Shown here piece after piece: positions 1 to 64,000 of a stretch of 64,000 bases of DNA. The position numbers were made by a program, and so were the translations under genes. The stretch spans positions 1-64,000 of IMG/VR virus record IMGVR_UViG_3300025736_000014; one strand, written 5' to 3'. Each line of letters starts with the position of its first letter. The first letter of the stretch is position 1. Below the pieces are notes generated by a model. It did no database searches. It had not been told where the DNA came from and saw only the letters and a program-made list of their open reading frames with translations. The DNA is from a virus.

Positions 1-91
1 ATGATTTGTAAACGTTTAAGGTTTCTGTTCCGCTAACGGTTTTAACTCCGTCTGCTCCGCTTCCGTAGATTGTTTGGGGTATCTGTGCCAT
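1..91 (-). CDS. Partial gene, 5' end only, unknown product
   Basis: Only the first 30 codons are inside the window; the frame runs open off the left edge. The protein begins MAQIPQTIYGSGADG and is rich in Gly, Thr and Val. The ATG follows an AGGAGG ribosome site that lies in the end of the upstream 104-residue gene, so the two are probably cotranscribed. Its place downstream of head genes makes a virion protein possible, but no family is recognised. Confidence 0.7.
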   Translation of the reverse strand, partial: MAQIPQTIYGSGADGVKTVSGTETLNVYKS

Positions 92-94
92 AAG

Positions 95-409
95 CTATCC
101 TCCTATATTCAAAAACAACCGAAGTTCATCATCTGTTTTTATATTTCCGAAATCCTCTTGAGTATATAAAACCGCATCCTTCCCACGAGCATCTTTTATA
201 AGTTTACTGCCTTTCCCGAACCTTAATTCTTTTCCTTGTAGTTTTCTAATTCTTACATATTGATTCAATATAATTTTATCTTTGTTCTCAGATAAATCGT
301 AGTAAGATACATCCTTATATTTTCCTTCATAAAACCTGATACCTGATTCAAGAATAAATCCATCATCATCTCTCTTAATAAACCAAAACTTATAGTCTAC
401 ATAGTTCAT
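95..409 (-). CDS. Hypothetical protein (104 aa)
   Basis: Small basic protein of unknown function, starting MNYVDYKFWFIKRDDDG, with no membrane segment or cysteine pair. The start is supported by GGAGAA seven bases upstream. An intrinsic terminator lies directly upstream of this ribosome site and a promoter lies upstream of that, so expression may be controlled by read-through. Confidence 0.75.
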   Translation of the reverse strand: MNYVDYKFWFIKRDDDGFILESGIRFYEGKYKDVSYYDLSENKDKIILNQYVRIRKLQGKELRFGKGSKLIKDARGKDAVLYTQEDFGNIKTDDELRLFLNIGG

Positions 410-418
410 AATTCTCCA

Positions 419-443
419 ATAAAAAAACAGCCCTTTCGGCTGT
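419..443 (-). terminator. Intrinsic terminator just upstream of a ribosome site
   Basis: On the minus strand the stem ACAGCC/GGGCTGT with loop GAAA is followed by seven T. It ends about 10 bases before the ATG of the 104-residue gene and may act as an attenuator for it. Confidence 0.8.
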
Positions 444-508
444 CTATTTAAAACTACTTAATGATCGGTTTACGGATAAACCTCGTCTTTGGATAGACCT
501 CTAGCTAA

Positions 509-538
509 ACCATACCATATTTATTTATTCTTAGTCAA
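509..538 (-). promoter_or_regulatory. Putative sigma70-type promoter
   Basis: Minus strand TTGACT, 18-base spacer, TATGGT. A second TATGGT overlaps at shorter spacing. Transcription from here would cross a GGTTTA/TAAACC hairpin and then the terminator at 419-443 before reaching the gene at 95-409. Confidence 0.5.
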
Positions 539-991
539 CTATGTTAGAACGATTTGTCCATCAGGATAGATATAAGCAATCTTCTGAATTGTCTTACCGC
601 CATACTTAAACTTCCATCCAGCAAAATATATAACCTTTTCACCCCAATCGCCCTTTAACTGTCTTCTCCCTACAATAGGGAAATAATTTAGATCAGATAA
701 GAAAGCCCATGATTTCTGAACATCTCTAAAATCCTGTTTCTCGCCTCTATTAGTCAGCGGAATACCATCTCCTGTGGCTGGATGAATAACCTGTCCATTA
801 ATATTAAAAGTTCCTGTTTGAAAGTTAATTCTAATAAAAGTTCCTTCATCAGTAATAAGTTCATACTTATGCCACTTTCGATGATTGAATGGTGCTAAGG
901 CATCACAGTGATCTTTAACTTGATTATAAACCTCATCATGGCTCTCTATTGAGCCACCACCTTCATAGGTAATCTTGAATTTTATATGCAT
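539..991 (-). CDS. Hypothetical protein (150 aa)
   Basis: Soluble protein of unknown function, rich in aromatic residues and Gly in its second half (for example FPIVGRR and YFAGWKFKYGG), suggesting a beta-rich fold. It sits four bases downstream of the next gene in the same direction, so it is probably in one transcript with it. No family recognised. Confidence 0.75.
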   Translation of the reverse strand: MHIKFKITYEGGGSIESHDEVYNQVKDHCDALAPFNHRKWHKYELITDEGTFIRINFQTGTFNINGQVIHPATGDGIPLTNRGEKQDFRDVQKSWAFLSDLNYFPIVGRRQLKGDWGEKVIYFAGWKFKYGGKTIQKIAYIYPDGQIVLT

Positions 992-995
992 ATGA

Positions 996-1262
996 TTATG
1001 TTATCCTATTAACAACTTCTATGTCAAAATTTCCACTAGGACAATTCTCAAGACCTCTTAAATTAAACTTATATTCCTCCCACCCATCTCCTTTGCTACT
1101 AACCTCAGTTGAAATTACTTCAGCTTTATATTCTCCCCCATTAATATTAATTATAACCTTCTCATGTGGCATTAAAGAACGATAAAATTTTCTTTTAGGA
1201 TATTCGTCTCCGAAGAGCAATCTCCCCATAACCTTTGTATATTTATCTTTTAGCTTTGCCAT
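996..1262 (-). CDS. Hypothetical protein (88 aa)
   Basis: Short protein, basic N-terminus (MAKLKDKYTKVMGRLLFGDEYPKRKF) and a C-terminal part with alternating hydrophobic residues. It starts two bases after the stop of the glycosyltransferase-methyltransferase gene, so it is likely translationally coupled. No known domain recognised. Confidence 0.75.
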   Translation of the reverse strand: MAKLKDKYTKVMGRLLFGDEYPKRKFYRSLMPHEKVIININGGEYKAEVISTEVSSKGDGWEEYKFNLRGLENCPSGNFDIEVVNRIT

Positions 1263-1264
1263 AT

Positions 1265-2896
1265 TTACTTCTTCTTATTCTTACTTCCCTTTGGACGACC
1301 ACGTTTATTTTTTCTTGGTCTCCCACGCTTTTTCTTTTTTGGAGACTTACCCTTCTTAAGAGTAACTTTCTTAGCTTTCTCTCCTACATGGAGTTTGGCT
1401 TCTTCTTGATCTTTTATAGGTAGAAGTAAGCTTATAGCTGAATCATGCTTCTTTTTCTTGGCGATAGCGATGACGTTGAAACCAGTCCCATCTTTCTTGA
1501 GAAAGTTTGGATCATCCCACATCCCATAGTTAGCCTCAGATGTATGAACTTCAATATCTTCAAAGCAACCTAATCTTTCAAGTAATCCCTTTACAATTTC
1601 TGGAGTAAACCCAGCTTTATGAACATCATCATGTGCTTCTACAACTGTTCCTCTCTGTCCTGAGTAAAAGACACTCATGGCTAGTTCTGCATGTTCTTGA
1701 CTTTGTGCCCCATCCAAAACTTGTTTAGATGCCCATATTAAATTTGGAACAATCAAAACAAATTTGCCACCAATCTTTAACACCCTAACCCACTCTCTTA
1801 ATATAGCGATAGTATCTCTATAGCTAAAGTGTTCTAGTAAGTGAGATGAATAAACCATGTCTGCGAAACAGTCTTCAAAAGGCAATGCTCTAGCGTCTGC
1901 AATCACATCTGGTTCAACATCTGGGTTGATGTCTAGTCTAATTCTTTTTCCTTCTGGCACCCAATACTGTGTATCTCCACAGCCGATGTCTAGTACTACG
2001 GCATCACCAGTCTTCATAGTACCTTCATATCTTGGTCTTGCCTGTGGCATATCAGGAGTAATCCCAAACACTCTACCAGTTCTTTTATCTTGATGTTGAC
2101 ATTGGATTGAACAATCAATCCATAGATCATATCCAGTATATTCTTTTATCTTCTTAAATAAGAATAAATCTTCTGTTGTGGCTGGGGCTGCTTTTTTATT
2201 CTTATAAAGCTTCGGATCAATCTTACCAGCTTTAGCTTCATTAAGTTTCTTTCCAACCTCTGCCAATTCCTCTGTTAACTTTTTAATCTTCTTCTTGTCT
2301 CTGTCTTTTCCGCGAACTATCTCAGCACCTAATTGATCTGTAATTCTCCACTTATTAATATCGTAGATTGTTCGTGGATCTTCAAATCCATAATTACAAC
2401 TAAACCAAGGTTTAGGCATCTTCTTAAATATTTCTGTATCTATAAATAAACAACCAGCACCAGCTCCATCTGCTTTAATTAGGTCTGTAGTTTTCCAGTC
2501 CCAGAAACTTCCCTCTAGCTCTCCCTTAAAGATCAATGGCACTGGAGGATTAGATTTAGACCAGTAGACACCAGAAATCACTTTGTATTTTGGATCGCTT
2601 TTCCATAGTTTAATCATCTTCAGAAGTGTATCTGTTGGAGGGATAGTATCATCGTCTACAAAAAGTGCCCACTGACAGTTGTTCTTCAAAGCTAATTCGG
2701 CCAATCTCTCTTTAGCTAGATCCACACGTTTATTTCTAATCTGTAGACGCATCGTTGTCACAGCAAGTCCAGCACCTAAACTACCCATAGCGTTAGCCCA
2801 ATCATGAGTTACGTTTGAGATAGTACCATCGGCTTTATCTAATATAGGGACACATACTGCCCCGAAGTATGATCTGAAAGTTCCTTCTAAGGACAT
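1265..2896 (-). CDS. Glycosyltransferase-methyltransferase fusion with AT-hook-like tail
   Basis: A 543-residue multidomain protein. Residues about 40-190 look like a GT-A glycosyltransferase with an acidic metal-binding DDDT at 81-84. Residues about 200-225 are a charged, probably helical linker. Residues about 295-475 are a class I SAM methyltransferase: motif I VLDIGCGDT at 301-309, a following LDINP acidic strand and a SSHLLEH segment. The last 30 residues are almost all Lys, Arg, Gly and Pro with two RGRP cores, like AT-hooks. The enzymatic domains fit the glycan genes; the tail suggests contact with DNA or another polyanion. Substrate unknown. Confidence 0.85.
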   Translation of the reverse strand: MSLEGTFRSYFGAVCVPILDKADGTISNVTHDWANAMGSLGAGLAVTTMRLQIRNKRVDLAKERLAELALKNNCQWALFVDDDTIPPTDTLLKMIKLWKSDPKYKVISGVYWSKSNPPVPLIFKGELEGSFWDWKTTDLIKADGAGAGCLFIDTEIFKKMPKPWFSCNYGFEDPRTIYDINKWRITDQLGAEIVRGKDRDKKKIKKLTEELAEVGKKLNEAKAGKIDPKLYKNKKAAPATTEDLFLFKKIKEYTGYDLWIDCSIQCQHQDKRTGRVFGITPDMPQARPRYEGTMKTGDAVVLDIGCGDTQYWVPEGKRIRLDINPDVEPDVIADARALPFEDCFADMVYSSHLLEHFSYRDTIAILREWVRVLKIGGKFVLIVPNLIWASKQVLDGAQSQEHAELAMSVFYSGQRGTVVEAHDDVHKAGFTPEIVKGLLERLGCFEDIEVHTSEANYGMWDDPNFLKKDGTGFNVIAIAKKKKHDSAISLLLPIKDQEEAKLHVGEKAKKVTLKKGKSPKKKKRGRPRKNKRGRPKGSKNKKK

Positions 2897-2897
2897 A

Positions 2898-3143
2898 TTA
2901 CTCCTTTGGTTTCTTGATTATTATTTTTTGTTTAAAAGCTGGAGATTTAATTTCTTCTTCAATCGGAGTCTCATACACTTCCATCCTCATTACCATATCT
3001 TCACAATTATTACACCAAATATTAAGTAAAAAGAAAGAAGGAATAAGTCTTTCATCAACAGTATCTTTGAATTCTCTAATCTGTAAAGATAAATTAATAC
3101 CCTTCTGGCATTCTGGACATCTAATTAATACATCACCCTTCAT
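2898..3143 (-). CDS. Small zinc-ribbon protein (81 aa)
   Basis: Two cysteine pairs, CPEC near residue 9 and CNNC near residue 44, form a likely zinc ribbon. The protein ends in a Lys-rich tail. It directly precedes the glycosyltransferase-methyltransferase gene, whose ATG is one base past its stop. Function unknown. Confidence 0.75.
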   Translation of the reverse strand: MKGDVLIRCPECQKGINLSLQIREFKDTVDERLIPSFFLLNIWCNNCEDMVMRMEVYETPIEEEIKSPAFKQKIIIKKPKE

Positions 3144-3188
3144 ATCTTTGAGTATACTATATTTCTGGTGTTTTCAATAGTGGAGATT

Positions 3189-3218
3189 TTGCTAAACATA
3201 TCTTTAATGAGATATAAT
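3189..3218 (+). promoter_or_regulatory. Promoter of the plus-strand sulfatase/glycosyltransferase island
   Basis: TTGCTA, 18-base spacer, TATAAT, then ATG 10 bases after the -10 box. The start point would lie within a few bases of the ATG, so the leader is very short, and there is no clear ribosome site. Confidence 0.55.
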
Positions 3219-3228
3219 ATAAACATAT

Positions 3229-4221
3229 ATGAAAATACCTAATAAAATTATATTATTAGTCGTAGACGATTTAAGACATGATGCCGCTCGAATCCTCTGG
3301 CCTTATTTTAACATAATTTTTACACAACACTATACTTCAAATAACTGGACGCTTCCAGTGATGGCTAGAATGCTCACAGGGATGCTAGACACTGGATTAA
3401 ACTACTATAAAAAGATGTTCTCTGAGGAAATATCTGAAGTATTGGCTAATGGTTTAAAGGTTCCAACTATAGGTAAATTCCTAAAGGATGATGGATGGAT
3501 TACTTACTCAAAAAACGAGGGAATATTTGTTGGTCCCGTCTTTGGATTCGGAAAATCTAGTGAATGGGATGTATGGGATTCAAGATATAAAGGTAACGGA
3601 ACAAATTTATATAAACCAATATTTACACATGATAAGAAAGAATTTAGATTTTACCATGATGGATACGTACATGACTATCTGGAAGATGGGAGTAAAACTT
3701 ATAGGGTTATGGATAATATAAAGTTTGGCAAAGCTCTTGCTAAAAAAGTTAAAGTTTACTATGCAAATACGCTGATCGAGATGGAGAAGTGGGAGAGAGA
3801 TTATTGGGCAAGAGCGGCAAATCTATGGAGTATCTTAGACTGGATACCAAAATCAGACGCTTTAGTCATTCTCACATCAGATCACGGAGAAACATTCCAT
3901 GAATATTATAACGATCACACTCATGCTGGCTCACACATGGTAGAGGAAGTCGCTAGAGTCCCCCTGCTAATCCACTGGCCTGAACATAAGCGTATGCGAG
4001 TAAGTATGCTTACTAGAGATATAGATGTAGCTCCAACCATATTGGATTTCGCTGGGATAAAACAAACTCAAACTGATGGGTTGAGTCTAATCCCTCTTAT
4101 TGAAGAAACCAAAAAATATAAAAGCATATTAACAGATCACTATGTTCATCGTAGCGGAGAATTGTGGAAATACTATTTCTCCCCCACTGAAAAGAAATTA
4201 TCCTTTGTAAAGAAACTGTGA
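3229..4221 (+). CDS. Sulfatase / alkaline-phosphatase superfamily enzyme
   Basis: A 330-residue protein with the superfamily metal motifs: VVDDLRHD at 11-18 and TSDHGE at 216-221. At the nucleophile position (around 36-51) it has NNWTLPVMARMLTG, so a Thr in place of the sulfatase Cys/Ser; this resembles phosphoglycerol or phosphoethanolamine transferases more than true sulfatases. No membrane segment is seen. It lies next to a glycosyltransferase, so removing or transferring a charged group on a glycan is a reasonable guess. It is on the opposite strand to its neighbours, which suggests a separate acquisition. Confidence 0.85.
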   Translation: MKIPNKIILLVVDDLRHDAARILWPYFNIIFTQHYTSNNWTLPVMARMLTGMLDTGLNYYKKMFSEEISEVLANGLKVPTIGKFLKDDGWITYSKNEGIFVGPVFGFGKSSEWDVWDSRYKGNGTNLYKPIFTHDKKEFRFYHDGYVHDYLEDGSKTYRVMDNIKFGKALAKKVKVYYANTLIEMEKWERDYWARAANLWSILDWIPKSDALVILTSDHGETFHEYYNDHTHAGSHMVEEVARVPLLIHWPEHKRMRVSMLTRDIDVAPTILDFAGIKQTQTDGLSLIPLIEETKKYKSILTDHYVHRSGELWKYYFSPTEKKLSFVKKL

Positions 4222-4222
4222 T

Positions 4223-4417
4223 ATGGCATACGCTCTAACAAACTTTCCAGATACATTGCCAAAGCCAAGAGATGTCTTTAAAGAAAAGATGAAATCAGCC
4301 AAAACGCCTACTGAAAAAGCAGTAGTATGGATAGATGAAGTCAGTAAGAAGAATAAAAATAGTCAAGACAGTTGGCCTCCAAATAGACTAGGAACAACTC
4401 TGTCAATACCTAAATAG
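4223..4417 (+). CDS. Hypothetical protein (64 aa)
   Basis: Small Lys/Pro-rich protein between the sulfatase-like gene (one base upstream) and a glycosyltransferase (two bases downstream). The tight spacing argues for translation as part of the same small operon. No known domain. Confidence 0.65.
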   Translation: MAYALTNFPDTLPKPRDVFKEKMKSAKTPTEKAVVWIDEVSKKNKNSQDSWPPNRLGTTLSIPK

Positions 4418-4419
4418 TT

Positions 4420-5184
4420 ATGATTAGTACAACAATAGTTTGTTTCAATCGACTTTCTTATACCAAGAAAACAATTAATTCCTATCTAAAAAATACTGTT
4501 GTCCCACATGAACTGATTATTGTAGACAATAACTCTACGGACGGAACTCAAAAATATCTCTTGAGCATGTTACATAAGCATAAAAAGATTGTTAGAGAGG
4601 TCATCTTCAATACTAAAAACGAATATCCAGGCAAAGCAACAAATCAGGGTTGGGAAAAAGCTGATAAAAAGTGTAGATATCTTCACAGGTCAGATAACGA
4701 TATGATTTATACGAAAGGTTGGGATAAAGAAGCACTACAAGCCTTTAAAGACTTCCCTCGCATGGGGCAACTTGGATTGACGAACGAGTTATATCAAGTA
4801 AAGCCTGAATTCCACAGTCAATATATTAAAAAAGTAACCAAGGGAAAAAGTACACTCTCCACAGCTATGAACAGATTGGGGAACGTTGGCGGTACATGCG
4901 TAATCAAAAGAGAAATCTGGGATAAAGGTATCAGATGGCAGGAAGATAAGTGGGATAGTTCTATCAACGAAGACTCGAAATTTTCATGGGATGTGATGAA
5001 AAGCGGGGAATATGATATCTATGAGTTAATCTCGGGTAAGGTTAAGCACATCGGTTTCGGTGATATCCAACAAAACTTTAACTATTATTTCAAATCTTAC
5101 TGGCAACGTGGATGGTTAAATCACTTCTATGAAAGATTGAAGCTCGAACAAGAGGGCAAGATAAAAGATCACAGCGTTACTTAG
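4420..5184 (+). CDS. Family 2-type glycosyltransferase (GT-A)
   Basis: A 254-residue protein. It opens with MISTTIVCFNRLSYTKKTI, then IIVDNNSTDGT at about 33-43, the nucleotide-binding region of GT2 enzymes, and has an acidic RSDNDM metal motif near residue 90. It ends overlapping the oppositely transcribed LAGLIDADG gene by 8 bases. Acceptor and sugar donor cannot be told from sequence. Confidence 0.9.
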   Translation: MISTTIVCFNRLSYTKKTINSYLKNTVVPHELIIVDNNSTDGTQKYLLSMLHKHKKIVREVIFNTKNEYPGKATNQGWEKADKKCRYLHRSDNDMIYTKGWDKEALQAFKDFPRMGQLGLTNELYQVKPEFHSQYIKKVTKGKSTLSTAMNRLGNVGGTCVIKREIWDKGIRWQEDKWDSSINEDSKFSWDVMKSGEYDIYELISGKVKHIGFGDIQQNFNYYFKSYWQRGWLNHFYERLKLEQEGKIKDHSVT

Positions 5185-5713
5185 GATACCACTCTTTAAT
5201 TAAGGGTACCCACTGTTTATAAGTAAGTTTATTTTTATATCTACGAGTCTGACGATCAGCGTTGATCTCTAAAGAAATCTTAACCATCTTTAAAACATCA
5301 GATGCTGTTCTTAATCTTTCACCCCTCGCAACGTTTCCCTTAACAATACCTCTAGTCGAATTCCAATAATCAATCGCCTTAATAAACAATTCAGCCTTCT
5401 TTTTCTTAACCTGTAGATATGGATATAGTCTCTTTGCAAGCTCTAGAGAGTCTTTGTAATTCGTTGTCTGATAAGTAGTTATTGGGTAGTAATCTTTCTG
5501 TTGTTTCTCGTAAACCTTTCCAAATCCAACTCTCTTAGCTATCTCGTCTAGATACCAACGACGATCAGCCCTTGATGTTATACAGACTTGTGACCATACC
5601 GATAAAGATGGAGTCTTACTATTATGTTGCTTTCTCAAGCTAATAGTAAAACAACCATCTCCGTCAATTAATCCTGATAACCAGATATAGAAATCTCGAT
5701 CACTTTTTAACAT
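5177..5713 (-). CDS. LAGLIDADG homing endonuclease
   Basis: A 178-residue free-standing endonuclease with one LAGLIDADG motif (LSGLIDGDGCF at 12-22), so it would act as a homodimer. It sits between the virion genes and the plus-strand island. Its own promoter places the start point at or next to the ATG, so the mRNA is probably leaderless. Expected role: cleavage of an allele lacking the element and spread by repair. Confidence 0.9.
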   Translation of the reverse strand: MLKSDRDFYIWLSGLIDGDGCFTISLRKQHNSKTPSLSVWSQVCITSRADRRWYLDEIAKRVGFGKVYEKQQKDYYPITTYQTTNYKDSLELAKRLYPYLQVKKKKAELFIKAIDYWNSTRGIVKGNVARGERLRTASDVLKMVKISLEINADRQTRRYKNKLTYKQWVPLIKEWYPK

Positions 5714-5720
5714 ATACTAG

Positions 5721-5749
5721 AGTATATAACGACTCTAGTATATTGTCAA
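5721..5749 (-). promoter_or_regulatory. Consensus promoter overlapped by a 10-bp inverted repeat
   Basis: Minus strand TTGACA, exactly 17 bases, TATACT; the ATG begins 7 bases after the -10 box. A perfect inverted repeat ATACTAGAGT/ACTCTAGTAT (5714-5723 and 5732-5741) covers spacer, -10 and start point. It may be an operator, or a hairpin that ends the upstream virion transcript. Confidence 0.75.
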
Positions 5750-5750
5750 T

Positions 5751-6269
5751 TTATGATTCATCATATATCCAAGTGAATCCACCATAAGGAGTGTCTCCAG
5801 CAGGAGCCGAAGCACCTGATGTCAACTGAACTCTCAAATATGAAGGTCCATAACCTGTTGCACTTCCTAGCGTAAGTGTAGCTAGGGCAATAGCAGCATT
5901 GGTAGCTGAACCAGTTGGAACACCAGTATCACTAGCACCACCAGCGGTAGCTGCTGTAGCAGATGCAGTTGATTGTGTATAACCAGCAGCACTTGTGCCA
6001 ACAGCGGCATAGTTTGTGTTTGTGAATGTAGTTGATTGGTAAAATCGAATATTACTAAAAGTATTTGTTGCGTTTGTAGAAAAATAAGGTCTAAAGTGTA
6101 GACCAAAAGAGTTCTGACCAGCAGGAATATTTGAACCAGCAGAATTATAGTTCTGTGTACCAGCGTTAGTAGCTTGCTTGAAGTTCCAAAGAGAACCTGT
6201 AGCACCTAGTAACGAAGCAGAACCAGTATCTGATCCATATTGCTGAGCAACACTAAAAGTAGCAGCCAT
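5751..6269 (-). CDS. Probable virion structural protein, Ala/Ser/Thr/Gly-rich
   Basis: A 172-residue protein with a strongly biased composition (Ala, Ser, Thr, Gly, Asn) and almost no Lys or Cys, with tracts such as STASATAATAGGASDTG. Composition and position downstream of portal and head morphogenesis genes suggest a decoration, fibre or minor capsid protein. Its Ser/Thr richness would suit glycosylation by the many glycosyltransferases nearby, but that is inference. No family recognised. Confidence 0.8.
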   Translation of the reverse strand: MAATFSVAQQYGSDTGSASLLGATGSLWNFKQATNAGTQNYNSAGSNIPAGQNSFGLHFRPYFSTNATNTFSNIRFYQSTTFTNTNYAAVGTSAAGYTQSTASATAATAGGASDTGVPTGSATNAAIALATLTLGSATGYGPSYLRVQLTSGASAPAGDTPYGGFTWIYDES

Positions 6270-6299
6270 GTATTATTCACCACCTTTCAAAATTACAAA

Positions 6300-6521
6300 T
6301 TAGCCTTTCTTGGCTTTTATATATTTCTTCTCACTAATTTTTTTAGCTTTTAAATAAGCTTGTTGATCTTCTGGAGTAGCATCCACCAAAGGTAGACCTG
6401 TTGAGTCAATACACTCAACCACCTTGTCTTTCTTTAAAATTTTCTTAGCCGTCTTGTCGTCAACAAAGACAACATCTCCAGCTTTATTACTTTTCATATT
6501 CACTAAATATCTTATCCACAT
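6300..6521 (-). CDS. Small virion-region protein (73 aa)
   Basis: Lys-rich protein whose N-terminal part (YLVNMKSNKAGDVVFVDDKTAKKIL) resembles short proteins often found between portal and capsid genes of tailed phages. It has an AGGAGG ribosome site directly after an intrinsic terminator, so it is either a new transcript or controlled by read-through. Confidence 0.7.
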   Translation of the reverse strand: MWIRYLVNMKSNKAGDVVFVDDKTAKKILKKDKVVECIDSTGLPLVDATPEDQQAYLKAKKISEKKYIKAKKG

Positions 6522-6542
6522 AGAACCTCCTTTTTAAACAAT

Positions 6543-6564
6543 AAAAAAACCGCCAATGCGGTTT
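6543..6564 (-). terminator. Intrinsic terminator before the 73-residue gene
   Basis: Minus strand AAACCGC/GCGGTTT with a 4-base loop and a run of seven T. It ends about 20 bases before the next ATG and lies downstream of the promoter at 6623-6652. Confidence 0.85.
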
Positions 6565-6622
6565 CTAATAGATTAGATTCCAAATAAGAGCCTGAATGCC
6601 CTTAAAGAAAACCCTTCATACT

Positions 6623-6652
6623 ATTCTAGACAAATAAATCTAATTATGTCAA
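6623..6652 (-). promoter_or_regulatory. Putative promoter inside the end of the upstream gene
   Basis: Minus strand TTGACA, 18 bases, TAGAAT. The -35 box overlaps the stop of the 119-residue gene. The leader then carries a small TCTAA/TTAGA hairpin followed by the terminator at 6543-6564. Confidence 0.6.
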
Positions 6653-7008
6653 GTGCGGATAAAGCCAAGGATAGTAGTACCAGATAGAGTAGTAACTATT
6701 ACTTGAGAATTAACGAAGAATTTTCTTACTTCACCTGGATCAAGTTTATATCCACCCATCCCTGTTGTTGATAGATAGCATGGAAATTTACCCTGATTCT
6801 TAATAGTAGCTTGACCCTGTGTATATCCATCAAAAAGTTTGACTTTTCCCTTGATAGGAATTTCTCCAATTAATAGTTCTAAGCACTCGTCACGCAAAAA
6901 CTCAGGCATGAAATCTTTTAATCCACGAAGAAAATCAAAGTAAAGTTTCTTTAATTGCTTTCTGTCGTCAGCGTTTGGAATTTCTGGATTATCTACTCCC
7001 CTGCCCAT
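6649..7008 (-). CDS. Hypothetical protein in the head gene block (119 aa)
   Basis: Probably a virion or assembly protein because it follows the portal and Mu F-like genes with a 16-base overlap. The second half is beta-rich (KGKVKLFDGYTQGQATI, then a GG-rich stretch and a hydrophobic end). No family recognised; a head-completion or decoration role is only positional inference. Confidence 0.75.
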   Translation of the reverse strand: MGRGVDNPEIPNADDRKQLKKLYFDFLRGLKDFMPEFLRDECLELLIGEIPIKGKVKLFDGYTQGQATIKNQGKFPCYLSTTGMGGYKLDPGEVRKFFVNSQVIVTTLSGTTILGFIRT

Positions 7009-7817
7009 AAAATCTTTACCTCTTTACTAAATTTTGGCATTGTCATACAACGACAACGAACATGTTGTGGCGATGATAAAACCCCTCCTGGGAATTCATC
7101 ACCAACTTTTACATCACCAGCTTCTTCATTGGTCATACATTCAACACAAACCATCTCATCCCTACTCGTTATCCAACTATGAAGTTTGATCTTGTTACGC
7201 TTAAATACTTCAACTTCCATCTCTCCCATAATTAAAGCAGCCTCTTGTTCGGCAACTACCTCAGCTCTCTCTTTAGCAGATGAAGTGGCGTTTCTTCTAA
7301 GCATAGAGGCAATCTCATATTCAGATAAACCTTTATTAACGCCCTCTTCTATTGTTCTAGCAATCCAATCTTGTGTTGTTCCATCAACGAATTTAACTAA
7401 CTCTGATGGTCTTTTTTTGATAGAAGCAAGTAGAGCTTTATTCTCAAGTTTGAACTTAAGATCAGACTTAAGCTTATTAACACCAGACTGACCACCTTTA
7501 TTCCCAGCCCATTCAATATACGAAGCTATCTCAACTTCAGTAATAAAATTAGTCAAAGGAATCCATATCAATATAATGTTCTTAAGTAAATCTTTATTAT
7601 TAAGTTCTTTAACTGCTTTATTCACTCCAATAACCTGAGCAACTTTATTCTTTTTAGAAAAAAACAAAATCTGCTTAAGGATAGCCTTCTCAATCTTCTT
7701 TCTAAAATCGTGGTGTTTCTTGTTATCTAAGGTGTCATGTAGGGCAATATTAAATCTAGCTTTATAAAAGAAAGCCTCAACTGCTCTTTTGACCCTTTTT
7801 AACTGTTGTTTTTTCAT
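6993..7817 (-). CDS. Phage head morphogenesis protein (Mu F / SPP1 gp7-like)
   Basis: A 274-residue minor head protein. The N-terminal two thirds are helical and Lys-rich. The C-terminal end has the family signature: HSWITSRDEMVCVECMTNEE, then GDEFPGG and HVRCRC, a set of Cys/His positions typical of these domains. It overlaps the portal gene by 41 bases, the usual order portal then Mu F. It is expected inside the procapsid, bound to the portal. Confidence 0.9.
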   Translation of the reverse strand: MKKQQLKRVKRAVEAFFYKARFNIALHDTLDNKKHHDFRKKIEKAILKQILFFSKKNKVAQVIGVNKAVKELNNKDLLKNIILIWIPLTNFITEVEIASYIEWAGNKGGQSGVNKLKSDLKFKLENKALLASIKKRPSELVKFVDGTTQDWIARTIEEGVNKGLSEYEIASMLRRNATSSAKERAEVVAEQEAALIMGEMEVEVFKRNKIKLHSWITSRDEMVCVECMTNEEAGDVKVGDEFPGGVLSSPQHVRCRCMTMPKFSKEVKILWAGE

Positions 7818-9552
7818 CGACTATATCTTTCACATTATCATAAAGCTCTAACATAGATGTTAGCATGTTATTCTCATGACTAATGAAAGGATCAAATAAT
7901 TGATCTATATCCTCTCTTTTCTTGATTGTCATTAAGCCATCTCCAATAATCCTCTTAGTTCTAGAATCAATTATTTCAGAACTGAAAGCTCTAAATTCAC
8001 GATTCTTTTTGAAATCGTTTTTAGTTGCCTTTTTCCATCTCTTCAACTCTTCAAACAATTCTTTATCAGCAATTTTTTTAATCTTGCTAGTAACTGAATT
8101 ATCTTTAGGTGGAGCTGTCTTATCTTTTGGTGTACCAGGTTTATCTTTCGGTACGGGTGGTTGTCCAGTTCCATCTTTAGGTAAATATGATTGTGGCAAT
8201 ATAGGTGTTCCTTGCTCTGACATCTCAATCAAGTCTTTAACAAACACTGGACCTGTAGGCGTAGTAATATAGTGACCCATCCCAATCGGCTCATAACCTT
8301 CTCCAATCCTCCACTCGTCAACTGATACGGCACCATACCCAACCAATTTAGCGAATACATCAGCCTCCTCTTTCTTATTAGTTGGATTGATATTTGTCCA
8401 TACAAATTCAAGCTCATCTTGTCCTAAATCTTCCTGAACCATGCGATCAAAGATCTCTTTCAAGAAGTTAGCAGTTGGATAAAGACCACGTTCTTTACCG
8501 ATTTCCCACTCTGCCTCAGTTGCCCCTTTGCCCCTATCAAATTGAAAACCAATAGACTGTGGTGGTACTTCCATTACTGAACAAGTATTAAGCAATAGCC
8601 ACTTCTCAAACCTATCAAACTTCATATCGTCTGGTTTTCTAATTGGATGCCACTGCATTCCCTCTGGTAAGAATTTAATCTTTCTCTGAAATCTTGGATC
8701 ACCTGAAAACATAGCATCCCACTTGCTTTGCCATACCTGCATCTGCTCTGGGCTATCAGCAACTTCCTTTGGAAGTTCGACAAAGCCCTCTGGAACATTC
8801 CCTTCTGTTAAGTAAGCAAGGTTATAAGAAGACAGTTTTAAAGCTGTTGTTACTGTGATAATTAGTGTTTCTACTGGGCTTAACCCATATGGGGTGTTAG
8901 TCCTTGGGTTCATAAGTCTATAAATTAATTCATCTGTAGATAGCTTCGCTGTTAATTTCCCATCAATGACCTGAACGTATGCTTTACGTGGTGCCGCAGG
9001 AACTGTCCCATCCTTATTTAGCATCAATTTAATGGTTGCACTATCTATTGGTAAATATCCATATAAATCACCTTTCCTATTCAGACGCTTATAGATAGAC
9101 ACAGCATCCAATACCATCAAGTCCTCAATGATTTTATTAACAAATATTCTGAAACTCATTGTTTCATCTCCAGTAGGATATTTTAAGAAATCTTTTGTAG
9201 TCTTAGATTCTTCTCTTAATCTATCTTTCTTCTTCTTATCTTTAACAACTTCACGAGGAACAATATCCCAATCTAACTGTGTAATTTGTCTTTTGCGATA
9301 ATTGACACAAGACCTAAGGATCGGATAGAACAAAGCAAACTCTCTTAAAATACCATAACTGATTCCGCCAGGGAAACTCTTCTTAACTACCTTTCTATTA
9401 ATCGTACCAGCACCATCTGGATATGTGTCAATTGGTAATGACTGTGTCGTTAATCTCTTTTTTAATTCTCCATCTTTCTCAATCGTTTCTTCGAGTGATT
9501 TCTCAATCACAGGGTTAATAACTCTCTTCAAAAGATTATCAAAAATTCCCAT
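7777..9552 (-). CDS. Portal protein
   Basis: A 591-residue protein in the canonical place between large terminase and Mu F-like head protein. The region around 75-110 (ILREFALFYPILRSCVNYRKRQI, then LDWDIVP) and the SVMEVPPQSIGF segment near residue 325 are typical of portal proteins. About 490-520 is a Pro/Lys/Asp low-complexity linker; the rest of the tail is charged. It would form the dodecameric ring through which DNA is packaged and ejected. Confidence 0.92.
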   Translation of the reverse strand: MGIFDNLLKRVINPVIEKSLEETIEKDGELKKRLTTQSLPIDTYPDGAGTINRKVVKKSFPGGISYGILREFALFYPILRSCVNYRKRQITQLDWDIVPREVVKDKKKKDRLREESKTTKDFLKYPTGDETMSFRIFVNKIIEDLMVLDAVSIYKRLNRKGDLYGYLPIDSATIKLMLNKDGTVPAAPRKAYVQVIDGKLTAKLSTDELIYRLMNPRTNTPYGLSPVETLIITVTTALKLSSYNLAYLTEGNVPEGFVELPKEVADSPEQMQVWQSKWDAMFSGDPRFQRKIKFLPEGMQWHPIRKPDDMKFDRFEKWLLLNTCSVMEVPPQSIGFQFDRGKGATEAEWEIGKERGLYPTANFLKEIFDRMVQEDLGQDELEFVWTNINPTNKKEEADVFAKLVGYGAVSVDEWRIGEGYEPIGMGHYITTPTGPVFVKDLIEMSEQGTPILPQSYLPKDGTGQPPVPKDKPGTPKDKTAPPKDNSVTSKIKKIADKELFEELKRWKKATKNDFKKNREFRAFSSEIIDSRTKRIIGDGLMTIKKREDIDQLFDPFISHENNMLTSMLELYDNVKDIVDEKTTVKKGQKSS

Positions 9553-9553
9553 A

Positions 9554-12256
9554 TTATTTTACCTCTTTTATCCTTTGGGCGTTTACTCTTATCCAATCTA
9601 TCAAGCCAGGATTTTCATCCTTACCTGGTTGGCTGTAGTAATCCAAAAGAGCCTTTCCTGTTAACGCTCGAGATTGAGCCATACGAGCAAAATTTAAGGC
9701 GTGGAAATAGTGGTCAGTTCCTTGCCTGGTCTCAACCCAGAAAGCAGTTTCCTCACCAGTTCTTCTGTTTTTCTTCGTAACTCTCGTTAACGATCTTAAC
9801 TGGTTATAGAAACCTGGAACTGTTTCTATGTTCCTTGGCAGCTCTACCACCTTATTTTGTATATCACTTACAAGATAATCCAGACTGATCGTCCTGTCAA
9901 GTTTAACCTCATATTTTATATTGTCCCACCTAAAATATTCTTTGACAGTAAACTTGGATGACGGATAGGTTGCTGCAAATATCCTCCTGGGAAATTTCTC
10001 TATCAATTCTTTTACTAACCCCTGTTCTGGCAATTTATCAACGACAGCAATTTTAATATCATAAGCTCCCATAACACTCTCAATGCTATTAGCTGGTCCG
10101 AAGAATTTGCTAACAATACCTGCCCAAACTACACGATATCCTTCGCCTTTTATTTTCTGGACAACAACAACGTTATGGACTTTACTACCAATATCAATAC
10201 CAGCGAAACAAGACTTTTTGGATTCAATAGGAATCTCATACTCTTTTTTACATGCGTTTAACTCAGAAATTTGGACAACCTGTCCTGAAACCTCGTAAGG
10301 AAGCCCAAGGTCTTGATTATAAAACTGCTGTAAAGCAGAAAAACCTATAAGTTTTGCACTCCGATATTTCTTAACAATATCAGCAATAGTTACTGATGGA
10401 TTATACATCCCATTAACTCTATATCCATGAACATCACTAGATGGGTTTTGAGCTTCCCATCTACCATCAACAATTCTTTTCATCTTCTTTTTACACTGAC
10501 GGCAAACACAAGTTTTATTTTTATAATTAATATTCTTAAAGAAATCTAACTCTTGCCATAATCCACAATTCTTACACTTAATCTGCCATACTCTTTGATC
10601 GCTATCTAAATAGGCTTGGTGAATAGCATGCTTTGGTAGAGTAGGAGTAGAAATTTCACGTCTCCACTTTAGATCAGAAGCGTTCATACGCTTATCAATA
10701 AAAGGAACATTCCTTTCGTCAAACCTATCTCGTTCATCTAAGAAAACACAATCAGCATCAACAGAAATAATCTGTTTCTCGTTTGTGCTACCACGAAAAT
10801 AAATATCTCCTTTGCCTATCTTTTTTAAACCCAACGTCTCGACTCTTTTTCCCTGAACAGACTCAACCCGATCTTTTAAGTAGTCAGACATGTTAAGAAC
10901 TGGATTAAGACGAGCTTGGACAAACTCTTGTAACTGCTTCTGGGCGGGGAATGTGTTACCAGTCCAATAAATTGATCCCTTTCTCCTAGCTAAAAATGTT
11001 CCGTTATCTGTTCTTGGACACCAAACAATACCATCATAGTCAATATGCTTCCTATGTAACTTCCTTACAGATATATTATTAGATAGATATAATTGCATAT
11101 TAGATGATCCGTCTTTTCTTTTTACAATCCTTGTTGATATGCCAGCTAAAGAGCAAACCATAGTCCATATGTCAATTCTTTGCTTATTCTTCTGTGTAAA
11201 GGCTCTAACTAGATTGCCTCTCTTTGTTTTTCTTCTCCACCCGTCTGCATCTAGTGATGTTTCTATAAATATATTCAATTGGTTTTTTGTTAAAGATAAA
11301 ATAAATTCTATTGATGGAACTTTGTTTGGCATTACTAACCTTATTTTTCTTGCTACCTCTCCCTTAAACATAAGCTGAACACAATTAGAGTCGTTATTGG
11401 AAAGATGTTCTTTATAGCTAAGTTTGTTGAGTTTTAGACATCTTTTTATCTTCTGAACTTTATCATGATTAACTTTCTCTGATTGTGTTATACCTATTAA
11501 ACTTGGTCCTATGCCTCGAATTCCTTTTCCCTGTGCTTTTGCAAAGTGTCCATCTGTCCAAACCCAAGCACATAATTCAACAAATTGATTTGAGTATGTT
11601 TTGTCCTTTGGTAAATCGGCACAAGAAACAGCACGAGGAATATATTTATCTCCAATAAACATATCTTTGGTTTGTGTAAAGTAAAAACCCTGCTTCTTAT
11701 GTTTGTTGATCCACCCATCTTTTACTATCCATCTATGATTGTTAGTAACAAGTGCAGAAAACTTATTTGTCTCCAATAAAATAAGTTTAGTTTTAACCTT
11801 CTTGGTAAAAAGCTCTTTAGATTTTTTCCACTCACTCTTTCCAGTTATTTTATTCATAGTAAGTATAACTTCACCATCTCTTATCTGATTAAACCTTAAC
11901 CACCCTCTTTTAGATAAAAGCTCTGTTTTTTCGTCTACGCAATAGAGTACATTCTTCCCTAGAATATCAGCAATCCACACAGCCTCAGAAATACCACGCT
12001 CAGACAATCCCATCTGTGATGCCTTGGTATACACAATATTGTGATACTGGTCAGTATAGATTTGTACTAAATATTTCCTGTCGGAGAATTTAAGAGGTTT
12101 CCCCTTTGAGGTAAGCCAAACTGCTTTTACCCAAGTGAAATAATCAGACAACTTCTCCTTCTTGAACTTCTGCTGTGCCTTTATTAGCAGTTGCTTCTCC
12201 AGCACGGCTAGCTCTTTCTCGTTTAACTTCTGCAAGGAGCTTGAGAACGCCTTCAT
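9554..12256 (-). CDS. terL: Terminase large subunit (GpA-type) containing an intein
   Basis: A 900-residue precursor. The ATPase has a degenerate Walker A (TKASQMGLSE, 77-86) and Walker B VFLDERD at 504-510. Two Cys pairs around 550-585 (CKNC, CRQC) form the zinc finger typical of the lambda GpA family. The nuclease domain starts at about 660 with FAGIDIGSK. A 329-residue intein interrupts the ATPase at residues 106-434; the spliced protein would be about 571 residues. The start has AAAGGA upstream and overlaps the small subunit gene by 113 bases. It packages and cuts phage DNA. Confidence 0.93.
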   Translation of the reverse strand: MKAFSSSLQKLNEKELAVLEKQLLIKAQQKFKKEKLSDYFTWVKAVWLTSKGKPLKFSDRKYLVQIYTDQYHNIVYTKASQMGLSERGISEAVWIADILGKNVLYCVDEKTELLSKRGWLRFNQIRDGEVILTMNKITGKSEWKKSKELFTKKVKTKLILLETNKFSALVTNNHRWIVKDGWINKHKKQGFYFTQTKDMFIGDKYIPRAVSCADLPKDKTYSNQFVELCAWVWTDGHFAKAQGKGIRGIGPSLIGITQSEKVNHDKVQKIKRCLKLNKLSYKEHLSNNDSNCVQLMFKGEVARKIRLVMPNKVPSIEFILSLTKNQLNIFIETSLDADGWRRKTKRGNLVRAFTQKNKQRIDIWTMVCSLAGISTRIVKRKDGSSNMQLYLSNNISVRKLHRKHIDYDGIVWCPRTDNGTFLARRKGSIYWTGNTFPAQKQLQEFVQARLNPVLNMSDYLKDRVESVQGKRVETLGLKKIGKGDIYFRGSTNEKQIISVDADCVFLDERDRFDERNVPFIDKRMNASDLKWRREISTPTLPKHAIHQAYLDSDQRVWQIKCKNCGLWQELDFFKNINYKNKTCVCRQCKKKMKRIVDGRWEAQNPSSDVHGYRVNGMYNPSVTIADIVKKYRSAKLIGFSALQQFYNQDLGLPYEVSGQVVQISELNACKKEYEIPIESKKSCFAGIDIGSKVHNVVVVQKIKGEGYRVVWAGIVSKFFGPANSIESVMGAYDIKIAVVDKLPEQGLVKELIEKFPRRIFAATYPSSKFTVKEYFRWDNIKYEVKLDRTISLDYLVSDIQNKVVELPRNIETVPGFYNQLRSLTRVTKKNRRTGEETAFWVETRQGTDHYFHALNFARMAQSRALTGKALLDYYSQPGKDENPGLIDWIRVNAQRIKEVK
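10955..11941 (-). other. Intein in terminase large subunit, with LAGLIDADG endonuclease
   Basis: 329 residues from Cys1 (CVDEKTELLSKRGW) to GN at the end, followed by extein Thr+1. Block B has TNNHRW with the catalytic His. Two LAGLIDADG-like motifs (ELCAWVWTDGHF and ETSLDADGW) mark a fused homing endonuclease. The insertion lies directly after the strand that follows Walker A, in the most conserved part of the ATPase, as is common for inteins. The penultimate residue is Gly rather than the usual His. Confidence 0.92.
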
Positions 12257-12710
12257 AATCAGAATCCTTTAATAATTTGTCTAAATTTGTATTCGGTAAT
12301 TCAATGTTAATCTGCGTTAATCCTCCACCATGAGGAGCCCTTTCGCCCATACCTAAAGCTTTTCGCTCTTCTTTCATCCCAGCAATAACCATACGTCTTG
12401 CCTCATCAATAGTTTCAATCTCTAACGTTTTTAATTTCTTTGCAGCTTTAGCTTGAAGATATCTCGCCAATCTTGCCTGTCTTTGTCTGACAGCAGTTAC
12501 CTCATCAACACTTTGACTAACCATCTTATTCTTAGCCTCATCTGTCATCCTCTCTTGAAGTGCCTTCTTCTCAGATGCCCACCCCGCTGTCTGGTTAAAA
12601 TTAGTAGTAGGAATTTTCTTAGATTCTAGAAACTTCTTTACCGTCAACCAATCTCCAGTGAGATATTCACGCTTCAATTTAGGCCAATTCCACTTACCTC
12701 TTGTTGCCAT
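12144..12710 (-). CDS. Probable terminase small subunit
   Basis: A 188-residue protein directly upstream of, and overlapping, the large terminase. The N-terminus (WPKLKREYLTGDWLTVKKFL) looks like a helix-turn-helix that would bind the packaging site. The middle is a long charged helical region and the end is Ala/Glu-rich and probably disordered. The function rests on position and the N-terminal pattern. Confidence 0.8.
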   Translation of the reverse strand: MATRGKWNWPKLKREYLTGDWLTVKKFLESKKIPTTNFNQTAGWASEKKALQERMTDEAKNKMVSQSVDEVTAVRQRQARLARYLQAKAAKKLKTLEIETIDEARRMVIAGMKEERKALGMGERAPHGGGLTQINIELPNTNLDKLLKDSDYEGVLKLLAEVKRERASRAGEATANKGTAEVQEGEVV

Positions 12711-14190
12711 GTTTTTTTACCTTCTTTGGTGGCTTCCAATTCTTACGTTCCACCTTAAGATTATTATACACCTCAGTGAATAAATTGTCCCATAGTGGTG
12801 AAATTTTCTTCCAACTATAATCTTGTACCCACTTGTATGCCCTCTCTGTTATTTTAGTTACCTTGTCTGGATTATCGTAAATCCAAATCATCTTCTTGAC
12901 CGCATCTTCAACGTTGCCAAGTGGTCTGATTCTTTCATAGTCAGCAGTGCCATATGTCGCCCACTCTGAACTATTAGCACCACTCTTATATGGAATACCC
13001 CTCACTTTCTTGGCTAAAGATTCTATATCATCTAGACTATCAGACTTATCATAATTAAATAACTCTGGATGAACGGTATTATCAGGAGCTAAAACAGGAG
13101 TTTTAGTAGCAAATCCCTCCATGTTATAAAAACCAAATCCTTCGCCCAAACTTGTACTAATAATCATATCAGACACGTTATAGATTAGGTTCATAGCTTC
13201 TACAGGAAATCCTGTATTAGCAGAGAATTTCGCAGGAACAGCCCAGTCTTTACCCATCTCTAGGTTGAACTGCCTACCATACTCTAATAGCGATCCCCAA
13301 GCATCAGTTTCCTGACAGTGAAGATATAAGAAAGAATCTGGTCGACGCTTTTGAAATTCCTTAAATATTTTCATCGTTCTTGGTAAGTCTTTTCTCTGTT
13401 GATTCCTAGCAACGGCAGTTACTAAGAAAGTCTCTGGTTTGACTTTACCATCAAATAACTGCTTCCTATACTTTACTTTTTCCTTATCACTAATTGGATT
13501 AAAAATATCTGTATCTACACCGTGATAAATAACTCTTAATCTCTTAGGAACTTCAGTTGGTCTATCCAAAGTATTATCAGCTTTGATAATCTCCTCTTTT
13601 CCATACTTAGTGTATGCCACTGGATAATCAGCCATAGAAATCGAGTTTTCAACCCAATTAGCTTTTAGGGGAGAATCAACTGGCCAGTAAGAAACAACCT
13701 TAAAGTGCCAATCTGGCGGAAGACTATCCTTTGAACTCTTTTGCGTCTTCTTAATTACTTTCATAGTTCCTACATTAAAAACAGGAAGGGGCTGTTCTAA
13801 GATAAAAGCATCATTAAGTGTAAAGACAATATCCCAAGGGGGAAGTATATCTGGATCTTTACCTAGTAACGCTGCTACCAGTCTAGCTCTACCATAAATA
13901 TCTCCTCCTATACCTAGTTGAGCACCAGGTTTAGCAGGAAAAATTCTATAAGGATATTTAATCGGATTTTTCCAGCCACCCCTATCGTTCACCCCAATAA
14001 TATCAATATCATACTTTCTAGTCTTTCCATCTGCTTTCTTAAGCATGGCGATATAATTAAAAATTCCTCTAGCAACCGTAGCGAACCCTGTAGCACAAGA
14101 AGGAGAATCAATCCATATAAGTAATCTAATCCTATCTGTTTTTTTATTAGTATTTGGTAAAACTATCTTAACTTTATTTTTCTTACTCAT
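12694..14190 (-). CDS. Glycosyltransferase, GT-B (GT4-like)
   Basis: A 498-residue protein from the ATG with AAAGGA upstream; an ATG 14 codons earlier lacks a site and would overlap the neighbour. The Rossmann-type N-terminus has WIDSPSCATGFATVARGIF. The C-terminal donor domain has STSLGEGFGFYNMEGFATKTPVLA (about 355-378), the E-x7-E-like motif of GT4 enzymes. It likely transfers a sugar from a nucleotide donor. It adjoins the terminase gene, so the glycan block and the virion block touch here. Confidence 0.88.
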   Translation of the reverse strand: MSKKNKVKIVLPNTNKKTDRIRLLIWIDSPSCATGFATVARGIFNYIAMLKKADGKTRKYDIDIIGVNDRGGWKNPIKYPYRIFPAKPGAQLGIGGDIYGRARLVAALLGKDPDILPPWDIVFTLNDAFILEQPLPVFNVGTMKVIKKTQKSSKDSLPPDWHFKVVSYWPVDSPLKANWVENSISMADYPVAYTKYGKEEIIKADNTLDRPTEVPKRLRVIYHGVDTDIFNPISDKEKVKYRKQLFDGKVKPETFLVTAVARNQQRKDLPRTMKIFKEFQKRRPDSFLYLHCQETDAWGSLLEYGRQFNLEMGKDWAVPAKFSANTGFPVEAMNLIYNVSDMIISTSLGEGFGFYNMEGFATKTPVLAPDNTVHPELFNYDKSDSLDDIESLAKKVRGIPYKSGANSSEWATYGTADYERIRPLGNVEDAVKKMIWIYDNPDKVTKITERAYKWVQDYSWKKISPLWDNLFTEVYNNLKVERKNWKPPKKVKKHGNKR

Positions 14191-14191
14191 A

Positions 14192-14530
14192 TTATTTGTT
14201 TCCTTTCTTAGGTCGACCATGATAATGGACATGATCGGGAATAGACCTCATATTTTTATCAAGAGTCCACTTTCCCTTTCCATATACTTTATCACAAACC
14301 TCCGATAATCTCCAAACCATCTGACTGTCAACCCTATGTCTAGCTTCTTTAACATGCTTTCTGAATACAATCATTGGACACTTACACTTTACACAGTCAA
14401 GTACTACATACTTCTTGGATTCAAAATACCACTTCGTCTTTTTTTCTAGCTCACAAAGCTCACAACCCTCCTCTGGTTTCTCTTTTTCTAATGCCTTAGC
14501 TATATCAGCTATTGATGAATTAACGTCCAT
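14192..14530 (-). CDS. HIT-like zinc protein (112 aa)
   Basis: Cysteines at 23 and 26 and at 46, 49 and 51 suggest zinc binding. Near the end, DHVHYHGRP (His 100, 102, 104) matches the HxHxH of HIT-family nucleotide hydrolases and transferases, though the protein is short and has Cys pairs. It may act on a nucleotide or nucleotide sugar. It lies one base from the GT4-like gene and overlaps the zinc-protein family gene upstream. Confidence 0.65.
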   Translation of the reverse strand: MDVNSSIADIAKALEKEKPEEGCELCELEKKTKWYFESKKYVVLDCVKCKCPMIVFRKHVKEARHRVDSQMVWRLSEVCDKVYGKGKWTLDKNMRSIPDHVHYHGRPKKGNK

Positions 14531-14819
14531 CTTCTACCTCCTTTAATTTTGCTTTAAGATAATTAACTTCAGATTTTAATCTTGCTGAGTCATCTTTTAG
14601 TACTATTATTTGCTGCTCTTGATCTTTAGTAGTATCAATAAGTGCTTGGAAATTACTATTTATATCTTTAGCACCAATTATATCTCCGTCATTAAAAACC
14701 TTACAAGTGTTGGCGTTCTTTTTCACCGCTCCACACTCACACACATAATCAAAGCCATGGGCTTTCCACTTATGGTCCCCTAATAGCTTGTGCATTGTTT
14801 TATCTGCTTTTCTTATCAT
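14520..14819 (-). CDS. Zinc-binding family protein, copy 1 (99 aa)
   Basis: First of four tandem relatives. It has TMHKLLGDHKW near the start, then CECG and a further Cys, a likely zinc site, followed by a predicted coiled coil (LIDTTKDQEQQIIVLKDDSAR onwards). The coiled coil suggests oligomers or a scaffold. Function unknown. It overlaps the next family member by 4 bases. Confidence 0.75.
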   Translation of the reverse strand: MIRKADKTMHKLLGDHKWKAHGFDYVCECGAVKKNANTCKVFNDGDIIGAKDINSNFQALIDTTKDQEQQIIVLKDDSARLKSEVNYLKAKLKEVEDGR

Positions 14820-15163
14820 GATGCCGCTCTCAAATCGCTAATAGATACTGAACCGACTGGCGTATTAATATACTGAGATGCCGTACTCAAGTGATTCATT
14901 GACTTTGGTTTCTTAGTACTATATCCAGATTGATAACCAACAGATGTTGTCCCTAATGCAGATGTAGTATAAGTACCTGATCCGCTAAAAGAAGGTACAG
15001 AACCATATGTATCTTTTGGATAAAGGAGATTGCCACACTTAGTACATCTAGTTATTGGATTGCCATAACTATCAAAGTCAGCAACTGGTTGATGACCATC
15101 ATCACCACAGTCTAACAATCTACGCATGGTTTTATCGAATTTTTTAGGTTTCGTCATACTCAA
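14816..15163 (-). CDS. Zinc-binding family protein, copy 2 (115 aa)
   Basis: Start KFDKTMRRLLDCGDDGHQ corresponds to the TMHKLLGDH segment of its neighbours, followed by CTKCG. The second half is Ser/Thr/Gly/Tyr-rich low complexity, probably disordered. It overlaps copies 1 and 3. Function unknown. Confidence 0.72.
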   Translation of the reverse strand: MSMTKPKKFDKTMRRLLDCGDDGHQPVADFDSYGNPITRCTKCGNLLYPKDTYGSVPSFSGSGTYTTSALGTTSVGYQSGYSTKKPKSMNHLSTASQYINTPVGSVSISDLRAAS

Positions 15164-15437
15164 ATCTTAATTTTTTCGGTAATAAATAAAGTGGTGAACT
15201 TACTGGCTTATTGTTTTCCAAGGTTGCGACTGCTTCTTCTATGTCCTTTAAAGTTAAAGTACCACCAGTATTAGCAGTGTAAATAGTAGAAGAATAGTTT
15301 CTATAAAAATCTTTAAAAATAGGTGACTTGCGAGTTTCACCACAAATAGAACAAATCTCGACAGAAATATCAATACCATCTGTTTCCCACTCATGATTCC
15401 CCAATAACTTATGCATTACTAAGTCAACCTTCCTCAT
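15144..15437 (-). CDS. Zinc-binding family protein, copy 3 (97 aa)
   Basis: Contains VMHKLLGNHEW at 7-17 then CSICG, the same order as copy 1. The C-terminal half contains a short helical segment. It overlaps both neighbours, so the four copies are translated as a coupled set. Confidence 0.75.
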   Translation of the reverse strand: MRKVDLVMHKLLGNHEWETDGIDISVEICSICGETRKSPIFKDFYRNYSSTIYTANTGGTLTLKDIEEAVATLENNKPVSSPLYLLPKKLRFEYDET

Positions 15438-15868
15438 AATGGATCTTTTAATGAGGCTAATTCAGACTTATATTCTTTAAGTACTTCTCCGACTTCTTTC
15501 GGTGTCATAGTGTAGGATGTAGACGAGCCGATATTTGTTCCAAATGTAACACCAGATGATCCACTTCCACCTCCACCTACATAAGTTGTCTCCGTACCCT
15601 CAGTTGTAGTAGTCCATGGCTGCTGTGGGTAAGTAGTAGTCCAGTCTTCAGTTCCTTTCTTTGTATTTTGTGCCAACTGATTTTCTAAACCAGCAATCCT
15701 AGCTTCTAGTAGAGCAATTAGCTGATTAAGGGCATCTTCATCTACAGTTTCTTTTCCACAATTTTTACACACCTTAGTAAACTTACCTTTCTTCTTCCAC
15801 TCATGGTCATCAATGAGTTTACACATCACTTCTTTTGGTGGACGTTTTTTAGGACACTTTTTTACCAT
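15434..15868 (-). CDS. Zinc-binding family protein, copy 4 (144 aa)
   Basis: Starts with MVKKCPKKRPPKEVMCKLIDDHEW, then CKNCG: the same motif pair as copies 1-3. A coiled coil (ALNQLIALLEARIAGLENQL) and a Thr/Gly/Ser-rich stretch follow. This is the longest family member. It overlaps the glycosyltransferase upstream by 20 bases. Confidence 0.75.
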   Translation of the reverse strand: MVKKCPKKRPPKEVMCKLIDDHEWKKKGKFTKVCKNCGKETVDEDALNQLIALLEARIAGLENQLAQNTKKGTEDWTTTYPQQPWTTTTEGTETTYVGGGGSGSSGVTFGTNIGSSTSYTMTPKEVGEVLKEYKSELASLKDPL

Positions 15869-16634
15869 ATGGCTCCTTATATTTGAATCTTATTGAATCA
15901 TCGTTTGGCGTAACACGATTGTGAGGATCAAATCCCCACTTATCTCTAAAATAGGCACGATTAGTTTCATAACTACGTCTGTTCTTAATACCTAACTCCT
16001 CATCTACTTTAATAGTCCTAGACCCAAAGTGATAAAACAAAGATGAAGCTGTTTTGCCAGCTTTTTGTCCAGCTCTTAAAATCCGATTATGATAATCTCC
16101 ATCTTCAAAATATGCTGGTTTATAGCCTTCATCAAAAAGCCCTGGGTATGTCTCTCTTGTATTTAATTCTTTCTTTCTAAGAATCTCTACTGTCTTAGGT
16201 GAAATCATGAAACATGAGAAGTGTGGATGCTCATCGAAACTATCTCCAATGGGAGCACTATTGATTGTTCTCATATCAATATGTTCTGCTGATGTCCACA
16301 TAATAAACTCTGGGTGATCCTCAGCAAATTTAACTAAGTTATCAATAGCTTCTGGATGAAAGATTAAATCGTTGTTTGGGATAATAATGTAATCAGAATT
16401 GTTATTTAAACCATGCTTAATGCCAATATTCCAAGACTTAGACAAGCAATTCTCATCGTTATTATAAAACGTACCAAGCTTCTTCATGCGTGGTATAAAT
16501 TCTGACTTACAGTAGTTATTAACTATCACAATCTCATAATCATGTGATGACTTAATAGACTCAACTGTCTTTTCGGTAAACTCAGCAAGAAGCTCATCTG
16601 AGATATAGATAGGTATAGTAATAGTTACTTTCAT
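15849..16634 (-). CDS. Family 2-type glycosyltransferase
   Basis: A 261-residue GT-A enzyme. It opens MKVTITIPIYISDELLAEF; IVIVNNYCKSEFIP is the donor-site region; IIIPNNDLIF near residue 84 supplies the metal-binding acidic residue in place of DxD; a YFEDGDYHNRI segment matches the ED motif of GT2 enzymes. Part of the glycan block. Confidence 0.88.
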   Translation of the reverse strand: MKVTITIPIYISDELLAEFTEKTVESIKSSHDYEIVIVNNYCKSEFIPRMKKLGTFYNNDENCLSKSWNIGIKHGLNNNSDYIIIPNNDLIFHPEAIDNLVKFAEDHPEFIMWTSAEHIDMRTINSAPIGDSFDEHPHFSCFMISPKTVEILRKKELNTRETYPGLFDEGYKPAYFEDGDYHNRILRAGQKAGKTASSLFYHFGSRTIKVDEELGIKNRRSYETNRAYFRDKWGFDPHNRVTPNDDSIRFKYKEPYGKKVS

Positions 16635-16909
16635 AAATCTTCCAGTAATCTTACCATAGTTATCTCTGCTTTTGTAGGTGGTATTCCCCCCATCTTCCTA
16701 ATCACTATTTCTGCTATTTCTTTCTCACTATAAGCAAATCTTAACTCATCTCTGTTAAAATAGACTCTACCGCTACCCCTTCTTCTACCTTTTGAATAAA
16801 CAAAAGCAATTTCGTTCTTTTTTGGTTTGTCAAATATTGCCCACTCACCACCCTTAAGTTTTATTAATTCTTCCTTAATTAAATCTAGCGAGAACTTAAA
16901 TTCATCCAT
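16631..16909 (-). CDS. Hypothetical protein (92 aa) between glycosyltransferases
   Basis: Small protein with MDEFKFSLDLIKEEL at the N-terminus and a beta-rich middle (GEWAIFDKPKKNEIAFVYS). It overlaps both neighbours. A decayed copy of this gene remains at 17604-17655, which shows that it was once duplicated with the adjacent glycosyltransferase. Function unknown. Confidence 0.75.
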   Translation of the reverse strand: MDEFKFSLDLIKEELIKLKGGEWAIFDKPKKNEIAFVYSKGRRRGSGRVYFNRDELRFAYSEKEIAEIVIRKMGGIPPTKAEITMVRLLEDL

Positions 16910-17603
16910 AGCTTATTTTTTCCCTCCATCTAATTATTTCCTTTATGGTTTTATTCCTGTCTTCATAATGATTCTTGCGTTTATGATATAAGCCAATACC
17001 CTTCTCATCAAGTTCTATAGCCATATTTGGCAAAACAAAATTCTCAGCGTGTCCAAAATAAGTATTCCCCATAGACAACACAATGTCATCTTGAATCATA
17101 CCGTTTATATTCAAATCTATTTGAGTGGTAATCTGATGTGCGTGAACAAGCTTAGATCGTTTAAAGAATTGTAGTCTACCTAACACAATATCTACCATCG
17201 TTGGTGTATCAACATCTCTAACATCTTTCCCAGATGTGTACGGAGTGTCTATACTATTACCAATATTCTTACCATAAAAACCTAAAATAGCTTCTGGGAA
17301 TAATTGTGACTGTTCGATTAAATATTCAAGCGTATTAGGTTTAACTGTCAAATCATCATCTATAAATAAACAGTGTTCAGTTCCAGACAATAACCCAATT
17401 GAATGTCTAGCTACACAGCTAAAATTATGACTAGAGTTAATACAAATCTGGTTATCTAAATGAGGTTTAAGTTCTGTCTTCGGATCGTTATTCCAGACAA
17501 TTATCTTATCGGGTTTAACTGTTCCTTTGTCTAAATCTTCAATCAACCTAGTAACGTTTGATGCTCTCTCTGGCCAATAATGCAGAATAATTACTGAGAT
17601 CAT
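16902..17603 (-). CDS. Glycosyltransferase-like protein, tandem paralogue A (233 aa)
   Basis: GT-A type: MISVIILHYWPERASNVTRLI, IIVWNNDPKTEL and the acidic LFIDDDLTV motif near residue 87. It is clearly similar along its whole length to the next gene (for example both have HLDNQICINSSHNF and GTVKPD), so the two are recent tandem duplicates that have diverged, perhaps for successive sugar additions. Confidence 0.88.
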   Translation of the reverse strand: MISVIILHYWPERASNVTRLIEDLDKGTVKPDKIIVWNNDPKTELKPHLDNQICINSSHNFSCVARHSIGLLSGTEHCLFIDDDLTVKPNTLEYLIEQSQLFPEAILGFYGKNIGNSIDTPYTSGKDVRDVDTPTMVDIVLGRLQFFKRSKLVHAHQITTQIDLNINGMIQDDIVLSMGNTYFGHAENFVLPNMAIELDEKGIGLYHKRKNHYEDRNKTIKEIIRWREKISYG

Positions 17604-17655
17604 ACCATAGTTATCTCTGCTTTTTTAGAATTAATGAAAACTTAAATTCATCCAT
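17604..17655 (-). pseudogene. Remnant of a second copy of the 92-residue gene
   Basis: The 52 bases keep the first codons (MDEFKFSL) and the last codons (AEITMV region, AAAGCAGAGATAACTATGGTA) of the 92-residue gene, with the middle deleted and the frame ending after 14 codons. It lies at the matching position between the two paralogous glycosyltransferases, so it dates from the same duplication. Confidence 0.8.
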
Positions 17656-18346
17656 AACCCATCCTTCTACTCCATGCTAATATTCTCTTAAGAGACTTAT
17701 CCCTTCTTGGATAATGATTTTTAGTGTAGTGATAACCAACACCCTTCTCATCAAGTTCTATAACCCGATTTGGAAAAATATAATTACTCTCCATCTCAAA
17801 TATTTTATTAGCCATAGATAGCACAATATCTTCTTCAACAACTCTATTAATCAATAGATCGACCTCTGTCTCTAACTTAAAAGCGTTAGCAAGTTTTGTT
17901 CTTTTACAAAAGTGTATTCTACCTAAGACTATATCTACCTTTCTCATAATATCAACGTCTTTAATATCATGACCAGAAGTGTATGGATGATTTACATCTA
18001 GACCGATATCCTTACCATAAAATCCCAATATAGATTCTGGGAAGATTCCAGACTTTTTAACTAAAAACTCAAGCGTATCTCTTTTTACCGTCAAATCGTC
18101 ATCTATAAATAAACAGTGATCTGATTCAGAAATTAACCCAACAGCATACCTAACTAAACAGTGAAAATTGTGACTGGAGTTAATACAAATCTGATTGTCT
18201 AGATGAGCTTCTATCTTTGACTTTGGGTCGTTGTTCCAAACGATTATCCTGTCTGGTTTAACAGTGCCAGAATTTAAGTCTTTTATAATCCTGGCTATAT
18301 TACCAACTCTTTGTGGCCAATAATTAAGAATTACCGCAGAGATCAT
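17648..18346 (-). CDS. Glycosyltransferase-like protein, tandem paralogue B (232 aa)
   Basis: Close relative of the preceding gene: MISAVILNYWPQRVGNIARII, IIVWNNDPKS, LFIDDDLTV, FPESILGFYGKDIG and PYTSG all align. It overlaps the epimerase gene by 4 bases (ATGA). Donor and acceptor unknown. Confidence 0.88.
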   Translation of the reverse strand: MISAVILNYWPQRVGNIARIIKDLNSGTVKPDRIIVWNNDPKSKIEAHLDNQICINSSHNFHCLVRYAVGLISESDHCLFIDDDLTVKRDTLEFLVKKSGIFPESILGFYGKDIGLDVNHPYTSGHDIKDVDIMRKVDIVLGRIHFCKRTKLANAFKLETEVDLLINRVVEEDIVLSMANKIFEMESNYIFPNRVIELDEKGVGYHYTKNHYPRRDKSLKRILAWSRRMGYG

Positions 18347-19278
18347 ATCATGAAGTATGGAACTTCATCTTTCATATCTGCTGGCACTTTCTTCCACCAA
18401 TCAACACACTTTTTAATGCCATCTTGGAAAGATGTCTCTGGTTTCCAGCCAAAATCGTCTAACACTTCTTCACTGGTCACGTTTTTCAGCTTAGGCTCTA
18501 CTCTAGCTTGCGTAATATAGGAAATCTTAGCTGGATAGTGTTTGACAACTTCTTCAGCAATTTCGCGAATAGTAACAAACTCAGGACTGCCTAAGTTATA
18601 AACCTTATTATCAGCTTTTTTGTCAAGCAATCTAACTTGGGCATCACACATATCTCCTACATATAGGAAGTTTCTACCCTGTAGACCATCACCCATAATT
18701 GAAATCACTTTATATTTCTCTGCTTGTTGCATAAAAGCTCTCACAACTAAGCCATCCCACATACGCTCACCATAGGGAATCCCGTAACGCATGATAGTAA
18801 AATTAGGTGCTTTTTTCTCCGCAAGCATCGCATAAAATACCATCTCACTAGAGAGTTTCGTTGCACCATAGATTGTATTCATCTTGTGAACTTCAAAAGG
18901 ATCTAATTCGCTCACTACATCGCCTACCTGAAGCCCTGCCATCCAAGTGCTAGATGCGTACAGAACACGGGGTATATCGTTCTTTAAACAGGCACTAGCG
19001 ACGTTAAAAGTGCCTTGTAGGTTCGTTCCATATGCTTTTCTTGGAAATTGTCCGCACGCACGAGCATTAGCAACAGCCGCTAGGTGGTAAACAGCGTCAT
19101 AACCACTAATAACATCATCTAAATTCTCTCTAATATCTTTATTAATCCACTTTGTTATTAAAGAGCTATCGACTGGTTTCCTAACATCTAAAATATCTAC
19201 CTTATGCCCTGCAGCTCTCAGCTTTTCAACTAAGTGAGAGCCGATAAATCCTGAACCGCCAGTAACTAGAACTTTCAT
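18343..19278 (-). CDS. NAD-dependent sugar epimerase/dehydratase (extended SDR)
   Basis: A 311-residue enzyme with the NAD-binding TGGSGFIGSH at 6-15, a SSTW segment at 109-112 and the catalytic YGATK (Tyr137, Lys141). It is of usual length for the GalE/WcaG group. It probably interconverts or dehydrates a nucleotide sugar made by the nucleotidyltransferase at 31.6 kb. It is followed by a 52-residue gene and an aminotransferase, the usual partners in deoxy- or amino-sugar pathways. Confidence 0.92.
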   Translation of the reverse strand: MKVLVTGGSGFIGSHLVEKLRAAGHKVDILDVRKPVDSSLITKWINKDIRENLDDVISGYDAVYHLAAVANARACGQFPRKAYGTNLQGTFNVASACLKNDIPRVLYASSTWMAGLQVGDVVSELDPFEVHKMNTIYGATKLSSEMVFYAMLAEKKAPNFTIMRYGIPYGERMWDGLVVRAFMQQAEKYKVISIMGDGLQGRNFLYVGDMCDAQVRLLDKKADNKVYNLGSPEFVTIREIAEEVVKHYPAKISYITQARVEPKLKNVTSEEVLDDFGWKPETSFQDGIKKCVDWWKKVPADMKDEVPYFMI

Positions 19279-19280
19279 AT

Positions 19281-19439
19281 TTAACCCCTTAAGTTATATT
19301 TTTTAACAATTAAGTCATAAATCTTTTCATAATCTTTAGTTGGACTATCTAGAAAGGCATAGGCTCTTACAAAAGCCCAAAGCAATACTGATCCTGGTAG
19401 CTTCCATGCTATCCATCTAGCAAATTTATAATCTGTCAT
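19281..19439 (-). CDS. Small hypothetical protein (52 aa)
   Basis: Starts MTDYKFARWIAWKLPGSVLLW and ends KKYNLRG. Coupled to the upstream aminotransferase by an ATGA overlap and followed by the epimerase. One hydrophobic segment (about 10-28) may be a membrane or membrane-surface helix. Function unknown. Confidence 0.72.
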   Translation of the reverse strand: MTDYKFARWIAWKLPGSVLLWAFVRAYAFLDSPTKDYEKIYDLIVKKYNLRG

Positions 19440-20557
19440 AAATGCTCCTTTATATTCTTTTTAATAATTTTGATTACATAGTTTATCTCCTTTTCAGTCA
19501 TGCCATACCATGATGGCATACAAATCATCCTTTTTATCTTCTCTAGCCAAACTTCATTCATATTAGTCATGACCTTATCTTTCAAATAAACTGGTTGTTC
19601 TGGTAATGTCCAATCATAAACGTTTCCTTGAAATTTAACTCCATCTTTAGCACATCGTTCGATAAACTTAGACTTATCAATATTAAATGCTAAATAGGCA
19701 ATTATCTTATAGCCGTTAAAAGAGTGTTTCCCCTTTGGCTCTGGATTAAAAGATAACCCAGTAATAGCATTAAGTTTCTTTCCATATAATTTCCTAATTT
19801 TCTTTCTATTATTGATTATCTTGTCATCTTCAATCTGCGGAAGTAATACAGCAGCAGAGAATTCACCCATACGACAATTCCAACCCTTTGCATAATGATA
19901 TGACACCCAAGGATTATCTTTCCCAAAATTACGATACATCTTTACATGATATGCATAATTAGGATTATCAGTTAATACTGCACCACCCTCACCACCAGTA
20001 ACAACTTTAGTGGCAAAAAAGGAGTAAGCTCCTATATCAGCGAAAGTCCCCGCATGTTTTCCTTTAAGAGTACTACCATATGCTTGACAAGCATCTTCAC
20101 ACACCCAAAGTCCATTACTCCTACAGGCACGGATAAATCTCTTAACATCCTGTGGGATATTACCACCCAAGTCAACGAAAACAGCACCAACACAATGCTT
20201 CATGTAATTCTCCAAGTCAGCATCATAAATCTTATTGAAACCGTTACAATAAAAAACGGTTTCGAATCCAAGTCTCTCAAAAGCTAAAGAAGTAGCTAGA
20301 AAAGTATTTGCGGGTATCAGAACTTTTCCGACACCATGCTCTTTCCTAAAAGCATAAGCGGCTGACTCTAGAGCAGAAGTTCCACTTGATACAGCGAAGA
20401 AATTTTTAACCCCAACCTTCTCTTTAATACGATCTTCTACTTCCCTGACATATTTTCCAGTTGCAAACATCCCAGAATCCAATACATCACTTATATTTTC
20501 CTTAATTTTACTTTTAAGTGTTTTTGATAAATCAATCTTAAAACTTGGTAATTCCAT
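19436..20557 (-). CDS. DegT/DnrJ/EryC1-family PLP aminotransferase
   Basis: A 373-residue nucleotide-sugar aminotransferase. PLP-site features are SSGTSALE at 57-64, EDACQAYG at 154-161 and the Schiff-base lysine in SFFATKVVTGGEGG (Lys184). It would add an amino group to a keto-sugar nucleotide, so the phage glycan probably contains an amino sugar. The stop overlaps the 52-residue gene; the start overlaps the methyltransferase upstream by 20 bases. Confidence 0.93.
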   Translation of the reverse strand: MELPSFKIDLSKTLKSKIKENISDVLDSGMFATGKYVREVEDRIKEKVGVKNFFAVSSGTSALESAAYAFRKEHGVGKVLIPANTFLATSLAFERLGFETVFYCNGFNKIYDADLENYMKHCVGAVFVDLGGNIPQDVKRFIRACRSNGLWVCEDACQAYGSTLKGKHAGTFADIGAYSFFATKVVTGGEGGAVLTDNPNYAYHVKMYRNFGKDNPWVSYHYAKGWNCRMGEFSAAVLLPQIEDDKIINNRKKIRKLYGKKLNAITGLSFNPEPKGKHSFNGYKIIAYLAFNIDKSKFIERCAKDGVKFQGNVYDWTLPEQPVYLKDKVMTNMNEVWLEKIKRMICMPSWYGMTEKEINYVIKIIKKNIKEHL

Positions 20558-21221
20558 ATTTACCCTTCTCCCAATATTTTCTCCATGCCGATTTGCCTTT
20601 ATATATAATTACAGAGAAAGAGTGAGGCATGTATGAGTGATCTATAACCACTCTTTCTGACAAAGTATGAGCAAACTGAAAAACCTTTTCTGGATAAAAC
20701 AAAGCCTGAGCTTCTTCATCAATCGTTTTGTAGGCCGATAAAAAGGTAACATATACCCCCTCACTCGCTTCGTGAACCATCTTCTCTAACATCTTCTTAG
20801 CATAAACAACTGTGTCAGGCATATTTCCAAACTTACGATCAAAAATAGAAAAAGCAATTATCACATCCACACCACCTTCTACGTCAACATCTAAATAGTT
20901 CTTTTTCGCCCAAGTGGTGTTAATTTCTCCACCATATTCTTTATCGAGTTCTTTAGCCTCTTTTATCATATCTTTTAACGGATCAATCCCAGTAAATCTA
21001 GATGGCTTAATTCCCCTATCAACAAGATACTTTAATAAATCTCCCCTTCCACAACCAACGTCTAAAACTTTCTTCCCGTCTAAACCAAAATATCTCAATA
21101 TGTTCTTGAATCTTTCAATCTGAGATGGAATAGACCCATATAAATTATTCCCCTTTTTAAGCTCTTGTAAATAATAGTCATCAACTACCTTTTGATCGAA
21201 TTTCTTAGTAAATTTATTCAT
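20538..21221 (-). CDS. SAM-dependent methyltransferase, class I
   Basis: Chosen start is the ATG after GGAAGAG (MNKFTKKFDQ), which gives 227 residues. Motif I VLDVGCGRGDLL is at about 53-64, followed by FTGIDPLKDMI as the acidic loop. Small-molecule (sugar) methylation is likely from context. It overlaps its two neighbours by a few bases. Confidence 0.85.
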   Translation of the reverse strand: MNKFTKKFDQKVVDDYYLQELKKGNNLYGSIPSQIERFKNILRYFGLDGKKVLDVGCGRGDLLKYLVDRGIKPSRFTGIDPLKDMIKEAKELDKEYGGEINTTWAKKNYLDVDVEGGVDVIIAFSIFDRKFGNMPDTVVYAKKMLEKMVHEASEGVYVTFLSAYKTIDEEAQALFYPEKVFQFAHTLSERVVIDHSYMPHSFSVIIYKGKSAWRKYWEKGKYGITKF

Positions 21222-23631
21222 GTTGACTCTTCCAATCATCATAGTTCTTATATCGTTTGATTATTATACCATGTTTAGCACATTCGTCAACAAATTCCCC
21301 TGTTCCGAACTTCTGTCTTTCACACATCTCTGATCTATACCAACGACCTTCTTCTTTATATGGAAGTCTAAGTTCGTTATCTTTTTCTAACTCAACTTGT
21401 TGGGCTAGAGAATAATATGTTTTATCTCCATCCTTTGAATGGTCAATTCCAATCAAATTAATTCTTCTAGCACCCATGGTTAAAACAGCAAATAATATGC
21501 TATGTAATACTGTAGAATATGCTCCAGCAATAACTGGTTCATGCTTAATTGCCTTTCTTATCAACTTCCTGAAATCAGTGCCAAGCAAATAACTTTCATC
21601 TTTAGTATATCTAACCAGAATTGGGAGTGGTTTTCCTGAAGATGCTCCAAGATCGTTACCAAGATAATATTGTACTGGAATATCTGGATGAAAGGGATTA
21701 GTACAAATAAGTTTTTTATCAAAAAATTCTGGCTTCGATTTTAGAAAATATCTAATAATCGGACTTTCACAAACACCACGGTACGAAGCATCTGGAAATT
21801 TAAGATAAGCCAAGTGTAATGTTACCCCAGTTTTATCATCTAAAAAATTATCTGGATAAGTATCCAAAGACGGTCCTGAGCCAGCAATATAAATATCTTT
21901 CCCGCTCATAAGGTTTTTCTTATCCTCTGCATACTGCATCTTCGCTCTAAATTTATATCTATCAATATTACCCCCAAATCCTTTTACAATTATTTTGTCA
22001 AACCCGCGATCTTTCCAGAACTCTTCGTTTGTAAAACTATACATACCATCATACCCAACACCTTTATATCTTAAAGTTTCAGTATGTAACCCCAAATATC
22101 CAACCCTATAAGCACAAAATTCAAGCACAAGGTCTGTATTAGGTTCAGGAGCAATCTTTGATAACTGTTTGCGTTTGTTTGCTAAATAACTAGCTCCACT
22201 AATCAAATCTTTATAATCACAATCTTTAACGATTTCCATATACTTCTCGAAATATGGTTTAATATCTTTCCATGTTTGTTTCCAAAAACCCTGTTCCCAT
22301 CTTTGAGCAAAACCATATTGAACCTTATCTCTTAGGTGTTTCTCAAATCTATTATCCCCTTCAAATTTACCTCGAATATATGATGTTTGCAAAATCCCAG
22401 CTTTTTTATTATCTTTAAACTGTTTGAATAGTGTCTTAATCGTCTTAATATAATGTCTATTAAGATTTAGATCATTATCTAGCATCATCACATACTCATA
22501 TTGTGGAAAAAGTGTTGATAGCATCTCATATTTTTGAATGGCAGTCTGATTATTTTCGTGCTTGAAAACAATTGTTTTGTTTGGTATGGGTGACACTTGG
22601 ATAGCCCTTAAACACTTAAAAGCATCCACATCTTGAGCATATCTCTTCCCAGAGAAAGGGTTTATAGCACCATCTATATAAAAATAAAAATCAACATTAC
22701 GTGGGTAGTTCTTTTTTATATCTGACAATAAAAGCTTTAACCTCTCTACCCTCTTGAGTGTTCTTATCGCTACGCAAAGCTTGTTCCTAAAAACCTTAAA
22801 TTTTTTGACATTATTCACTTTGGGCAAAATAATTTTATCTAACCCTGACTCCTCCCACTTTTCAGGAGTAAAAGTATATAAACCATGAATGCCAACGCCT
22901 CTATGTCTAGGAAGTCGAGTACATACTCCTTTTAACCCCGATATAATCATGGCGATTTCAATAGATTCATCAACGTGAAACGAGCCATATTTCTCAAGTA
23001 ATTTTTCCCTGATCGTGCCAAAATTAGGCTCATGGAGTAATTGTTTAAAATCATAATTTTTAAGCTCATCATAGAGTGGTTTCAACTTAGGCCAAATCTT
23101 TTTCCAGCTACGCTTCCATAGTCCTTGTTCCCATCTCCTAGAAAACGTAAACTGAATTTGATCTTCCAACTCTAATACTTTCTTGCTTTTTAAAGGAACA
23201 TCTAAGTAGCTTCTTAAAGAAGTTTGAATCATTCCCACTGATGGGTTTTTCCTAAACTGTTCAAACAAAGTCAACAAAGTTCGAACATAGTATTTGCTAA
23301 AAACAAGATCGTTATCTACCGACACCACATACTCGTATCCTTTGGAGAATAACTCTCCAAATATCATCAATCGTTGTAAACCAGCCCCAATATTATCTTT
23401 ATGTTGTCTAACAAATCTATTAGGTAATTTTGATTTTTTGAATAAATCAACGCACTTCTGTATCGTTTTGCCATCAACGTATTGCTCGCATGAGCATGAA
23501 TTTACTCCGCCATCTTGATATAAATAGAAATCAACTTTATTAAGACTCAAGTTTTTCTCTAAAGAACTTAAGCACTTTTTTAGATATTCTGGTCTATCTA
23601 GACTATTAATAGCAATCGCCAATTTGTTCAT
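21214..23631 (-). CDS. Three-domain glycan enzyme: two GT-A domains plus DUF115-like domain
   Basis: 805 residues. Domains 1 (about 1-275) and 2 (about 280-560) are repeats of each other: both begin with the same pattern (AIAINSLDRPEYLKKCLSSL; VAIRTLKRVERLKLLLSDI), have a VDNDL or LDNDLN motif, and share QRWEQGFWKQTWK-like text. The third domain (about 600-805) has IAGSGPSLDTYP and INLIGIDHSKDG, like DUF115/MAF-type domains linked to sialic-acid-like sugars. A homologous domain stands alone at 24.2-24.8 kb. Such multi-catalytic proteins can build repeating sugar units. Confidence 0.85.
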   Translation of the reverse strand: MNKLAIAINSLDRPEYLKKCLSSLEKNLSLNKVDFYLYQDGGVNSCSCEQYVDGKTIQKCVDLFKKSKLPNRFVRQHKDNIGAGLQRLMIFGELFSKGYEYVVSVDNDLVFSKYYVRTLLTLFEQFRKNPSVGMIQTSLRSYLDVPLKSKKVLELEDQIQFTFSRRWEQGLWKRSWKKIWPKLKPLYDELKNYDFKQLLHEPNFGTIREKLLEKYGSFHVDESIEIAMIISGLKGVCTRLPRHRGVGIHGLYTFTPEKWEESGLDKIILPKVNNVKKFKVFRNKLCVAIRTLKRVERLKLLLSDIKKNYPRNVDFYFYIDGAINPFSGKRYAQDVDAFKCLRAIQVSPIPNKTIVFKHENNQTAIQKYEMLSTLFPQYEYVMMLDNDLNLNRHYIKTIKTLFKQFKDNKKAGILQTSYIRGKFEGDNRFEKHLRDKVQYGFAQRWEQGFWKQTWKDIKPYFEKYMEIVKDCDYKDLISGASYLANKRKQLSKIAPEPNTDLVLEFCAYRVGYLGLHTETLRYKGVGYDGMYSFTNEEFWKDRGFDKIIVKGFGGNIDRYKFRAKMQYAEDKKNLMSGKDIYIAGSGPSLDTYPDNFLDDKTGVTLHLAYLKFPDASYRGVCESPIIRYFLKSKPEFFDKKLICTNPFHPDIPVQYYLGNDLGASSGKPLPILVRYTKDESYLLGTDFRKLIRKAIKHEPVIAGAYSTVLHSILFAVLTMGARRINLIGIDHSKDGDKTYYSLAQQVELEKDNELRLPYKEEGRWYRSEMCERQKFGTGEFVDECAKHGIIIKRYKNYDDWKSQHE

Positions 23632-24191
23632 AATTTATTTGCTCGAATGATTGTTACTTCATCGACTCTATGTAGGTTGGTACGATATGATTTAATTACT
23701 TTAAACAAGTCTATCTCCCATCGACCAGATATAAAAAATCTTTGCCAATCTTCAAGGGTTGCAATCCTCAGCATCGTGTCGATTGGATCCTCATGGTAGG
23801 GATAGCCTGTTGATGGACAACTTGCATAACACACACCCTTTGACTTTAATACTCTATAAATCTCAGAAATAGCACTATGGGGATAAAACAGATGCTCTAT
23901 TGTATTAGTGAATAGAACAGCATCATAGATTTTGTCTCCGACTTTTCTTCTCATATCTTGGCAATCACAAATAATATCAACGCCTTCCCCCTCAACCATA
24001 TCTAATCCATGAATCTTATTTTTTCTATACATCAATGGGTTAATAACATCATCAAGGCACCATGGGTGGTATCTTATTAATTGTTTTGTTGACATACTTC
24101 CTATGTTTAAAATCGTTTTCTTTTTTAAACCTTTAAGTAGTACTCTTAGAACTTTTGCCTCTTCAAGTAACATATTTTTTTGCCTCATCAT
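23628..24191 (-). CDS. SAM-dependent methyltransferase, class I (187 aa)
   Basis: LNIGSMSTKQL replaces the usual DxGxG at motif I, with DVIICDCQDMR and FTNTIEHLFYP as the later motifs, and a YRVLKSKGVCYASCP strand typical of the fold. It overlaps both neighbours. It is compatible with methylation of a sugar in the glycan block. Confidence 0.8.
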   Translation of the reverse strand: MMRQKNMLLEEAKVLRVLLKGLKKKTILNIGSMSTKQLIRYHPWCLDDVINPLMYRKNKIHGLDMVEGEGVDIICDCQDMRRKVGDKIYDAVLFTNTIEHLFYPHSAISEIYRVLKSKGVCYASCPSTGYPYHEDPIDTMLRIATLEDWQRFFISGRWEIDLFKVIKSYRTNLHRVDEVTIIRANKL

Positions 24192-24834
24192 AACTTTTAA
24201 TCCAATTTATCTTCGTATAAAACTTAGACCTATTAATTATCTTTTCAGTTCCCTCTTTCATCAGTTTGCCTTTCTTTGCATAAGGCGTAGATGTGTCTCG
24301 ATATTGGTTATTATCATTAGCAAGTTTAAAGTGTTCTAAACCATCTTTAGATTCATGATTACAACCAATAATATTAATTGGTTTCCCATGCATCATCAGT
24401 GCTACATATAAAGCTCCATGAAGACATGTTCCCCAACCACCGAAGTCAACTCCTCTTGCGTGCCATGCCCTAACAACGCTTGTCTTTTTTGGATAAGGTC
24501 TAAGTGCCAAGAAATAATAATTTTCTCTGTCTAAGTCTATCAAAGAATTACACTCTCTCTCTGTCTTGTTATAGAAGGGGAAAGCAAAAATATTATCTTT
24601 ATCTAAATACTCTGGACGATTCTCTTTAAACCACTTCACTCGATCATATTCGTTAGCATATCTATAGGTAGTGTTTGGGAACTTAAGATACGCTAGATGT
24701 AGTGCTATAGAGAACTTATGGTGTAGGAAATCGTCTGGATACTCATCAAGTGATGGTCCAGAACCAGCGATCCATATTGGAGCGTTTTCTAAAATATTCT
24801 CAGCTTTTTTTGCTAAATTTGTTATCCACTTCAT
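24163..24834 (-). CDS. DUF115-like protein (223 aa)
   Basis: The start with AAGGA upstream gives MKWITNLAKKAE. IWIAGSGPSLDEYPDDF, ALHLAYLKFPNT and INIIGCNHESKDG match the C-terminal domain of the 805-residue protein nearly motif for motif. Function is probably linked to handling or transfer of an activated sugar, by analogy with DUF115/MAF proteins. Confidence 0.78.
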   Translation of the reverse strand: MKWITNLAKKAENILENAPIWIAGSGPSLDEYPDDFLHHKFSIALHLAYLKFPNTTYRYANEYDRVKWFKENRPEYLDKDNIFAFPFYNKTERECNSLIDLDRENYYFLALRPYPKKTSVVRAWHARGVDFGGWGTCLHGALYVALMMHGKPINIIGCNHESKDGLEHFKLANDNNQYRDTSTPYAKKGKLMKEGTEKIINRSKFYTKINWIKSYDEAKKYVT

Positions 24835-25519
24835 GAATTTTCCTTGTTTCAAGTTTAGTAATCCACTTTCTAAAATAGTATTCCCTAACCTCCTGAAATT
24901 CATCCCCCTTGTGTAGTGCTGTATCATCGGTCGCTTCTTTCAATAATTCATATTTATCAGTAGCAACCACAGTCATCTTCTCAACCTTACCACACACTTT
25001 AAGCCAGTGTTCCCACCACCAATCACCCATAACGAATATCTGTTTACCAGAGAAAAACCTGGTAGGAATGCTCATAGGATCAAACCCAACAAAGTTCTTT
25101 TTATGTCCTAAGATACAAAGCCCACAAAGATAATCAACATCTGTATCTTCTTTGAGATTTTCACCTCTATATCCAGTAGCATCATAGTAAGTTGCCCCAG
25201 TAAACTTCTTTCCCATAATCCCAACAAGTGATTTGTCAGTCCAAGACCCAAGTAAATCTCCAGCTAAATCGGCTTTAGCAACCAAGTCATCATCTCCCCA
25301 AATAATCAGCTTGTTTTTAGCTAAAAGTGGGGCAACATATCTAAAATATGTTCCATAATTTTTATTGCTATTCAATACAATCACTGGTAGATCAGTTTTA
25401 AAAGTTCCAGAGTTATCGCAAACAATAACCTCATCGACCTCGTCCTGATCTAGCCATGACTGAATAACTCTTTCAAAATTATCAAATCGTTTGTAACAAA
25501 GAAGTATCACTGTTATCAT
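24800..25519 (-). CDS. Glycosyltransferase, GT-A
   Basis: 239 residues; MITVILLCYKRFDNFERVIQSW, VIVCDNSG and IIWGDDDLVAKADL (DDD metal motif near 77). It overlaps the methyltransferase upstream by 4 bases. One of the glycan block transferases; specificity unknown. Confidence 0.87.
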   Translation of the reverse strand: MITVILLCYKRFDNFERVIQSWLDQDEVDEVIVCDNSGTFKTDLPVIVLNSNKNYGTYFRYVAPLLAKNKLIIWGDDDLVAKADLAGDLLGSWTDKSLVGIMGKKFTGATYYDATGYRGENLKEDTDVDYLCGLCILGHKKNFVGFDPMSIPTRFFSGKQIFVMGDWWWEHWLKVCGKVEKMTVVATDKYELLKEATDDTALHKGDEFQEVREYYFRKWITKLETRKIHEVDNKFSKKS

Positions 25520-26157
25520 ATTTTTCTAAAAATACCAAAATATTTCTTTAATTTTTGTCCAGACTCCTTCACATGATCTTTGGTGTTTGAAAACTCTAAT
25601 TCTAATCCTCTGCTAATAATCCAATCAATTGATTTCTCATCTATATAGTGAGGGTGGGCGACAGTCTTGGCTGGTCGATACAGATTTACATAAAGCAAGA
25701 ATACTCCATTATGTTTAAGAATCCTTATTACTTCATCTGTTCCTTTCTTCCAATCATTCCAATGATCTAATGAATTAAAGGTTAAAACCATATCAAGAGA
25801 ACCGTCTGTAAAAGGCATATCCTCAGCATATCCAGCAATAGTCTCTACATCACTGGAAATATTTTTGTAACCTTTTAATAGTTCTCCAAATTCTTTGGCT
25901 AATGGGTCGAGAACAACTCTCCTGCTTGACTCTAAGAATGGCCAAAAGTGTAAACCGCTAAGTGGTCCACCACCAATATCTAGAACCGACTTGCCAACAA
26001 ACGTATCTGGTTTAAGTTCAAAATCTTCTATAAGTGTTCTTTTATAACTCCTATTTTCCCAAGTTTCAGGATTTCTTATTTTCTTTCCATCATTATCTAC
26101 TTGGCTATACTTCTTTTTATGATAATTTAATTCTTCTTGTTGACCTGATGTTAACAT
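25516..26157 (-). CDS. SAM-dependent methyltransferase, class I (213 aa)
   Basis: Motif I SVLDIGGGPLSGL at about 54-66, VVLDPLAKEFG acidic loop, AEDMPF and MVLTFNSLDHW match class I methyltransferases of the UbiE type. Part of the glycan block; ATGA-type overlap with the glycosyltransferase downstream. Confidence 0.87.
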   Translation of the reverse strand: MLTSGQQEELNYHKKKYSQVDNDGKKIRNPETWENRSYKRTLIEDFELKPDTFVGKSVLDIGGGPLSGLHFWPFLESSRRVVLDPLAKEFGELLKGYKNISSDVETIAGYAEDMPFTDGSLDMVLTFNSLDHWNDWKKGTDEVIRILKHNGVFLLYVNLYRPAKTVAHPHYIDEKSIDWIISRGLELEFSNTKDHVKESGQKLKKYFGIFRKI

Positions 26158-26159
26158 AA

Positions 26160-26534
26160 TTATTTTACTAATTTATTCCATATTCTATCATAGAATACAT
26201 ACATGATAATTTTTATAACAGTATATGTTCCAGTAATATAAGTCACTGATTTCCATGTACCAGTAAAGAAATAGACTATTAAACCACCAAGACCCATCCC
26301 TAAAATAATTTCATAGGTAATAGCCTTAATCCAATGGGTTGGTTTTCTAAGCCATAACCAAAATCTCTCATGTAAATAAAACACTATTAAGAAAGTTGTG
26401 TGATGAACAAGCGTGCTTCCTAGCGTAATTTGCCACTTCCTTGTAAAGAAGTAGAAAATACTCGCATAAACAAAAACGCCCATGATTCTCCAAACAAGAC
26501 TTTTTAAAGCTGAACTTTTATGAGTTGCCATCAA
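26160..26534 (-). CDS. DUF2061-like small membrane protein
   Basis: 124 residues with about four hydrophobic segments arranged as two similar halves: SLVWRIMGVFVYASIFYFFT then HHTTFLIVFYLHERFW, and again ITYEIILGMGLGGLIVYFFT then VIKIIMYVFYDRIW. This internal repeat and the RxxH-type text are typical of DUF2061 proteins. Inner membrane location expected. It lies between a cytidylyltransferase and a methyltransferase. Confidence 0.82.
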   Translation of the reverse strand: MMATHKSSALKSLVWRIMGVFVYASIFYFFTRKWQITLGSTLVHHTTFLIVFYLHERFWLWLRKPTHWIKAITYEIILGMGLGGLIVYFFTGTWKSVTYITGTYTVIKIIMYVFYDRIWNKLVK

Positions 26535-26951
26535 TTATTCACCGTCCTCCCAATTATCTTTAATATTCTTTTTTATCTTTGTAGAACTTTGTCCACCATA
26601 ATACGGCATGACAATTACCTTTTTACCTAATCCTCCCATAACTCTTTTTGCTTCAGCGACAGCCTCATCAGTATGACTTGTACTCTCAAACAAAATATCA
26701 GCAATCTTTGATGCATTATCTAATGGAGAATAAGTCTCCTGAGATACAGCAATATCAACACACTCAAATGCTTGAACAAGACGCAATCTTTCATCAAAGG
26801 GGATAACTGGTTTAACTTTATTCTCCATCACAGATTTATCTGTCAATACTCCAACGACTAATTTATCACACAGTTTACTACAAGCTTCTAAATGATTAAG
26901 GTGTCCGACATGAATCAAATCAGCACAAACATATGCATAACCTATCTTCAT
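26535..26951 (-). CDS. Cytidylyltransferase-like nucleotidyltransferase (138 aa)
   Basis: It carries the HxGH signature in CADLIHVGHLNHLEACSKLCD at about 9-29 and a short C-terminal QSSTKI, as in CTP-transferases acting on glycerol-3-phosphate, sugar phosphates or related polyols. It would supply a CDP-activated building block. One base separates it from the DUF2061 gene; it overlaps the two-domain glycosyltransferase by 4 bases. Confidence 0.88.
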   Translation of the reverse strand: MKIGYAYVCADLIHVGHLNHLEACSKLCDKLVVGVLTDKSVMENKVKPVIPFDERLRLVQAFECVDIAVSQETYSPLDNASKIADILFESTSHTDEAVAEAKRVMGGLGKKVIVMPYYGGQSSTKIKKNIKDNWEDGE

Positions 26952-28315
26952 AATTTCTTCTTTTTGTTAACGATTTTCATATACAATCTGTTTTCTTTTC
27001 TTTTTTGCTCAAATAGATCAAAATTCTTATCAGATTTAGACCTCTTATGACTACTTGCACCACCAACATGTTTTAAATACACATCTTTTCTCCAGATTGT
27101 CTTGAAATTAGATTTCTGAACTCTATGTAACCATTCCATCTCTGAATGAAGATAAAAATCATCACTAAAGAAACCAACCTTATTGAACACATACTTTGGA
27201 AAGAGTAAACAAATATTAGATAACTGAAACGCCTTGCCGTACTCTTCTTTAAAATCAACGACCGTCCTTCTTTTTGGGACGGATGATTTTTCTAGTTTCT
27301 GTGCAGTCCAGCACTTATCAAAAGATGGTCCAACAGCACCCACATCTTTTTGTTTTAACTCGTAAAGCAATTTCTCTAACCATCTCTTTGGCAATTTAAC
27401 ATCACTATGAAGCAAACAGATGTATTTAGCATTAGACTTACCAATAATGTCATTCCAAATCATAGATAAAGAATCTTTCTTCTTGTAATTATCATAAAAG
27501 GTTACCCTAGTATTGGGGTACCTAGTATTATCAACAATAGAATTAAAGCAAGCCTTATCCATATCAGTAGTATTAAACCTAATGACAATAATATCTACGA
27601 GATTATCTGTATTTAAGGGAATCGCATCTTTCTTCTTTTTCTTGGTTTTAACCTTGAAATAATGATCGTGCTTCTTTCTTATATAATCCTCTGCTTCACT
27701 TAGGTCTTCACTAGAAGTAATGTCACTATTCCTAGATGAAGTATTAAACAAAACTTCATCCACCAATATACCGCTACCGCCTTTACCAAGAATAGATAAC
27801 CATAAATCACGATCTTGTAATCTTTTTAGATTCTCATCAAACCCCGTAAAAGACTTAGCTCTAATTAAAGAACACATATCAATCAACAGTTCTCCAGTCT
27901 TAAGTTTTTCTTTATCAAACTCTTTAGTCTTATTGTGGACACCATCTCTTTCGAACCAACAATAAGCATATGCTTTATCCTTATTAGTTAATAATTCTTT
28001 AAATAATGAGCTTAATGCGTTAGCTTTTAAAAGCTTATCTGCATCCAAAAATAATAGAAATTCACCCTTAGCTTCTTTATAACCCCTATTTCTAGCTATG
28101 TTTGAACCCTGATGCCCTTGTTTAACTCTAGTAACCTTTATTGGCGGAACGAGTGCTAAATACTGATCTAAAAGCAATTGAGTAGCATCTGTCGAACCAT
28201 CATCAACAACTATTACTTCAAAGTCATGAAAATCTTGTCTTTCTAACTCTACTAAAGTTCTAATTAGATGTTCGCCGCAATTATATGTTGGTATTATTAT
28301 TGATATTTTTGACAT
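26948..28315 (-). CDS. Two-domain family 2-type glycosyltransferase
   Basis: 455 residues. The N-terminal domain starts SIIIPTYNCGEHLIRTLVEL with VIVVDDGSTDAT and LLFLDADKLL; a Lys-rich hinge at about 218-230 follows; the second domain starts VDIIVIRFNTTDMDKACFNSI with ICLLHSDVKLP. Two active sites in one chain suggest alternating sugar addition. It runs 4 bases into the cytidylyltransferase gene. Confidence 0.9.
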   Translation of the reverse strand: MSKISIIIPTYNCGEHLIRTLVELERQDFHDFEVIVVDDGSTDATQLLLDQYLALVPPIKVTRVKQGHQGSNIARNRGYKEAKGEFLLFLDADKLLKANALSSLFKELLTNKDKAYAYCWFERDGVHNKTKEFDKEKLKTGELLIDMCSLIRAKSFTGFDENLKRLQDRDLWLSILGKGGSGILVDEVLFNTSSRNSDITSSEDLSEAEDYIRKKHDHYFKVKTKKKKKDAIPLNTDNLVDIIVIRFNTTDMDKACFNSIVDNTRYPNTRVTFYDNYKKKDSLSMIWNDIIGKSNAKYICLLHSDVKLPKRWLEKLLYELKQKDVGAVGPSFDKCWTAQKLEKSSVPKRRTVVDFKEEYGKAFQLSNICLLFPKYVFNKVGFFSDDFYLHSEMEWLHRVQKSNFKTIWRKDVYLKHVGGASSHKRSKSDKNFDLFEQKRKENRLYMKIVNKKKKL

Positions 28316-28338
28316 ATTATTTGATTAATTATACTCAA

Positions 28339-28467
28339 TTACTTTCTTTTGGTAAATCCTTTATGGACATAAGTTACCCATAAATCCATAGCTTTAGTTA
28401 ATTTATCCCAATATTCGCCCTTAATTGATTTTTCTCTTATTGTGGGGATAACAATAGTTGCCTTCAT
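28339..28467 (-). CDS. Short protein resembling a glycosyltransferase N-terminus (42 aa)
   Basis: MKATIVIPTIREKSIKGEYW looks like the first strand of a GT2 enzyme but the frame stops after 42 codons. An ATGA overlap with the upstream gene supports translation. It is either a truncated gene or a small partner protein; no continuation is seen downstream in other frames. Confidence 0.55.
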   Translation of the reverse strand: MKATIVIPTIREKSIKGEYWDKLTKAMDLWVTYVHKGFTKRK

Positions 28468-29141
28468 TCTGTGATTACTCCCTCTGGGAAATTTTGTTTC
28501 TCCTCTTCATCATGACCAGTAGTATTACCACCAAAGGTGTTTCTTATCCCACAATGATAAATAACTTGATTCTTCATCCTTGCGATTTCCCATCCTTTTT
28601 CAGATGCTAAGGTACAAAACTTACAATCTTCTTTGCCTAATTCTTGGGTTGGATAATGTAAGAATGGTCCAGTATCTAACCAAGTTTCTCTCCTGATTAA
28701 CATAGAAAAACCTGGCTGTTGATAACAAATTTCTATACCTAAACCTCCTACATCTCTACTTTCTATCGCACCATGATATGCATGCCCTTTGCCACCTAAC
28801 ACTCCAATCTTCTTAGAAGTTTCCATAATCTTAATCATCTTCCCAAGCCACCCTTCTGTAAAATATATATCGTTATCTGAGTGATAATAATATTGACTAT
28901 TTTTAGCAACAGCCATTCCAGCATTCCTAGCGACAGCACAACCCTTTGCGTCACGCATCAAAGTAACCCTAGCTTTCCCAGAAATAGATTTTAGATAATC
29001 AACTGTTTCCTGCCCTGAATTATCAGAAATAATTATTAACTCAAAGGGGTATTTTGTGTTATTAAAAAGAGATTCAATTGTCTGCCTAGTTAAATTTAAT
29101 CTGTCTTTAACTGGCATGATTATTGGAATTTTATTTGTCAT
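28464..29141 (-). CDS. Family 2-type glycosyltransferase (225 aa)
   Basis: Opens IPIIMPVKDRLNLTRQTIESL, then LIIISDNSGQETVDYL and YYHSDNDIYFTEGWL (DND metal motif near 92) and a GKEDCKFC segment. Typical GT-A length. It overlaps the short gene on both sides. Specificity unknown. Confidence 0.88.
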   Translation of the reverse strand: MTNKIPIIMPVKDRLNLTRQTIESLFNNTKYPFELIIISDNSGQETVDYLKSISGKARVTLMRDAKGCAVARNAGMAVAKNSQYYYHSDNDIYFTEGWLGKMIKIMETSKKIGVLGGKGHAYHGAIESRDVGGLGIEICYQQPGFSMLIRRETWLDTGPFLHYPTQELGKEDCKFCTLASEKGWEIARMKNQVIYHCGIRNTFGGNTTGHDEEEKQNFPEGVITE

Positions 29142-29301
29142 ACTTCATATGTCTAGTAACTAGACTACCATCTTTCAATTTAACTATACACTCTGCCATA
29201 CCGATCTTAGCACTATATAAAGGTTTGTTCCACTTTTTACCCTTCATCTGTTTTCTGTTTTTCTTATGCTTCGAGATTAATTTGACTATTTTTGAGGGCA
29301 T
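29131..29301 (-). CDS. Small basic protein (56 aa)
   Basis: Starts MPSKIVKLISKHKKNRKQMK, strongly basic, ends TRHMKYDK. It overlaps the glycosyltransferase genes on both sides (about 10 and 16 bases). GGAG lies upstream of the ATG. It could bind nucleic acid or an anionic glycan; unknown. Confidence 0.68.
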   Translation of the reverse strand: MPSKIVKLISKHKKNRKQMKGKKWNKPLYSAKIGMAECIVKLKDGSLVTRHMKYDK

Positions 29302-30164
29302 ATCGCATCTCCTTTAAAATCATAGTGTGGTCCCGCTGGTCCTACTCTAAAGCTAAAATCGTCCTCTACATATAGTGGCAGAACATCTTTCCACTTTTCT
29401 GTAAATAATCTAGTGTTTTCTTCATGCGTCCACTTATCTCCAGTAAAGCCAACGTTTTGGGTTTTATTATCAATCCAAGTCTGATATTCAGAGCGATTAG
29501 CAGTCAAGCCTGACAAGTGATGACACGGTATATCCACCACTATATTCTTATATCCATGTTTGAGACTCTCTAAGGCTGAATCTCTATCATACAAGTGATG
29601 AAAGTGATATCTTTGGTCAAACCCATTAGATTTCTTTAACATCTCCATACGGAAAACTTGCATGAATCCATCGAAGATAGCGGCTGAACGCCATGGTTGT
29701 TCTAATCTCATTCCATGAATCTCCGCTTCAAGCATATTTGACATACCAGCAGCTATACCAGATGGAACATCTTGGATTCTCTCTCCGATTGGACCACAAC
29801 CCTGTGAACCAAAGAAACCAACACCACCGAGATCAGGCATCTTCTCAAAATATGAGATGACCTTCTTATCCCAATCCTTTTCATAAACTAACACATCGTT
29901 ATGAGAAAGAGCAATGAGATCAGTACTACAATTTTCATAAGCCTGTTGAAGTGTCTTCAACATCCCTAGATTCTCTTGATTTCTGATATAATTCAATCTC
30001 TTTGGTCTTAAAGATTTTCTCAAAAAGTTCTCAACTGGATCGGTTGAACCGTTATCTATAACCATAAATTCAGTATCATCTGATGTCATGTATCTAAACG
30101 TACCCATACAACCCTTTGAGTCATTAAGTTGATTATAGACTGGGATCACAAGAGTTAAATTCAT
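29286..30164 (-). CDS. Family 2-type glycosyltransferase (292 aa)
   Basis: Opens MNLTLVIPVYNQLNDSKGCM, has FMVIDNGSTDPVE at about 33-45 and LIALSHNDVLVY near residue 90 as the metal-binding region, then an FDQRYHFHHLYDRD segment. One of the clearest GT2 enzymes of the block. Confidence 0.9.
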   Translation of the reverse strand: MNLTLVIPVYNQLNDSKGCMGTFRYMTSDDTEFMVIDNGSTDPVENFLRKSLRPKRLNYIRNQENLGMLKTLQQAYENCSTDLIALSHNDVLVYEKDWDKKVISYFEKMPDLGGVGFFGSQGCGPIGERIQDVPSGIAAGMSNMLEAEIHGMRLEQPWRSAAIFDGFMQVFRMEMLKKSNGFDQRYHFHHLYDRDSALESLKHGYKNIVVDIPCHHLSGLTANRSEYQTWIDNKTQNVGFTGDKWTHEENTRLFTEKWKDVLPLYVEDDFSFRVGPAGPHYDFKGDAICPQK

Positions 30165-30406
30165 GTATCATCCTCTCCTAATAATTTATCCATAGTTCCA
30201 CCTTTTAATTCTACACCTATTTCAGGTTTAGCTACATAGTCATCTGGAACATCTATATCAACCTCTGGTACAAATCTCTCGAAAAACTTATCAGAAATTG
30301 TCAAATTAAGTTTGACCGCCACTTCATTACTATTTAACTTAGGTTTCCCTTTTCTAAGAGATAGAACCCCATGTTTAGTAAGTATTACATAGGCTGATGT
30401 TTTCAT
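30161..30406 (-). CDS. Hypothetical protein (81 aa) with TMDKLLG end
   Basis: Acidic C-terminal half ending GGTMDKLLGEDD. The TMxKLLG string also occurs in unrelated proteins of this genome (14.5-15.9 kb and 39.1 kb). It overlaps both neighbours by 4 bases. Function unknown. Confidence 0.7.
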   Translation of the reverse strand: MKTSAYVILTKHGVLSLRKGKPKLNSNEVAVKLNLTISDKFFERFVPEVDIDVPDDYVAKPEIGVELKGGTMDKLLGEDDT

Positions 30407-31602
30407 ATTTTAGGAGAAAGACTTTGCCAATTTTTCTCCTCTCCCATCAATTTTCCATAACGCTTTCTTATCACATCGACATATTTTGGATCAATTTCCA
30501 TCATAAAACATGTTTTGCCCAACTTCTCGCAAGCTACCAATGTAGTACCACTTCCACCAAAAACATCTAAAACAGTATTCGGTTGAAAACTCTTAATAAT
30601 ATCCATATATAACGATAAGGGTTTAGGGCAAGTATGTTTAACATGTTCACCAGAAATATTATGCTCAAATAAATCTGTTGGTCGTCTTTTTTTTGTCATC
30701 CCATAAAAAATAATCGGCTCCCAAAGTCTAAGGTGGCTAATCTCTCCGTTATTCATGGCGTTTTTCTTAATCCATGGTGCAACAGACCTCCAAGGTTTTA
30801 TTTTTGCCCACATCGCTAAATTAACAGTACCAGGCGTAATTACCTGAAAATTGCTATTCTTCTCTAATATCTGGAACCATTTAAAACAAAAAGATTCATA
30901 CTCTTCATTGGTCTTATTATCTTCGTAGGAATTATATTCATATCCAACATTATATGGAGGATCAGTTAAAGCCATATCAACTTTTATATAATTTAATAAA
31001 GATTCAACCTGATCTATTTTCAAAGCATCCCCGCACATTAATCTATGTTCTCCTAATTGATAAATCTCGCCAAATTTGCTTTCTGCTTTACCTGATAACT
31101 CAGGGACTTCGTCATCATCGCCCACATCTTCGTCTGGTCCAAATTTATCCATTACCTTAGCGAGCGACTCTGGAAATTCTAAACTAACTTTATAATCTTC
31201 TATATCGAAATCATCCTCATATTTGAATAGCAACTCAGCTAACTCTTCATCAATATAATACCCCGCACTATCGTTATCAGATAACGCATAGGCCAGCTTC
31301 TCCCCTTCTGTCTTAGGATGTACTGGAGAAACCCAACACTTAGTTTTACCAAGTTGTTGATAAGCTTTAAGTCTCATGTTCCCGCCCAAAATCTCACCTT
31401 TCACTGGAATATGGGCGCCGCTATTAACAATTAGCGGTTTATATTCACCCAAATCTTGAATCTGTTTTTTCAGTCTTTTGAAGTCATCTCCCTTTATCGC
31501 CCTCGGATTATCTTTCCATGGGATTAGAGAATCTATCGGCCAATATTCTCTGCCGTGTGCTGATTCATCTAGAAATTTATTTGCTTTATCTTTTTTGCTC
31601 AT
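30403..31602 (-). CDS. ParB-like domain fused to DNA N-methyltransferase
   Basis: 399 residues. About 20-110 resembles the ParB/Srx-like N-terminal fold (WPIDSLIPWKDNPR, then GEILGGNMRLKAYQQLG). About 180-395 is a type II beta-class adenine or cytosine N4 methyltransferase: DPPY at 214-217 and LDVFGGSGTT near 345-354. Such fusions are common in phages and may protect DNA or mark it. Residues 5-17 (DKANKFLDESAHG) match a motif shared with three small proteins at 39-40 kb. Confidence 0.92.
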   Translation of the reverse strand: MSKKDKANKFLDESAHGREYWPIDSLIPWKDNPRAIKGDDFKRLKKQIQDLGEYKPLIVNSGAHIPVKGEILGGNMRLKAYQQLGKTKCWVSPVHPKTEGEKLAYALSDNDSAGYYIDEELAELLFKYEDDFDIEDYKVSLEFPESLAKVMDKFGPDEDVGDDDEVPELSGKAESKFGEIYQLGEHRLMCGDALKIDQVESLLNYIKVDMALTDPPYNVGYEYNSYEDNKTNEEYESFCFKWFQILEKNSNFQVITPGTVNLAMWAKIKPWRSVAPWIKKNAMNNGEISHLRLWEPIIFYGMTKKRRPTDLFEHNISGEHVKHTCPKPLSLYMDIIKSFQPNTVLDVFGGSGTTLVACEKLGKTCFMMEIDPKYVDVIRKRYGKLMGEEKNWQSLSPKI

Positions 31603-32315
31603 CTTTTTTTAAGATTCCAATAACTACCAACCTCATACAAAGCGTCAAACGTTCCAGCATCTCTCCAGAAACCATCAAGCTCAGACCAACTAAGTTTACC
31701 TTCTTTAACGTATAAATTATTCACATCAGTAATTTCTAACTGACCACGCTTTGACGGTTTACATTGTCTGATTTTATCCCAAATAGTATTATCATAAATA
31801 TAAAGACCAGTAACAGCTAAATCACTCTTAGGTTTTCGTGGTTTTTCTTGTATTTCTACTATGTCGTTATCTTCATTAAAGACTGGTACTCCAAACCTTT
31901 TTGGATCAGAAACCTGTTTTAGAAAGACTACTGCCCCATCTTTGAAATTCTTGACTGATTTGGAGATATCAGCATCGGTACAGTTATCCCCTAAAATTAC
32001 AGTTATATTACCATCGTCAGCAAAATTCTCAGACATACTCAATGCATCTGCAATCCCTCCTGATGGACTCTCCTGATAAAGATATTCAATTCTACGAAGT
32101 CCTAGCTCAGAGCCACTTTTAATAGCTCTAATAAAGTGACCTACGTGTGGACCAGAAGCAATAATCGCTACCTCATCAATCCCCGCTTTTACCAACGTTT
32201 CGATTGGATGATATATCATCGGCTTATCGTACACAGGAAGTAAGTGTTTGTTAGTAATGTGAGTAAGAGGATAAAGACGGGTTCCAAGACCACCCGCACA
32301 AATCACACCGCGCAT
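31599..32315 (-). CDS. Sugar-1-phosphate nucleotidyltransferase, RmlA-like (short)
   Basis: 238 residues with the signature GVICAGGLGTRLYPLT at 3-18 and NKHLLPVYDKPMIYHPI at 22-38, VILGDN near 108, and SDLAVTGLYIYDN later. True RmlA is about 290 residues; this lacks the C-terminal regulatory part. It would make the dTDP- or UDP-sugar that starts the amino-sugar pathway. It is the first gene after its promoter. Confidence 0.92.
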   Translation of the reverse strand: MRGVICAGGLGTRLYPLTHITNKHLLPVYDKPMIYHPIETLVKAGIDEVAIIASGPHVGHFIRAIKSGSELGLRRIEYLYQESPSGGIADALSMSENFADDGNITVILGDNCTDADISKSVKNFKDGAVVFLKQVSDPKRFGVPVFNEDNDIVEIQEKPRKPKSDLAVTGLYIYDNTIWDKIRQCKPSKRGQLEITDVNNLYVKEGKLSWSELDGFWRDAGTFDALYEVGSYWNLKKR

Positions 32316-32352
32316 AGATGTCTCCTTATCTATTTGTTATATATACAAATAC

Positions 32353-32380
32353 AATATACCACAAAACCCAAAGATTTCAA
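32353..32380 (-). promoter_or_regulatory. Promoter in front of the RmlA-like gene
   Basis: Minus strand TTGAAA, 16 bases, TATATT, about 38 bases before the ATG with AAGGAG as ribosome site. It is likely to drive the long glycan operon that runs leftward. Confidence 0.6.
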
Positions 32381-32385
32381 ATAGA

Positions 32386-33720
32386 CTAAGATTGCATCAC
32401 TATTACCCTACCAAAAGGAACTTTACGGTCTTTATCATAATTATTCTTAGGAACTAACCATAAGACGGGATAGCTAGGTTTATTTCTAGGAAAATCTGTC
32501 CACAAATCTGTAAAACAAACAACAACTTTTGGCTGCCAGCCTTCTTTCTTTATTGCCCTGAAAACAGGGACATGGGAAGTACCTCCACCTCCATAAAACC
32601 TTTTTGTTTTCTTTATATCTTCTAGTGGTAATATTTGTCCAACCTCAGCATCACAATCCATAACCCAACCTTTAGAATTAGGGAAATACTTCATCAATCC
32701 TTTAATTTCACTTACAAAAGTATTCAGTTCTCGTTCACTAATGCTTCCGCTAGTATCTAGAACAAAAACAGCGTTTTTTAACTCGTCCTCGTTTCCTAAA
32801 TCTGGAAGATAGAAAGGCTGACCTAATGTCCGTCTGTCACGTCTCATAAAGTCAAAATCTGTTTTTGACGAAGATAAGTAAGTAGCTAAAATCTTTCTCC
32901 AATTCTCTTTAGGTTTCAAATCCTCGACAATTCTCTTGAAACCAGCAGGAGTCTCTCCTTTACTTTTAGATACAGCGTCTTCCATCGCAGCTCTCCACTT
33001 ACGTTGTAAACGCCTCATCTGCCTTTTAGATAGTTTCTTCCCTCCTGGTTTATCCCAAAAAGCATGGCTAGAACAACACTTGTGGCTTGTTGTAGTAGCT
33101 TTTTGTCTCTGCTTACCACTCTTTTTACCTTTGCCCTTATCTTTGCCCTTACCCTTGCCCTTACCCTTACTAGGACTTCCGCCCTTACCCTTTTTTTCTT
33201 TACCTTTACCACCCTGCCCAATTTCTTTTAATTCCTTGCCACAAAAAGGACAAACAACTTTAACATCAGGAAGTTTGCTATAAATCTTCTCTGCGTTCAT
33301 CTTCCTGTATTTTTGGCTAAACAAACAGCCTGGGGGAAGCTCGTATCCGTTATCTGTAATAATTAAGTTAGTAGCGTAATCAGCGGCAAAATTCCACTTA
33401 TGTTTATGTCTCTTATTTCTTCGCCAAATATGCCCCATTGCGGCATGGATAACTTCGTGAATTAAAACACTCAGTAGATGATGATCTGACAAACTATTAA
33501 TGAACTTATAATTATAATAAAGTTTATCTCCATCAGTTCCCGCAGTTGGCACCCACCAGTTTTCCTCCATCGACATATGAAGGCATAGTGTTCCGAAAAA
33601 AGGCTCTTTTCTAGTTAAAGTGATTCTCGCCTTAATTAGTTTCTCCTCTGCTTTTTTACGAGCCACTTCATCCCTGTCTTGCTCCTCTTTCTTGACTTGC
33701 TTCTTCTTGGCTTTTCCCAT
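32386..33720 (-). CDS. Metallopeptidase-like / VWA-like protein (DUF2201-type)
   Basis: 444 residues. HEVIHAAMGH at 88-97 is a zinc peptidase HExxH. A Lys/Gly-rich repeat linker is at about 170-200. The C-terminal part has AVFVLDTSGSISERELN near 325-341, a MIDAS-like VWA motif. It is encoded next to a MoxR-type ATPase (33.85-34.85 kb), a common pair in which the ATPase remodels targets with the VWA partner. Target unknown. A similar but distinct pair is in the right arm. Confidence 0.88.
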   Translation of the reverse strand: MGKAKKKQVKKEEQDRDEVARKKAEEKLIKARITLTRKEPFFGTLCLHMSMEENWWVPTAGTDGDKLYYNYKFINSLSDHHLLSVLIHEVIHAAMGHIWRRNKRHKHKWNFAADYATNLIITDNGYELPPGCLFSQKYRKMNAEKIYSKLPDVKVVCPFCGKELKEIGQGGKGKEKKGKGGSPSKGKGKGKGKDKGKGKKSGKQRQKATTTSHKCCSSHAFWDKPGGKKLSKRQMRRLQRKWRAAMEDAVSKSKGETPAGFKRIVEDLKPKENWRKILATYLSSSKTDFDFMRRDRRTLGQPFYLPDLGNEDELKNAVFVLDTSGSISERELNTFVSEIKGLMKYFPNSKGWVMDCDAEVGQILPLEDIKKTKRFYGGGGTSHVPVFRAIKKEGWQPKVVVCFTDLWTDFPRNKPSYPVLWLVPKNNYDKDRKVPFGRVIVMQS

Positions 33721-33721
33721 C

Positions 33722-33847
33722 TTATGTTCCTACAATCATAATTGAAATAATAATAGTCAACAATATTAAGACTAACGTTCTATAAAGATATTCATGTCTG
33801 GCAATCCAAGTTAGTAATATACCAAGTAAAAAATATGTCCAATTCAT
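33722..33847 (-). CDS. Small membrane protein (41 aa)
   Basis: Two hydrophobic segments (YFLLGILLTWIA and LVLILLTIIISIMIVG) separated by a charged HEYLYR loop. It lies between the ATPase and the metallopeptidase/VWA gene with one-base gaps, so it is probably part of their system, possibly placing it at the membrane. Confidence 0.7.
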   Translation of the reverse strand: MNWTYFLLGILLTWIARHEYLYRTLVLILLTIIISIMIVGT

Positions 33848-33848
33848 A

Positions 33849-34847
33849 TTAATCTAGATAATTTCCAAATTTATTAGACCACTTATTCCAATATTTTCCC
33901 TCTTGAATTTTCTCTGCCCACCCGCTTCGTGCGGCATCTCTAACAGCAAGTGTCGAAAACTCTGGTTGTAATCTAATCACATATTTCATGAAGTTCTCTA
34001 GATTTTCATCACTTAATTTAGTTGTTAAAGCACCAACGAGAGCATATAGTACGTCTGTCTTCTTGGGGATTTTTGTAACTTTCCCAGCCAATATTCCATC
34101 TACATCTGGTAAATCCTTATAGATACCCAAAAAGGCATAAAATTCTTTACACGGACCTTCCCCCACAATTCCATCAACTACTTTCTCCGCCATATCTATA
34201 TCAGAATAGTTTTTAAGGGTTCTTGATACAAACTCCCATGAACGAGGTGTTGGATAAGCTTTAATCTCATCTTTTGGTAAGTGGGATAACAGTTTCGGTC
34301 TGTAGTTCAAGAAAGCGATAATTCTCTCGTCAATCTTACCTACTGCCCACTTTTTCCAGTCTTCTATATTAGCATCAACATTAATATGTATTAATCTGTT
34401 AGCAAGTGGAGATGGCATTGTAGTCACAGCAGCCTTATCTGTTTCCCTGTTCCCAGCGGCAATAATTCTCCACTTCTTAGGAAAGAAGTAATTTCCAATA
34501 TGTCTATCTAGAAGTAACTGGTAGGCGGCAATCTGAACTGATGTAGGTGCGGTATTCAACTCATCTAGAAATAAAATTCCCTGTTTCTTCCAACCATTGT
34601 CTTCAGTGGGCAAAAATTCTGGCTTAAGCCACACTGCTGTATTCTTATCTTTACCTAGATATGGCAATCCCCTTAAATCAACAGGGTTTAATAGAGATAA
34701 ACGCAAATCGACTAACTGCCAACCCTTCTCACTACAAATCTGTTTTATAATACTAGACTTCCCAATACCAGGCGGTCCCCATACAAAAACTGGAATAGTA
34801 TCCTTTAAGAGATTGTCTAAATGGCTTTTGGCTTCGTTAAGATACAT
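33849..34847 (-). CDS. MoxR-type AAA+ ATPase
   Basis: 332 residues. Walker A GPPGIGKS at 24-31, Walker B ILFLDELNTAP near 90-100, sensor-1 AAGNRE, and an arginine in SPLANRLIHI. The fold and size match MoxR/RavA-like ATPases. It is the first gene behind a consensus promoter and the partner of the VWA gene downstream. Confidence 0.92.
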   Translation of the reverse strand: MYLNEAKSHLDNLLKDTIPVFVWGPPGIGKSSIIKQICSEKGWQLVDLRLSLLNPVDLRGLPYLGKDKNTAVWLKPEFLPTEDNGWKKQGILFLDELNTAPTSVQIAAYQLLLDRHIGNYFFPKKWRIIAAGNRETDKAAVTTMPSPLANRLIHINVDANIEDWKKWAVGKIDERIIAFLNYRPKLLSHLPKDEIKAYPTPRSWEFVSRTLKNYSDIDMAEKVVDGIVGEGPCKEFYAFLGIYKDLPDVDGILAGKVTKIPKKTDVLYALVGALTTKLSDENLENFMKYVIRLQPEFSTLAVRDAARSGWAEKIQEGKYWNKWSNKFGNYLD

Positions 34848-34884
34848 AGTATTTCCTTTATCTCATCTATTTTATATATAAGTG

Positions 34885-34913
34885 ATTATAATATAGTTTA
34901 CTCAAGAAGTCAA
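34885..34913 (-). promoter_or_regulatory. Promoter of the MoxR/VWA unit
   Basis: Minus strand TTGACT, exactly 17 bases, TATAAT, with the ATG 38 bases past the -10 and AAAGGAAA as ribosome site. The -35 box overlaps the stop of the upstream zinc-ribbon gene. Confidence 0.75.
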
Positions 34914-35230
34914 ATATTGTCTTCCCCAGATTGATCTTTATCTCTGATCTTTTTGCCAACAGCCTTCCAACCCTTCGGGTCGCGATTCAAATTATATCTC
35001 GTTTCTGATGGATCAAATCTTTTACCCTTCTTATCAATTGCTATTGGTTGACCAGTTTTTTTATCATGACCAAAAGCTACTGGTTCTTTATACTTCTTTA
35101 CATGAGGTGCACCAGTAAATTTAGATGAACCTTCCCACCAAGCACTACCCTTACACTTTGGACATTCATACCAAGCTCTGTCTTTTTTACCTTTAAACGT
35201 ATAGCCACAATCAACACAGATAAATTTCAT
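34910..35230 (-). CDS. Zinc-ribbon protein (106 aa)
   Basis: The start immediately after the upstream stop is preferred (MKFICVDCGYTF). CVDCG and CPKCKG form a zinc ribbon like FmdB-type regulatory proteins, followed by a basic, low-complexity half (FGHDKKTGQPIAIDKKGKRF). Function unknown. Confidence 0.78.
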   Translation of the reverse strand: MKFICVDCGYTFKGKKDRAWYECPKCKGSAWWEGSSKFTGAPHVKKYKEPVAFGHDKKTGQPIAIDKKGKRFDPSETRYNLNRDPKGWKAVGKKIRDKDQSGEDNI

Positions 35231-35231
35231 A

Positions 35232-35648
35232 TTAAGATAAGTAACTTTTACTTTTTCCTGGCTTACCATGAGTCATACCAAGGTAATGACTTAATTCATG
35301 CTTGAGAATATAATAGAGATGTTCTTTAATCAAATCCTTCTGCCATAAATTAACAGCCATAACATCAAGTCTGTAAACTAGAATCAAGGCCATATCAGCC
35401 TTTGGCTTCCCTATAAATCTACCAAAACACCAATCCATACCCATATAGTGTTTCGTTTCATCACCCTGCTTTACTAAAACACGTATCTTGCGAGCTAGAT
35501 CTCTAGTATTTTTTTTCTCGTTTATCACTTTAATCCAAATCTTAAGCATAAAGTCATTAAATTCCTTAAGATTTGGATTCCAACACTTAAGTTTCTTCAC
35601 TCTTTTACTCCTTAACTCAACTAATTCTTGTTCGTTTTTTGTTTTCAC
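35232..35648 (-). CDS. Putative zinc metallopeptidase (138 aa)
   Basis: HELSHYLGMTHG near residue 117 is an HExxH with a following Gly, as in minimal metalloproteases. No signal peptide or other domain is seen, so it would act in the cytosol or virion. It overlaps the next gene by 4 bases. Confidence 0.75.
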   Translation of the reverse strand: MKTKNEQELVELRSKRVKKLKCWNPNLKEFNDFMLKIWIKVINEKKNTRDLARKIRVLVKQGDETKHYMGMDWCFGRFIGKPKADMALILVYRLDVMAVNLWQKDLIKEHLYYILKHELSHYLGMTHGKPGKSKSYLS

Positions 35649-35881
35649 TTTATGAACTCCTCAAACTTCTTCTTCATGAAAAACTTTTTAATACAGTCTT
35701 GATTACAAAAGTGAAGCACAGTAGGGGCAAGTTTACTTCTGAACTTCCACTTGTTAGATTCTTTTGGGTCTACCCATCCCCACTCTTTCAGATCCAGAAC
35801 AATATGACTAATTGCTATGTTCTCAGATGGGTCACTCAGGGCTTTTTTACATCCATCGCAAACATACTTATAAACTCTCAT
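35645..35881 (-). CDS. Small zinc-finger protein (78 aa)
   Basis: Begins MRVYKYVCDGCKKAL and later has HFCNQDCIKKFF: a C-x2-C and an FCxxxC pair as in MYM- or TRASH-like fingers. It overlaps both neighbours by 4 bases. Function unknown. Confidence 0.75.
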   Translation of the reverse strand: MRVYKYVCDGCKKALSDPSENIAISHIVLDLKEWGWVDPKESNKWKFRSKLAPTVLHFCNQDCIKKFFMKKKFEEFIK

Positions 35882-36063
35882 GATTTCTTTGCTCCTTTAT
35901 ATTTACACATATGTTCAATGTACTTCTCATCATTGCCGAATACAACTGCTTCAACGTTGTCCTTTTCCTTATCTGGAACATAGATTGCCACGTATTTGAA
36001 TAAACCCTTCGCACATAGACAAATAGTGTTCATCAATAAAGTTTTAAACCATCTATCAATCAT
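35878..36063 (-). CDS. Hypothetical protein (61 aa)
   Basis: Two Cys in the N-terminal helix-like part (NTICLCAKGLF) and a Lys-rich end. Start and stop overlap the neighbours by 4 bases, so it is read with them. No family recognised. Confidence 0.65.
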   Translation of the reverse strand: MIDRWFKTLLMNTICLCAKGLFKYVAIYVPDKEKDNVEAVVFGNDEKYIEHMCKYKGAKKS

Positions 36064-36683
36064 AAAAGTTCCTTTGCTATTCCCTTAGTTATAAGAGTTG
36101 ACCATGGAATACAAACAGATAAAGATAATCCTTTCCCTTTAGCACTAACAACAAATTTATGTTTAGATGGACTAGAGTCGTAACCCCTCATATTTTTTCT
36201 AAACCATGTAACATCTCGTTGTGTTAGCCCATCGCCTGTACGCTCTGCTTCTTCCATAGCTACTTTTGGACTAATCAATATCGGAAACTGCTGTTTTAAT
36301 TTAGACATGTCGACAGCATAAATCTTTTTAGGTTCTTCAGCATCAACTGATTCACAAAAAACATTAATTACTTGTTCTGATTTACAATGATAAAACCAAC
36401 CAAGTTTGTATCCACTCATAGGTGGCAAAACATCCTGTAATATCTCAATCAAGAAATCATTCCAGACATGAGTGCGAAACTTTTCCTCTATTTTAATCTT
36501 TCTACCATCTCTCCCTAAAAATAAATCCCTACCGACCTCGCCATCTTTAGTGTATCTACTAATAACCTCATAGCCTAATCCCTTATAAAACTTGTCCATC
36601 CATGGTTTTAGTCTTTTTTCAAAAGACTTAAATACGTCAACCTGTTTTTGACTAAAAGCGGTATTGTATTTTGAAGTCTGCAT
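36060..36683 (-). CDS. Putative PD-(D/E)XK-type nuclease (207 aa)
   Basis: The order GYEVISRYTKDGEVGRDLFL then KIKIEEKFRTHVW (about residues 38-70) matches the D...ExK core of the restriction-endonuclease-like fold. The rest is not recognised. A nuclease between two methyltransferase genes could be a restriction- or resolvase-like enzyme. Its promoter predicts a leader of only about 14 bases and no ribosome site is visible. Confidence 0.55.
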   Translation of the reverse strand: MQTSKYNTAFSQKQVDVFKSFEKRLKPWMDKFYKGLGYEVISRYTKDGEVGRDLFLGRDGRKIKIEEKFRTHVWNDFLIEILQDVLPPMSGYKLGWFYHCKSEQVINVFCESVDAEEPKKIYAVDMSKLKQQFPILISPKVAMEEAERTGDGLTQRDVTWFRKNMRGYDSSPSKHKFVVSAKGKGLSLSVCIPWSTLITKGIAKELL

Positions 36684-36703
36684 ATTATATCTTATAGTTA
36701 CTT

Positions 36704-36732
36704 ATAATATCACAGTTTATTCACTTCGTCAA
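36704..36732 (-). promoter_or_regulatory. Promoter of the nuclease-like gene
   Basis: Minus strand TTGACG, exactly 17 bases, TATTAT. It lies in the last codons of the methyltransferase gene upstream. Confidence 0.65.
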
Positions 36733-37798
36733 CTCTCTTGAGACACATCTTGTGCCAATATTTGTCTGGTTCTACTCCAATAAATTTACGATTTAATCTT
36801 TTAGCAGTTGATAACACCTCTCCTGAACCAGAAAAAGGGTTAAAAATTAAGTCGCCTACATTAGTCGACATCTCAATCAATTCTTCCAATAACGCTACTG
36901 GTTTTTCTCTATCATGCCCGTATACTGATTTAGAATCATATTCCCAAACATCGCCACGGATTTCGTTTAGATTATATATAAGCTTATCTCTTGAGCCACA
37001 TAAAATTAGTTCGTGTTGAAAACTGAGGCTATTAATATTGGCTGGCTTTGAGAAATTTGGTTTTTTCCAGACTAAGATTCTAACTTTAGAGAATCCTTTC
37101 TCCCTTAAGCTCTCTAAATATTCCCTACAGTTACGATGGTCGACAAATACTAAAATTTGACCAGATTTCTTAATCTTATCTGAGAAAACCGTAATCGCAT
37201 CTTCATCTGGAATAGTCGGTGGAGCGAAAATCATCGCATCAATAGAGTTATCGGCAATTTTATTCAAAACACTCGCATTCGAGCCTAATATGATCGAGTT
37301 ATTACCAACACTATCGCCAACATCAGTCTGGATATCAGTCTTTAATGGCTCATCTATTACTTGCTGTTGTAATTTTAATCTTTCTTCTTTCAGCTCTTTG
37401 CGTAAATCAATTGTTCTTAGTTCTCTAGCCTTGTCGAGCCACTCGTTAGTTGTATTAGGTTTCTTCTTAACAATAGAGAGGATGTCAAATAACTTAGTAA
37501 CATCTATTTTCTTAAGTGAAGATGTCTTCACTTTCTTCTTTACTACAAAAAACTCGTGAATCGAAATTAGATACCACGCCATCCTGACTGAAATCCCTAG
37601 AGTAGAAAACCAATCAGTAATGTTCTCAAACCCTAATTCAACATGGAGTCTATCTTCTCTGATCTCGAATAAAATCTTACCAATATCTAGAAAGGTCAAA
37701 TTAATGTCCTCTTTCTTGGCTATTAACTCCTTTTCTAAGGCAAAAGCACGATCGGCTCGTTTTTCAATAGCAATATTTCTTTTTTCAAGAGTAGACAT
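36710..37798 (-). CDS. DNA methyltransferase-like protein with altered motif IV
   Basis: 362 residues. The N-terminal 160 residues are helical and charged, with a GFENITDWFSTLGISVRMAWYLI segment that could bind DNA. The C-terminal half is a beta-class DNA methyltransferase: SIILGSNASVLNKI, MIFAPPT at 189-195 where DPPY is expected, and FNPFSGSGEVLSTAKRL near the end (SAM site). Loss of the Asp suggests changed or lost catalysis. Role unknown. Confidence 0.8.
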   Translation of the reverse strand: MSTLEKRNIAIEKRADRAFALEKELIAKKEDINLTFLDIGKILFEIREDRLHVELGFENITDWFSTLGISVRMAWYLISIHEFFVVKKKVKTSSLKKIDVTKLFDILSIVKKKPNTTNEWLDKARELRTIDLRKELKEERLKLQQQVIDEPLKTDIQTDVGDSVGNNSIILGSNASVLNKIADNSIDAMIFAPPTIPDEDAITVFSDKIKKSGQILVFVDHRNCREYLESLREKGFSKVRILVWKKPNFSKPANINSLSFQHELILCGSRDKLIYNLNEIRGDVWEYDSKSVYGHDREKPVALLEELIEMSTNVGDLIFNPFSGSGEVLSTAKRLNRKFIGVEPDKYWHKMCLKRVDEVNKL

Positions 37799-37799
37799 A

Positions 37800-38297
37800 T
37801 TATCCTTTCTTAATTGACCAAAAGCTTCTACCTAATAAATTTGGATCTAATCTAAACTCATCTTTTGGATCAAAGTGCTTATCTACAAAATAAATAAGCG
37901 TCGACGGTTTCGGATATAAATTAGCACAACCATGCATAACACCTTTGGGAATTCTTAATAACTGATTCTTATGTCCGCCCATCACAAATCTCATCACTAA
38001 ATAGCGTGTGGGAGAACCTGATCTTAAATCTTTTAATCCTACTAATAATCTAGAACTTGGGGGAACAAACCAAACATCATCTTGTTTCTCGTGGAAGTGA
38101 AAAGCCTTTACAGTATTGGGTTGCATTACTGAGTAGTTAATCTGCTTTACTTTAAAGTCATCAAAATAATTCAGACTGCCACTCTTTTGGATGCGACCTA
38201 ATTCGGTAAAATCTCCACCTTCATCTGGGAATAGTTTTAAATCTATAAATTCTACCCCATCTATATTTAATTTTTTACTATAGTCTTGTAATTTCAT
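37800..38297 (-). CDS. RmlC-like cupin (sugar isomerase or epimerase)
   Basis: 165 residues from the ATG that follows the structured stretch upstream; a GTG 6 codons earlier is the alternative. NTVKAFHFHEKQDDVWFVP and KGVMHGCANLYP give the His pattern of RmlC and ketoisomerase cupins. It would act on the dTDP-keto sugar, fitting with the RmlA-like, SDR and aminotransferase genes. Confidence 0.85.
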   Translation of the reverse strand: MKLQDYSKKLNIDGVEFIDLKLFPDEGGDFTELGRIQKSGSLNYFDDFKVKQINYSVMQPNTVKAFHFHEKQDDVWFVPPSSRLLVGLKDLRSGSPTRYLVMRFVMGGHKNQLLRIPKGVMHGCANLYPKPSTLIYFVDKHFDPKDEFRLDPNLLGRSFWSIKKG

Positions 38298-38315
38298 ATA
38301 GCTTGGTTGCGCCAC

Positions 38316-38574
38316 GAGAGGCCCCTTGTTCTCTTAGAGTTACTTGCTATTAAATTCAAACGTGCGACGTTTGCTCGTCTCTTACATGCATCTTAGATAG
38401 CTAATCTAATAGCCGATGTGGACATTCGTTTCAGCCCTTTTCCATCTGTTTTTAACGACGGCAGACAATTCCGTCGGGGTAAACACCTTGCTCACGCCAA
38501 TCTAGATTGCTGTCTAGATAACATCAGCCCCTTGGCGAAGTCTTCTGGATTTATAGTCCGCCCTAAGACTACAC
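38316..38574 (-). ncRNA. Candidate structured RNA, unassigned
   Basis: About 260 bases with no convincing long reading frame and visibly higher GC than flanking genes. Strong stems on either strand: CGCCAA/TTGGCG enclosing ATCTAGA/TCTAGAT, CGACGG/CCGTCG, CAAACGT/ACGTTTG with a 3-base loop, GCTA/TAGC and GTCTT/AAGAC. Direction is assumed from the neighbours. Short frames beginning VSKVFTPTELSA or ending LMLSRQQSRLA exist on the minus strand, use codons rare here and are not clearly genes. It does not match tRNA, tmRNA or RNase P patterns. Confidence 0.45.
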
Positions 38575-38865
38575 TTATGTTCTCTGCGGCGGTATTGATC
38601 TGTCAATTATATCGTATGTTCGTCTGAGGCTACGCTTAACCTCAAACACCATATCTTTTAATACTTTATAGTTTTTAAATAATTCAAGCGGGTTCGCTAG
38701 ACCATCACCTGAAAAGTATTCATCACAGATACTTTCAGCAACTTCTAGCGGTTCAAATTTAAAGAATATCTGAGTAGGATCGCTTTTATCTAATCCAATA
38801 AATTTAACATCCTCCTTTGTATATAGGTATGATGCTAACGATAGTAAGTTAGTTTGGTATGTCAT
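38575..38865 (-). CDS. DUF5659-like protein (96 aa)
   Basis: Start MTYQTNLLSLASYLYTKEDV chosen over an ATG 19 codons upstream that overlaps the zinc gene. FIGLDKSDPTQIFFKFEP and DEYFSGDGLANPLELF resemble DUF5659 proteins, which are common small phage proteins. TTGATT, about 18 bases, TTATAA upstream may be its promoter. Function unknown. Confidence 0.65.
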   Translation of the reverse strand: MTYQTNLLSLASYLYTKEDVKFIGLDKSDPTQIFFKFEPLEVAESICDEYFSGDGLANPLELFKNYKVLKDMVFEVKRSLRRTYDIIDRSIPPQRT

Positions 38866-38899
38866 AACTAAGCTTATAATAACACAAAGAGAGCTAAAA

Positions 38900-39061
38900 T
38901 CAACAGCAACTAGGGCAGACATAGAGAATCATCTTACCTTTGCCGACTACGCAGAGCTTCTTAAGAAGTTTATTACTCTCAATTGGCTTGCCACACTCTT
39001 GACAATAGCTATAGTTGTCCTGAACGTATGCTTTGCTTTTGTTGTAATCTTTTTGAGCCAT
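38900..39061 (-). CDS. Small zinc-ribbon protein (53 aa)
   Basis: Begins MAQKDYNKSKAYVQDNYSYCQECGK and ends CPSCC: two Cys pairs spaced for one zinc ion. It lies one base after the 83-residue membrane protein gene, in the same direction. Function unknown. Confidence 0.75.
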   Translation of the reverse strand: MAQKDYNKSKAYVQDNYSYCQECGKPIESNKLLKKLCVVGKGKMILYVCPSCC

Positions 39062-39062
39062 A

Positions 39063-39314
39063 TTATTTATAGAGATTTACGTATTGTATTATAATAAGAA
39101 TTATATAAGCTAGACCCACTCCATATGTCGTATATGTCAAAAATTTCCTTTTAACCATTAATTTACGTAATTCACGTTCCCATCTACTCATCTTCTTCTC
39201 AGTTGATTCCTGTTTAGACTTTAGTACATCAATATCTTCTCTGTCATTCTTTAACTTATCTCTAATACTCTCTTGATTAGAACCTAGTAGTTTTTCCATT
39301 GTGCTATCAATCAT
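39063..39314 (-). CDS. Coiled-coil protein with C-terminal membrane anchor (83 aa)
   Basis: MIDSTMEKLLGSNQESIRDK at the start carries the TMxKLLG string seen in other proteins here. Residues about 18-52 are a charged coiled coil and about 60-78 (YTTYGVGLAYIILIIIQYV) a membrane helix. A tail-anchored protein; role unknown. Confidence 0.78.
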   Translation of the reverse strand: MIDSTMEKLLGSNQESIRDKLKNDREDIDVLKSKQESTEKKMSRWERELRKLMVKRKFLTYTTYGVGLAYIILIIIQYVNLYK

Positions 39315-39316
39315 AA

Positions 39317-39799
39317 TTATGGAGCCGTATTGGTACCTGATAATCCTCCTAATGTTTTGAAAATATCTCGATCAGATGGTTCCTTATCCTTAGCGGCTTC
39401 GTTAATAAATCTTTTTGCCCCTTCTTTCTTGCGAACAATTTCGTGACACTTTTTATGAAAAGGAGAAGGCGTGTATTGATCGGGTTTGCGTTGGTAAGAA
39501 TCTTCTTTCTTAATATACTTATCACACCAACGACATCTAGCTCTTTTATAAGTAGGTTTGACCCTAGACATTAAATATCCAAGCCAATAAGCGAAAAGAT
39601 GAGAACTCCCCTTAGATGATATATTAAACTCATGTAGGAATTTTGTGATAGAAGAAAACTTTTGTTGGGGTATGTCAATTCTAAAACCATCATGAACAAC
39701 TACATATCCACCCATTGTTTTCTGACGAATAGTTGGCTTACTTTGAGTAGGTTTTTCTGCGTCTGACATATGAATAGATTTTTGTGGGGTGTATGCCAT
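39317..39799 (-). CDS. Zinc-finger protein with FINEA motif (160 aa)
   Basis: RCRWCDKYI and a later HKKCHEI (about 82-117) form a CxxC...HxxxC zinc site. The segment EGAKRFINEAAKD near residue 123 matches the shared F[LI]xE[AS] motif. The N-terminal part is unknown. It lies two bases from neighbours on each side. Confidence 0.75.
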   Translation of the reverse strand: MAYTPQKSIHMSDAEKPTQSKPTIRQKTMGGYVVVHDGFRIDIPQQKFSSITKFLHEFNISSKGSSHLFAYWLGYLMSRVKPTYKRARCRWCDKYIKKEDSYQRKPDQYTPSPFHKKCHEIVRKKEGAKRFINEAAKDKEPSDRDIFKTLGGLSGTNTAP

Positions 39800-39800
39800 A

Positions 39801-40103
39801 TTATGATGATGTTGTTATAATATTAGCGTTTGGGTTTAAATTCATTCCAGACAGAGTTGGACCAGAAAAATATTCACCGTTAACTGCCTCATCTAAGAAT
39901 CTTTCTGCTTTTTCTGTTTTAGTCATATCTCTTAATTGACCAGTCTTTTGATCTAGTATCATACCCCTAGGCTGTTCATTATATATAGACCATCTATGAG
40001 TACGACCTTTGATATTAACAGCATCAGGATATGTTCTCAGTCCAGATGCTAAATTTAGAGAGTCTTCTGAAATTTCATTATCTGGTGTAAAATTAGCAAC
40101 CAT
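39801..40103 (-). CDS. Small protein with FLDEA motif (100 aa)
   Basis: The start MVANFTPDN has GGGGAG upstream; the ATG 9 codons earlier does not. KTEKAERFLDEAVNG near residue 65 matches the shared motif. The C-terminus is Asn/Ser/Thr-rich. It overlaps the upstream zinc gene by 11 bases. Function unknown. Confidence 0.75.
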   Translation of the reverse strand: MVANFTPDNEISEDSLNLASGLRTYPDAVNIKGRTHRWSIYNEQPRGMILDQKTGQLRDMTKTEKAERFLDEAVNGEYFSGPTLSGMNLNPNANIITTSS

Positions 40104-40272
40104 GAATACACTCCCCTTTTTTATTACCATGAGTACACAAACCAGAGTTAGCAGATTCCTTTAAGAATTTTGAAGCCTTATTTTTTCTTTTACGATGATA
40201 CATCGTTTTACATGAGGCACCACAAAAAACATGTCGATCTAGAGGTTTTTTACAATAAGAACATCTCAGCAT
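40093..40272 (-). CDS. Small zinc protein with FLKES motif (59 aa)
   Basis: MLRCSYCKK, then FCGASC, is one Cys cluster; the end CTHGNKKGECIHGC is another, sharing the C-x-H-G...C-x2-G-C pattern with the Phd-like protein next door. Between them KASKFLKESANSG matches the shared motif. The promoter TTTACT, 17 bases, TATAAT sits close upstream. Confidence 0.75.
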   Translation of the reverse strand: MLRCSYCKKPLDRHVFCGASCKTMYHRKRKNKASKFLKESANSGLCTHGNKKGECIHGC

Positions 40273-40286
40273 ATTTATATAATCTT

Positions 40287-40315
40287 ATTATACAACACAG
40301 TTGACCCAAAGTAAA
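40287..40315 (-). promoter_or_regulatory. Putative promoter with very short leader
   Basis: Minus strand TTTACT, 17 bases, TATAAT; the ATG of the 59-residue zinc protein is 15 bases past the -10, so the leader is about 8 bases. Confidence 0.5.
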
Positions 40316-40344
40316 CAGTTTTATGTATTATGGGTCATCAAGGT

Positions 40345-40542
40345 CTATTTACACCCAAATTTACAGAGACCCGTAGCAAATCCATGCTTACAGGTCTTTT
40401 TTTCTCCGTTAGGCTTTTTTCTTTTGGAGCCAAACATATGAGTGATTTTCGCCACTGGTTTATTGTACCTCGTTAATACTATAGGTAACTTATCTAAGTA
40501 TTCTGAAGCGTGTCGTTGAAATTTTCTTACAGAGATTCTCAT
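40345..40542 (-). CDS. Phd/YefM-like DNA-binding protein with Cys-rich tail
   Basis: 65 residues. MRISVRKFQRHASEYLDKLPIVLTRYNKPVAKI matches the DNA-binding fold of Phd/YefM antitoxins. The end, CKHGFATGLCKFGC, is a zinc-site-like cluster shared with the 59-residue protein. No toxin gene is adjacent, so it may be a transcription regulator. Confidence 0.75.
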   Translation of the reverse strand: MRISVRKFQRHASEYLDKLPIVLTRYNKPVAKITHMFGSKRKKPNGEKKTCKHGFATGLCKFGCK

Positions 40543-40841
40543 GAATTTATTTCAATTTTATACTTTTCTTTAACTTTTTCTTTTACATGTCTGAGGGAAA
40601 ATAAAACAGCGTCTAAGATGACGCTACGTTTAATGGATTCTTCCTTTTCGGGATCCATCTTGGAGATTCTATTGACGAATAACTCATCCTCAAATTGCTT
40701 TATCGCCCATAGAACATCTTTCTCAGCTTGCTTTGTTAACGCTACAATAGCACCTTCTGGGGTTTTGATATTTCGACCATAAATTAAATCCGCAGCTAAA
40801 CTGCGGATGTCTTCAGGTTTGTTTGAGTTTTCGGTTTTCAC
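40539..40841 (-). CDS. Hypothetical protein (100 aa)
   Basis: Charged helical protein (LAADLIYGRNIKTPEGAIVAL, later KEKVKEKYKIEIN). It overlaps both neighbours, by 4 and 29 bases. No family recognised. Confidence 0.7.
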   Translation of the reverse strand: MKTENSNKPEDIRSLAADLIYGRNIKTPEGAIVALTKQAEKDVLWAIKQFEDELFVNRISKMDPEKEESIKRSVILDAVLFSLRHVKEKVKEKYKIEINS

Positions 40842-41184
40842 TTCTTAGTCCCCTAATTTTCGTTTTTAACTTATTGATTTGGGTTTGATGGTTTTCTTCT
40901 ATCGTTTCTATTTTATCTATTTCTTTCATCATAGCTCTGCCTTTTTCGTTTTGTCTTATATATTGCTGGATATACATACCAAATCCGAGAAAAGACAATC
41001 TTATCGAAAAGTGTTCTCCACACATACGATCTAGCTCTACTTCAAACTGAATAAGCTTAAAGTCAAGCCAGTTATATCCTCGTTGATGAGCAAACTGTGA
41101 CCAGTCGTTAGATAGTTTAACGTATCCTTTTTCCCACTCTATAAAAGTGCGATAACCGTTTTCGTCTGTATTAAAAAATTTCAT
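40813..41184 (-). CDS. Hypothetical protein with C-terminal coiled coil (123 aa)
   Basis: The first 85 residues are aromatic-rich (YNWLDFKLIQFEVELDRMCGEHF); about 85-123 is a coiled coil (EIDKIETIEENHQTQINKLK). Its ATG is four bases from the end of tRNA-Pro, so the tRNA transcript appears to read into this gene. Confidence 0.72.
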   Translation of the reverse strand: MKFFNTDENGYRTFIEWEKGYVKLSNDWSQFAHQRGYNWLDFKLIQFEVELDRMCGEHFSIRLSFLGFGMYIQQYIRQNEKGRAMMKEIDKIETIEENHQTQINKLKTKIRGLRSENRKLKQT

Positions 41185-41187
41185 GTG

Positions 41188-41262
41188 TCAGGATGACTGG
41201 ATTTGAACCAGTGATCTCATCGTCCCAAACGACGCGCGTTGGCCAGACTACGCTACACCCTG
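41188..41262 (-). tRNA. tRNA-Pro (TGG)
   Basis: Acceptor CAGGGTG/CATCCTG, T-arm ACTGG-TTCAAAT-CCAGT, anticodon loop TTTGGGA. Last tRNA of the array; no encoded CCA. Confidence 0.9.
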
Positions 41263-41289
41263 TTTTAGCTATTACTGTTGTTGTCTTTG

Positions 41290-41362
41290 CAAGAACGGTA
41301 AGAATCGAACTTACCCACGGGGATTTGGAGTCCCCATCGCCAGCCTTGGAACATTCGCTCTT
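41290..41362 (-). tRNA. tRNA-Trp (CCA anticodon)
   Basis: Acceptor AAGAGCG/CGTTCTT with one G-T pair, anticodon loop CTCCAAA in a GGGGA/TCCCC stem, discriminator G as in bacterial Trp tRNAs. Confidence 0.9.
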
Positions 41363-41368
41363 ATTTTG

Positions 41369-41450
41369 CGGAAGGTATAGGATTCGAACCTATGAACGGT
41401 TGCCCGTTACGGCTTAGCAAGCCGCTCCATTACCACTCTGGCAACCTTCC
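41369..41450 (-). tRNA. tRNA-Ser (GCT)
   Basis: Class II tRNA with a long variable arm (AACGG/CCGTT), acceptor GGAAGGT/ACCTTCC, anticodon loop TTGCTAA, discriminator G. Confidence 0.92.
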
Positions 41451-41458
41451 TAGTCAAT

Positions 41459-41512
41459 GGCGGAAGTTTACATAAGTTACGATAGGTTTGACAGCTCATG
41501 TCTGGTTCCGCC
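41459..41512 (-). other. 54-base stem-closed element between tRNAs
   Basis: Minus strand GGCGGAA ... TTCCGCC, a perfect 7-bp stem like an acceptor stem, closing 40 bases that contain a GACA/TGTC hairpin but no T-arm. Two more stems follow in the same spacer (GAGC/GCTC, and TGCTAC/GTAGCA around CCCCAA/TTGGGG at about 41536-41576). May be a processing signal or decayed tRNA. Confidence 0.4.
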
Positions 41513-41596
41513 GAGCGACTATAAGCTCTTAATTATATGCTACGCCCCAACCTATTGGGGTGTTTAAAGTAGCACATCTATCTTACTTTATTTTAG

Positions 41597-41670
41597 TACT
41601 CCTAGCAAGATTCGAACTTGCAACCTGCGGTTTCGAAGACCGACGCTCTTGTCCATTGAGCTATAGGAGC
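41597..41670 (-). tRNA. tRNA-Arg (TCG)
   Basis: Acceptor GCTCCTA/TAGGAGT, T-arm GCAAG-TTCGAAT-CTTGC, anticodon loop CTTCGAA; one mismatch at the base of the anticodon stem. Confidence 0.88.
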
Positions 41671-41674
41671 TTTG

Positions 41675-41747
41675 TGAGTCATATAGGTCTCGAACCTACG
41701 ACAACCTCGTTAAGAGCGAGGTGCTCTACCAACTGAGCTAATGACCC
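41675..41747 (-). tRNA. tRNA-Lys (CTT)
   Basis: Acceptor GGGTCAT/ATGACTC, anticodon loop CTCTTAA in a CCTCG/CGAGG stem. Confidence 0.9.
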
Positions 41748-41753
41748 ATTCTG

Positions 41754-41828
41754 TGAGTGCAGAGGGACTTGAACCCCCGACATTCTGCTTAAAAGGCAGA
41801 CGCTCTTGACCAACTGAGCTATGCACCC
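41754..41828 (-). tRNA. tRNA-Lys (TTT)
   Basis: Acceptor GGGTGCA/TGCACTC, anticodon loop CTTTTAA in a TCTGC/GCAGA stem. It ends three bases before the RNase P RNA. Confidence 0.92.
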
Positions 41829-41831
41829 GTT

Positions 41832-42101
41832 ATCAGAAAGTAATAAGCCAGATTCTGTTTTATGATGACATCTGTCTATGCCTTCGAACTTTAGACCTTG
41901 GTGGAACATCCTCAAACGGTCAATTCGGAAGTTGCTGCGACGGAGATTGCTCGTTTCACCATGCGACCTTCTAGTAGAAGGCGGCGTGCTCGTCTCTGTA
42001 GCTCTAATCAGCGGTTTTACCCGTCTTAGGATTTAACCTAAGCAGTCTGTTCCATGCAGTCTGGACTTTCCTCTTTTTCAAGCGTCATCTCGCTTTCTGA
42101 T
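41832..42101 (-). ncRNA. rnpB: RNase P RNA (rnpB), about 270 nt
   Basis: Catalytic RNA that removes 5' leaders from tRNA precursors. The ends pair perfectly (ATCAGAAAG/CTTTCTGAT, P1). P4 is intact: AAG-U-CCAGA within GAGGAAAGUCCAGA (42060-42068) pairs with UCUGG-CUU within ACAGAAUCUGGCUUAU (41845-41852), leaving the universal bulged U. Other conserved stretches are present in order: CUACAGAGACGAGCACG, AUGGUGAAACGAGCAAUC, ACCAAGGUCUAAA and AGAUGUCAUCAUAAAACAG. At 270 bases it is much shorter than the E. coli RNA (377). It lies between tRNA-Gln and tRNA-Lys, in the same transcript as its substrates. Confidence 0.95.
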
Positions 42102-42102
42102 G

Positions 42103-42175
42103 TTACCAAGGTAGGTCTCGAACCTACAATCTTGTGGCTCAGAACCACACGTGTTGCCGATTACACTACTTGGCA
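42103..42175 (-). tRNA. tRNA-Gln (CTG)
   Basis: Acceptor TGCCAAG/CTTGGTA, anticodon loop TTCTGAG in TGTGG/CCACA. Directly upstream of the RNase P RNA. Confidence 0.9.
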
Positions 42176-42176
42176 G

Positions 42177-42248
42177 TGCCTCCACAAAGAATCGAACTTT
42201 GATCCGCGACTTAGAAGGTCGCAATTCTGTCCGTTGAACTACAGAGGC
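42177..42248 (-). tRNA. tRNA-Arg (TCT)
   Basis: Acceptor GCCTCTG/TGGAGGC with two G-T pairs, anticodon loop CTTCTAA in GCGAC/GTCGC. Confidence 0.9.
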
Positions 42249-42252
42249 TTTG

Positions 42253-42325
42253 TACTCTCGATAGGAATCGAACCTATGTATGCCTGATTAGGAATCAGGT
42301 GCGTTGTCCCCTACGCTACGAGAGT
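42253..42325 (-). tRNA. tRNA-Arg (CCT)
   Basis: Acceptor ACTCTCG/CGAGAGT, anticodon loop TTCCTAA in CCTGA/TCAGG. Confidence 0.92.
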
Positions 42326-42331
42326 ATTTTG

Positions 42332-42403
42332 TTGGGGAGATAGGATTCGAACCTATAACCTACTCTGTATAAGAGAGTTGCTCAGCCATTGAGCTAATCC
42401 CCA
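42332..42403 (-). tRNA. tRNA-Ile (TAT)
   Basis: Anticodon loop CTTATAC in ACTCT/AGAGT; T-arm ATAGG-TTCGAAT-CCTAT. The acceptor stem starts T-A and has one mismatch at position 7-66. It reads ATA without needing lysidine. Confidence 0.85.
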
Positions 42404-42407
42404 ATTG

Positions 42408-42482
42408 TAGGCGATGAGGGATTTGAACCCCCGACGAACGGTATGTAACACCGCCACTCTGACCAGGCTGAGTTAATCGCCT
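42408..42482 (-). tRNA. tRNA-Val (TAC)
   Basis: Acceptor AGGCGAT/ATCGCCT, anticodon loop GTTACAT, T-loop TTCAAAT. It lies four bases downstream of the tmRNA. Confidence 0.88.
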
Positions 42483-42486
42483 ATTG

Positions 42487-42802
42487 TGGACTTGGTGGTA
42501 TTGAAACCACGTCCAGACTATTAATTTAACATCATCTACATGTTTAGTATCCTAATGGATGCGTAAGGTATATGACACCCTCATCAGCGTTTTTGATTTT
42601 AAGCTCAAATAGCAAAAGCGTAGTTTGCGTTGGTTGGTGAAAAAAACATGCCCACAAACGAAACGATTGTTTCTTTCACGTCCTCTTTAAGTTGGGCGAG
42701 GAAACCCCTAATTGTTTTTGCAATTATGTCTTTGGACCTTTAACGATGTGTCAATCGACATGCAGATATTAAACTTGTAATCTGTCGAAACTATACAAGC
42801 CC
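42487..42802 (-). ncRNA. ssrA: tmRNA (ssrA)
   Basis: Rescues stalled ribosomes by trans-translation. The tRNA-like domain is complete: acceptor GGGCTTG/CAAGTCC, discriminator A, 5' stretch TATAGTTTCGACAG like other tmRNAs, T-arm GTGGT-TTCAAT-ACCAC. P2 is extended: CAGA/TCTG, TTTAA/TTAAA and ATCTGCATG/CATGTAGAT with one G-T. The resume region ACATAATT-GCA sits at nucleotide 82, matching E. coli ACATAGTC-GCA at about 90. From this GCA a frame of 38 codons runs to TGA (42721-42605), starting AKTIRGFLAQ and ending NANYAFAI, like the NYALAA end of the E. coli tag. A later GCA gives a 7-residue ANYAFAI. CCA is not encoded. Confidence 0.92.
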
Positions 42803-42905
42803 ATATGCGGCTATAAACCATATCTTACGACTTAGATTTACGCCGTTAATTCCCCTCTTGAAACCCTTACGAGTGAACAGACGCTCTTTCGAGGTAGGGA
42901 CTGTG
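42803..42905. other. Spacer between tmRNA and tRNA-Ile (GAT)
   Basis: 103 bases with no reading frame and no recognisable tRNA. Short GGCGTAA and TTATAGCCG stretches could pair, perhaps a tmRNA leader. Nothing firmer can be said. Confidence 0.4.
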
Positions 42906-42977
42906 TAGATGAGATTGGATTCGAACCAATGATCTCCTCTGTATCAGAGAGGTACCTTACCGCTTGGCTACTCATCT
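42906..42977 (-). tRNA. tRNA-Ile (GAT)
   Basis: Acceptor AGATGAG/CTCATCT, T-arm ATTGG-TTCGAAT-CCAAT, anticodon loop CTGATAC in CCTCT/AGAGG. Confidence 0.92.
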
Positions 42978-43012
42978 GTAGCTGAGTATAACACGGATGT
43001 AATACTTCAGCA

Positions 43013-43089
43013 TGGTGCTACTTGAAAGATTCGAACTTTCACTACTCGGGTTTTGAATCCGATCCCTCTACCAGTTGGGGTAAAGTAGC
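43013..43089 (-). tRNA. tRNA-Leu (CAA) with short variable loop
   Basis: Acceptor GCTACTT/AAGTAGC, T-arm GAAAG-TTCGAAT-CTTTC, anticodon loop TTCAAAA, CCA encoded. The variable loop has only 5 bases, whereas bacterial Leu tRNAs are class II with a long arm. One A-C mismatch closes the anticodon loop. Confidence 0.8.
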
Positions 43090-43091
43090 AA

Positions 43092-43141
43092 ACGGGGCAC
43101 GTTCGGGATTCTTCGGAGTTCCTCAGATTCCCCATGCCCGT
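43092..43141 (-). other. 50-base stem-closed element between tRNAs
   Basis: Minus strand ACGGGCA ... TGCCCCGT with inner GGGGA/TCCC; no T-arm or anticodon arm. Same size class as the elements at 41459 and 45209. Confidence 0.35.
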
Positions 43142-43142
43142 G

Positions 43143-43216
43143 TGCTTCAAATAGGATTCGAACCTATACTGTGTCGGTTTTAAGCCGATTACCTCTACCA
43201 GTTGGGTTACTGAAGC
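43143..43216 (-). tRNA. tRNA-Leu (TAA) with short variable loop
   Basis: Acceptor GCTTCAG/TTGAAGC, T-arm ATAGG-TTCGAAT-CCTAT, anticodon loop CTTAAAA. Again only 5 variable-loop bases, like the Leu(CAA) gene; both share D-loop text AACTGGTAGAGG, so they are probably paralogues. Confidence 0.82.
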
Positions 43217-43218
43217 AT

Positions 43219-43291
43219 AGTAGCCTGTCTCCCAGCTTGTAGGCTACAAACCTACGCGTGGTTTCAAGAGTAAAAACTCTTTCAGACTACT
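43219..43291 (-). ncRNA. Unassigned tRNA-like RNA, 73 nt
   Basis: On the minus strand a 7-bp acceptor-like stem (AGTAGTC/GGCTACT), a D-arm-like hairpin (AAGAGT-TTTT-ACTCTT) and an anticodon-arm-like hairpin with a 7-base loop (AAACC-ACGCGTA-GGTTT) follow tRNA spacing exactly, but there is no TTC-type T-arm and position 33 is C. It may be a decayed tRNA or another folded RNA. Confidence 0.45.
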
Positions 43292-43295
43292 TGTG

Positions 43296-43377
43296 TGCCA
43301 AATATAGGATTCGAACCTACATACCTTACGGCACGAGTTTCTAAAACTCGCGTGTATACCTATTCCACCAATTTGGC
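43296..43377 (-). tRNA. tRNA-Leu (TAG)
   Basis: Class II with variable arm TGCC-GTAA-GGTA, acceptor GCCAAAT/ATTTGGC, anticodon loop TTTAGAA in CGAGT/ACTCG. The only Leu tRNA here with the expected long arm. Confidence 0.92.
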
Positions 43378-43378
43378 T

Positions 43379-43455
43379 TGGTGACGATAATGGGGATCGA
43401 ACCCATAGTCTCTGCCTTGAAAGGGAAGTGTGTTGGCCATTTACACTATATCGCC
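43379..43455 (-). tRNA. tRNA-Glu (TTC)
   Basis: Acceptor GGCGATA/TATCGTC, anticodon loop CTTTCAA, CCA encoded. Confidence 0.88.
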
Positions 43456-43461
43456 TTTTAG

Positions 43462-43532
43462 TAGCCCTGTAGGGAATCGAACCCTAGCCTGATGTCTGAG
43501 AAACATCTGTCCTGCCTCTAGACGACAGGGCC
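43462..43532 (-). tRNA. tRNA-Glu (CTC)
   Basis: Acceptor GGCCCTG/CAGGGCT, T-arm TAGGG-TTCGATT-CCCTA, anticodon loop TTCTCAG in GATGT/ACATC. Confidence 0.88.
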
Positions 43533-43534
43533 GT

Positions 43535-43604
43535 AGCGGAATCTGAGAATCGCACTCAGTTAAGACAGGTTATGAGCCTATCGAGATACTTACCTCCCAC
43601 CCGC
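43535..43604 (-). tRNA. tRNA-Met (CAT), first copy
   Basis: Anticodon loop CTCATAA in ATAGG/CCTGT; T-loop TGCGATT. Acceptor GCGGGTG/ATTCCGC has two mismatches at its inner end. Whether initiator, elongator or Ile2 is not clear. Confidence 0.75.
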
Positions 43605-43634
43605 TATATTTAACTGTCAAAGAACTTAAACGGG

Positions 43635-43719
43635 CGGAAGATGTAGGAGTTGAACCTACAAGACCTTGCGGTCGCTGTTTTCAAAACAGAGGCGGTGCCA
43701 ATTACGCGTGTAATCTTCC
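43635..43719 (-). tRNA. tRNA-Ser (TGA)
   Basis: Class II with variable arm GACC/GGTC, acceptor GGAAGAT/ATCTTCC, anticodon loop TTTGAAA, discriminator G. Confidence 0.9.
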
Positions 43720-43724
43720 ATGTG

Positions 43725-43808
43725 TGCTGATTCTAGGTAATGCTCCTAGGTTGGCGATTAGGCTACGGGTTTACAGTCCGCTCTCCCTCTTTAGAAGACT
43801 ACATCAGC
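43725..43808 (-). tRNA. tRNA-Tyr (GTA) with unusual T-loop
   Basis: Class II length (84), acceptor GCTGATG/AATCAGC with one mismatch, anticodon loop CTGTAAA. The T-stem CTAGG/CCTAG is perfect but the loop is AGCATTA and lacks TTC, so it may be poorly functional or specially modified. Confidence 0.72.
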
Positions 43809-43814
43809 TTTTTG

Positions 43815-43886
43815 TTACGGAACTAGGATTTGAACCTAGAATCTGAGGGGTCAAAGTCCTCCGTGTTGCCGTTACACTATTCCGTA
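43815..43886 (-). tRNA. tRNA-Gln (TTG)
   Basis: Acceptor TACGGAA/TTCCGTA, T-arm CTAGG-TTCAAAT-CCTAG, anticodon loop CTTTGAC; A-C mismatch closing the loop. Confidence 0.88.
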
Positions 43887-43891
43887 GTTTG

Positions 43892-43964
43892 TGCAAAGGA
43901 TTGGAATCGAACCAATATCTGATGTTTTTCAGACATCCGTCGTGACCAACTTGACTACCTTTAC
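43892..43964 (-). tRNA. tRNA-Phe (GAA)
   Basis: Acceptor GTAAAGG/CCTTTGC, anticodon loop CTGAAAA in GATGT/ACATC. Confidence 0.92.
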
Positions 43965-43969
43965 ATGTG

Positions 43970-44041
43970 AGACCTGTACTGGGATCGCACCAGTGCATAA
44001 CCGTTTTGCAAACAGCTGCGTTTCTCCTTCGCCAACAGGTC
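43970..44041 (-). tRNA. tRNA-Cys (GCA)
   Basis: Acceptor GACCTGT/ACAGGTC, anticodon loop TTGCAAA, discriminator T as in other Cys tRNAs; T-loop TGCGATC. Confidence 0.9.
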
Positions 44042-44045
44042 ATGG

Positions 44046-44081
44046 GGGAAGTAAAATACAATATATGTCATCTCACTTCCC
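44046..44081 (-). other. Short hairpin element between tRNAs
   Basis: GGGAAGT/ACTTCCC, a perfect 7-bp stem closing 22 A/T-rich bases; no tRNA arms. Confidence 0.35.
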
Positions 44082-44124
44082 AAGATCAATCCAGTAAGGC
44101 TTTAAAACCGAACCAGTTGATTTG

Positions 44125-44198
44125 TGGACAAGATGGGAATCGAACCCATCACAGTTTGCTTGCAAAGCAATCTCGCCAGCCTTGGTACATGCTCGCCC
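44125..44198 (-). tRNA. tRNA-Ala (TGC)
   Basis: Acceptor GGGCGAG/CTTGTCC, T-arm ATGGG-TTCGATT-CCCAT, anticodon loop TTTGCAA. The G-T pair at 3-70 is the Ala identity element. Confidence 0.9.
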
Positions 44199-44206
44199 AA
44201 TTTGTG

Positions 44207-44275
44207 TTGCGATAGTGGGAGTCGAACCTACTTGCAACTGATTATGATTCAGTGCCTCTACCCAAGATTATCGCA
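44207..44275 (-). tRNA. tRNA-Met (CAT), second copy
   Basis: Acceptor TGCGATA/TATCGCA, anticodon loop ATCATAA in ACTGA/TCAGT, short D-arm, one T-stem mismatch. Could be a Met or an Ile2 tRNA. Confidence 0.75.
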
Positions 44276-44280
44276 GTTTG

Positions 44281-44354
44281 CGGCTTGTACGGGATTTGAA
44301 CCCGTGATTTCTACCTTGACAGGGTAGTGTCATACCAGACTAGACTAACAAACC
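44281..44354 (-). tRNA. tRNA-Asp (GTC)
   Basis: Acceptor GGTTTGT/ACAAGCC, anticodon loop CTGTCAA in CTACC/GGTAG, discriminator G. Confidence 0.92.
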
Positions 44355-44360
44355 ATTCTG

Positions 44361-44431
44361 CACTCACGCTAGGATTCGAACCTAAATCTTCTCCTTAACA
44401 GGGAGTCGTTCTGCCGTTGAACTACACGAGT
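44361..44431 (-). tRNA. tRNA-Asn (GTT)
   Basis: Acceptor ACTCGTG/CGTGAGT, anticodon loop CTGTTAA, discriminator G. Confidence 0.9.
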
Positions 44432-44432
44432 A

Positions 44433-44508
44433 TGGAGCTATATGTTGGACTCGAACCAACCACCTTCTGATTACAAAACAGATGCTCTACCAGATGAGCT
44501 AATACAGC
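44433..44508 (-). tRNA. tRNA-Thr (TGT)
   Basis: Acceptor GCTGTAT/ATATAGC, anticodon loop TTTGTAA, discriminator T followed by an encoded CCA. Confidence 0.9.
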
Positions 44509-44509
44509 T

Positions 44510-44520
44510 TGGAGCAAGAT
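44510..44520 (-). other. Displaced 3' end of tRNA-Gly
   Basis: Minus strand ATCTTGCTCCA: the acceptor strand, discriminator and CCA of tRNA-Gly, left on the far side of the HNH gene. The intact tRNA-Gly at 45020 has ATCTTGCT but no encoded CCA. Confidence 0.8.
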
Positions 44521-44522
44521 AC

Positions 44523-44984
44523 TTATTCTTTCCAAGATTCTTGCCTTAACATAGTACCGATTGTACTATATGCTAATTTATATTTCTTTGCTAATCCCCT
44601 ATGAGTCAAACTATAATCTTTAGAATAATCTTCTCTAATTTTTCTTACTAATTTCCAAGTTAGTTTGTGACATCCTTGCTTTTCTCCAGTTGCTCTATTA
44701 CTTCTATTTGGCAATCTATGTCTTTTTTTCGACATAGCATCGGCAGTATTTTCTTTCATGCTACCGAGAAACAAGTGTTTCGGATTAACACAAAGTCTAT
44801 TATCACACTTATGACAGACAACTTTATTTTTAGGAATTTTTCCAAAGTGTAAATTCCAACTTAATCTATGAGAGTCAACAGTTTTACCATCTACCTTTAT
44901 ACAGCCATATCCAGTACCTCTATTGGCACCAGTCCATAACCAACAGGATTTAGTTTTATTAACTTTACTCCAAAATCTATCCAT
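44523..44984 (-). CDS. HNH homing endonuclease inserted in the tRNA array
   Basis: 153 residues, typical phage HNH enzyme: [20 protein letters not shown] at the start, [30 protein letters not shown] (HNH core with zinc ligands) and a C-terminal helix-turn-helix-like part ([21 protein letters not shown]) for target binding. It sits inside tRNA-Gly, with the tRNA 3' end repeated on its downstream side, the footprint of a mobile element targeting this tRNA. Confidence 0.95.
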
Positions 44985-45019
44985 AAATAAAATAAATTAT
45001 TTTATAAAAGTTAAATATG

Positions 45020-45090
45020 AGCAAGATAGGAGAATCGAACTCCTGTCAACTGATTGGAAATCAGTAGTTAAGCCACTTAACTAATCTTGC
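45020..45090 (-). tRNA. tRNA-Gly (TCC)
   Basis: Acceptor GCAAGAT/ATCTTGC, T-arm AGGAG-TTCGATT-CTCCT, anticodon loop TTTCCAA in ACTGA/TCAGT, discriminator T. The 3' flank was rebuilt by the HNH insertion. Confidence 0.92.
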
Positions 45091-45167
45091 TGGGGTAGTC
45101 GATGGGATTCGAACCCATGTGGGTCACTTCACAGGCAACCTTCTGAGACCTCTCGAATACGACCACC
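45091..45167 (-). tRNA. tRNA-His (GTG)
   Basis: Acceptor GTGGTCG/CGACTAC with the extra G(-1) opposite C73, the His identity pair; anticodon loop CTGTGAA; CCA encoded. First tRNA behind the promoter. Confidence 0.93.
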
Positions 45168-45208
45168 ATATTAAATTGTTAAAGAGCAACAACAGCTTTC
45201 GCTTAATA

Positions 45209-45259
45209 CTGGAGAGCTTAATGATCTATCCTGCTTGGAAGATCGAAGCGACTCCCCAG
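45209..45259 (-). other. 51-base stem-closed element at the start of the array
   Basis: Minus strand CTGGGGAG ... CTCTCCAG, 8-bp stem with an inner GATC/GATC pairing around CTTCCAAG. In the leader of the array transcript; could be a processing or antitermination element. Confidence 0.4.
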
Positions 45260-45369
45260 ATTTAAGAGAACGCAGATTTTAGCAGTTTATTACTAAAACT
45301 TGTTTTTTATTGCTTCAGAAAGGGTTTACCTAAATAAGCGATATCTAGTCCACTCACTAGAGCAACTCT

Positions 45370-45399
45370 AGTATACAAAAGTGTCGACACACTTGTCAA
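45370..45399 (-). promoter_or_regulatory. Promoter of the tRNA/rnpB/ssrA array, with palindromes
   Basis: Minus strand TTGACA, 18 bases, TATACT. The spacer holds the palindrome GTGTCGACAC (45381-45390), and CTAGAGTTGCTCTAG lies just past the -10: both are likely operators. Confidence 0.75.
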
Positions 45400-45421
45400 G
45401 TGTAATTTTATGAAGTATAAT
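45393..45421 (+). promoter_or_regulatory. Divergent promoter facing right
   Basis: Plus strand TTGTCA, exactly 17 bases, TATAAT. Its -35 overlaps the -35 of the tRNA array promoter, so one bound protein could control both. Confidence 0.7.
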
Positions 45422-45509
45422 TATGAGGTATTAACCAAGTATACTAGATAGGAGAATCTCATGGCAACGTGATAGTTTAATCACAAAAGTTGATGACTAT
45501 ACGTCTGTT

Positions 45510-45872
45510 ATGAGCCACACACATAAACATGAGTGGAAATATCGTAGTAAGCAGTATTGGCTTAACTACGGACCACTTATTATAAGAGAAAAGAAACTTA
45601 TTCCCCCAAGTGATACTACTTGTGACTTGATGAATCGCTTAGCTGGCGACTATGTTGAAATTGAATATAGATTGCCAAGACCTGAACAGGGAAGTCCCGA
45701 TCCATATCCATATCATCATTGTGAGATAGATGATGATAGAAAGAAAGAAGTTAAGCAGATGCTCTGGAGAAGACATCGTAGAAGTTGGAAACAAGCTTTA
45801 AGACAGAGAGATTGGGACAAGCTCGTTAAATTACCACGTAGGCCAGGAAGATATGCTTGGATTCTTTGGTAA
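45510..45872 (+). CDS. Hypothetical basic protein (120 aa)
   Basis: Starts MSHTHKHEWKYRSKQYWLNYG and ends with an Arg/Trp-rich stretch (WRRHRRSWKQALRQRDW). The composition suggests nucleic-acid binding. It is the only gene transcribed from the promoter divergent to the tRNA array. No ribosome site is obvious. Function unknown. Confidence 0.65.
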   Translation: MSHTHKHEWKYRSKQYWLNYGPLIIREKKLIPPSDTTCDLMNRLAGDYVEIEYRLPRPEQGSPDPYPYHHCEIDDDRKKEVKQMLWRRHRRSWKQALRQRDWDKLVKLPRRPGRYAWILW

Positions 45873-46277
45873 AGTTTACGATTAGTCAACATGTAGGTGT
45901 TACATTACAGAATGTTACAGAATGTTACAGCATTACACAGCGTCACATGTTCACTACATTGTGCGACACTAATTAAGACTATAGGTTTGTGAAGATAAGG
46001 ATTAGGTTCAAAGTCTGACTTTGTTGTGTTTACGATTAGTAGACAGTTTATCACCTGTATATCATGTAGCATCATATAATTCGCTGATTTTGTGTATTTC
46101 TAGGAATAAAGTCGACCTTTTTGTGTATTTTCAGTCAAAATAATATCAAAGTTGGGTATAAAGTCGATTTATTTATCACTTTTTGTCTAAAATAGAAAAT
46201 AACTCTACCTATTCGACTAATATTTGACTAATATTCGACTATTGTAAAGTTATTTGTAAAGTTAATTGTCAAATTTG
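45873..46277. repeat. Non-coding stretch with short tandem and dispersed repeats
   Basis: No gene seen. GAATGTTACA occurs twice in tandem (45910-45929) followed by degenerate 10-base units; GTTTACGATTAGT copies lie at 45874 and 46028; TTTTGTGTATTT and ATAAAGTCGA units recur near 46090-46170; GACTAATATT repeats near 46220. It could be a replication or partition region or a regulatory gap. Confidence 0.55.
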
Positions 46278-46487
46278 CTATATTGAATCCTTTATTGCTG
46301 ATTTTGCTTTTCCCCATTTGTGTACTTCGTCAGTTAATTCTATACACCGAGCCATTATATCTTTATAGGGGTCTTCCCCGCTTGTCTTGCGACTTGCTTG
46401 TTCCCATGCTATTCCACTAACCATATCTATCAATTCCAAAACTACCTCTTTTAAGTCCTTCTTTGGTTTATAAAGTTGTTTTAGCAT
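46278..46487 (-). CDS. Hypothetical protein (69 aa)
   Basis: Helical, charged protein (MLKQLYKPKKDLKEVVLELI, then DEVHKWGKAKS). Read with the 49-residue gene just upstream. Function unknown. Confidence 0.68.
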   Translation of the reverse strand: MLKQLYKPKKDLKEVVLELIDMVSGIAWEQASRKTSGEDPYKDIMARCIELTDEVHKWGKAKSAIKDSI

Positions 46488-46497
46488 AGTTAATCCT

Positions 46498-46647
46498 TTA
46501 GGGTGTTAGTAACTTTCTTCTACCATATTTTGTTTCATAAGTGTAAACATCATCATTAAAGAATATCTCTGAGGCTTGCCTCAAAGGAAACCAAGTTGAA
46601 CCATCCTTGAATTTTATGTATTCCTTTACTTTCTTTGATTTATCCAT
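46498..46647 (-). CDS. Small hypothetical protein (49 aa)
   Basis: MDKSKKVKEYIKFKDGSTWF with AGATTAAG upstream and end YGRRKLLTP. It fits between the phosphoesterase and the 69-residue gene in the same direction with short gaps. Unknown. Confidence 0.65.
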   Translation of the reverse strand: MDKSKKVKEYIKFKDGSTWFPLRQASEIFFNDDVYTYETKYGRRKLLTP

Positions 46648-46671
46648 AACTTAATCTCCTTTTTGGTTATA

Positions 46672-47619
46672 TCAAAATAACTTCTTAAAGTATTCTATGC
46701 CCTGAAGAATATCTTTGAATCCTAAAATCTCATGCTTATTGCTATTCATCAATAAAGCAATTCCTCCAATTTGTCCTGTCCTCTGAGCCTCTTTACTTAA
46801 AAATCTGTCTTGAAGTTTGTAACCTCCTGAAGCACAATATAGAACGTCACGCTTACCTTCCCAATCTTCTACCTCATCATGGTCAACTGCTCTTTCGTGG
46901 TGGTGGGCGGTTATGAAAGCATCAGCTCCGTGGAAGCGATCTCTTTCGAGGCGCCTAGCGGCGTGGCTAATTGAGTAAATAGACGAGCCTTTTCCTTTGT
47001 GACAACAGGCTATTTTATACATCTGATTTCCGACTACAATCTCTATTTTAGCTGGACCAATCATAAACGGGAAATCCCCAATCGCCCTCTGAATCCCCCG
47101 ATACATTGATAACCCTGATCTTTTAAATCCCCACACTTCATCATGGTCGCCACCTAAAGTAAAAGCTAACTTGTCTTTGTTAAAATATTCCCTCATTACT
47201 TGTTTAGCCCATAGGTGTTGAAACTCAGGTTCGTGAGTTTGCTCATACATCCCTGAAGCAAACCAAGTATTGTCCACAATATCCCCTAATAAAGCAACTT
47301 TAGCGTTGGGAGTTTCCATGATCGCTTTACGATCCTTCTCGAACTTATTTACTTCCATTGACCTCGCCCCAAAGTGAGTGTCTGATTGGACACATAATAA
47401 AACAGGACTGTCGCCATAGACAATCCTTGTGTAAAAAAAGTGAGGATCGAGAACATCCATGTCCACTTTTCTTTCGTCAGCCTTTTTTGCGAACCAAGCG
47501 GCATCTGGAGCAGGTACTGTAGCCATATCAAATAGAGGTTTTATCTCCTTACAATTTTTTATTGCTATTTCGTTTCTGCTCAAAAACGCACCATCTGGGT
47601 AGAACAAACACTCTTTCAT
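46672..47619 (-). CDS. Metallophosphoesterase
   Basis: 315 residues with the calcineurin-like metal motifs in order: SDTHFG near 79, GDIVDN near 111, GGDHDE near 155, CCHKG near 205 and TAHHHE near 237. The first 65 residues are an extra N-terminal region. Substrate may be DNA (Mre11/SbcD type), nucleotide or cap. Likely cytosolic. Confidence 0.9.
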   Translation of the reverse strand: MKECLFYPDGAFLSRNEIAIKNCKEIKPLFDMATVPAPDAAWFAKKADERKVDMDVLDPHFFYTRIVYGDSPVLLCVQSDTHFGARSMEVNKFEKDRKAIMETPNAKVALLGDIVDNTWFASGMYEQTHEPEFQHLWAKQVMREYFNKDKLAFTLGGDHDEVWGFKRSGLSMYRGIQRAIGDFPFMIGPAKIEIVVGNQMYKIACCHKGKGSSIYSISHAARRLERDRFHGADAFITAHHHERAVDHDEVEDWEGKRDVLYCASGGYKLQDRFLSKEAQRTGQIGGIALLMNSNKHEILGFKDILQGIEYFKKLF

Positions 47620-47723
47620 ACCATTCCCTTATTTGTTTATTCAACACTTTATCCATGTTCATAGATGTTTCAGGTTTATGTTTCTCTGAGTTATTATAGC
47701 ACGTTTTTCCCATAAAGATATGG

Positions 47724-47867
47724 CTAATTTAAGTTCTGTTCTTTTTGAAATTCTTCAGCTTTCTCTCGAGTAGAAAACCAAGTACGCTCGAATCCTTCCC
47801 TACCTCTCTCATTGATTGTCTTTATAGTAACAACCCACATATTTGCCTTCTTAACGTGCTTTATCAT
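47724..47867 (-). CDS. Small protein (47 aa)
   Basis: MIKHVKKANMWVVTIKTINERG, a beta-strand pattern, then a helix rich in Glu and Lys. It lies downstream of a consensus promoter. No strong ribosome site. Probable gene because the frame fills the gap and the composition is protein-like. Confidence 0.6.
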   Translation of the reverse strand: MIKHVKKANMWVVTIKTINERGREGFERTWFSTREKAEEFQKEQNLN

Positions 47868-47919
47868 ATCGTGTAGATGTAAAAAGGGTTGTCATGAATG
47901 AGTTTTTTCATGTAAGGAT

Positions 47920-47949
47920 ATTATACTATGTGGAAGTATAAAGTGTCAA
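47920..47949 (-). promoter_or_regulatory. Promoter of the 46.3-47.9 kb genes
   Basis: Minus strand TTGACA, 18 bases, TATAAT, followed by a CATGAA/TTCATG hairpin in the leader. Confidence 0.75.
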
Positions 47950-47958
47950 GTAATGCTT

Positions 47959-48051
47959 TTAACGTAGATGACTGATGAAACTAATCACTAGAATAGAGAT
48001 AGCGATAAGAAAGGCAATAATAGAGAAAAGATGTTGATAGTCTTTGTTCAT
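47959..48051 (-). CDS. Tiny membrane protein (30 aa)
   Basis: MNKDYQHLFSIIAFLIAISI with one membrane helix and a basic end SHLR. GGAGAT precedes the ATG, which overlaps the stop of the 124-residue gene. A holin-accessory or membrane-modulating role is possible but unproven. Confidence 0.6.
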   Translation of the reverse strand: MNKDYQHLFSIIAFLIAISILVISFISHLR

Positions 48052-48422
48052 CTTTCAAATATCTCCTTACAAGTTACCCAGAGGGCATCTATTAATTCTT
48101 TCCTGAATCTACTGTTATGATGTGTTGTATCTGTAACACTATATTTATTATTAGCCCACTTTGATATTCCTATAAACTTCCATCTCTCATCTAAAAACTC
48201 TATCATCTGACCTATGTTGAGGAGAGGGTTCTTTTCCATATACTCAACTTCAGCATATGTCTTTAGAGTTTTAGGATCTTCAAGAGCCTTTTTATCACCA
48301 AATAATTCTTTTATTAACTTATAATCTCTATCTAAATACTTCTTAATCCACAAGTCCTCGTACCTCTTTTTCCCCTTCTTAGATAACTCATCTCGTTGTT
48401 TAACTGTGATGTGTTGTTTCAT
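48048..48422 (-). CDS. Hypothetical protein (124 aa)
   Basis: Highly charged in the first half (KQRDELSKKGKKRYEDLWIKK), with YMEKNPLLNIGQMIEFLDERW and a HHNSRFRKELIDALW helix later. Function unknown. It overlaps the 30-residue gene by 4 bases. Confidence 0.7.
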   Translation of the reverse strand: MKQHITVKQRDELSKKGKKRYEDLWIKKYLDRDYKLIKELFGDKKALEDPKTLKTYAEVEYMEKNPLLNIGQMIEFLDERWKFIGISKWANNKYSVTDTTHHNSRFRKELIDALWVTCKEIFER

Positions 48423-48425
48423 AGG

Positions 48426-48485
48426 TTAATCCTTCTGATAAATTAAGAATAATAAAACTATAATAATTAAACCCCCTAAGCTCAT
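48426..48485 (-). CDS. Tiny membrane peptide (19 aa)
   Basis: MSLGGLIIIVLLFLIYQKD: nearly one membrane helix. GGAGATAGAT upstream supports translation. At this length it could be chance, but it fits the gap and direction. Confidence 0.45.
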   Translation of the reverse strand: MSLGGLIIIVLLFLIYQKD

Positions 48486-48487
48486 AT

Positions 48488-48706
48488 CTATCTCCTTATA
48501 AATCCAGGTTGATAAATTTCTAATTCATCTCTGATATTTTTTATCTTAAACCAATCACCAAGCAATATAATCTCTAAGCCTCTTTTAAGCCCTCTTAAGT
48601 GATGCTCATGACTTACTAAAATAGTGTTTTCTTTATCTATATTATTTTCTCTCAAGTATTCCTTGTAAATTGGATGATGTGGTGTAATTATAATTTGTTC
48701 TTTCAT
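48488..48706 (-). CDS. Hypothetical protein (72 aa)
   Basis: The start MKEQIIITPHHPIYKEYL after GAAAGGAAAG is preferred to an ATG 16 codons earlier without a site. His-rich centre (HEHHLRGLKRG). Unknown function. Confidence 0.65.
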   Translation of the reverse strand: MKEQIIITPHHPIYKEYLRENNIDKENTILVSHEHHLRGLKRGLEIILLGDWFKIKNIRDELEIYQPGFIRR

Positions 48707-48750
48707 ACTTTCCTTTCTGGGTTTCCCAATTTGTTTAGATATAGGTTGTT

Positions 48751-49053
48751 TCATAAAAACTTCTGTAAATACTTAATAGGGTCTCTACCTTCTTGAATCT
48801 CATCTAACATTTGGTGTTGGTAATATTCCCACCCTTCAAGTGGTTCTTCACCAAAAAAAGCCTTAGCAAAGTCAGGGGAGAAATAAAACCTTTCGCCTAA
48901 TATACTCCCATCGTTTAACTTCCAACCCCCAGGACTATATAATTCCCAAGTTACAGAATAGTCATTTTTAATAAGTTCTAAATCCAAATCACCCCTCCAC
49001 CCATTCTTTACTGCTTTGGCTATGGCTTTCTTTAAGATTGTTTCGTTTTTCAT
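48751..49053 (-). CDS. Hypothetical protein (100 aa)
   Basis: Starts MKNETILKKAIAKAVKNGWRGD and contains YSPGGWKLNDGSILGERFYFSPDFAKAFFG, a pattern common in small phage proteins of unknown role. Direction and spacing fit the cluster. Confidence 0.72.
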   Translation of the reverse strand: MKNETILKKAIAKAVKNGWRGDLDLELIKNDYSVTWELYSPGGWKLNDGSILGERFYFSPDFAKAFFGEEPLEGWEYYQHQMLDEIQEGRDPIKYLQKFL

Positions 49054-49080
49054 ATAGACCTTTATATAATAATTGTTAAT

Positions 49081-49100
49081 ATTTAATGTTCTTGTTCATA
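49081..49100 (-). repeat. 20-bp direct repeat, copy 1
   Basis: ATTTAATGTTCTTGTTCATA, identical to 49136-49155. Copy 2 contains the last codons of the 71-residue gene, so copy 1 is a duplicated gene end; AATCACGCC also repeats between them. Confidence 0.8.
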
Positions 49101-49135
49101 ATCACGCCATAATCGCGACATTAATCACGCCAATT

Positions 49136-49155
49136 ATTTAATGTTCTTGTTCATA
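49136..49155 (-). repeat. 20-bp direct repeat, copy 2
   Basis: Identical to 49081-49100 and covering the stop of the gene at 49138. Confidence 0.8.
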
Positions 49156-49353
49156 GATTGCTTGTCTTAGATAAACTACTAAATCTAAAGCCTCTTCGTA
49201 GGCGTCCTGTAAAACGTTTCTACCATTATGGGGCTGTAATCTGACACCATATCTCTCCAGGCCGAATTTATCTCTCTTATTCATATCCAAAATAACTAGA
49301 TCCCAGACTGCGGGTAGTTTGTTTTTCTTTGGTCTAGGCTGTTTCTTATTCAT
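49138..49353 (-). CDS. MazG-like small protein (71 aa)
   Basis: From MNKKQPRPKKNKLP. WDLVILDMNKRDKFGLERYG and NVLQDAYEEALDLVVYLRQAIYEQ resemble short MazG/NTP-pyrophosphohydrolase-like phage proteins (the EExxD-like EEALD). It would hydrolyse or bind dNTPs if active. A start 17 codons earlier is possible. Confidence 0.6.
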   Translation of the reverse strand: MNKKQPRPKKNKLPAVWDLVILDMNKRDKFGLERYGVRLQPHNGRNVLQDAYEEALDLVVYLRQAIYEQEH

Positions 49354-49654
49354 ATAGTAATTTAAACATTGGTTCTTTCCAAGCACGTTCTTCTTTGTAT
49401 CCACAATGAGAGCAGGTGTAGTCGACTAGATATGACACTTCTATCCTAATTTTACTTGGAACTGGGCACGATGAATAAAGATTTTCATAAGTTATTGGCA
49501 ATAGGTTCTCTATTTTTTTATCTATGCTCGGGGTGATGTGGGCAATAACATGAGATTTACAGCTACGGCATTGAAGGGTACAAATACCGCGTGTTCTTCT
49601 CTTAAGCCGATCTTCGGCACTAAGAGGATCGTAAGCTGAGGAAGTAATCGCCAT
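49346..49654 (-). CDS. Zinc-binding hypothetical protein (102 aa)
   Basis: CTLQCRSCKSHV and CSHCGYK give two Cys pairs. The N-terminal start (MAITSSAYDPLSAEDRLKRR) is polar. First gene of the minus cluster next to the tRNA-like RNA at 49.7 kb. Unknown function. Confidence 0.7.
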   Translation of the reverse strand: MAITSSAYDPLSAEDRLKRRTRGICTLQCRSCKSHVIAHITPSIDKKIENLLPITYENLYSSCPVPSKIRIEVSYLVDYTCSHCGYKEERAWKEPMFKLLYE

Positions 49655-49682
49655 ATATAGATTATATCATAAATAACTCAGT

Positions 49683-49774
49683 AGCTGGGGCAAGGACTTG
49701 AACCTTACAAAGAGCCCGTAATATCAGGAATCGGGCAACACCTGAACATTCTGCGATTCGTTCGCCTCCCAGCT
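49683..49774 (-). tRNA. tRNA-like RNA, anticodon unassigned
   Basis: Acceptor AGCTGGG/CCCAGCT, T-arm TAAGG-TTCAAGT-CCTTG and a D-arm-like GCGA/TCGC hairpin are clear. The middle does not give a clean 5-bp/7-base anticodon arm: GCCCG/CGGGC could be a long variable arm, leaving GTTCAGG with TCA as a possible anticodon, but its stem is poor; TCAGG/CCTGA competes. A class II tRNA, a pseudo-tRNA or a pseudoknotted RNA are all possible. Confidence 0.55.
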
Positions 49775-51020
49775 ATTCAGTTATCAAAGAGTAGCTTATT
49801 ATAGCATATGTGTCGACAGATTTCTATCGCCATTTACCTTTCTATTTTTTTTAATTACCGTCTTTTGTAGTAAAGACTATAGGGTATTTGTCATTGATTT
49901 TAGGGCAGGCCTAACGGAAGTAGCTAGTTTACGATTAGTAGACATAGTCTCCTGGATTGCTCCATTGCTTCCAGAGTAGAAAACCCCGTTCCCATTATAT
50001 ATAGCATTACATTAGGGAAAGTGTCGACAGATGGGTATATGAAGTACAGTTTAAGCAATAACGATGTACGGTACCCACTATAGGCTATCCACAATAGATT
50101 TTCTGACTAGGGGGCCTATAGTGTTCCACATGAGAGAAGAAAACGCATAACTACTCTGTTAAAATTCCGTTTGATATAATCTTTTCTATACTATGAGTTG
50201 TCCTATAGTAGAGTGATGATACTACTAATCAAGAGATAGTCCTATAACAATACACTAGAAGATATACGCTATATAATTCCATTCATCTATCTACTAACTA
50301 CTAACACTGTAGTATTTACTATGGGGAAATCATCTATGTAGTACTAGAATCCTATAACATAAACTATACAGTCTAGTTCTAACTATAACTATTACTATAA
50401 GTTATGTCCTGTAGTATCACACTATAGTCTTAGATCCATAGAGAAATGACTTATAGTGTTGACTATACTGCCTGTTAAGTGCGTTTATAATAAACACTAT
50501 TGGATAACTTATAATGTAGTACTATATCATCATCTTTTGTCCTATAGTAATGTGATCATCTGTATAGTCCTATAGTATGATGTAAGATGATATAAGATAC
50601 ACTATAGTAACTACTATCGGACACGAAACTGTTACTTCTAAGACACGCTGTTTTTCATATCGCATAAATCATCATCAATAATAATAAAATGCGTTAGAAT
50701 TGAACAGGACAAGTCTTTTAATATCTTTAATCTGTTATCTAAGTATATATAGTCGAAATAGTAAAAATTCCAACAGACCTCGAAACTGATACTATAGGAT
50801 TCTGATGACTTTCTTCTCTGTTATATTGCTACTTGACAATTTTGTATAATAGTTTATCGTTAAGTTACTGATGATATTAGTATAAGTAATTTTTCATCGT
50901 CTCAGATACAGAAAAGAGATCACACTTTAACAAACAGATCAGACAACAACAGACTTGATACATCTGATGATCTTAAAATCTGATAGTCTTATCTAAGTAG
51001 TCAAGAGAATTGAGATACTT
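49775..51020. repeat. 1.2-kb non-coding stretch with CCTATAGT motifs
   Basis: No gene is supported. The 8-mer CCTATAGT occurs on the plus strand at 50115, 50202, 50541 and 50569 and in inverse form (ACTATAGG) at 49876, 50077 and 50791; one more copy is at 52101. Near matches (CTATAGT, CTATAAC) are dense between. GTTTACGATTAGTAGACA at 49927 and GTGTCGACA at 49810 and 50030 also occur. It could be an origin, a promoter cluster or a binding array. Confidence 0.6.
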
Positions 51021-51359
51021 ATGATAGATAAAATAGAACGATTTATTTATTTAACTGTATTGTTTTTGTTTTACTCAATGTTATTATTTAACATATCGAG
51101 AAGTTATGAAAGAAAAGACTTCGAGTTTACTGTTGAGAATTGCTTGATAAAAACATCAGACAATCAATTGCAAGTGTTAAAAAAATACGATTGTTACGAA
51201 TATTTTTACTCACTTGCTTATGATCTTAATTATGCGATCAATGAAGACATAAGTTTCCAATCTGTTAAAAAATGTTTAACTTATGTTAACAATAACAGAT
51301 ACGAAATAGTCGCAACTGACGCTTGTTTAGATTATTTTTACAATCTTGAAAACTACTAA
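51021..51359 (+). CDS. Membrane-anchored or secreted protein (112 aa)
   Basis: Residues 7-26 (RFIYLTVLFLFYSMLLFNIS) are a hydrophobic N-terminal segment; the rest has five Cys and many Tyr and Asn, as in exported disulfide proteins. First gene of the right arm; its leader shares TAGTCAA...GAGAT with the next genes. Unknown function. Confidence 0.7.
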   Translation: MIDKIERFIYLTVLFLFYSMLLFNISRSYERKDFEFTVENCLIKTSDNQLQVLKKYDCYEYFYSLAYDLNYAINEDISFQSVKKCLTYVNNNRYEIVATDACLDYFYNLENY

Positions 51360-51445
51360 CTTACTAATTATTTATACTTGACTGCTTAACTAAGACTATC
51401 AGAACTGACTGACTGCTTTATATAGTCAAGTGAAAAGAGATTTTT

Positions 51446-51664
51446 ATGACTAACTTATATAAAAAGATGTTAACAAAAAAACAAAGAAAAGTTTTTTCTT
51501 CTGTTTTATCACTTGATTATTTTAACGATCTGCTAGTTTTTCTTCGTGATGATGATAAACTTAACGCTGACAGTTGTTTCGATTGTGTTGCTTATCATAA
51601 GTTATCACAACTTGATGATAACTTTTTAACAGAGTTAAACAACTTAAGACAAAAATATCAATAA
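51446..51664 (+). CDS. Hypothetical protein (72 aa)
   Basis: Charged helical protein (MTNLYKKMLTKKQRKVFSSVL...) with Cys at 42 and 45 (DSCFDC). The ATG follows GAAAAGAGAT, the leader motif shared by its neighbours. Unknown. Confidence 0.65.
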   Translation: MTNLYKKMLTKKQRKVFSSVLSLDYFNDLLVFLRDDDKLNADSCFDCVAYHKLSQLDDNFLTELNNLRQKYQ

Positions 51665-51748
51665 AAAAATAAATCTTGACTATATAACGAAGTCAGTCAG
51701 AAAACGCTTGACTAACACAATCAGTCAACAGAGTGAAAAGAGATATTT

Positions 51749-52051
51749 ATGAGTAATACAATTAAAAATTACAATAAAATCGCTGTTGAACTGAGAAAAC
51801 TAGAACAATTGCGACAACAACTCAGAGAACAGAAGAAAAAACTTGTTAACTCTGAAGATTATAAGTCAGTTAAAAGACAAGAAGACAATAAGAAAAAGAA
51901 GTATTGGAATAAGGCCCATAATACTTCTGCAAAATTGTTTCGAGATATGTCTGTCGATACTGTCAATAAGATTAAGAACATAGTCTCTAACGATCAAAAG
52001 ACTATGATTGATGTTATCGTTTCTAACTTGAAACAGTATCAAGGCCGATAA
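51749..52051 (+). CDS. Coiled-coil protein (100 aa)
   Basis: Residues about 10-50 (ELRKLEQLRQQLREQKKKL...) form a strong basic coiled coil; the second half is helical. Leader GAAAAGAGATATTT matches the previous gene. Could be a nucleic-acid-binding dimer. Unknown. Confidence 0.7.
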   Translation: MSNTIKNYNKIAVELRKLEQLRQQLREQKKKLVNSEDYKSVKRQEDNKKKKYWNKAHNTSAKLFRDMSVDTVNKIKNIVSNDQKTMIDVIVSNLKQYQGR

Positions 52052-52136
52052 TTATAAATTATAAGTTAAAATCTTTGTTGATTGATTAAGTTAGTCAAGT
52101 CCTATAGTAAAAAACTCAATTTCCAAGAGTGATATT

Positions 52137-52247
52137 ATGAAAAAATCAAACACGAAAATTCCACGAAAGATTTTCAGTGTTTTTTTTCAAAACTATTCCA
52201 TGCGAAAACAAGAGCATACAAAAACCAGATGTATAGCAAATCCATGA
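52137..52247 (+). CDS. Possible small basic peptide (36 aa)
   Basis: MKKSNTKIPRKIFSVFFQNY, ending RCIANP. Its leader (TAGTCAAG, a CCTATAGT copy, then GAGTGATATT) resembles those of the genes before it. Short, so uncertain. The rest of 52052-52347 shows no other gene. Confidence 0.4.
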   Translation: MKKSNTKIPRKIFSVFFQNYSMRKQEHTKTRCIANP

Positions 52248-52347
52248 GTATGAGCTACCCACCTAGAAATTTGTGATTTTGCTCAGGGAGCGAGAACCTT
52301 CTTGAGCTAAATTCCAAATTATCAATTAAATCCATAAACGGTGAATT

Positions 52348-52596
52348 ATGGAATATGAAATAGATAAAAATATAATCAGAGAATCCGTCCATCTCGCTTG
52401 GGTTTCCGATACACTAAGCGAAACTCTAGTTGGAAGAACTAGAAGATGGATGGAAATAAAATATCATAAGTCTATATCCAAGCTAAAGAAGCTTGGACAA
52501 CCCAAGTCAACGAGTATCCAATTACTCAGAGCCTTGGGTGTTTCAGTTCCTGAGATACATGTAAGGAAAATAAAAGTTATTAAATTACCCAAATAA
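52348..52596 (+). CDS. Hypothetical protein (82 aa)
   Basis: Basic protein (ETLVGRTRRWMEIKYHKSI) with a C-terminal RKIKVIKLPK. No strong ribosome site. The following gene starts two bases after it. Unknown. Confidence 0.65.
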   Translation: MEYEIDKNIIRESVHLAWVSDTLSETLVGRTRRWMEIKYHKSISKLKKLGQPKSTSIQLLRALGVSVPEIHVRKIKVIKLPK

Positions 52597-52598
52597 AT

Positions 52599-52805
52599 AT
52601 GTTTTACAGATTAAGTGTTATATTACCCGATAAAACTATTGAAGAAATCGGAGAGTTTCGCACTAACAAACGCCAAGCTCTCGTATATTCCAAGCAATTA
52701 CTAAGGGTAGCCCCCATTGGAATTGTGCGGATAGAAAGAAAACGAAGTTTAGACGGGAAATATCAACCTTGGATCAAGAGAAGTTTCTCGTCCAAGAAAA
52801 AATAA
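52599..52805 (+). CDS. Hypothetical basic protein (68 aa)
   Basis: Beta-like start MFYRLSVILPDKTIEEIGEF and very basic end (IKRSFSSKKK). Coupled to the gene upstream by a two-base gap. Unknown. Confidence 0.65.
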   Translation: MFYRLSVILPDKTIEEIGEFRTNKRQALVYSKQLLRVAPIGIVRIERKRSLDGKYQPWIKRSFSSKKK

Positions 52806-52819
52806 AGGAGGTGAAAGTT

Positions 52820-53008
52820 ATGCTAAAAACAATCAAATTAACCGAAGCAGAACAGCAATATCTTTCCGAAATACTTTTGAAGCAGATAAAAATATTAGCT
52901 GATATCTTGGATAAAAACAAAGCGGAAAAATACTTAAGGAAAATAGATAAAAACCACGCCTATACAATTTACCAAAAGATTATTAATAAAGGAGCTATTT
53001 ATGGATAA
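52820..53008 (+). CDS. Hypothetical helical protein (62 aa)
   Basis: The start after AAAGGAGGTGAAAGTT is clear (MLKTIKLTEAEQQYLSEILL). Helical and Lys-rich. A longer frame upstream is not needed. Unknown. Confidence 0.72.
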   Translation: MLKTIKLTEAEQQYLSEILLKQIKILADILDKNKAEKYLRKIDKNHAYTIYQKIINKGAIYG

Positions 53009-53156
53009 AAGTCCGTATAGTGATGAATCCTTGGAGTATGAGGAGGAAATTTTAGAGCTTGTGGATAACCGAGATGAATTTACTCGGAGTGATTTACAAG
53101 CTATAGTTACCGCTTTAGTCCAGAGGATAATATCAGAAACAAAGAAAAGGAGGTGA
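53001..53156 (+). CDS. Small acidic protein (51 aa)
   Basis: MDKSPYSDESLEYEEEILEL with AAAGGAG upstream; ends SETKKRR where its stop lies inside the AGGAGGTGA of the next gene. Acidic helix, unknown role. Confidence 0.7.
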   Translation: MDKSPYSDESLEYEEEILELVDNRDEFTRSDLQAIVTALVQRIISETKKRR

Positions 53157-53163
53157 AAGTTAT

Positions 53164-53520
53164 ATGTCCAAACAGTCTACATGGGATAAAGTAATGGCTT
53201 GTAAGCCCAAAGATACTAGACATAATGGATTAGCTAATAATCTAAAACCAGATGAACTAGAAACAGTCTTAGCCACTTTAGACTTCTTTGGAGGCAATAT
53301 TCAACAAGCTAGTTTTGACTTAAAAATAGCAAAATACCGAATTTTCGATTGGATAGCTATGGGAGTCCAAGGAGATAGAATGGGTAATCTCTGTGCTACT
53401 CAAGTTATAGCTTATTCCTTCCTAAAGTGCGAAGGAGATATTGATAAGTGGATCGAAGATTTAAGAGTTAGTGATTACCAGATGGACACAGCTTGGGAGA
53501 ATACCAAGTTGGGTTATTAA
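53164..53520 (+). CDS. Hypothetical protein with helix-turn-helix-like segment (118 aa)
   Basis: FFGGNIQQASFDLKIAKYRIFDWI near 41-64 looks like a helix-turn-helix of the type found in small terminases and regulators. AAAGGAGGTGAAAG upstream fixes the start. Possible DNA-binding protein. Confidence 0.65.
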   Translation: MSKQSTWDKVMACKPKDTRHNGLANNLKPDELETVLATLDFFGGNIQQASFDLKIAKYRIFDWIAMGVQGDRMGNLCATQVIAYSFLKCEGDIDKWIEDLRVSDYQMDTAWENTKLGY

Positions 53521-53547
53521 AATAAATCGCAGTGGGGTAATACTCGA

Positions 53548-53566
53548 CCCAAGTTAACAGCTTGGG
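53548..53566 (+). other. Intergenic stem-loop
   Basis: CCCAAG/CTTGGG around TTAACAG in the 157-base gap 53521-53677; no T-run. The gap shows no gene. Confidence 0.5.
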
Positions 53567-53677
53567 TGGCGGATTAGATGTGGGAGGGACTAGATGCCCG
53601 ATGATCCTTCTGATCCGTTGCCTGAGCTGTTAAAGCTCAATTAACAATTTAATATCCGTAAGGGAGGTGAAACCTTT

Positions 53678-54166
53678 ATGACAAAAGGTAAAGCCGTCCC
53701 TCGCTGGAAGTTCGAAGTTGTCGTTATAACGCTTTTAGTTATAATCCTAGCGATACTAATTCGGGTCTACAAAGTAACTTTTGATACTCACGAAATTTTA
53801 TCGCCTGTTGCAACTCAGACAATAACAATTATCCGACAAGAAACTGTGGATAATATGATTTCTGAGGCAGCCGTTGAATATGGCGTTCCAAGATATGTGC
53901 TTCACTGTGTAATCTTCCATGAAAGCAACAGAGGCATTGGTCAATATGACCAAAACGCTGTTGGGGATAATGGAAAAGCAATGGGATTCGCACAATTTTG
54001 GCTTAACACATGGAAAGGATTTCAAAGACTAAGAAATCGACCAACGACAATCAGTAGAACAAATCCAAGGGAGTCTATTGATGCTCTTGCTTGGGCAATC
54101 GCCAATGGCAGGGGAACTCATAACTGGACTCCAATCAGCGATGGACGATGTCCACTCAGCTACTGA
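53678..54166 (+). CDS. Membrane-anchored lytic transglycosylase (endolysin candidate)
   Basis: 162 residues. Residues about 12-31 (FEVVVITLLVIILAILIRV) form an N-terminal membrane or signal-anchor segment. The rest matches a goose-type/SLT fold: catalytic Glu82 in VIFHESNRG, then NGKAMGFAQFWLNTW. It would cut peptidoglycan glycan strands, either at host lysis (as a signal-anchor endolysin) or at infection. GGGAGGTGAAACC precedes the ATG. Confidence 0.85.
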   Translation: MTKGKAVPRWKFEVVVITLLVIILAILIRVYKVTFDTHEILSPVATQTITIIRQETVDNMISEAAVEYGVPRYVLHCVIFHESNRGIGQYDQNAVGDNGKAMGFAQFWLNTWKGFQRLRNRPTTISRTNPRESIDALAWAIANGRGTHNWTPISDGRCPLSY

Positions 54167-54171
54167 GTGTG

Positions 54172-54193
54172 GGGAGAGATTAATTTCTCTCCC
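54172..54193 (+). other. Intergenic stem-loop
   Basis: GGGAGAGA/TCTCTCCC around TTAATT, right after the transglycosylase gene; no T-run. Confidence 0.6.
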
Positions 54194-54243
54194 TTACTGA
54201 ATAGCTAAGTAAAAATTATAACCACGAAAGGTGGTGGAAAATT

Positions 54244-54444
54244 ATGGCAGAAAAACAATACTGCTTTGAAGTTAACATAAAGTGGGTTCATATTCTATCC
54301 GCTAAAAATCTTAAAAAAGCAAGGAAAGCTGTAAAAGATATTTTCCGTGAAACTTACAATTTTACACCCGAAGACAAGGAAATTATCCATGTTAAAAAAC
54401 TTAGTGATTTGGATGATGATTTGTGTATTGAATCCAAAGCTTAA
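54244..54444 (+). CDS. Hypothetical protein (66 aa)
   Basis: MAEKQYCFEVNIKWVHILSAKNLKKARKAV: a beta-beta-helix pattern, then acidic end. AAAGGTGGTGG upstream. Unknown. Confidence 0.7.
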   Translation: MAEKQYCFEVNIKWVHILSAKNLKKARKAVKDIFRETYNFTPEDKEIIHVKKLSDLDDDLCIESKA

Positions 54445-54454
54445 GATTTGTTAG

Positions 54455-54477
54455 GGTAACTGAAATTATCGGTTACC
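54455..54477 (+). other. Intergenic stem-loop
   Basis: GGTAAC/GTTACC with an 11-base loop, after the 66-residue gene; no T-run. Confidence 0.55.
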
Positions 54478-54520
54478 TAATAGAAATCTTAATTATTACC
54501 AATAAAGGAGGTGAAAAGTT

Positions 54521-54898
54521 ATGAAACCGTTATATTATAAGCGTGATGGAACTCCCTATACTAGCAAATGGGCTACTAGACGCTGGGCAAAAGACTATGA
54601 AAATAAAAAACTCCGAGAAGTCAAGCAGGAAACTCTGAAAAACGGGTTGTATATATCAACCGTTTGGCTCGGACTAGATCATAGTCATGGACTTGGAAAA
54701 CCTCTTATATTTGAAACTATGGTATTTGAACATAAAAGAGGAAAGGGGTTATCTAGTCTAGGAAAAAGCTTAGATCAGCAAAGATGGTCAACCGTAGCTG
54801 AAGCCTTTGCTGGACACTATCTTATGATTAAGAAGTGGAGCAGTTTCCGAGGATTAAAACCTTTTAGAAAATACTTTGCCAATAAGGGGGTGAAATAA
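54521..54898 (+). CDS. Conserved phage protein of unknown function (125 aa)
   Basis: The core ISTVWLGLDHSHGLGKPLIF then ETMVF and QRWSTVAEAFAGH is a pattern I recognise from small conserved phage proteins with no known role. AAAGGAGGTGAAAAG upstream. The N-terminal 45 residues are basic. Confidence 0.78.
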   Translation: MKPLYYKRDGTPYTSKWATRRWAKDYENKKLREVKQETLKNGLYISTVWLGLDHSHGLGKPLIFETMVFEHKRGKGLSSLGKSLDQQRWSTVAEAFAGHYLMIKKWSSFRGLKPFRKYFANKGVK

Positions 54899-54900
54899 AT

Positions 54901-55164
54901 ATGCTATCCATAATCGAAGTCGACGATTTTTTAAGGCGACTTGGAAGCAAGGAAGGATGTAATTTCCGTGTAGATAAAAGAGGAGAAAACATCTGGAATT
55001 GCGAAAACGATCACAAATACGCCAAAGCTATCTTGAAAAAGATGGGCGTTTCCAAAGCTAATGTTAAAAAGCTTTTAGGAATAGCCAAAGCTAACGGTGG
55101 ACATTGTGATTGTGAGATATTATTTAATGCGGAGGATGCTTTATATGATAAAGCGACCAATTAG
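54901..55164 (+). CDS. DUF2695-like protein (87 aa)
   Basis: The end has NGGHCDCEILFNAEDAL, the signature of DUF2695, with Cys and His that may bind metal. The rest is a helix-rich start with a Cys. AAGGGGGTGA overlaps the end of the gene before. Confidence 0.8.
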   Translation: MLSIIEVDDFLRRLGSKEGCNFRVDKRGENIWNCENDHKYAKAILKKMGVSKANVKKLLGIAKANGGHCDCEILFNAEDALYDKATN

Positions 55165-55306
55165 AACGCAGATTTCTCTCTTTCCTCTTAAGATGCTTGG
55201 ATGGAGGGAAATCGGAAAGTTTGGGAAAGGAACAATCTTTTCCAGAGGTAAAAAGAAAAGAGTCGTTGGAAGATACGGCTTTAATTTTACCATGAGCAAA
55301 TCTTAG
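55145..55306 (+). CDS. Small basic protein (53 aa)
   Basis: MIKRPIRTQISLFPLKMLGW after GCGGAGGATGC; overlaps the DUF2695 gene by 20 bases. Very basic (SRGKKKRVVGRYG). Possibly binds nucleic acid. Confidence 0.65.
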   Translation: MIKRPIRTQISLFPLKMLGWREIGKFGKGTIFSRGKKKRVVGRYGFNFTMSKS

Positions 55307-55317
55307 AATTTGTGCGG

Positions 55318-55340
55318 TTGGTTGAGTTAATCTTGACCAA
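55318..55340 (+). other. Intergenic stem-loop
   Basis: TTGGT/ACCAA stem after the 53-residue gene; no T-run. Confidence 0.45.
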
Positions 55341-55382
55341 CTAGCAGAAATCCTAAATTAAACCTTAAAGGAGGTGAAAAAT

Positions 55383-55622
55383 ATGACAGCCAGAAAATTA
55401 ACTTGGTTGTGCTTTATAGTTGGCATGTTTATGCTTTGGAAAACAACACATAACTGGACAGCTATGTTTTGGGCTTGGATAGCATCTCTTAACTTTACTT
55501 TTCCAAATGATAATGTCCAAAAGGAATGGGAAAAATTAAAAGTTGAGTGGAAAGAACTTGTAAAGCAAGCCCATAAAGCTAAAAGAGCTAAGGAAGCATA
55601 TAAGAAAGCTAAGTCCAAATAA
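55383..55622 (+). CDS. Single-pass membrane protein with basic helix (79 aa)
   Basis: MTARKLTWLCFIVGMFMLWK then a Trp-rich hydrophobic part to about 35 and a long Lys-rich helix. AAAGGAGGTGAAAAAT upstream. One or two membrane segments with a charged tail fit a holin-like size, but nothing proves it. Confidence 0.65.
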   Translation: MTARKLTWLCFIVGMFMLWKTTHNWTAMFWAWIASLNFTFPNDNVQKEWEKLKVEWKELVKQAHKAKRAKEAYKKAKSK

Positions 55623-55627
55623 AGAGA

Positions 55628-55651
55628 TTTGCCCATCGAAAGGTGGGCAAA
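55628..55651 (+). other. Intergenic stem-loop
   Basis: TTTGCCCA/TGGGCAAA, 8-bp perfect stem, after the membrane protein gene; not followed by a T-run. Confidence 0.6.
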
Positions 55652-55691
55652 CCTAATTAGTTGGAGTCAAACTGTGATTTATTTCACCCTA

Positions 55692-55720
55692 TTGACTTAT
55701 AAGCTATACTATGATATAAT
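55692..55720 (+). promoter_or_regulatory. Consensus promoter upstream of an attenuator-like leader
   Basis: TTGACT, exactly 17 bases, TATAAT. The leader (about 55727-55833) holds GTGGAG/CTCCAC (55744-55749 and 55764-55769), then the terminator at 55781. Confidence 0.78.
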
Positions 55721-55780
55721 AAGATATATTAACCAGTTAAATAGTGGAGAATAATATCTATTACTCCACGCTTGTTATGT

Positions 55781-55815
55781 CCACTTAGTAATTCCTACTC
55801 TAAGTGGAGTTTTTA
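55781..55815 (+). terminator. Intrinsic terminator just upstream of a ribosome site
   Basis: CCACTTAG/CTAAGTGG stem, 11-base loop, then AGTTTTTATT. AAGGAGGTGA begins about 5 bases later. The 3' strand (GTGGAG) can instead pair with CTCCAC of the upstream hairpin, so an antiterminator is possible. Confidence 0.82.
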
Positions 55816-55833
55816 TTAAGGAGGTGAATAGTT

Positions 55834-56181
55834 ATGAAAAAGATAAATCTTAGAGAACATAAATTCTGGGTTAAAAAAACTCAGTTAGATTTATTCTGGG
55901 GCAACCGTATTGTTTGTTTTGTTGAATTCCCTGGAGAGATGAAAGTTGATAATGTTGTTAGGGAGCTTTTTTGGGCTAAAAGTTGGGAGGTTGTAGAAAT
56001 GTATGATGGTCTAAAAGTTAGGTGTCATGTTAAACCTTGGCATTGGAAAGAATTTATCAAAGTTAATAAGGGAAGGTTTTTAAGACATAAGTGTTTGGTT
56101 GGTGGAACTAAAAAAGAACCAAATATTGTATTTGAAGTAAGGGAGAGTCCAAATTGTAGTTCCCTTTATCACTTTAATTAA
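55834..56181 (+). CDS. Hypothetical protein behind the attenuator (115 aa)
   Basis: MKKINLREHKFWVKKTQLDL, Trp-, Val- and Lys-rich, mixed alpha/beta. Three Cys, no zinc pairs. Control by the terminator just upstream suggests its level matters. No family recognised. Confidence 0.72.
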   Translation: MKKINLREHKFWVKKTQLDLFWGNRIVCFVEFPGEMKVDNVVRELFWAKSWEVVEMYDGLKVRCHVKPWHWKEFIKVNKGRFLRHKCLVGGTKKEPNIVFEVRESPNCSSLYHFN

Positions 56182-56225
56182 ATAAATAATAAAAATACCG
56201 TATTTATAAAGGAGGTGAACATATT

Positions 56226-56591
56226 ATGGAGAAAAATTATATAGAGCTAACTATCAAAACACCAGACGGAGATATCCAAAGAAGGAAAGTCCGAGGGTTG
56301 GTTTATATTGCACAGTCGATTAAAAATTCCGACGCAACCATGTGTGGAACAGTTGGCACGGGAGGTAATCTAGCAAAAACAATGTCTCAATTAGATGGAG
56401 CCGTCAGGAGATTAAAGAAAAGATTTATAGAACAGTTCGTAAACCAACATCCTAAAGTAGCAGAAAAAGTAGCAGAAGATATGAAGGATTTTATTTCTAG
56501 TCTTAGTTCAAAAAACCCAGAGATGGGTAAAAAACTGTCAGCACTTGCTAGAAGCAGTCGTCCGCTTACTCGACAGAAAGTTGTTAATTAA
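56226..56591 (+). CDS. Hypothetical protein (121 aa)
   Basis: Starts with strands (NYIELTIKTPDGDIQRRKVRG) and ends with a helical Lys/Ser region. AAAGGAGGTGAAC upstream. It precedes the CobS/CobT-like pair and could be linked to it. Unknown. Confidence 0.7.
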   Translation: MEKNYIELTIKTPDGDIQRRKVRGLVYIAQSIKNSDATMCGTVGTGGNLAKTMSQLDGAVRRLKKRFIEQFVNQHPKVAEKVAEDMKDFISSLSSKNPEMGKKLSALARSSRPLTRQKVVN

Positions 56592-56600
56592 GTTTTGACT

Positions 56601-56622
56601 TCATGGGTTAATTTACCCATGA
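56601..56622 (+). other. Intergenic stem-loop
   Basis: TCATGGGT/ACCCATGA, 8-bp perfect stem with a 6-base loop, no T-run. Confidence 0.6.
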
Positions 56623-56671
56623 GGCTAATACTCAATATAAAAATAAACCCTTGAGAGGGGGTGAAAAAATA

Positions 56672-57805
56672 ATGGAAAAAACAAACAAAAAGAAGTTTTC
56701 CTATGGCGGACATAAGATAGATATCCTCTATCAGAAATCCAGCCTTATTCCAACTGAAGCTTTTGATATAAAGCTACCCAGTGCTGATAAGGAAGCCATT
56801 GCGATTGCTATGGTAAAAGATCTTCCAGCCCTATTCGTAGGTGAAGCTGGTACAGGAAAAACTTCTATTGTCCGATATTTAGCTTATAAACGAAAACAGG
56901 GATATACCCGTATCAATATGCATGGTTATAACACTCCAGATGAATTGATTGGCTCTAAGTCAGTCAAGAACGGCTCTACTTACTACGAGCAGGGGATTTT
57001 AACCGATGCTATGATTAGAGGACATATGGTTGTGTTGGATGAGATTAACGCTACTCCACCCGATTGTATGTTTATTCTTCATGGCTTATTGGACGAAGAT
57101 AAAAGAATATCTTTACCAAACGGTGATATTATAAGACCGCATAAAGACTTTCGGTTTTTTGCCACTATGAACCCCGACTACGAGGGGACTAGAGGATTAA
57201 ACCGAGCGTTCTTAGATAGGTTCGCTGTTGTTTTGGACATTGAAGTATTGAAACCTGCCAAAGAAAGAAAATTGCTTAAAAGCAGATTGGGTATCAATGA
57301 AGAACTAATTGAAAAGATGGTAACTGTTGCTTGGATGGCTAGAAAAGCCTACAACGAGCAGAAAACCATGCTTTGTATTTCTACTAGAACCCTACTTCAC
57401 TGGGGGAATTTGATTCTTAACGGAATTTCTCCAGAAGTTGCTTATGTTAAAGCAATCGCTAACAAATCCAGAAAGGATGAGAGGCTAGCTTTTACAGATT
57501 TCTACCATGCTGTGTTTAAGTCCGCTGCAGATAGCGTGGATAATGATACTCCCATACTAACAACTAAGGGAGAGATCAAAAGATTGGAACAACAAGCTAC
57601 GAATTTCAGAGAAAGCTATGAAAAGAAAGTGGAAGACCTGGAAAAAATACAGGAACAAATCTATAAGGTAGAATCCAAGCTTAAAAGATCAGTTACTAAG
57701 ATAACCCATAACAAACTACGAAGGGAAAAGGTAAAGTTAGAAATCAAATTAAGAGTAGAGAAGAGACGGGTTAGAAAATTAGAGAGAGTACCGAAAAAGT
57801 CTTAA
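56672..57805 (+). CDS. CobS/MoxR-type AAA+ ATPase with C-terminal coiled coil
   Basis: 377 residues from the ATG after GAGGGGGTGAAAAAA. Walker A GEAGTGKT at 57-64, Walker B VVLDEIN at 120-126, sensor FFATMNPDYEGTRGLNRAFLDRF with the arginine finger. About 305-377 is a charged coiled coil. It pairs with the VWA gene next to it, as CobS with CobT in cobaltochelatase; in phages such pairs have no proven role. Confidence 0.92.
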   Translation: MEKTNKKKFSYGGHKIDILYQKSSLIPTEAFDIKLPSADKEAIAIAMVKDLPALFVGEAGTGKTSIVRYLAYKRKQGYTRINMHGYNTPDELIGSKSVKNGSTYYEQGILTDAMIRGHMVVLDEINATPPDCMFILHGLLDEDKRISLPNGDIIRPHKDFRFFATMNPDYEGTRGLNRAFLDRFAVVLDIEVLKPAKERKLLKSRLGINEELIEKMVTVAWMARKAYNEQKTMLCISTRTLLHWGNLILNGISPEVAYVKAIANKSRKDERLAFTDFYHAVFKSAADSVDNDTPILTTKGEIKRLEQQATNFRESYEKKVEDLEKIQEQIYKVESKLKRSVTKITHNKLRREKVKLEIKLRVEKRRVRKLERVPKKS

Positions 57806-57817
57806 GTCTTGAGGTAT

Positions 57818-57835
57818 GGCGGGTGGATGCCCGCC
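57818..57835 (+). other. Intergenic stem-loop
   Basis: GGCGGG/CCCGCC with a 6-base loop between the ATPase and VWA genes; could set their relative expression by mRNA processing. Confidence 0.6.
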
Positions 57836-57872
57836 TTCCTGAATACTTAATTATAAATTAAAGGATACATAT

Positions 57873-59432
57873 ATGGATGCTACCCAACAATATATAGAAG
57901 CCTTAACAGTAGGTTTATCCAGTCAAACTGGTATAAAAATTAAATCTGGTGATAACTGGTCAGCTAACGTTAAGGATAAAGTGCTAGTATATAACTTAGG
58001 ACACTTAACTAGCTTACCTTTTGGAGTAGTCCGTGGTCTACTTCTACATGAAATTGGACACTTATTATATTCAAAATCTATAAAAAGATCCCCTGCTGTT
58101 AAAAAGTACGGTGGAAAGATGATGGAATTATATAATCCACTAGAAGATATCAGGATTGAAAGAAAATTAGGGAATGATTATGTATATTATGCCCAAGAGC
58201 CTATTAACGAGATGAATTTCTGGGGTATTCAAAACCTTCTTAATCAATATAATAAAGATTTTACAAAATTACCCAAAATAAGACAGTTTTCCTTCATCTG
58301 CTTATTTAGTATAGCTTCCTCCAGAGATGACTTTACTAGAAGGTACCTTGTTGGGTATGGAGCAGAGTGGGCAAAAAGATGCCAATATGGATTTAAGTTT
58401 GATAAGAAAGTTACAGATAAATTCAAAAATCATCATGTAGCAATCAGCGATATTCTCTGGGAATGTGAACGGCTTAATAGTATAAGTAAACTCCAAGAAC
58501 TCATAGACACTAGATTATTACCTCTGGTTAAAGACTTGTTTGATGACAAGGGTAAGGGCAAGAAATCAAAATCAAACAATAAGAAAAGTGGTCAGAGTAG
58601 TAAGGGTAGAGGTGGTCAGGGTAATAGTAATAAAAAAGATAAGGATAAGAAACAACGAGGAAAACAATCTAATGCCAGTTTATCGGATGCCAGTAAAGGC
58701 AATAAATTCGGACTACGACCTACTAAGAACAAAAGACCAATAAAATCCCGCCCCACAGAGTCAGAAGCAACAGCTCTTATGTATCCATATGCTGTCACTC
58801 TGGCTCAAAGATTAAGGGATATTCTTAAGGAACAATCAGCTCTCCGTTGGAGAGGACAACATCTGAGTGGAAAATTATTAGGCAAAGATACCTATAAAGT
58901 TTGTATTCCTAAAGCAAAAAGAATATTTAGCAAGAAAACAACGCCAGATGCTCCCGATTACGATATGTATATGGCTATAGACAGTAGTGGATCTATGAAT
59001 GGAGAAAGATCCGTTCATGCTTTTATGTCTGCTTGTTTATTGAAAAAAACCTGCCAAATATTAGGTTTTGACTTGAAATTATATAAATTTAGTATTGATT
59101 GTGATAAATTGGACACGCTAGATGATTATAATTCAACTGGAGACGGTACGGTTGATGGTAGTGCTTTTGAAGCGATTAGTAAAGATATGAGCGACAAACC
59201 AAGTATAGTATTTATCGTTACTGATGGAGAAACATCAAAAACGTTTGGAGATCGTAATAGCTATATAAAAGATATTAAGAAAAAAGGTGGGACTATTTAT
59301 GGTATTGGTATTGGCTCTGATATTAGCGAGTCAACCATGAGAACGAACTATGAAAATCCTGTTTTAATAAATAAATCTGAAAACCTGCCAAGAGAAATAA
59401 TATCAATTATGAGGAAAATAATTAAAAGATAG
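57873..59432 (+). CDS. CobT-like VWA protein with HExxH
   Basis: 519 residues. LLLHEIGHLLYSKS at 56-69 holds an HExxH; about 225-285 is a Lys/Ser/Gly-rich, disordered linker; the VWA domain has the MIDAS DMYMAIDSSGSMNGERS near 366-382 and IVFIVTDGETSK later. Zinc peptidase-like plus linker plus VWA is the same plan as the left-arm 444-residue protein. Partner of the ATPase upstream. Confidence 0.9.
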   Translation: MDATQQYIEALTVGLSSQTGIKIKSGDNWSANVKDKVLVYNLGHLTSLPFGVVRGLLLHEIGHLLYSKSIKRSPAVKKYGGKMMELYNPLEDIRIERKLGNDYVYYAQEPINEMNFWGIQNLLNQYNKDFTKLPKIRQFSFICLFSIASSRDDFTRRYLVGYGAEWAKRCQYGFKFDKKVTDKFKNHHVAISDILWECERLNSISKLQELIDTRLLPLVKDLFDDKGKGKKSKSNNKKSGQSSKGRGGQGNSNKKDKDKKQRGKQSNASLSDASKGNKFGLRPTKNKRPIKSRPTESEATALMYPYAVTLAQRLRDILKEQSALRWRGQHLSGKLLGKDTYKVCIPKAKRIFSKKTTPDAPDYDMYMAIDSSGSMNGERSVHAFMSACLLKKTCQILGFDLKLYKFSIDCDKLDTLDDYNSTGDGTVDGSAFEAISKDMSDKPSIVFIVTDGETSKTFGDRNSYIKDIKKKGGTIYGIGIGSDISESTMRTNYENPVLINKSENLPREIISIMRKIIKR

Positions 59433-59448
59433 AAAGGAGGTGAAAACC

Positions 59449-60048
59449 ATGCATTATAGACTAATAGTAACTATAGATAAAAGACACGCTCAAACATCCA
59501 AAAAGGCTCGTGAATATGTAAATAATCAGCTATCTGATGATAGTAGCTTTTGTGGTGAAGGCGGGAGGTTTTCTTCCCCGATAGCTGACTGGTTTCTGAT
59601 TGGTGGGCGTTGGTCTGGTGAATTATCAAACAAAACATGGGCAAAGGGTGTTGTAAAGAAAATTACAGCACTTGAAAAAGATAAAGATATCCGAGTCGCT
59701 GGTGTCCACTATGGTGATGACAAAAAGAAAAAAGAACAAGCCAAAGTTAAAGATATGGAAGAGGCGATGTATAAAGCAGCCACACCAAAGAAATATAAGA
59801 ATAAAGGTTTATGCTGGGATAGAGATTCATATAATCAGACGGGATATGAAGATGACGCTATGATCGTTGATGAGGAATTATACAAAGCCTTCTTGAAAGG
59901 ATGGGAGGGCGAAGATAGTGGTTATGACAAGAAAGAATATGATAACCACTCATGGAAAGAATTACACTTTGTTGACCTAGATGGTGATTGTGTAGATAAA
60001 GACATGATTGGTAAGAAGTGGATAGTCGTAGTGGACTATCATACATAA
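59449..60048 (+). CDS. Hypothetical protein (199 aa)
   Basis: The start after GAAAGGAGGTGAAAACC is clear (MHYRLIVTIDKRHAQTSKKA). Trp- and acid-rich; NPTI-like GRFSSPIADWFLIGGRWSGEL segment near 40-60 and KKWIVVVDYH at the end. Often seen as a family in phages, function unknown. Confidence 0.72.
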   Translation: MHYRLIVTIDKRHAQTSKKAREYVNNQLSDDSSFCGEGGRFSSPIADWFLIGGRWSGELSNKTWAKGVVKKITALEKDKDIRVAGVHYGDDKKKKEQAKVKDMEEAMYKAATPKKYKNKGLCWDRDSYNQTGYEDDAMIVDEELYKAFLKGWEGEDSGYDKKEYDNHSWKELHFVDLDGDCVDKDMIGKKWIVVVDYHT

Positions 60049-60075
60049 TTGATTATCGCTCATAGATAACTGCTT

Positions 60076-60101
60076 CTGTTCCTAGTGATCGCTGGGAACA
60101 G
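60076..60101 (+). other. Intergenic stem-loop
   Basis: CTGTTCC/GGAACAG, inside a further AACTG/CAGTT pairing (60068-60110); no T-run. Confidence 0.6.
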
Positions 60102-60127
60102 GGCTCAGTTATTTAAGAAAGGAAAAT

Positions 60128-60526
60128 ATGATTGAAGTAAAAAAAGCTGAGGATGCCATTAAGTTGGCTAAGCATAAAATAAGAAGTTGGGATAAAGAAC
60201 ATCTTATTGGTCTATATCTCGATTCAAAAAACAACCTCAAACATTCTGAGTTAATTAGTATGGGCTTATTAGATAGCACACTGTTAGCACCCAGAGAAAT
60301 ACTACAGCCAGCAATCCTGTATAGCTCGGCTGGTTTTGTGTTGTTACATAATCACCCAAGTGGTGATGTTAAACCATCTAAAGAGGACATAGCAGAAACT
60401 TTAAGAATAGAAAAAGCCTCTAAGATCATGGGAATTTTGTTTATCGACCATATTATATTCTCTAAGGGTAAAATTTATTACTCTATGAGGGCAAATAAAA
60501 AGATGAAGGGAGGTGAAAAGCTATGA
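60128..60526 (+). CDS. RadC-type JAB/MPN domain protein
   Basis: 132 residues covering the RadC JAB domain without the N-terminal helix-hairpin-helix part. The metal motif is LLHNHPSGDVKPSKED with His74, His76 and Asp87. RadC-like proteins occur near mobile elements and phages; whether this is a peptidase or nuclease-linked is not known. ATGA-type overlap with the next gene. Confidence 0.9.
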   Translation: MIEVKKAEDAIKLAKHKIRSWDKEHLIGLYLDSKNNLKHSELISMGLLDSTLLAPREILQPAILYSSAGFVLLHNHPSGDVKPSKEDIAETLRIEKASKIMGILFIDHIIFSKGKIYYSMRANKKMKGGEKL

Positions 60527-60900
60527 GTAAGGAAAAATTACCGCTTAATAAGTGGATAAAAGTCGGCATGTGTCCTGTTGATAGCGGACAAATCATGTTA
60601 GTCGATCCATGCTATGTATTAGCAGATGGAAAAGCTAAAGGTTATAGCTATAAGAAACTAATTGACCAGTGGGATTACGCTACTAAGGACATTGTTAAAA
60701 GTAAAGTACTTAATCCAATCTTTTCTGGTATAGCAGGAGAGGGCGTTGTGGTTAGTAGCGGATTAGGAGACGGATGCTACGCTGTTTATGCCAAATTTAC
60801 TGATATTGGTGACGGAGATATTCGTATAGCCGAAGTAAAAATTAAGTTCTTACCCCATTCTTTATTGGGTAATGATTTATCAAAGCTAGGAGGTGTATGA
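60523..60900 (+). CDS. Conserved phage-type protein (125 aa)
   Basis: CPVDSGQIMLVDPCYVLADG near 17-37 and SGLGDGCYAVYAKF near 78-91 match a group of small phage and bacterial proteins of unknown role. It overlaps both neighbours by 4 bases. Confidence 0.72.
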   Translation: MSKEKLPLNKWIKVGMCPVDSGQIMLVDPCYVLADGKAKGYSYKKLIDQWDYATKDIVKSKVLNPIFSGIAGEGVVVSSGLGDGCYAVYAKFTDIGDGDIRIAEVKIKFLPHSLLGNDLSKLGGV

Positions 60901-61106
60901 CCGATACACAGTTAAAAAATATCGTGGCGTTTTGTGCCTTGATGGAAAACGGTAGCGGGATCTCAGGTAAATCCCCTAGCTATATCGAGGAAAAATTCAA
61001 ACGCTACTGCTTATCTGACCAAGATGAAACCAAGTGGGGATTAGATGGAATCCGTCAAGTCATAGTTATTGCTTGGGAAATAAGATGGTTAAAAAATAAA
61101 AAGTGA
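60897..61106 (+). CDS. Hypothetical protein (69 aa)
   Basis: MTDTQLKNIVAFCALMENGS, helical, with a Trp-rich end (VIVIAWEIRWLKNKK). GGAGGTG lies in the preceding gene end. Unknown. Confidence 0.7.
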   Translation: MTDTQLKNIVAFCALMENGSGISGKSPSYIEEKFKRYCLSDQDETKWGLDGIRQVIVIAWEIRWLKNKK

Positions 61107-61138
61107 AGACATCTTCACACAAAGGAGGTGAATAAAAT

Positions 61139-61792
61139 ATGGGACAATATTATAAACCTGTCAGTTTAGATAAAAAAGAATATCTATACACCCATGATTT
61201 TAAGACTAAACATACCAGAGATGATGGAAAAACATTCATAACTGGAGAAGGATTAAAACTAATGGAACATAGCTATATCGGGAATAAAATTATGAACGCT
61301 GTTGAAAATCTAATTATTCCTGGCGGTAGCTGGTGTTTTACCAGACTCGTTTGGGCTGGGGACTATGCTGATAATGAAAAAGATACAGAAGACAACATCA
61401 ATTCAATTATGGAGGAAAAAGGTAAACAAATAAAACCGTCTACTAAAAAAGTTGATAAAGCGTATCGCTATCTACACAACCACACCAAGAAATTAGTGAT
61501 CGACTTATCGAAAATAAAAGACATTGAGGGTGAAAAGGATTTTAAGATACACCCCCTATCTTTGCTGGTATGTGAGGGTAACGGTAGAGGTGGTGGTGAC
61601 TTCCGTGGCAAAGATCCACGAATAGGAGTCTGGGCTAGAAGTGTTATTTCTTTGGAGAAAACTGTCTTAGCTGGTTATAAACTAATAGATGGTAACTTCT
61701 CAGAACAAAGAGAAGCTAAAGGAATTACTATGAAAAGCGGAAAAGCAAGTACTTTGAAGCCAGACATGGTAATCGGACTGAAAAATAGTTAG
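61139..61792 (+). CDS. MGQYYKPV-type phage protein (217 aa)
   Basis: Begins MGQYYKPVSLDKKEYLYTHD, an N-terminus seen in a conserved phage/bacterial family of unknown role. GGSWCFTRLVWAGDYAD near 60-76 and GRGGGDFRG near 149-157 are further conserved-looking parts. AAAGGAGGTGAATAAA upstream. Confidence 0.78.
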   Translation: MGQYYKPVSLDKKEYLYTHDFKTKHTRDDGKTFITGEGLKLMEHSYIGNKIMNAVENLIIPGGSWCFTRLVWAGDYADNEKDTEDNINSIMEEKGKQIKPSTKKVDKAYRYLHNHTKKLVIDLSKIKDIEGEKDFKIHPLSLLVCEGNGRGGGDFRGKDPRIGVWARSVISLEKTVLAGYKLIDGNFSEQREAKGITMKSGKASTLKPDMVIGLKNS

Positions 61793-61815
61793 CACGGGTG
61801 GATTGAGTTTTGATG

Positions 61816-61841
61816 TGGTAGCCAAGCGTCCTTGACTACCA
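61816..61841 (+). other. Intergenic stem-loop
   Basis: TGGTAG/CTACCA with inner AAG/CTT. It lies in the 208-base gap 61793-62000, which holds no clear gene; CTGCCTCAAG and CTCTAAAAG text may form another fold. Confidence 0.55.
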
Positions 61842-62000
61842 CCGCATAAACTTAATTAAAAAAGAGGTATGTTTACCTGCCTCAAGCTCTAAAAGTCGCT
61901 TAGAAACGATCTGGTAAGTTCATCTTGAGTAAAAAAATAATAAAAACTAACTTATAAGGTTAATTAAACCAGAATTATAGGATAAAGGGGGTGAAATAAT

Positions 62001-62162
62001 ATGAAAACTATTAACCATCTAGGACATAGGTGGACTATACACAAAAGCAGTTTAGGAGATAAGTTTGTTCTATTAAAACGAACAAACTGGCTATCTGATC
62101 TTAAAAGATTAGGTCAAGTAGCGACTGCTATTGATGTTCATAAAATAAACTTAATTAAATAA
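62001..62162 (+). CDS. Small basic protein (53 aa)
   Basis: MKTINHLGHRWTIHKSSLGD after AAAGGGGGTGAAAT. Basic, with two His. Unknown. Confidence 0.68.
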   Translation: MKTINHLGHRWTIHKSSLGDKFVLLKRTNWLSDLKRLGQVATAIDVHKINLIK

Positions 62163-62171
62163 GGAGTATAT

Positions 62172-62294
62172 ATGACTGATAAAGAAATTATCAAATTAGC
62201 CGAAGAATTAGGAGATGAAAACCCCAACTTTGAGTTTTACAGAACTCATACAGTTGAAGAAATAAAAGAAGCACTAATAGCAATAGATGAATAA
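62172..62294 (+). CDS. Small acidic protein (40 aa)
   Basis: MTDKEIIKLAEELGDENPNF, ends EALIAIDE; AAGGAGTATAT upstream. Acidic helix pair. Unknown. Confidence 0.62.
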   Translation: MTDKEIIKLAEELGDENPNFEFYRTHTVEEIKEALIAIDE

Positions 62295-62310
62295 AGGAGG
62301 TGAAATAAGC

Positions 62311-62487
62311 ATGAAAGCTAAAGAATTAAAGAAGATGTTAGAGATCATCCCAGATAATGCTGAGATTATTATGTCATCAGACGCAGAAGGAAATGATTTT
62401 TCTGAAGTAGATGGCGTATATGGTCAAAAGGGTGATGATTTTGATGGATATTGTTTATATCCTTCTCACGACCGTTTAAAAATTTGA
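62311..62487 (+). CDS. Small acidic protein (58 aa)
   Basis: MKAKELKKMLEIIPDNAEIIMSSDAEGND is a start seen in many short phage proteins with the pattern LkkmLeiiPDdaeI. Start fixed by AAAGGAGGTGAAAT. Unknown function. Confidence 0.75.
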   Translation: MKAKELKKMLEIIPDNAEIIMSSDAEGNDFSEVDGVYGQKGDDFDGYCLYPSHDRLKI

Positions 62488-62508
62488 AAGAATTGAAAGG
62501 AGCAGTAT

Positions 62509-62733
62509 ATGAAATTTTTTAAAGCAGTATTAAAGGAAGTTAAAGACCCTATGTCTTACGCTTATGGTCTTGGTTGTAATACCAGAATAGAAGATAGAAT
62601 AGAAAAAAACGGTAAGTGTCCCGAATGTGGTAAAGACAAGTGGTTCTTCTTACCTAAAGAAAGTAGTTCTGTCAGAACTGGTGGAAAACCATATATCGAA
62701 TGTCTCGGTTGTGGTTATACATCCCACTTATAG
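62509..62733 (+). CDS. Zinc-ribbon protein (74 aa)
   Basis: CPECGKDKWFF and CLGCGYTSHL give two Cys pairs for a zinc ribbon; start after GAAAGGAGC. Possibly a nucleic-acid-binding protein. Confidence 0.75.
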   Translation: MKFFKAVLKEVKDPMSYAYGLGCNTRIEDRIEKNGKCPECGKDKWFFLPKESSSVRTGGKPYIECLGCGYTSHL

Positions 62734-62735
62734 GC

Positions 62736-62764
62736 TTGACTTATTTTAGCAGTCGTGTTATTAT
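62736..62764 (+). promoter_or_regulatory. Promoter of the RadA-like gene with flanking inverted repeat
   Basis: TTGACT, 17 bases, TATTAT. TTAGCAGT ... ACTGCTAA (an 8-bp perfect inverted repeat, 11 bases apart) surrounds the -10 box and start point: a likely operator. Confidence 0.7.
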
Positions 62765-62791
62765 ACTGCTAATATATAAATATATGAAAAG

Positions 62792-63646
62792 ATGATCGCT
62801 ACACCCATAAATTTAATTCCAACCGATAATATGAAAAGACTTAAGTCTGGTATTATTGGTTTTGACAAATTGCTTGGAGGTGGGTTTGTTCCAGGTCAAG
62901 CAATACTATTCGCTGGGGTTCCTGGGGCAGGGAAATCTACCCTCGTTTTTCAAATTGCCAACTCAATAGCAAAGCATGGATATAAAGTTTTGTATGCCAC
63001 TGGGGAGGAAAGCTTAGGGCAGATTAAATTACGAGCAGAGCGGATAAAAACGCTTGAACCCAAAATCTTATGCTCAGATAAAATTAAGCTAGAGGAAGTT
63101 ATAAAAGCATCTAATGAAATTAAACCTAAGGTAATTATAGTGGATAGTTTACAGATGATTTCTTCAGTATCGCTTCGGCAATCACCTGGTTCTCCATCTC
63201 AGATGAAGTATGGGCTTTCATCTTTAATAGAGCATGTAAAAGAAACAAACCGAATCCTAATTGCGATTGGACACTCAACTAAAGCTGGACTGATAGCAGG
63301 AATGCTAGGAATTCAGCACATGGTCGATGCTTCTTTCTATATGCTAATTAAGGAAGATAGTTCGAGGGAAATATTTAGCAAGAAAAACCGCTTTGGGGAA
63401 TCTCAAATTAGTTGGGTAGTTAGCATGACCGCTAGTGGAATAAAAGATCCAGCAATCAAAGAGGTTGAAATCGAGACTAAGACAATCAAAATTAAATCAA
63501 AGCAAATTAAAAAAGCACTAGAAAATACTGGGTATATAAATAGAAATATAATTAAGAGCGATTTTGAGTGGTTATTAAAAAATATAACTGGCAAGAAAAA
63601 AAAGATAGCTAGTTATGATATAATCTACCAACTTGAGGAGAAATAA
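62792..63646 (+). CDS. RadA-like ATPase (RecA superfamily)
   Basis: 284 residues. Walker A GVPGAGKS at 42-49, Walker B VIIVDSLQ at 114-121 and the RadA hallmark KNRFG at 198-202. The N-terminal zinc finger and C-terminal Lon-like domain of bacterial RadA are missing; the end is Lys-rich. Likely role in recombination-dependent replication or branch processing. No clear ribosome site. Confidence 0.9.
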   Translation: MIATPINLIPTDNMKRLKSGIIGFDKLLGGGFVPGQAILFAGVPGAGKSTLVFQIANSIAKHGYKVLYATGEESLGQIKLRAERIKTLEPKILCSDKIKLEEVIKASNEIKPKVIIVDSLQMISSVSLRQSPGSPSQMKYGLSSLIEHVKETNRILIAIGHSTKAGLIAGMLGIQHMVDASFYMLIKEDSSREIFSKKNRFGESQISWVVSMTASGIKDPAIKEVEIETKTIKIKSKQIKKALENTGYINRNIIKSDFEWLLKNITGKKKKIASYDIIYQLEEK

Positions 63647-63647
63647 T

Positions 63648-64000
63648 ATGAGTTATGATAAATATTACAGAGTAAGATGTGATATGTGCGGATTGTATTG
63701 TATCCCCTTTGATGATGAAACCCCTTATGGTTGTAGTTCTTATGATCCCCCAGAACCTCACGATCCATATCATTATTGTAGGAAGTGTTATCCAGAGTTA
63801 AAAAAACAATGGCTAAAACAACTCAAAGATTCTCCTAGCAATGGTGATTGGCATAAATCTAGGGCAGAGAATTGGGCAGCCAAAAAGTTAGGTTTAGCAT
63901 GGTCTAACGGGATAGGCATATTGGGTTCAAAAGGAGATTGGGCTGACGCTCATCAATACATAACACAAAAAGAATATGATCGCTTATCAAAATTACCTTA
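63648..64000 (+). CDS. Zinc-finger protein, 3' end outside window
   Basis: Starts MSYDKYYRVRCDMCGLYCIP after GAGGAGAAATA and runs off the right edge. CDMC and CRKC pairs suggest zinc binding; a Pro/Asp/His-rich stretch lies between. Unknown function. Confidence 0.75.
   Translation, partial: MSYDKYYRVRCDMCGLYCIPFDDETPYGCSSYDPPEPHDPYHYCRKCYPELKKQWLKQLKDSPSNGDWHKSRAENWAAKKLGLAWSNGIGILGSKGDWADAHQYITQKEYDRLSKLP

Follow-up and report, generated by a model that had tools for sequence, protein, structure and literature searches.

How can a gene enter an array of tRNA genes that is almost devoid of spacers and leave the neighbouring tRNAs whole? Such an entry is rarely visible, and at the locus described here its scar is readable. 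The window analysed (64,000 nt, to which all coordinates refer unless stated otherwise) belongs to an uncultured virus record of 76,726 bp with phage genes, i.e., those for the large terminase (phrog_675), the portal and a Mu-F-like protein. It contains a dense tRNA array at 41187–45166, in which all tRNAs called by ARAGORN lie on the minus strand, and within this array a 507-bp unit with an HNH_3 ORF, also on the minus strand, separates tRNA-Gly from tRNA-Thr (Table 1). The reading that we favour, with a probability of about 0.6, is that a selfish, free-standing HNH_3 gene of homing-endonuclease type entered the Gly/Thr junction, with duplication of the end of tRNA-Gly.

Table 1. Features of the HNH_3 insert and of the adjoining tRNA genes, in the order of the minus strand
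Feature	Position	Strand	Description	Source
tRNA-His(GTG)	45091–45166	−	CCA encoded; abuts tRNA-Gly with zero spacer	ARAGORN and reading of the tail
tRNA-Gly(TCC)	45019–45090	−	7-bp acceptor intact; tail T73-C-A-T, without CCA	ARAGORN
Direct repeat, proximal copy, TATCTTGCTC	45019–45028	−	Final 10 nt of tRNA-Gly up to C74	
Leader, tRNA-Gly to HNH start codon	44985–45018	−	34 nt, 3% G+C	
HNH_3 endonuclease ORF	44523–44984	−	153 aa; HNH core and C-terminal tail, helix-turn-helix-like by eye	
Direct repeat, distal copy, TATCTTGCTC	44512–44521	−	Begins one base past the HNH stop codon	
Displaced tRNA-Gly 3′ end with CCA, ATCTTGCTCCA	44510–44520	−		
tRNA-Thr(TGT)	44433–44508	−	CCA encoded; starts one base past the displaced CCA	ARAGORN

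Both edges of the unit carry TATCTTGCTC as an exact 10-bp direct repeat, which consists of the 3′ strand of the tRNA-Gly acceptor, base 73 and C74. The ORF nearly fills the insert, its stop codon being a single base away from the repeat; past the stop codon come this base, TATCTTGCTCCA-A and then tRNA-Thr, the same stretch from one base past the stop into tRNA-Thr being TATCTTGCTCCAA. The distal copy thus runs on as CA-A into tRNA-Thr, which completes the CCA. The initial annotation had described the far side of the HNH gene as a tRNA-Gly 3′ end with CCA, and the upstream tRNA-Gly as intact, with a matching acceptor strand and without CCA, and both descriptions proved accurate.

Short repeats do occur, and 0.5% of shuffled 60-nt flanks gave a match of at least 10 bases. 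However, the match within the 14-nt spacer has a chance of ~4 × 10−6 for a 10-mer, and its placement is precise with respect to both the tRNA end and the border of the following tRNA. The sequence ATCTTGCTC is absent elsewhere in the 76.7-kb record, and the inner 9-mer of the repeat has just two occurrences across the record. Among ~220 scorable tRNAs in 11 phage tRNA regions (the window, T5, T4, pSt2308, ZPAH1, phi-Grn1, CR9, Racecar, Mater, Aswh_1 and LR756511), tRNA-Gly alone has a 3′ end that recurs within 2 kb downstream, with zero other cases, and a ten-base similarity by chance is therefore scarcely credible.

The tRNA-Gly gene, the single Gly tRNA gene of the array by ARAGORN, scores 63.6 bits against the Rfam tRNA model and has a perfect acceptor stem (GCAAGAT/ATCTTGC), followed by T73 and CAT. 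Its missing CCA had been regarded as a scar of the insertion, a view that is not supported because most tRNAs of the array are without CCA: it is encoded by 4 of the 26, and the majority tail is N73-CA (confirmed with Infernal coordinates), so that its absence is normal here. An indication of the original arrangement comes from in-silico removal of 507 bp (the insert and one repeat), which yields ...CTCCTATCTTGCTC/CAAGCTGTATTAG..., i.e., a site of the form His-CCA-Gly-CCA-A-Thr-CCA, whose spacing matches that of the neighbouring tRNAs. Since the rebuilt junction shares its layout with the junctions His-CCA/Gly and Thr-CCA-T/Asn, which are spaced by 0–1 nt, the CCA-bearing side is likely the old end of tRNA-Gly. 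In the leader a weak hairpin is possible at 44987–45005, with a fold z of −1.57, which is not significant.

Several further observations concern the array as such. C74 is encoded in practically all of its tRNA genes (41187–45166, minus strand), though most are without the full CCA, and it is also retained in other CCA-less phage arrays, mostly as CT in LR756511 and mostly as CT or CG in Streptomyces and Arthrobacter phages. Likely tRNAs missed by ARAGORN were recognised by eye on the minus strand, namely a Met-like one at ~43533–43610 and a Ser-like and a Tyr-like one at ~43637–43812, and a further likely tRNA at 44207–44275 (minus strand), also without an ARAGORN call, scores just at the Rfam threshold. 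ARAGORN also missed a tmRNA at 42484–42802 on the minus strand (RF00023, 98.8 bits, E = 2.2 × 10−37). Between tRNA-Gln(CTG) and tRNA-Lys(TTT) lies a compact RNase P RNA of 274 nt at 41828–42101 on the minus strand (RF00010, 100.8 bits vs. a gathering cutoff of 100, E = 1.3 × 10−29), which is also carried by a sibling contig from another metagenome and has zero DNA matches among GenBank phages. In the literature searched, no phage was described as encoding an RNase P RNA, which is not proof of absence, and this RNA is possibly the most unusual feature of the window. Neither a CCA-adding enzyme (PF01743) nor the RNase P protein (PF00825) was found in the record, which is itself a fragment. Elsewhere in the window, tandem paralogous genes at 16902–17603 and 17648–18346 (minus strand) share 58% amino-acid identity.

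The protein encoded by the insert is assigned to the HNH_3 endonucleases because it scores above the Pfam gathering cutoff (PF13392, 51.9 bits vs. 24.8, E = 5.8 × 10−14) and has the HNH core, in which H58, C60, D61, C65 and H70 are invariant in an alignment of 8 homologues (alignment A1). It also matches phrog_1872 (E = 4.6 × 10−32) and related HNH groups, and solved structures were matched weakly, with I-PpoI as the best plausible hit at a non-significant E of 0.08. The ORF lies outside any intron or intein, between a complete tRNA-Gly and a complete tRNA-Thr, and is in this sense free-standing. Its G+C content of 32% is at the bottom of the range of the phage's own genes (32–41%).

In the proposed mechanism, the HNH_3 gene would have entered the tRNA-Gly/tRNA-Thr junction in a nearly spacer-free part of the array, and the present 507-bp unit would correspond to the leader, the ORF with its stop codon, one base and one 10-bp copy. 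The duplication would most simply have arisen from fill-in of a staggered break, or from overlapping repair ends, at C74/C75. As the genes here are spaced by 0–1 nt, the loss of any base upon insertion would break a tRNA, both tRNAs would stay whole only if an edge was duplicated, and selection would have retained the one that duplicated the edge of tRNA-Gly. Two copies of the tRNA-Gly end now flank the HNH gene, suggesting that the tRNA stayed usable after the insertion. The new tRNA-Gly, whose tail T73-CA-T is like that of most tRNAs in the array, would gain its CCA post-transcriptionally, and the HNH mRNA may be freed by the processing of tRNA ends, i.e., by 3′ trimming after Gly and by RNase P before Thr. 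The insert now splits the old junction in two, and if this junction is what the enzyme recognises, the carrier would thereby be protected.

No empty-site relative was found in IMG/VR or among GenBank phages, and the order of events is therefore what we infer. Exact searches of IMG/VR with a 24-mer from tRNA-Gly (T-arm and acceptor) and with a 21-mer of the His-Gly junction gave no empty site, and a 17-mer specific to the rejoined site occurred in two contigs, both without tRNAs and taken as chance matches. Relatives sought through the terminase and the adjoining exonuclease gene came to only three IMG/VR contigs of the same lineage, none of which extends across the junction; the only long sibling contig (G002) starts at window position 44275, short of the junction, and is 100% identical where the two overlap. 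GenBank phages showed similarity only to single tRNAs of the array. T5 hegC against its relatives (NBSal005) and ZPAH1 against Aswh_1 were tried as model empty sites and rejected, as both are gene swaps rather than clean insertions. In a relative of 75–78% identity (L018, 6896–12590), both the terminase gene and the portal gene contain ~1 kb of interrupting extra DNA, possibly introns or inteins. The earlier proposal that the insertion kept the tRNA by repeating its end is partly supported, the rebuilt site, its spacing and the intact stem making insertion with duplication the simplest reading, whereas the direction of the insertion is presumed from this anatomy.

Random illegitimate recombination could also have placed the HNH gene here, in which case the enzyme would have no role in the choice of site and the duplicated end would be a by-product of repair, kept by selection for tRNA-Gly. 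Phages commonly carry homologues of the HNH protein (1635 GenBank records), and these mostly lie away from tRNAs: a tRNA was close by at 1 of 94 IMG/VR viral loci (within 800 bp) and at 2 of 80 genome loci. In Kayfunavirus HC13 and Vec13, where the empty sites are readable, the HNH genes took the place of spacer (~37 and ~15 bp) and made no duplication. Free-standing phage homing endonucleases, moreover, are reported to cleave DNA at distances of hundreds to thousands of bp from the genes that encode them (PMC2988022), so that the insertion point need not equal the cut site. While these points favour a random event, the ORF fills its insert as expected of a gene-sized mobile unit, and we consider random placement unlikely, though well worth keeping in view. 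Alternatively, a second tRNA-Gly may once have stood in tandem with the first, the HNH gene having taken the place of its body and left the CCA-bearing piece, given that modular swaps between tRNAs are common (ZPAH1 vs. Aswh_1; T5 hegC vs. NBSal005) and that replacement is seen in Kayfunavirus as well. However, the match breaks off a single base short of the acceptor 3′ strand, the array holds one Gly gene, and 0 of 10 isoacceptor pairs in the array share more than 4 of 7 acceptor bases, which makes a different Gly isoacceptor an unlikely donor and would call for a recent exact tandem copy. A tandem origin is thus improbable.

The initial annotation had also likened the insert to elements that target tRNA genes. 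Where such genes hold attachment cores, these cover the tRNA 3′ end, and an integrase-type element with that end as its attachment site, restored upon integration, would agree with the geometry, as the identity block spans the tRNA 3′ end. A recombinase is absent, however, the 507-bp insert holding the HNH_3 ORF only, and the identity block is merely 10 bp long, which leaves this origin very improbable. The broader likeness is not supported either, given the scarcity of homologues near tRNAs noted above; a duplicated tRNA end was seen neither at the related locus L152 nor in ten comparison arrays. The HNH family does not habitually duplicate its target, because the Kayfunavirus, T5 hegC, T4 SegB, ZPAH1 and L152 cases are without a duplicated end. 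Around 93 HNH loci, shared flanking 8-mers were in mild excess, 12 seen vs. ~4 expected, from shuffles that did not preserve dinucleotides; at one of the loci (L002), the shared 8-mer sits in stretches that by eye resemble promoter-type sequence.

A bolder version of the favoured reading assigns the duplication to the gene itself: the HNH enzyme would recognise the Gly/Thr junction and cut it with a wide stagger, and the gene would carry a spare tRNA 3′ end with which the broken tRNA is rebuilt at each insertion, giving cost-free entry into tRNA genes and an mRNA excised by the tRNA-processing enzymes. We regard this version as doubtful. If the duplication should prove reproducible, it would reveal one way for a selfish gene to reside in tRNA arrays without doing harm; were it a single accident, the locus would still illustrate cleanly how selection preserves a tRNA.

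Homing-type genes in phage tRNA clusters are already known, and we compare the insertion favoured here with several of them. In T4, the SegB gene lies between tRNA-Arg and tRNA-Ile (PMC2988022), and its cleavage sites fall in the tRNA region (PMC2988022, PMC13096335); SegB of T4 and T6 shows that homing endonucleases do cut inside tRNA regions (PMC13096335). The T4 gene is thus similar to the present one in its place between two tRNA genes of a cluster and in its tRNA orientation, whereas its product is a GIY-YIG rather than an HNH enzyme, and the T4 locus (L108) is without a duplicated tRNA 3′ end. The HNH genes hegC (F-TflI) and hegD (F-TflII) of T5 likewise lie inside a tRNA array, codirectional with and abutting tRNAs, but their annotated 3′ ends overlap the next tRNA gene, acceptor duplication is absent, and relatives hold other sequence at the position of hegC. 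The HNH gene in the tRNA array of ZPAH1 is also without a duplicated acceptor. At L152 (MAG contig NGFH01000003.1), an HNH_3 gene whose product is 39% identical is flanked by tRNA-His and tRNA-Arg in an array, but with spacer on both sides and without a repeat of the tRNA-His 3′ end; this gene is at 1221–1900 of a contig that was binned with a Bacteroidetes genome and may be phage, and several tRNAs of its array are also without CCA. Kayfunavirus HC13 and Vec13 resemble the present locus in that homologous HNH proteins are inserted between phage genes, and differ from it in that spacer was replaced and the target not duplicated. The place of the gene within a tRNA cluster therefore has precedents, whereas the duplicated tRNA end sets this locus apart from the comparison cases checked.
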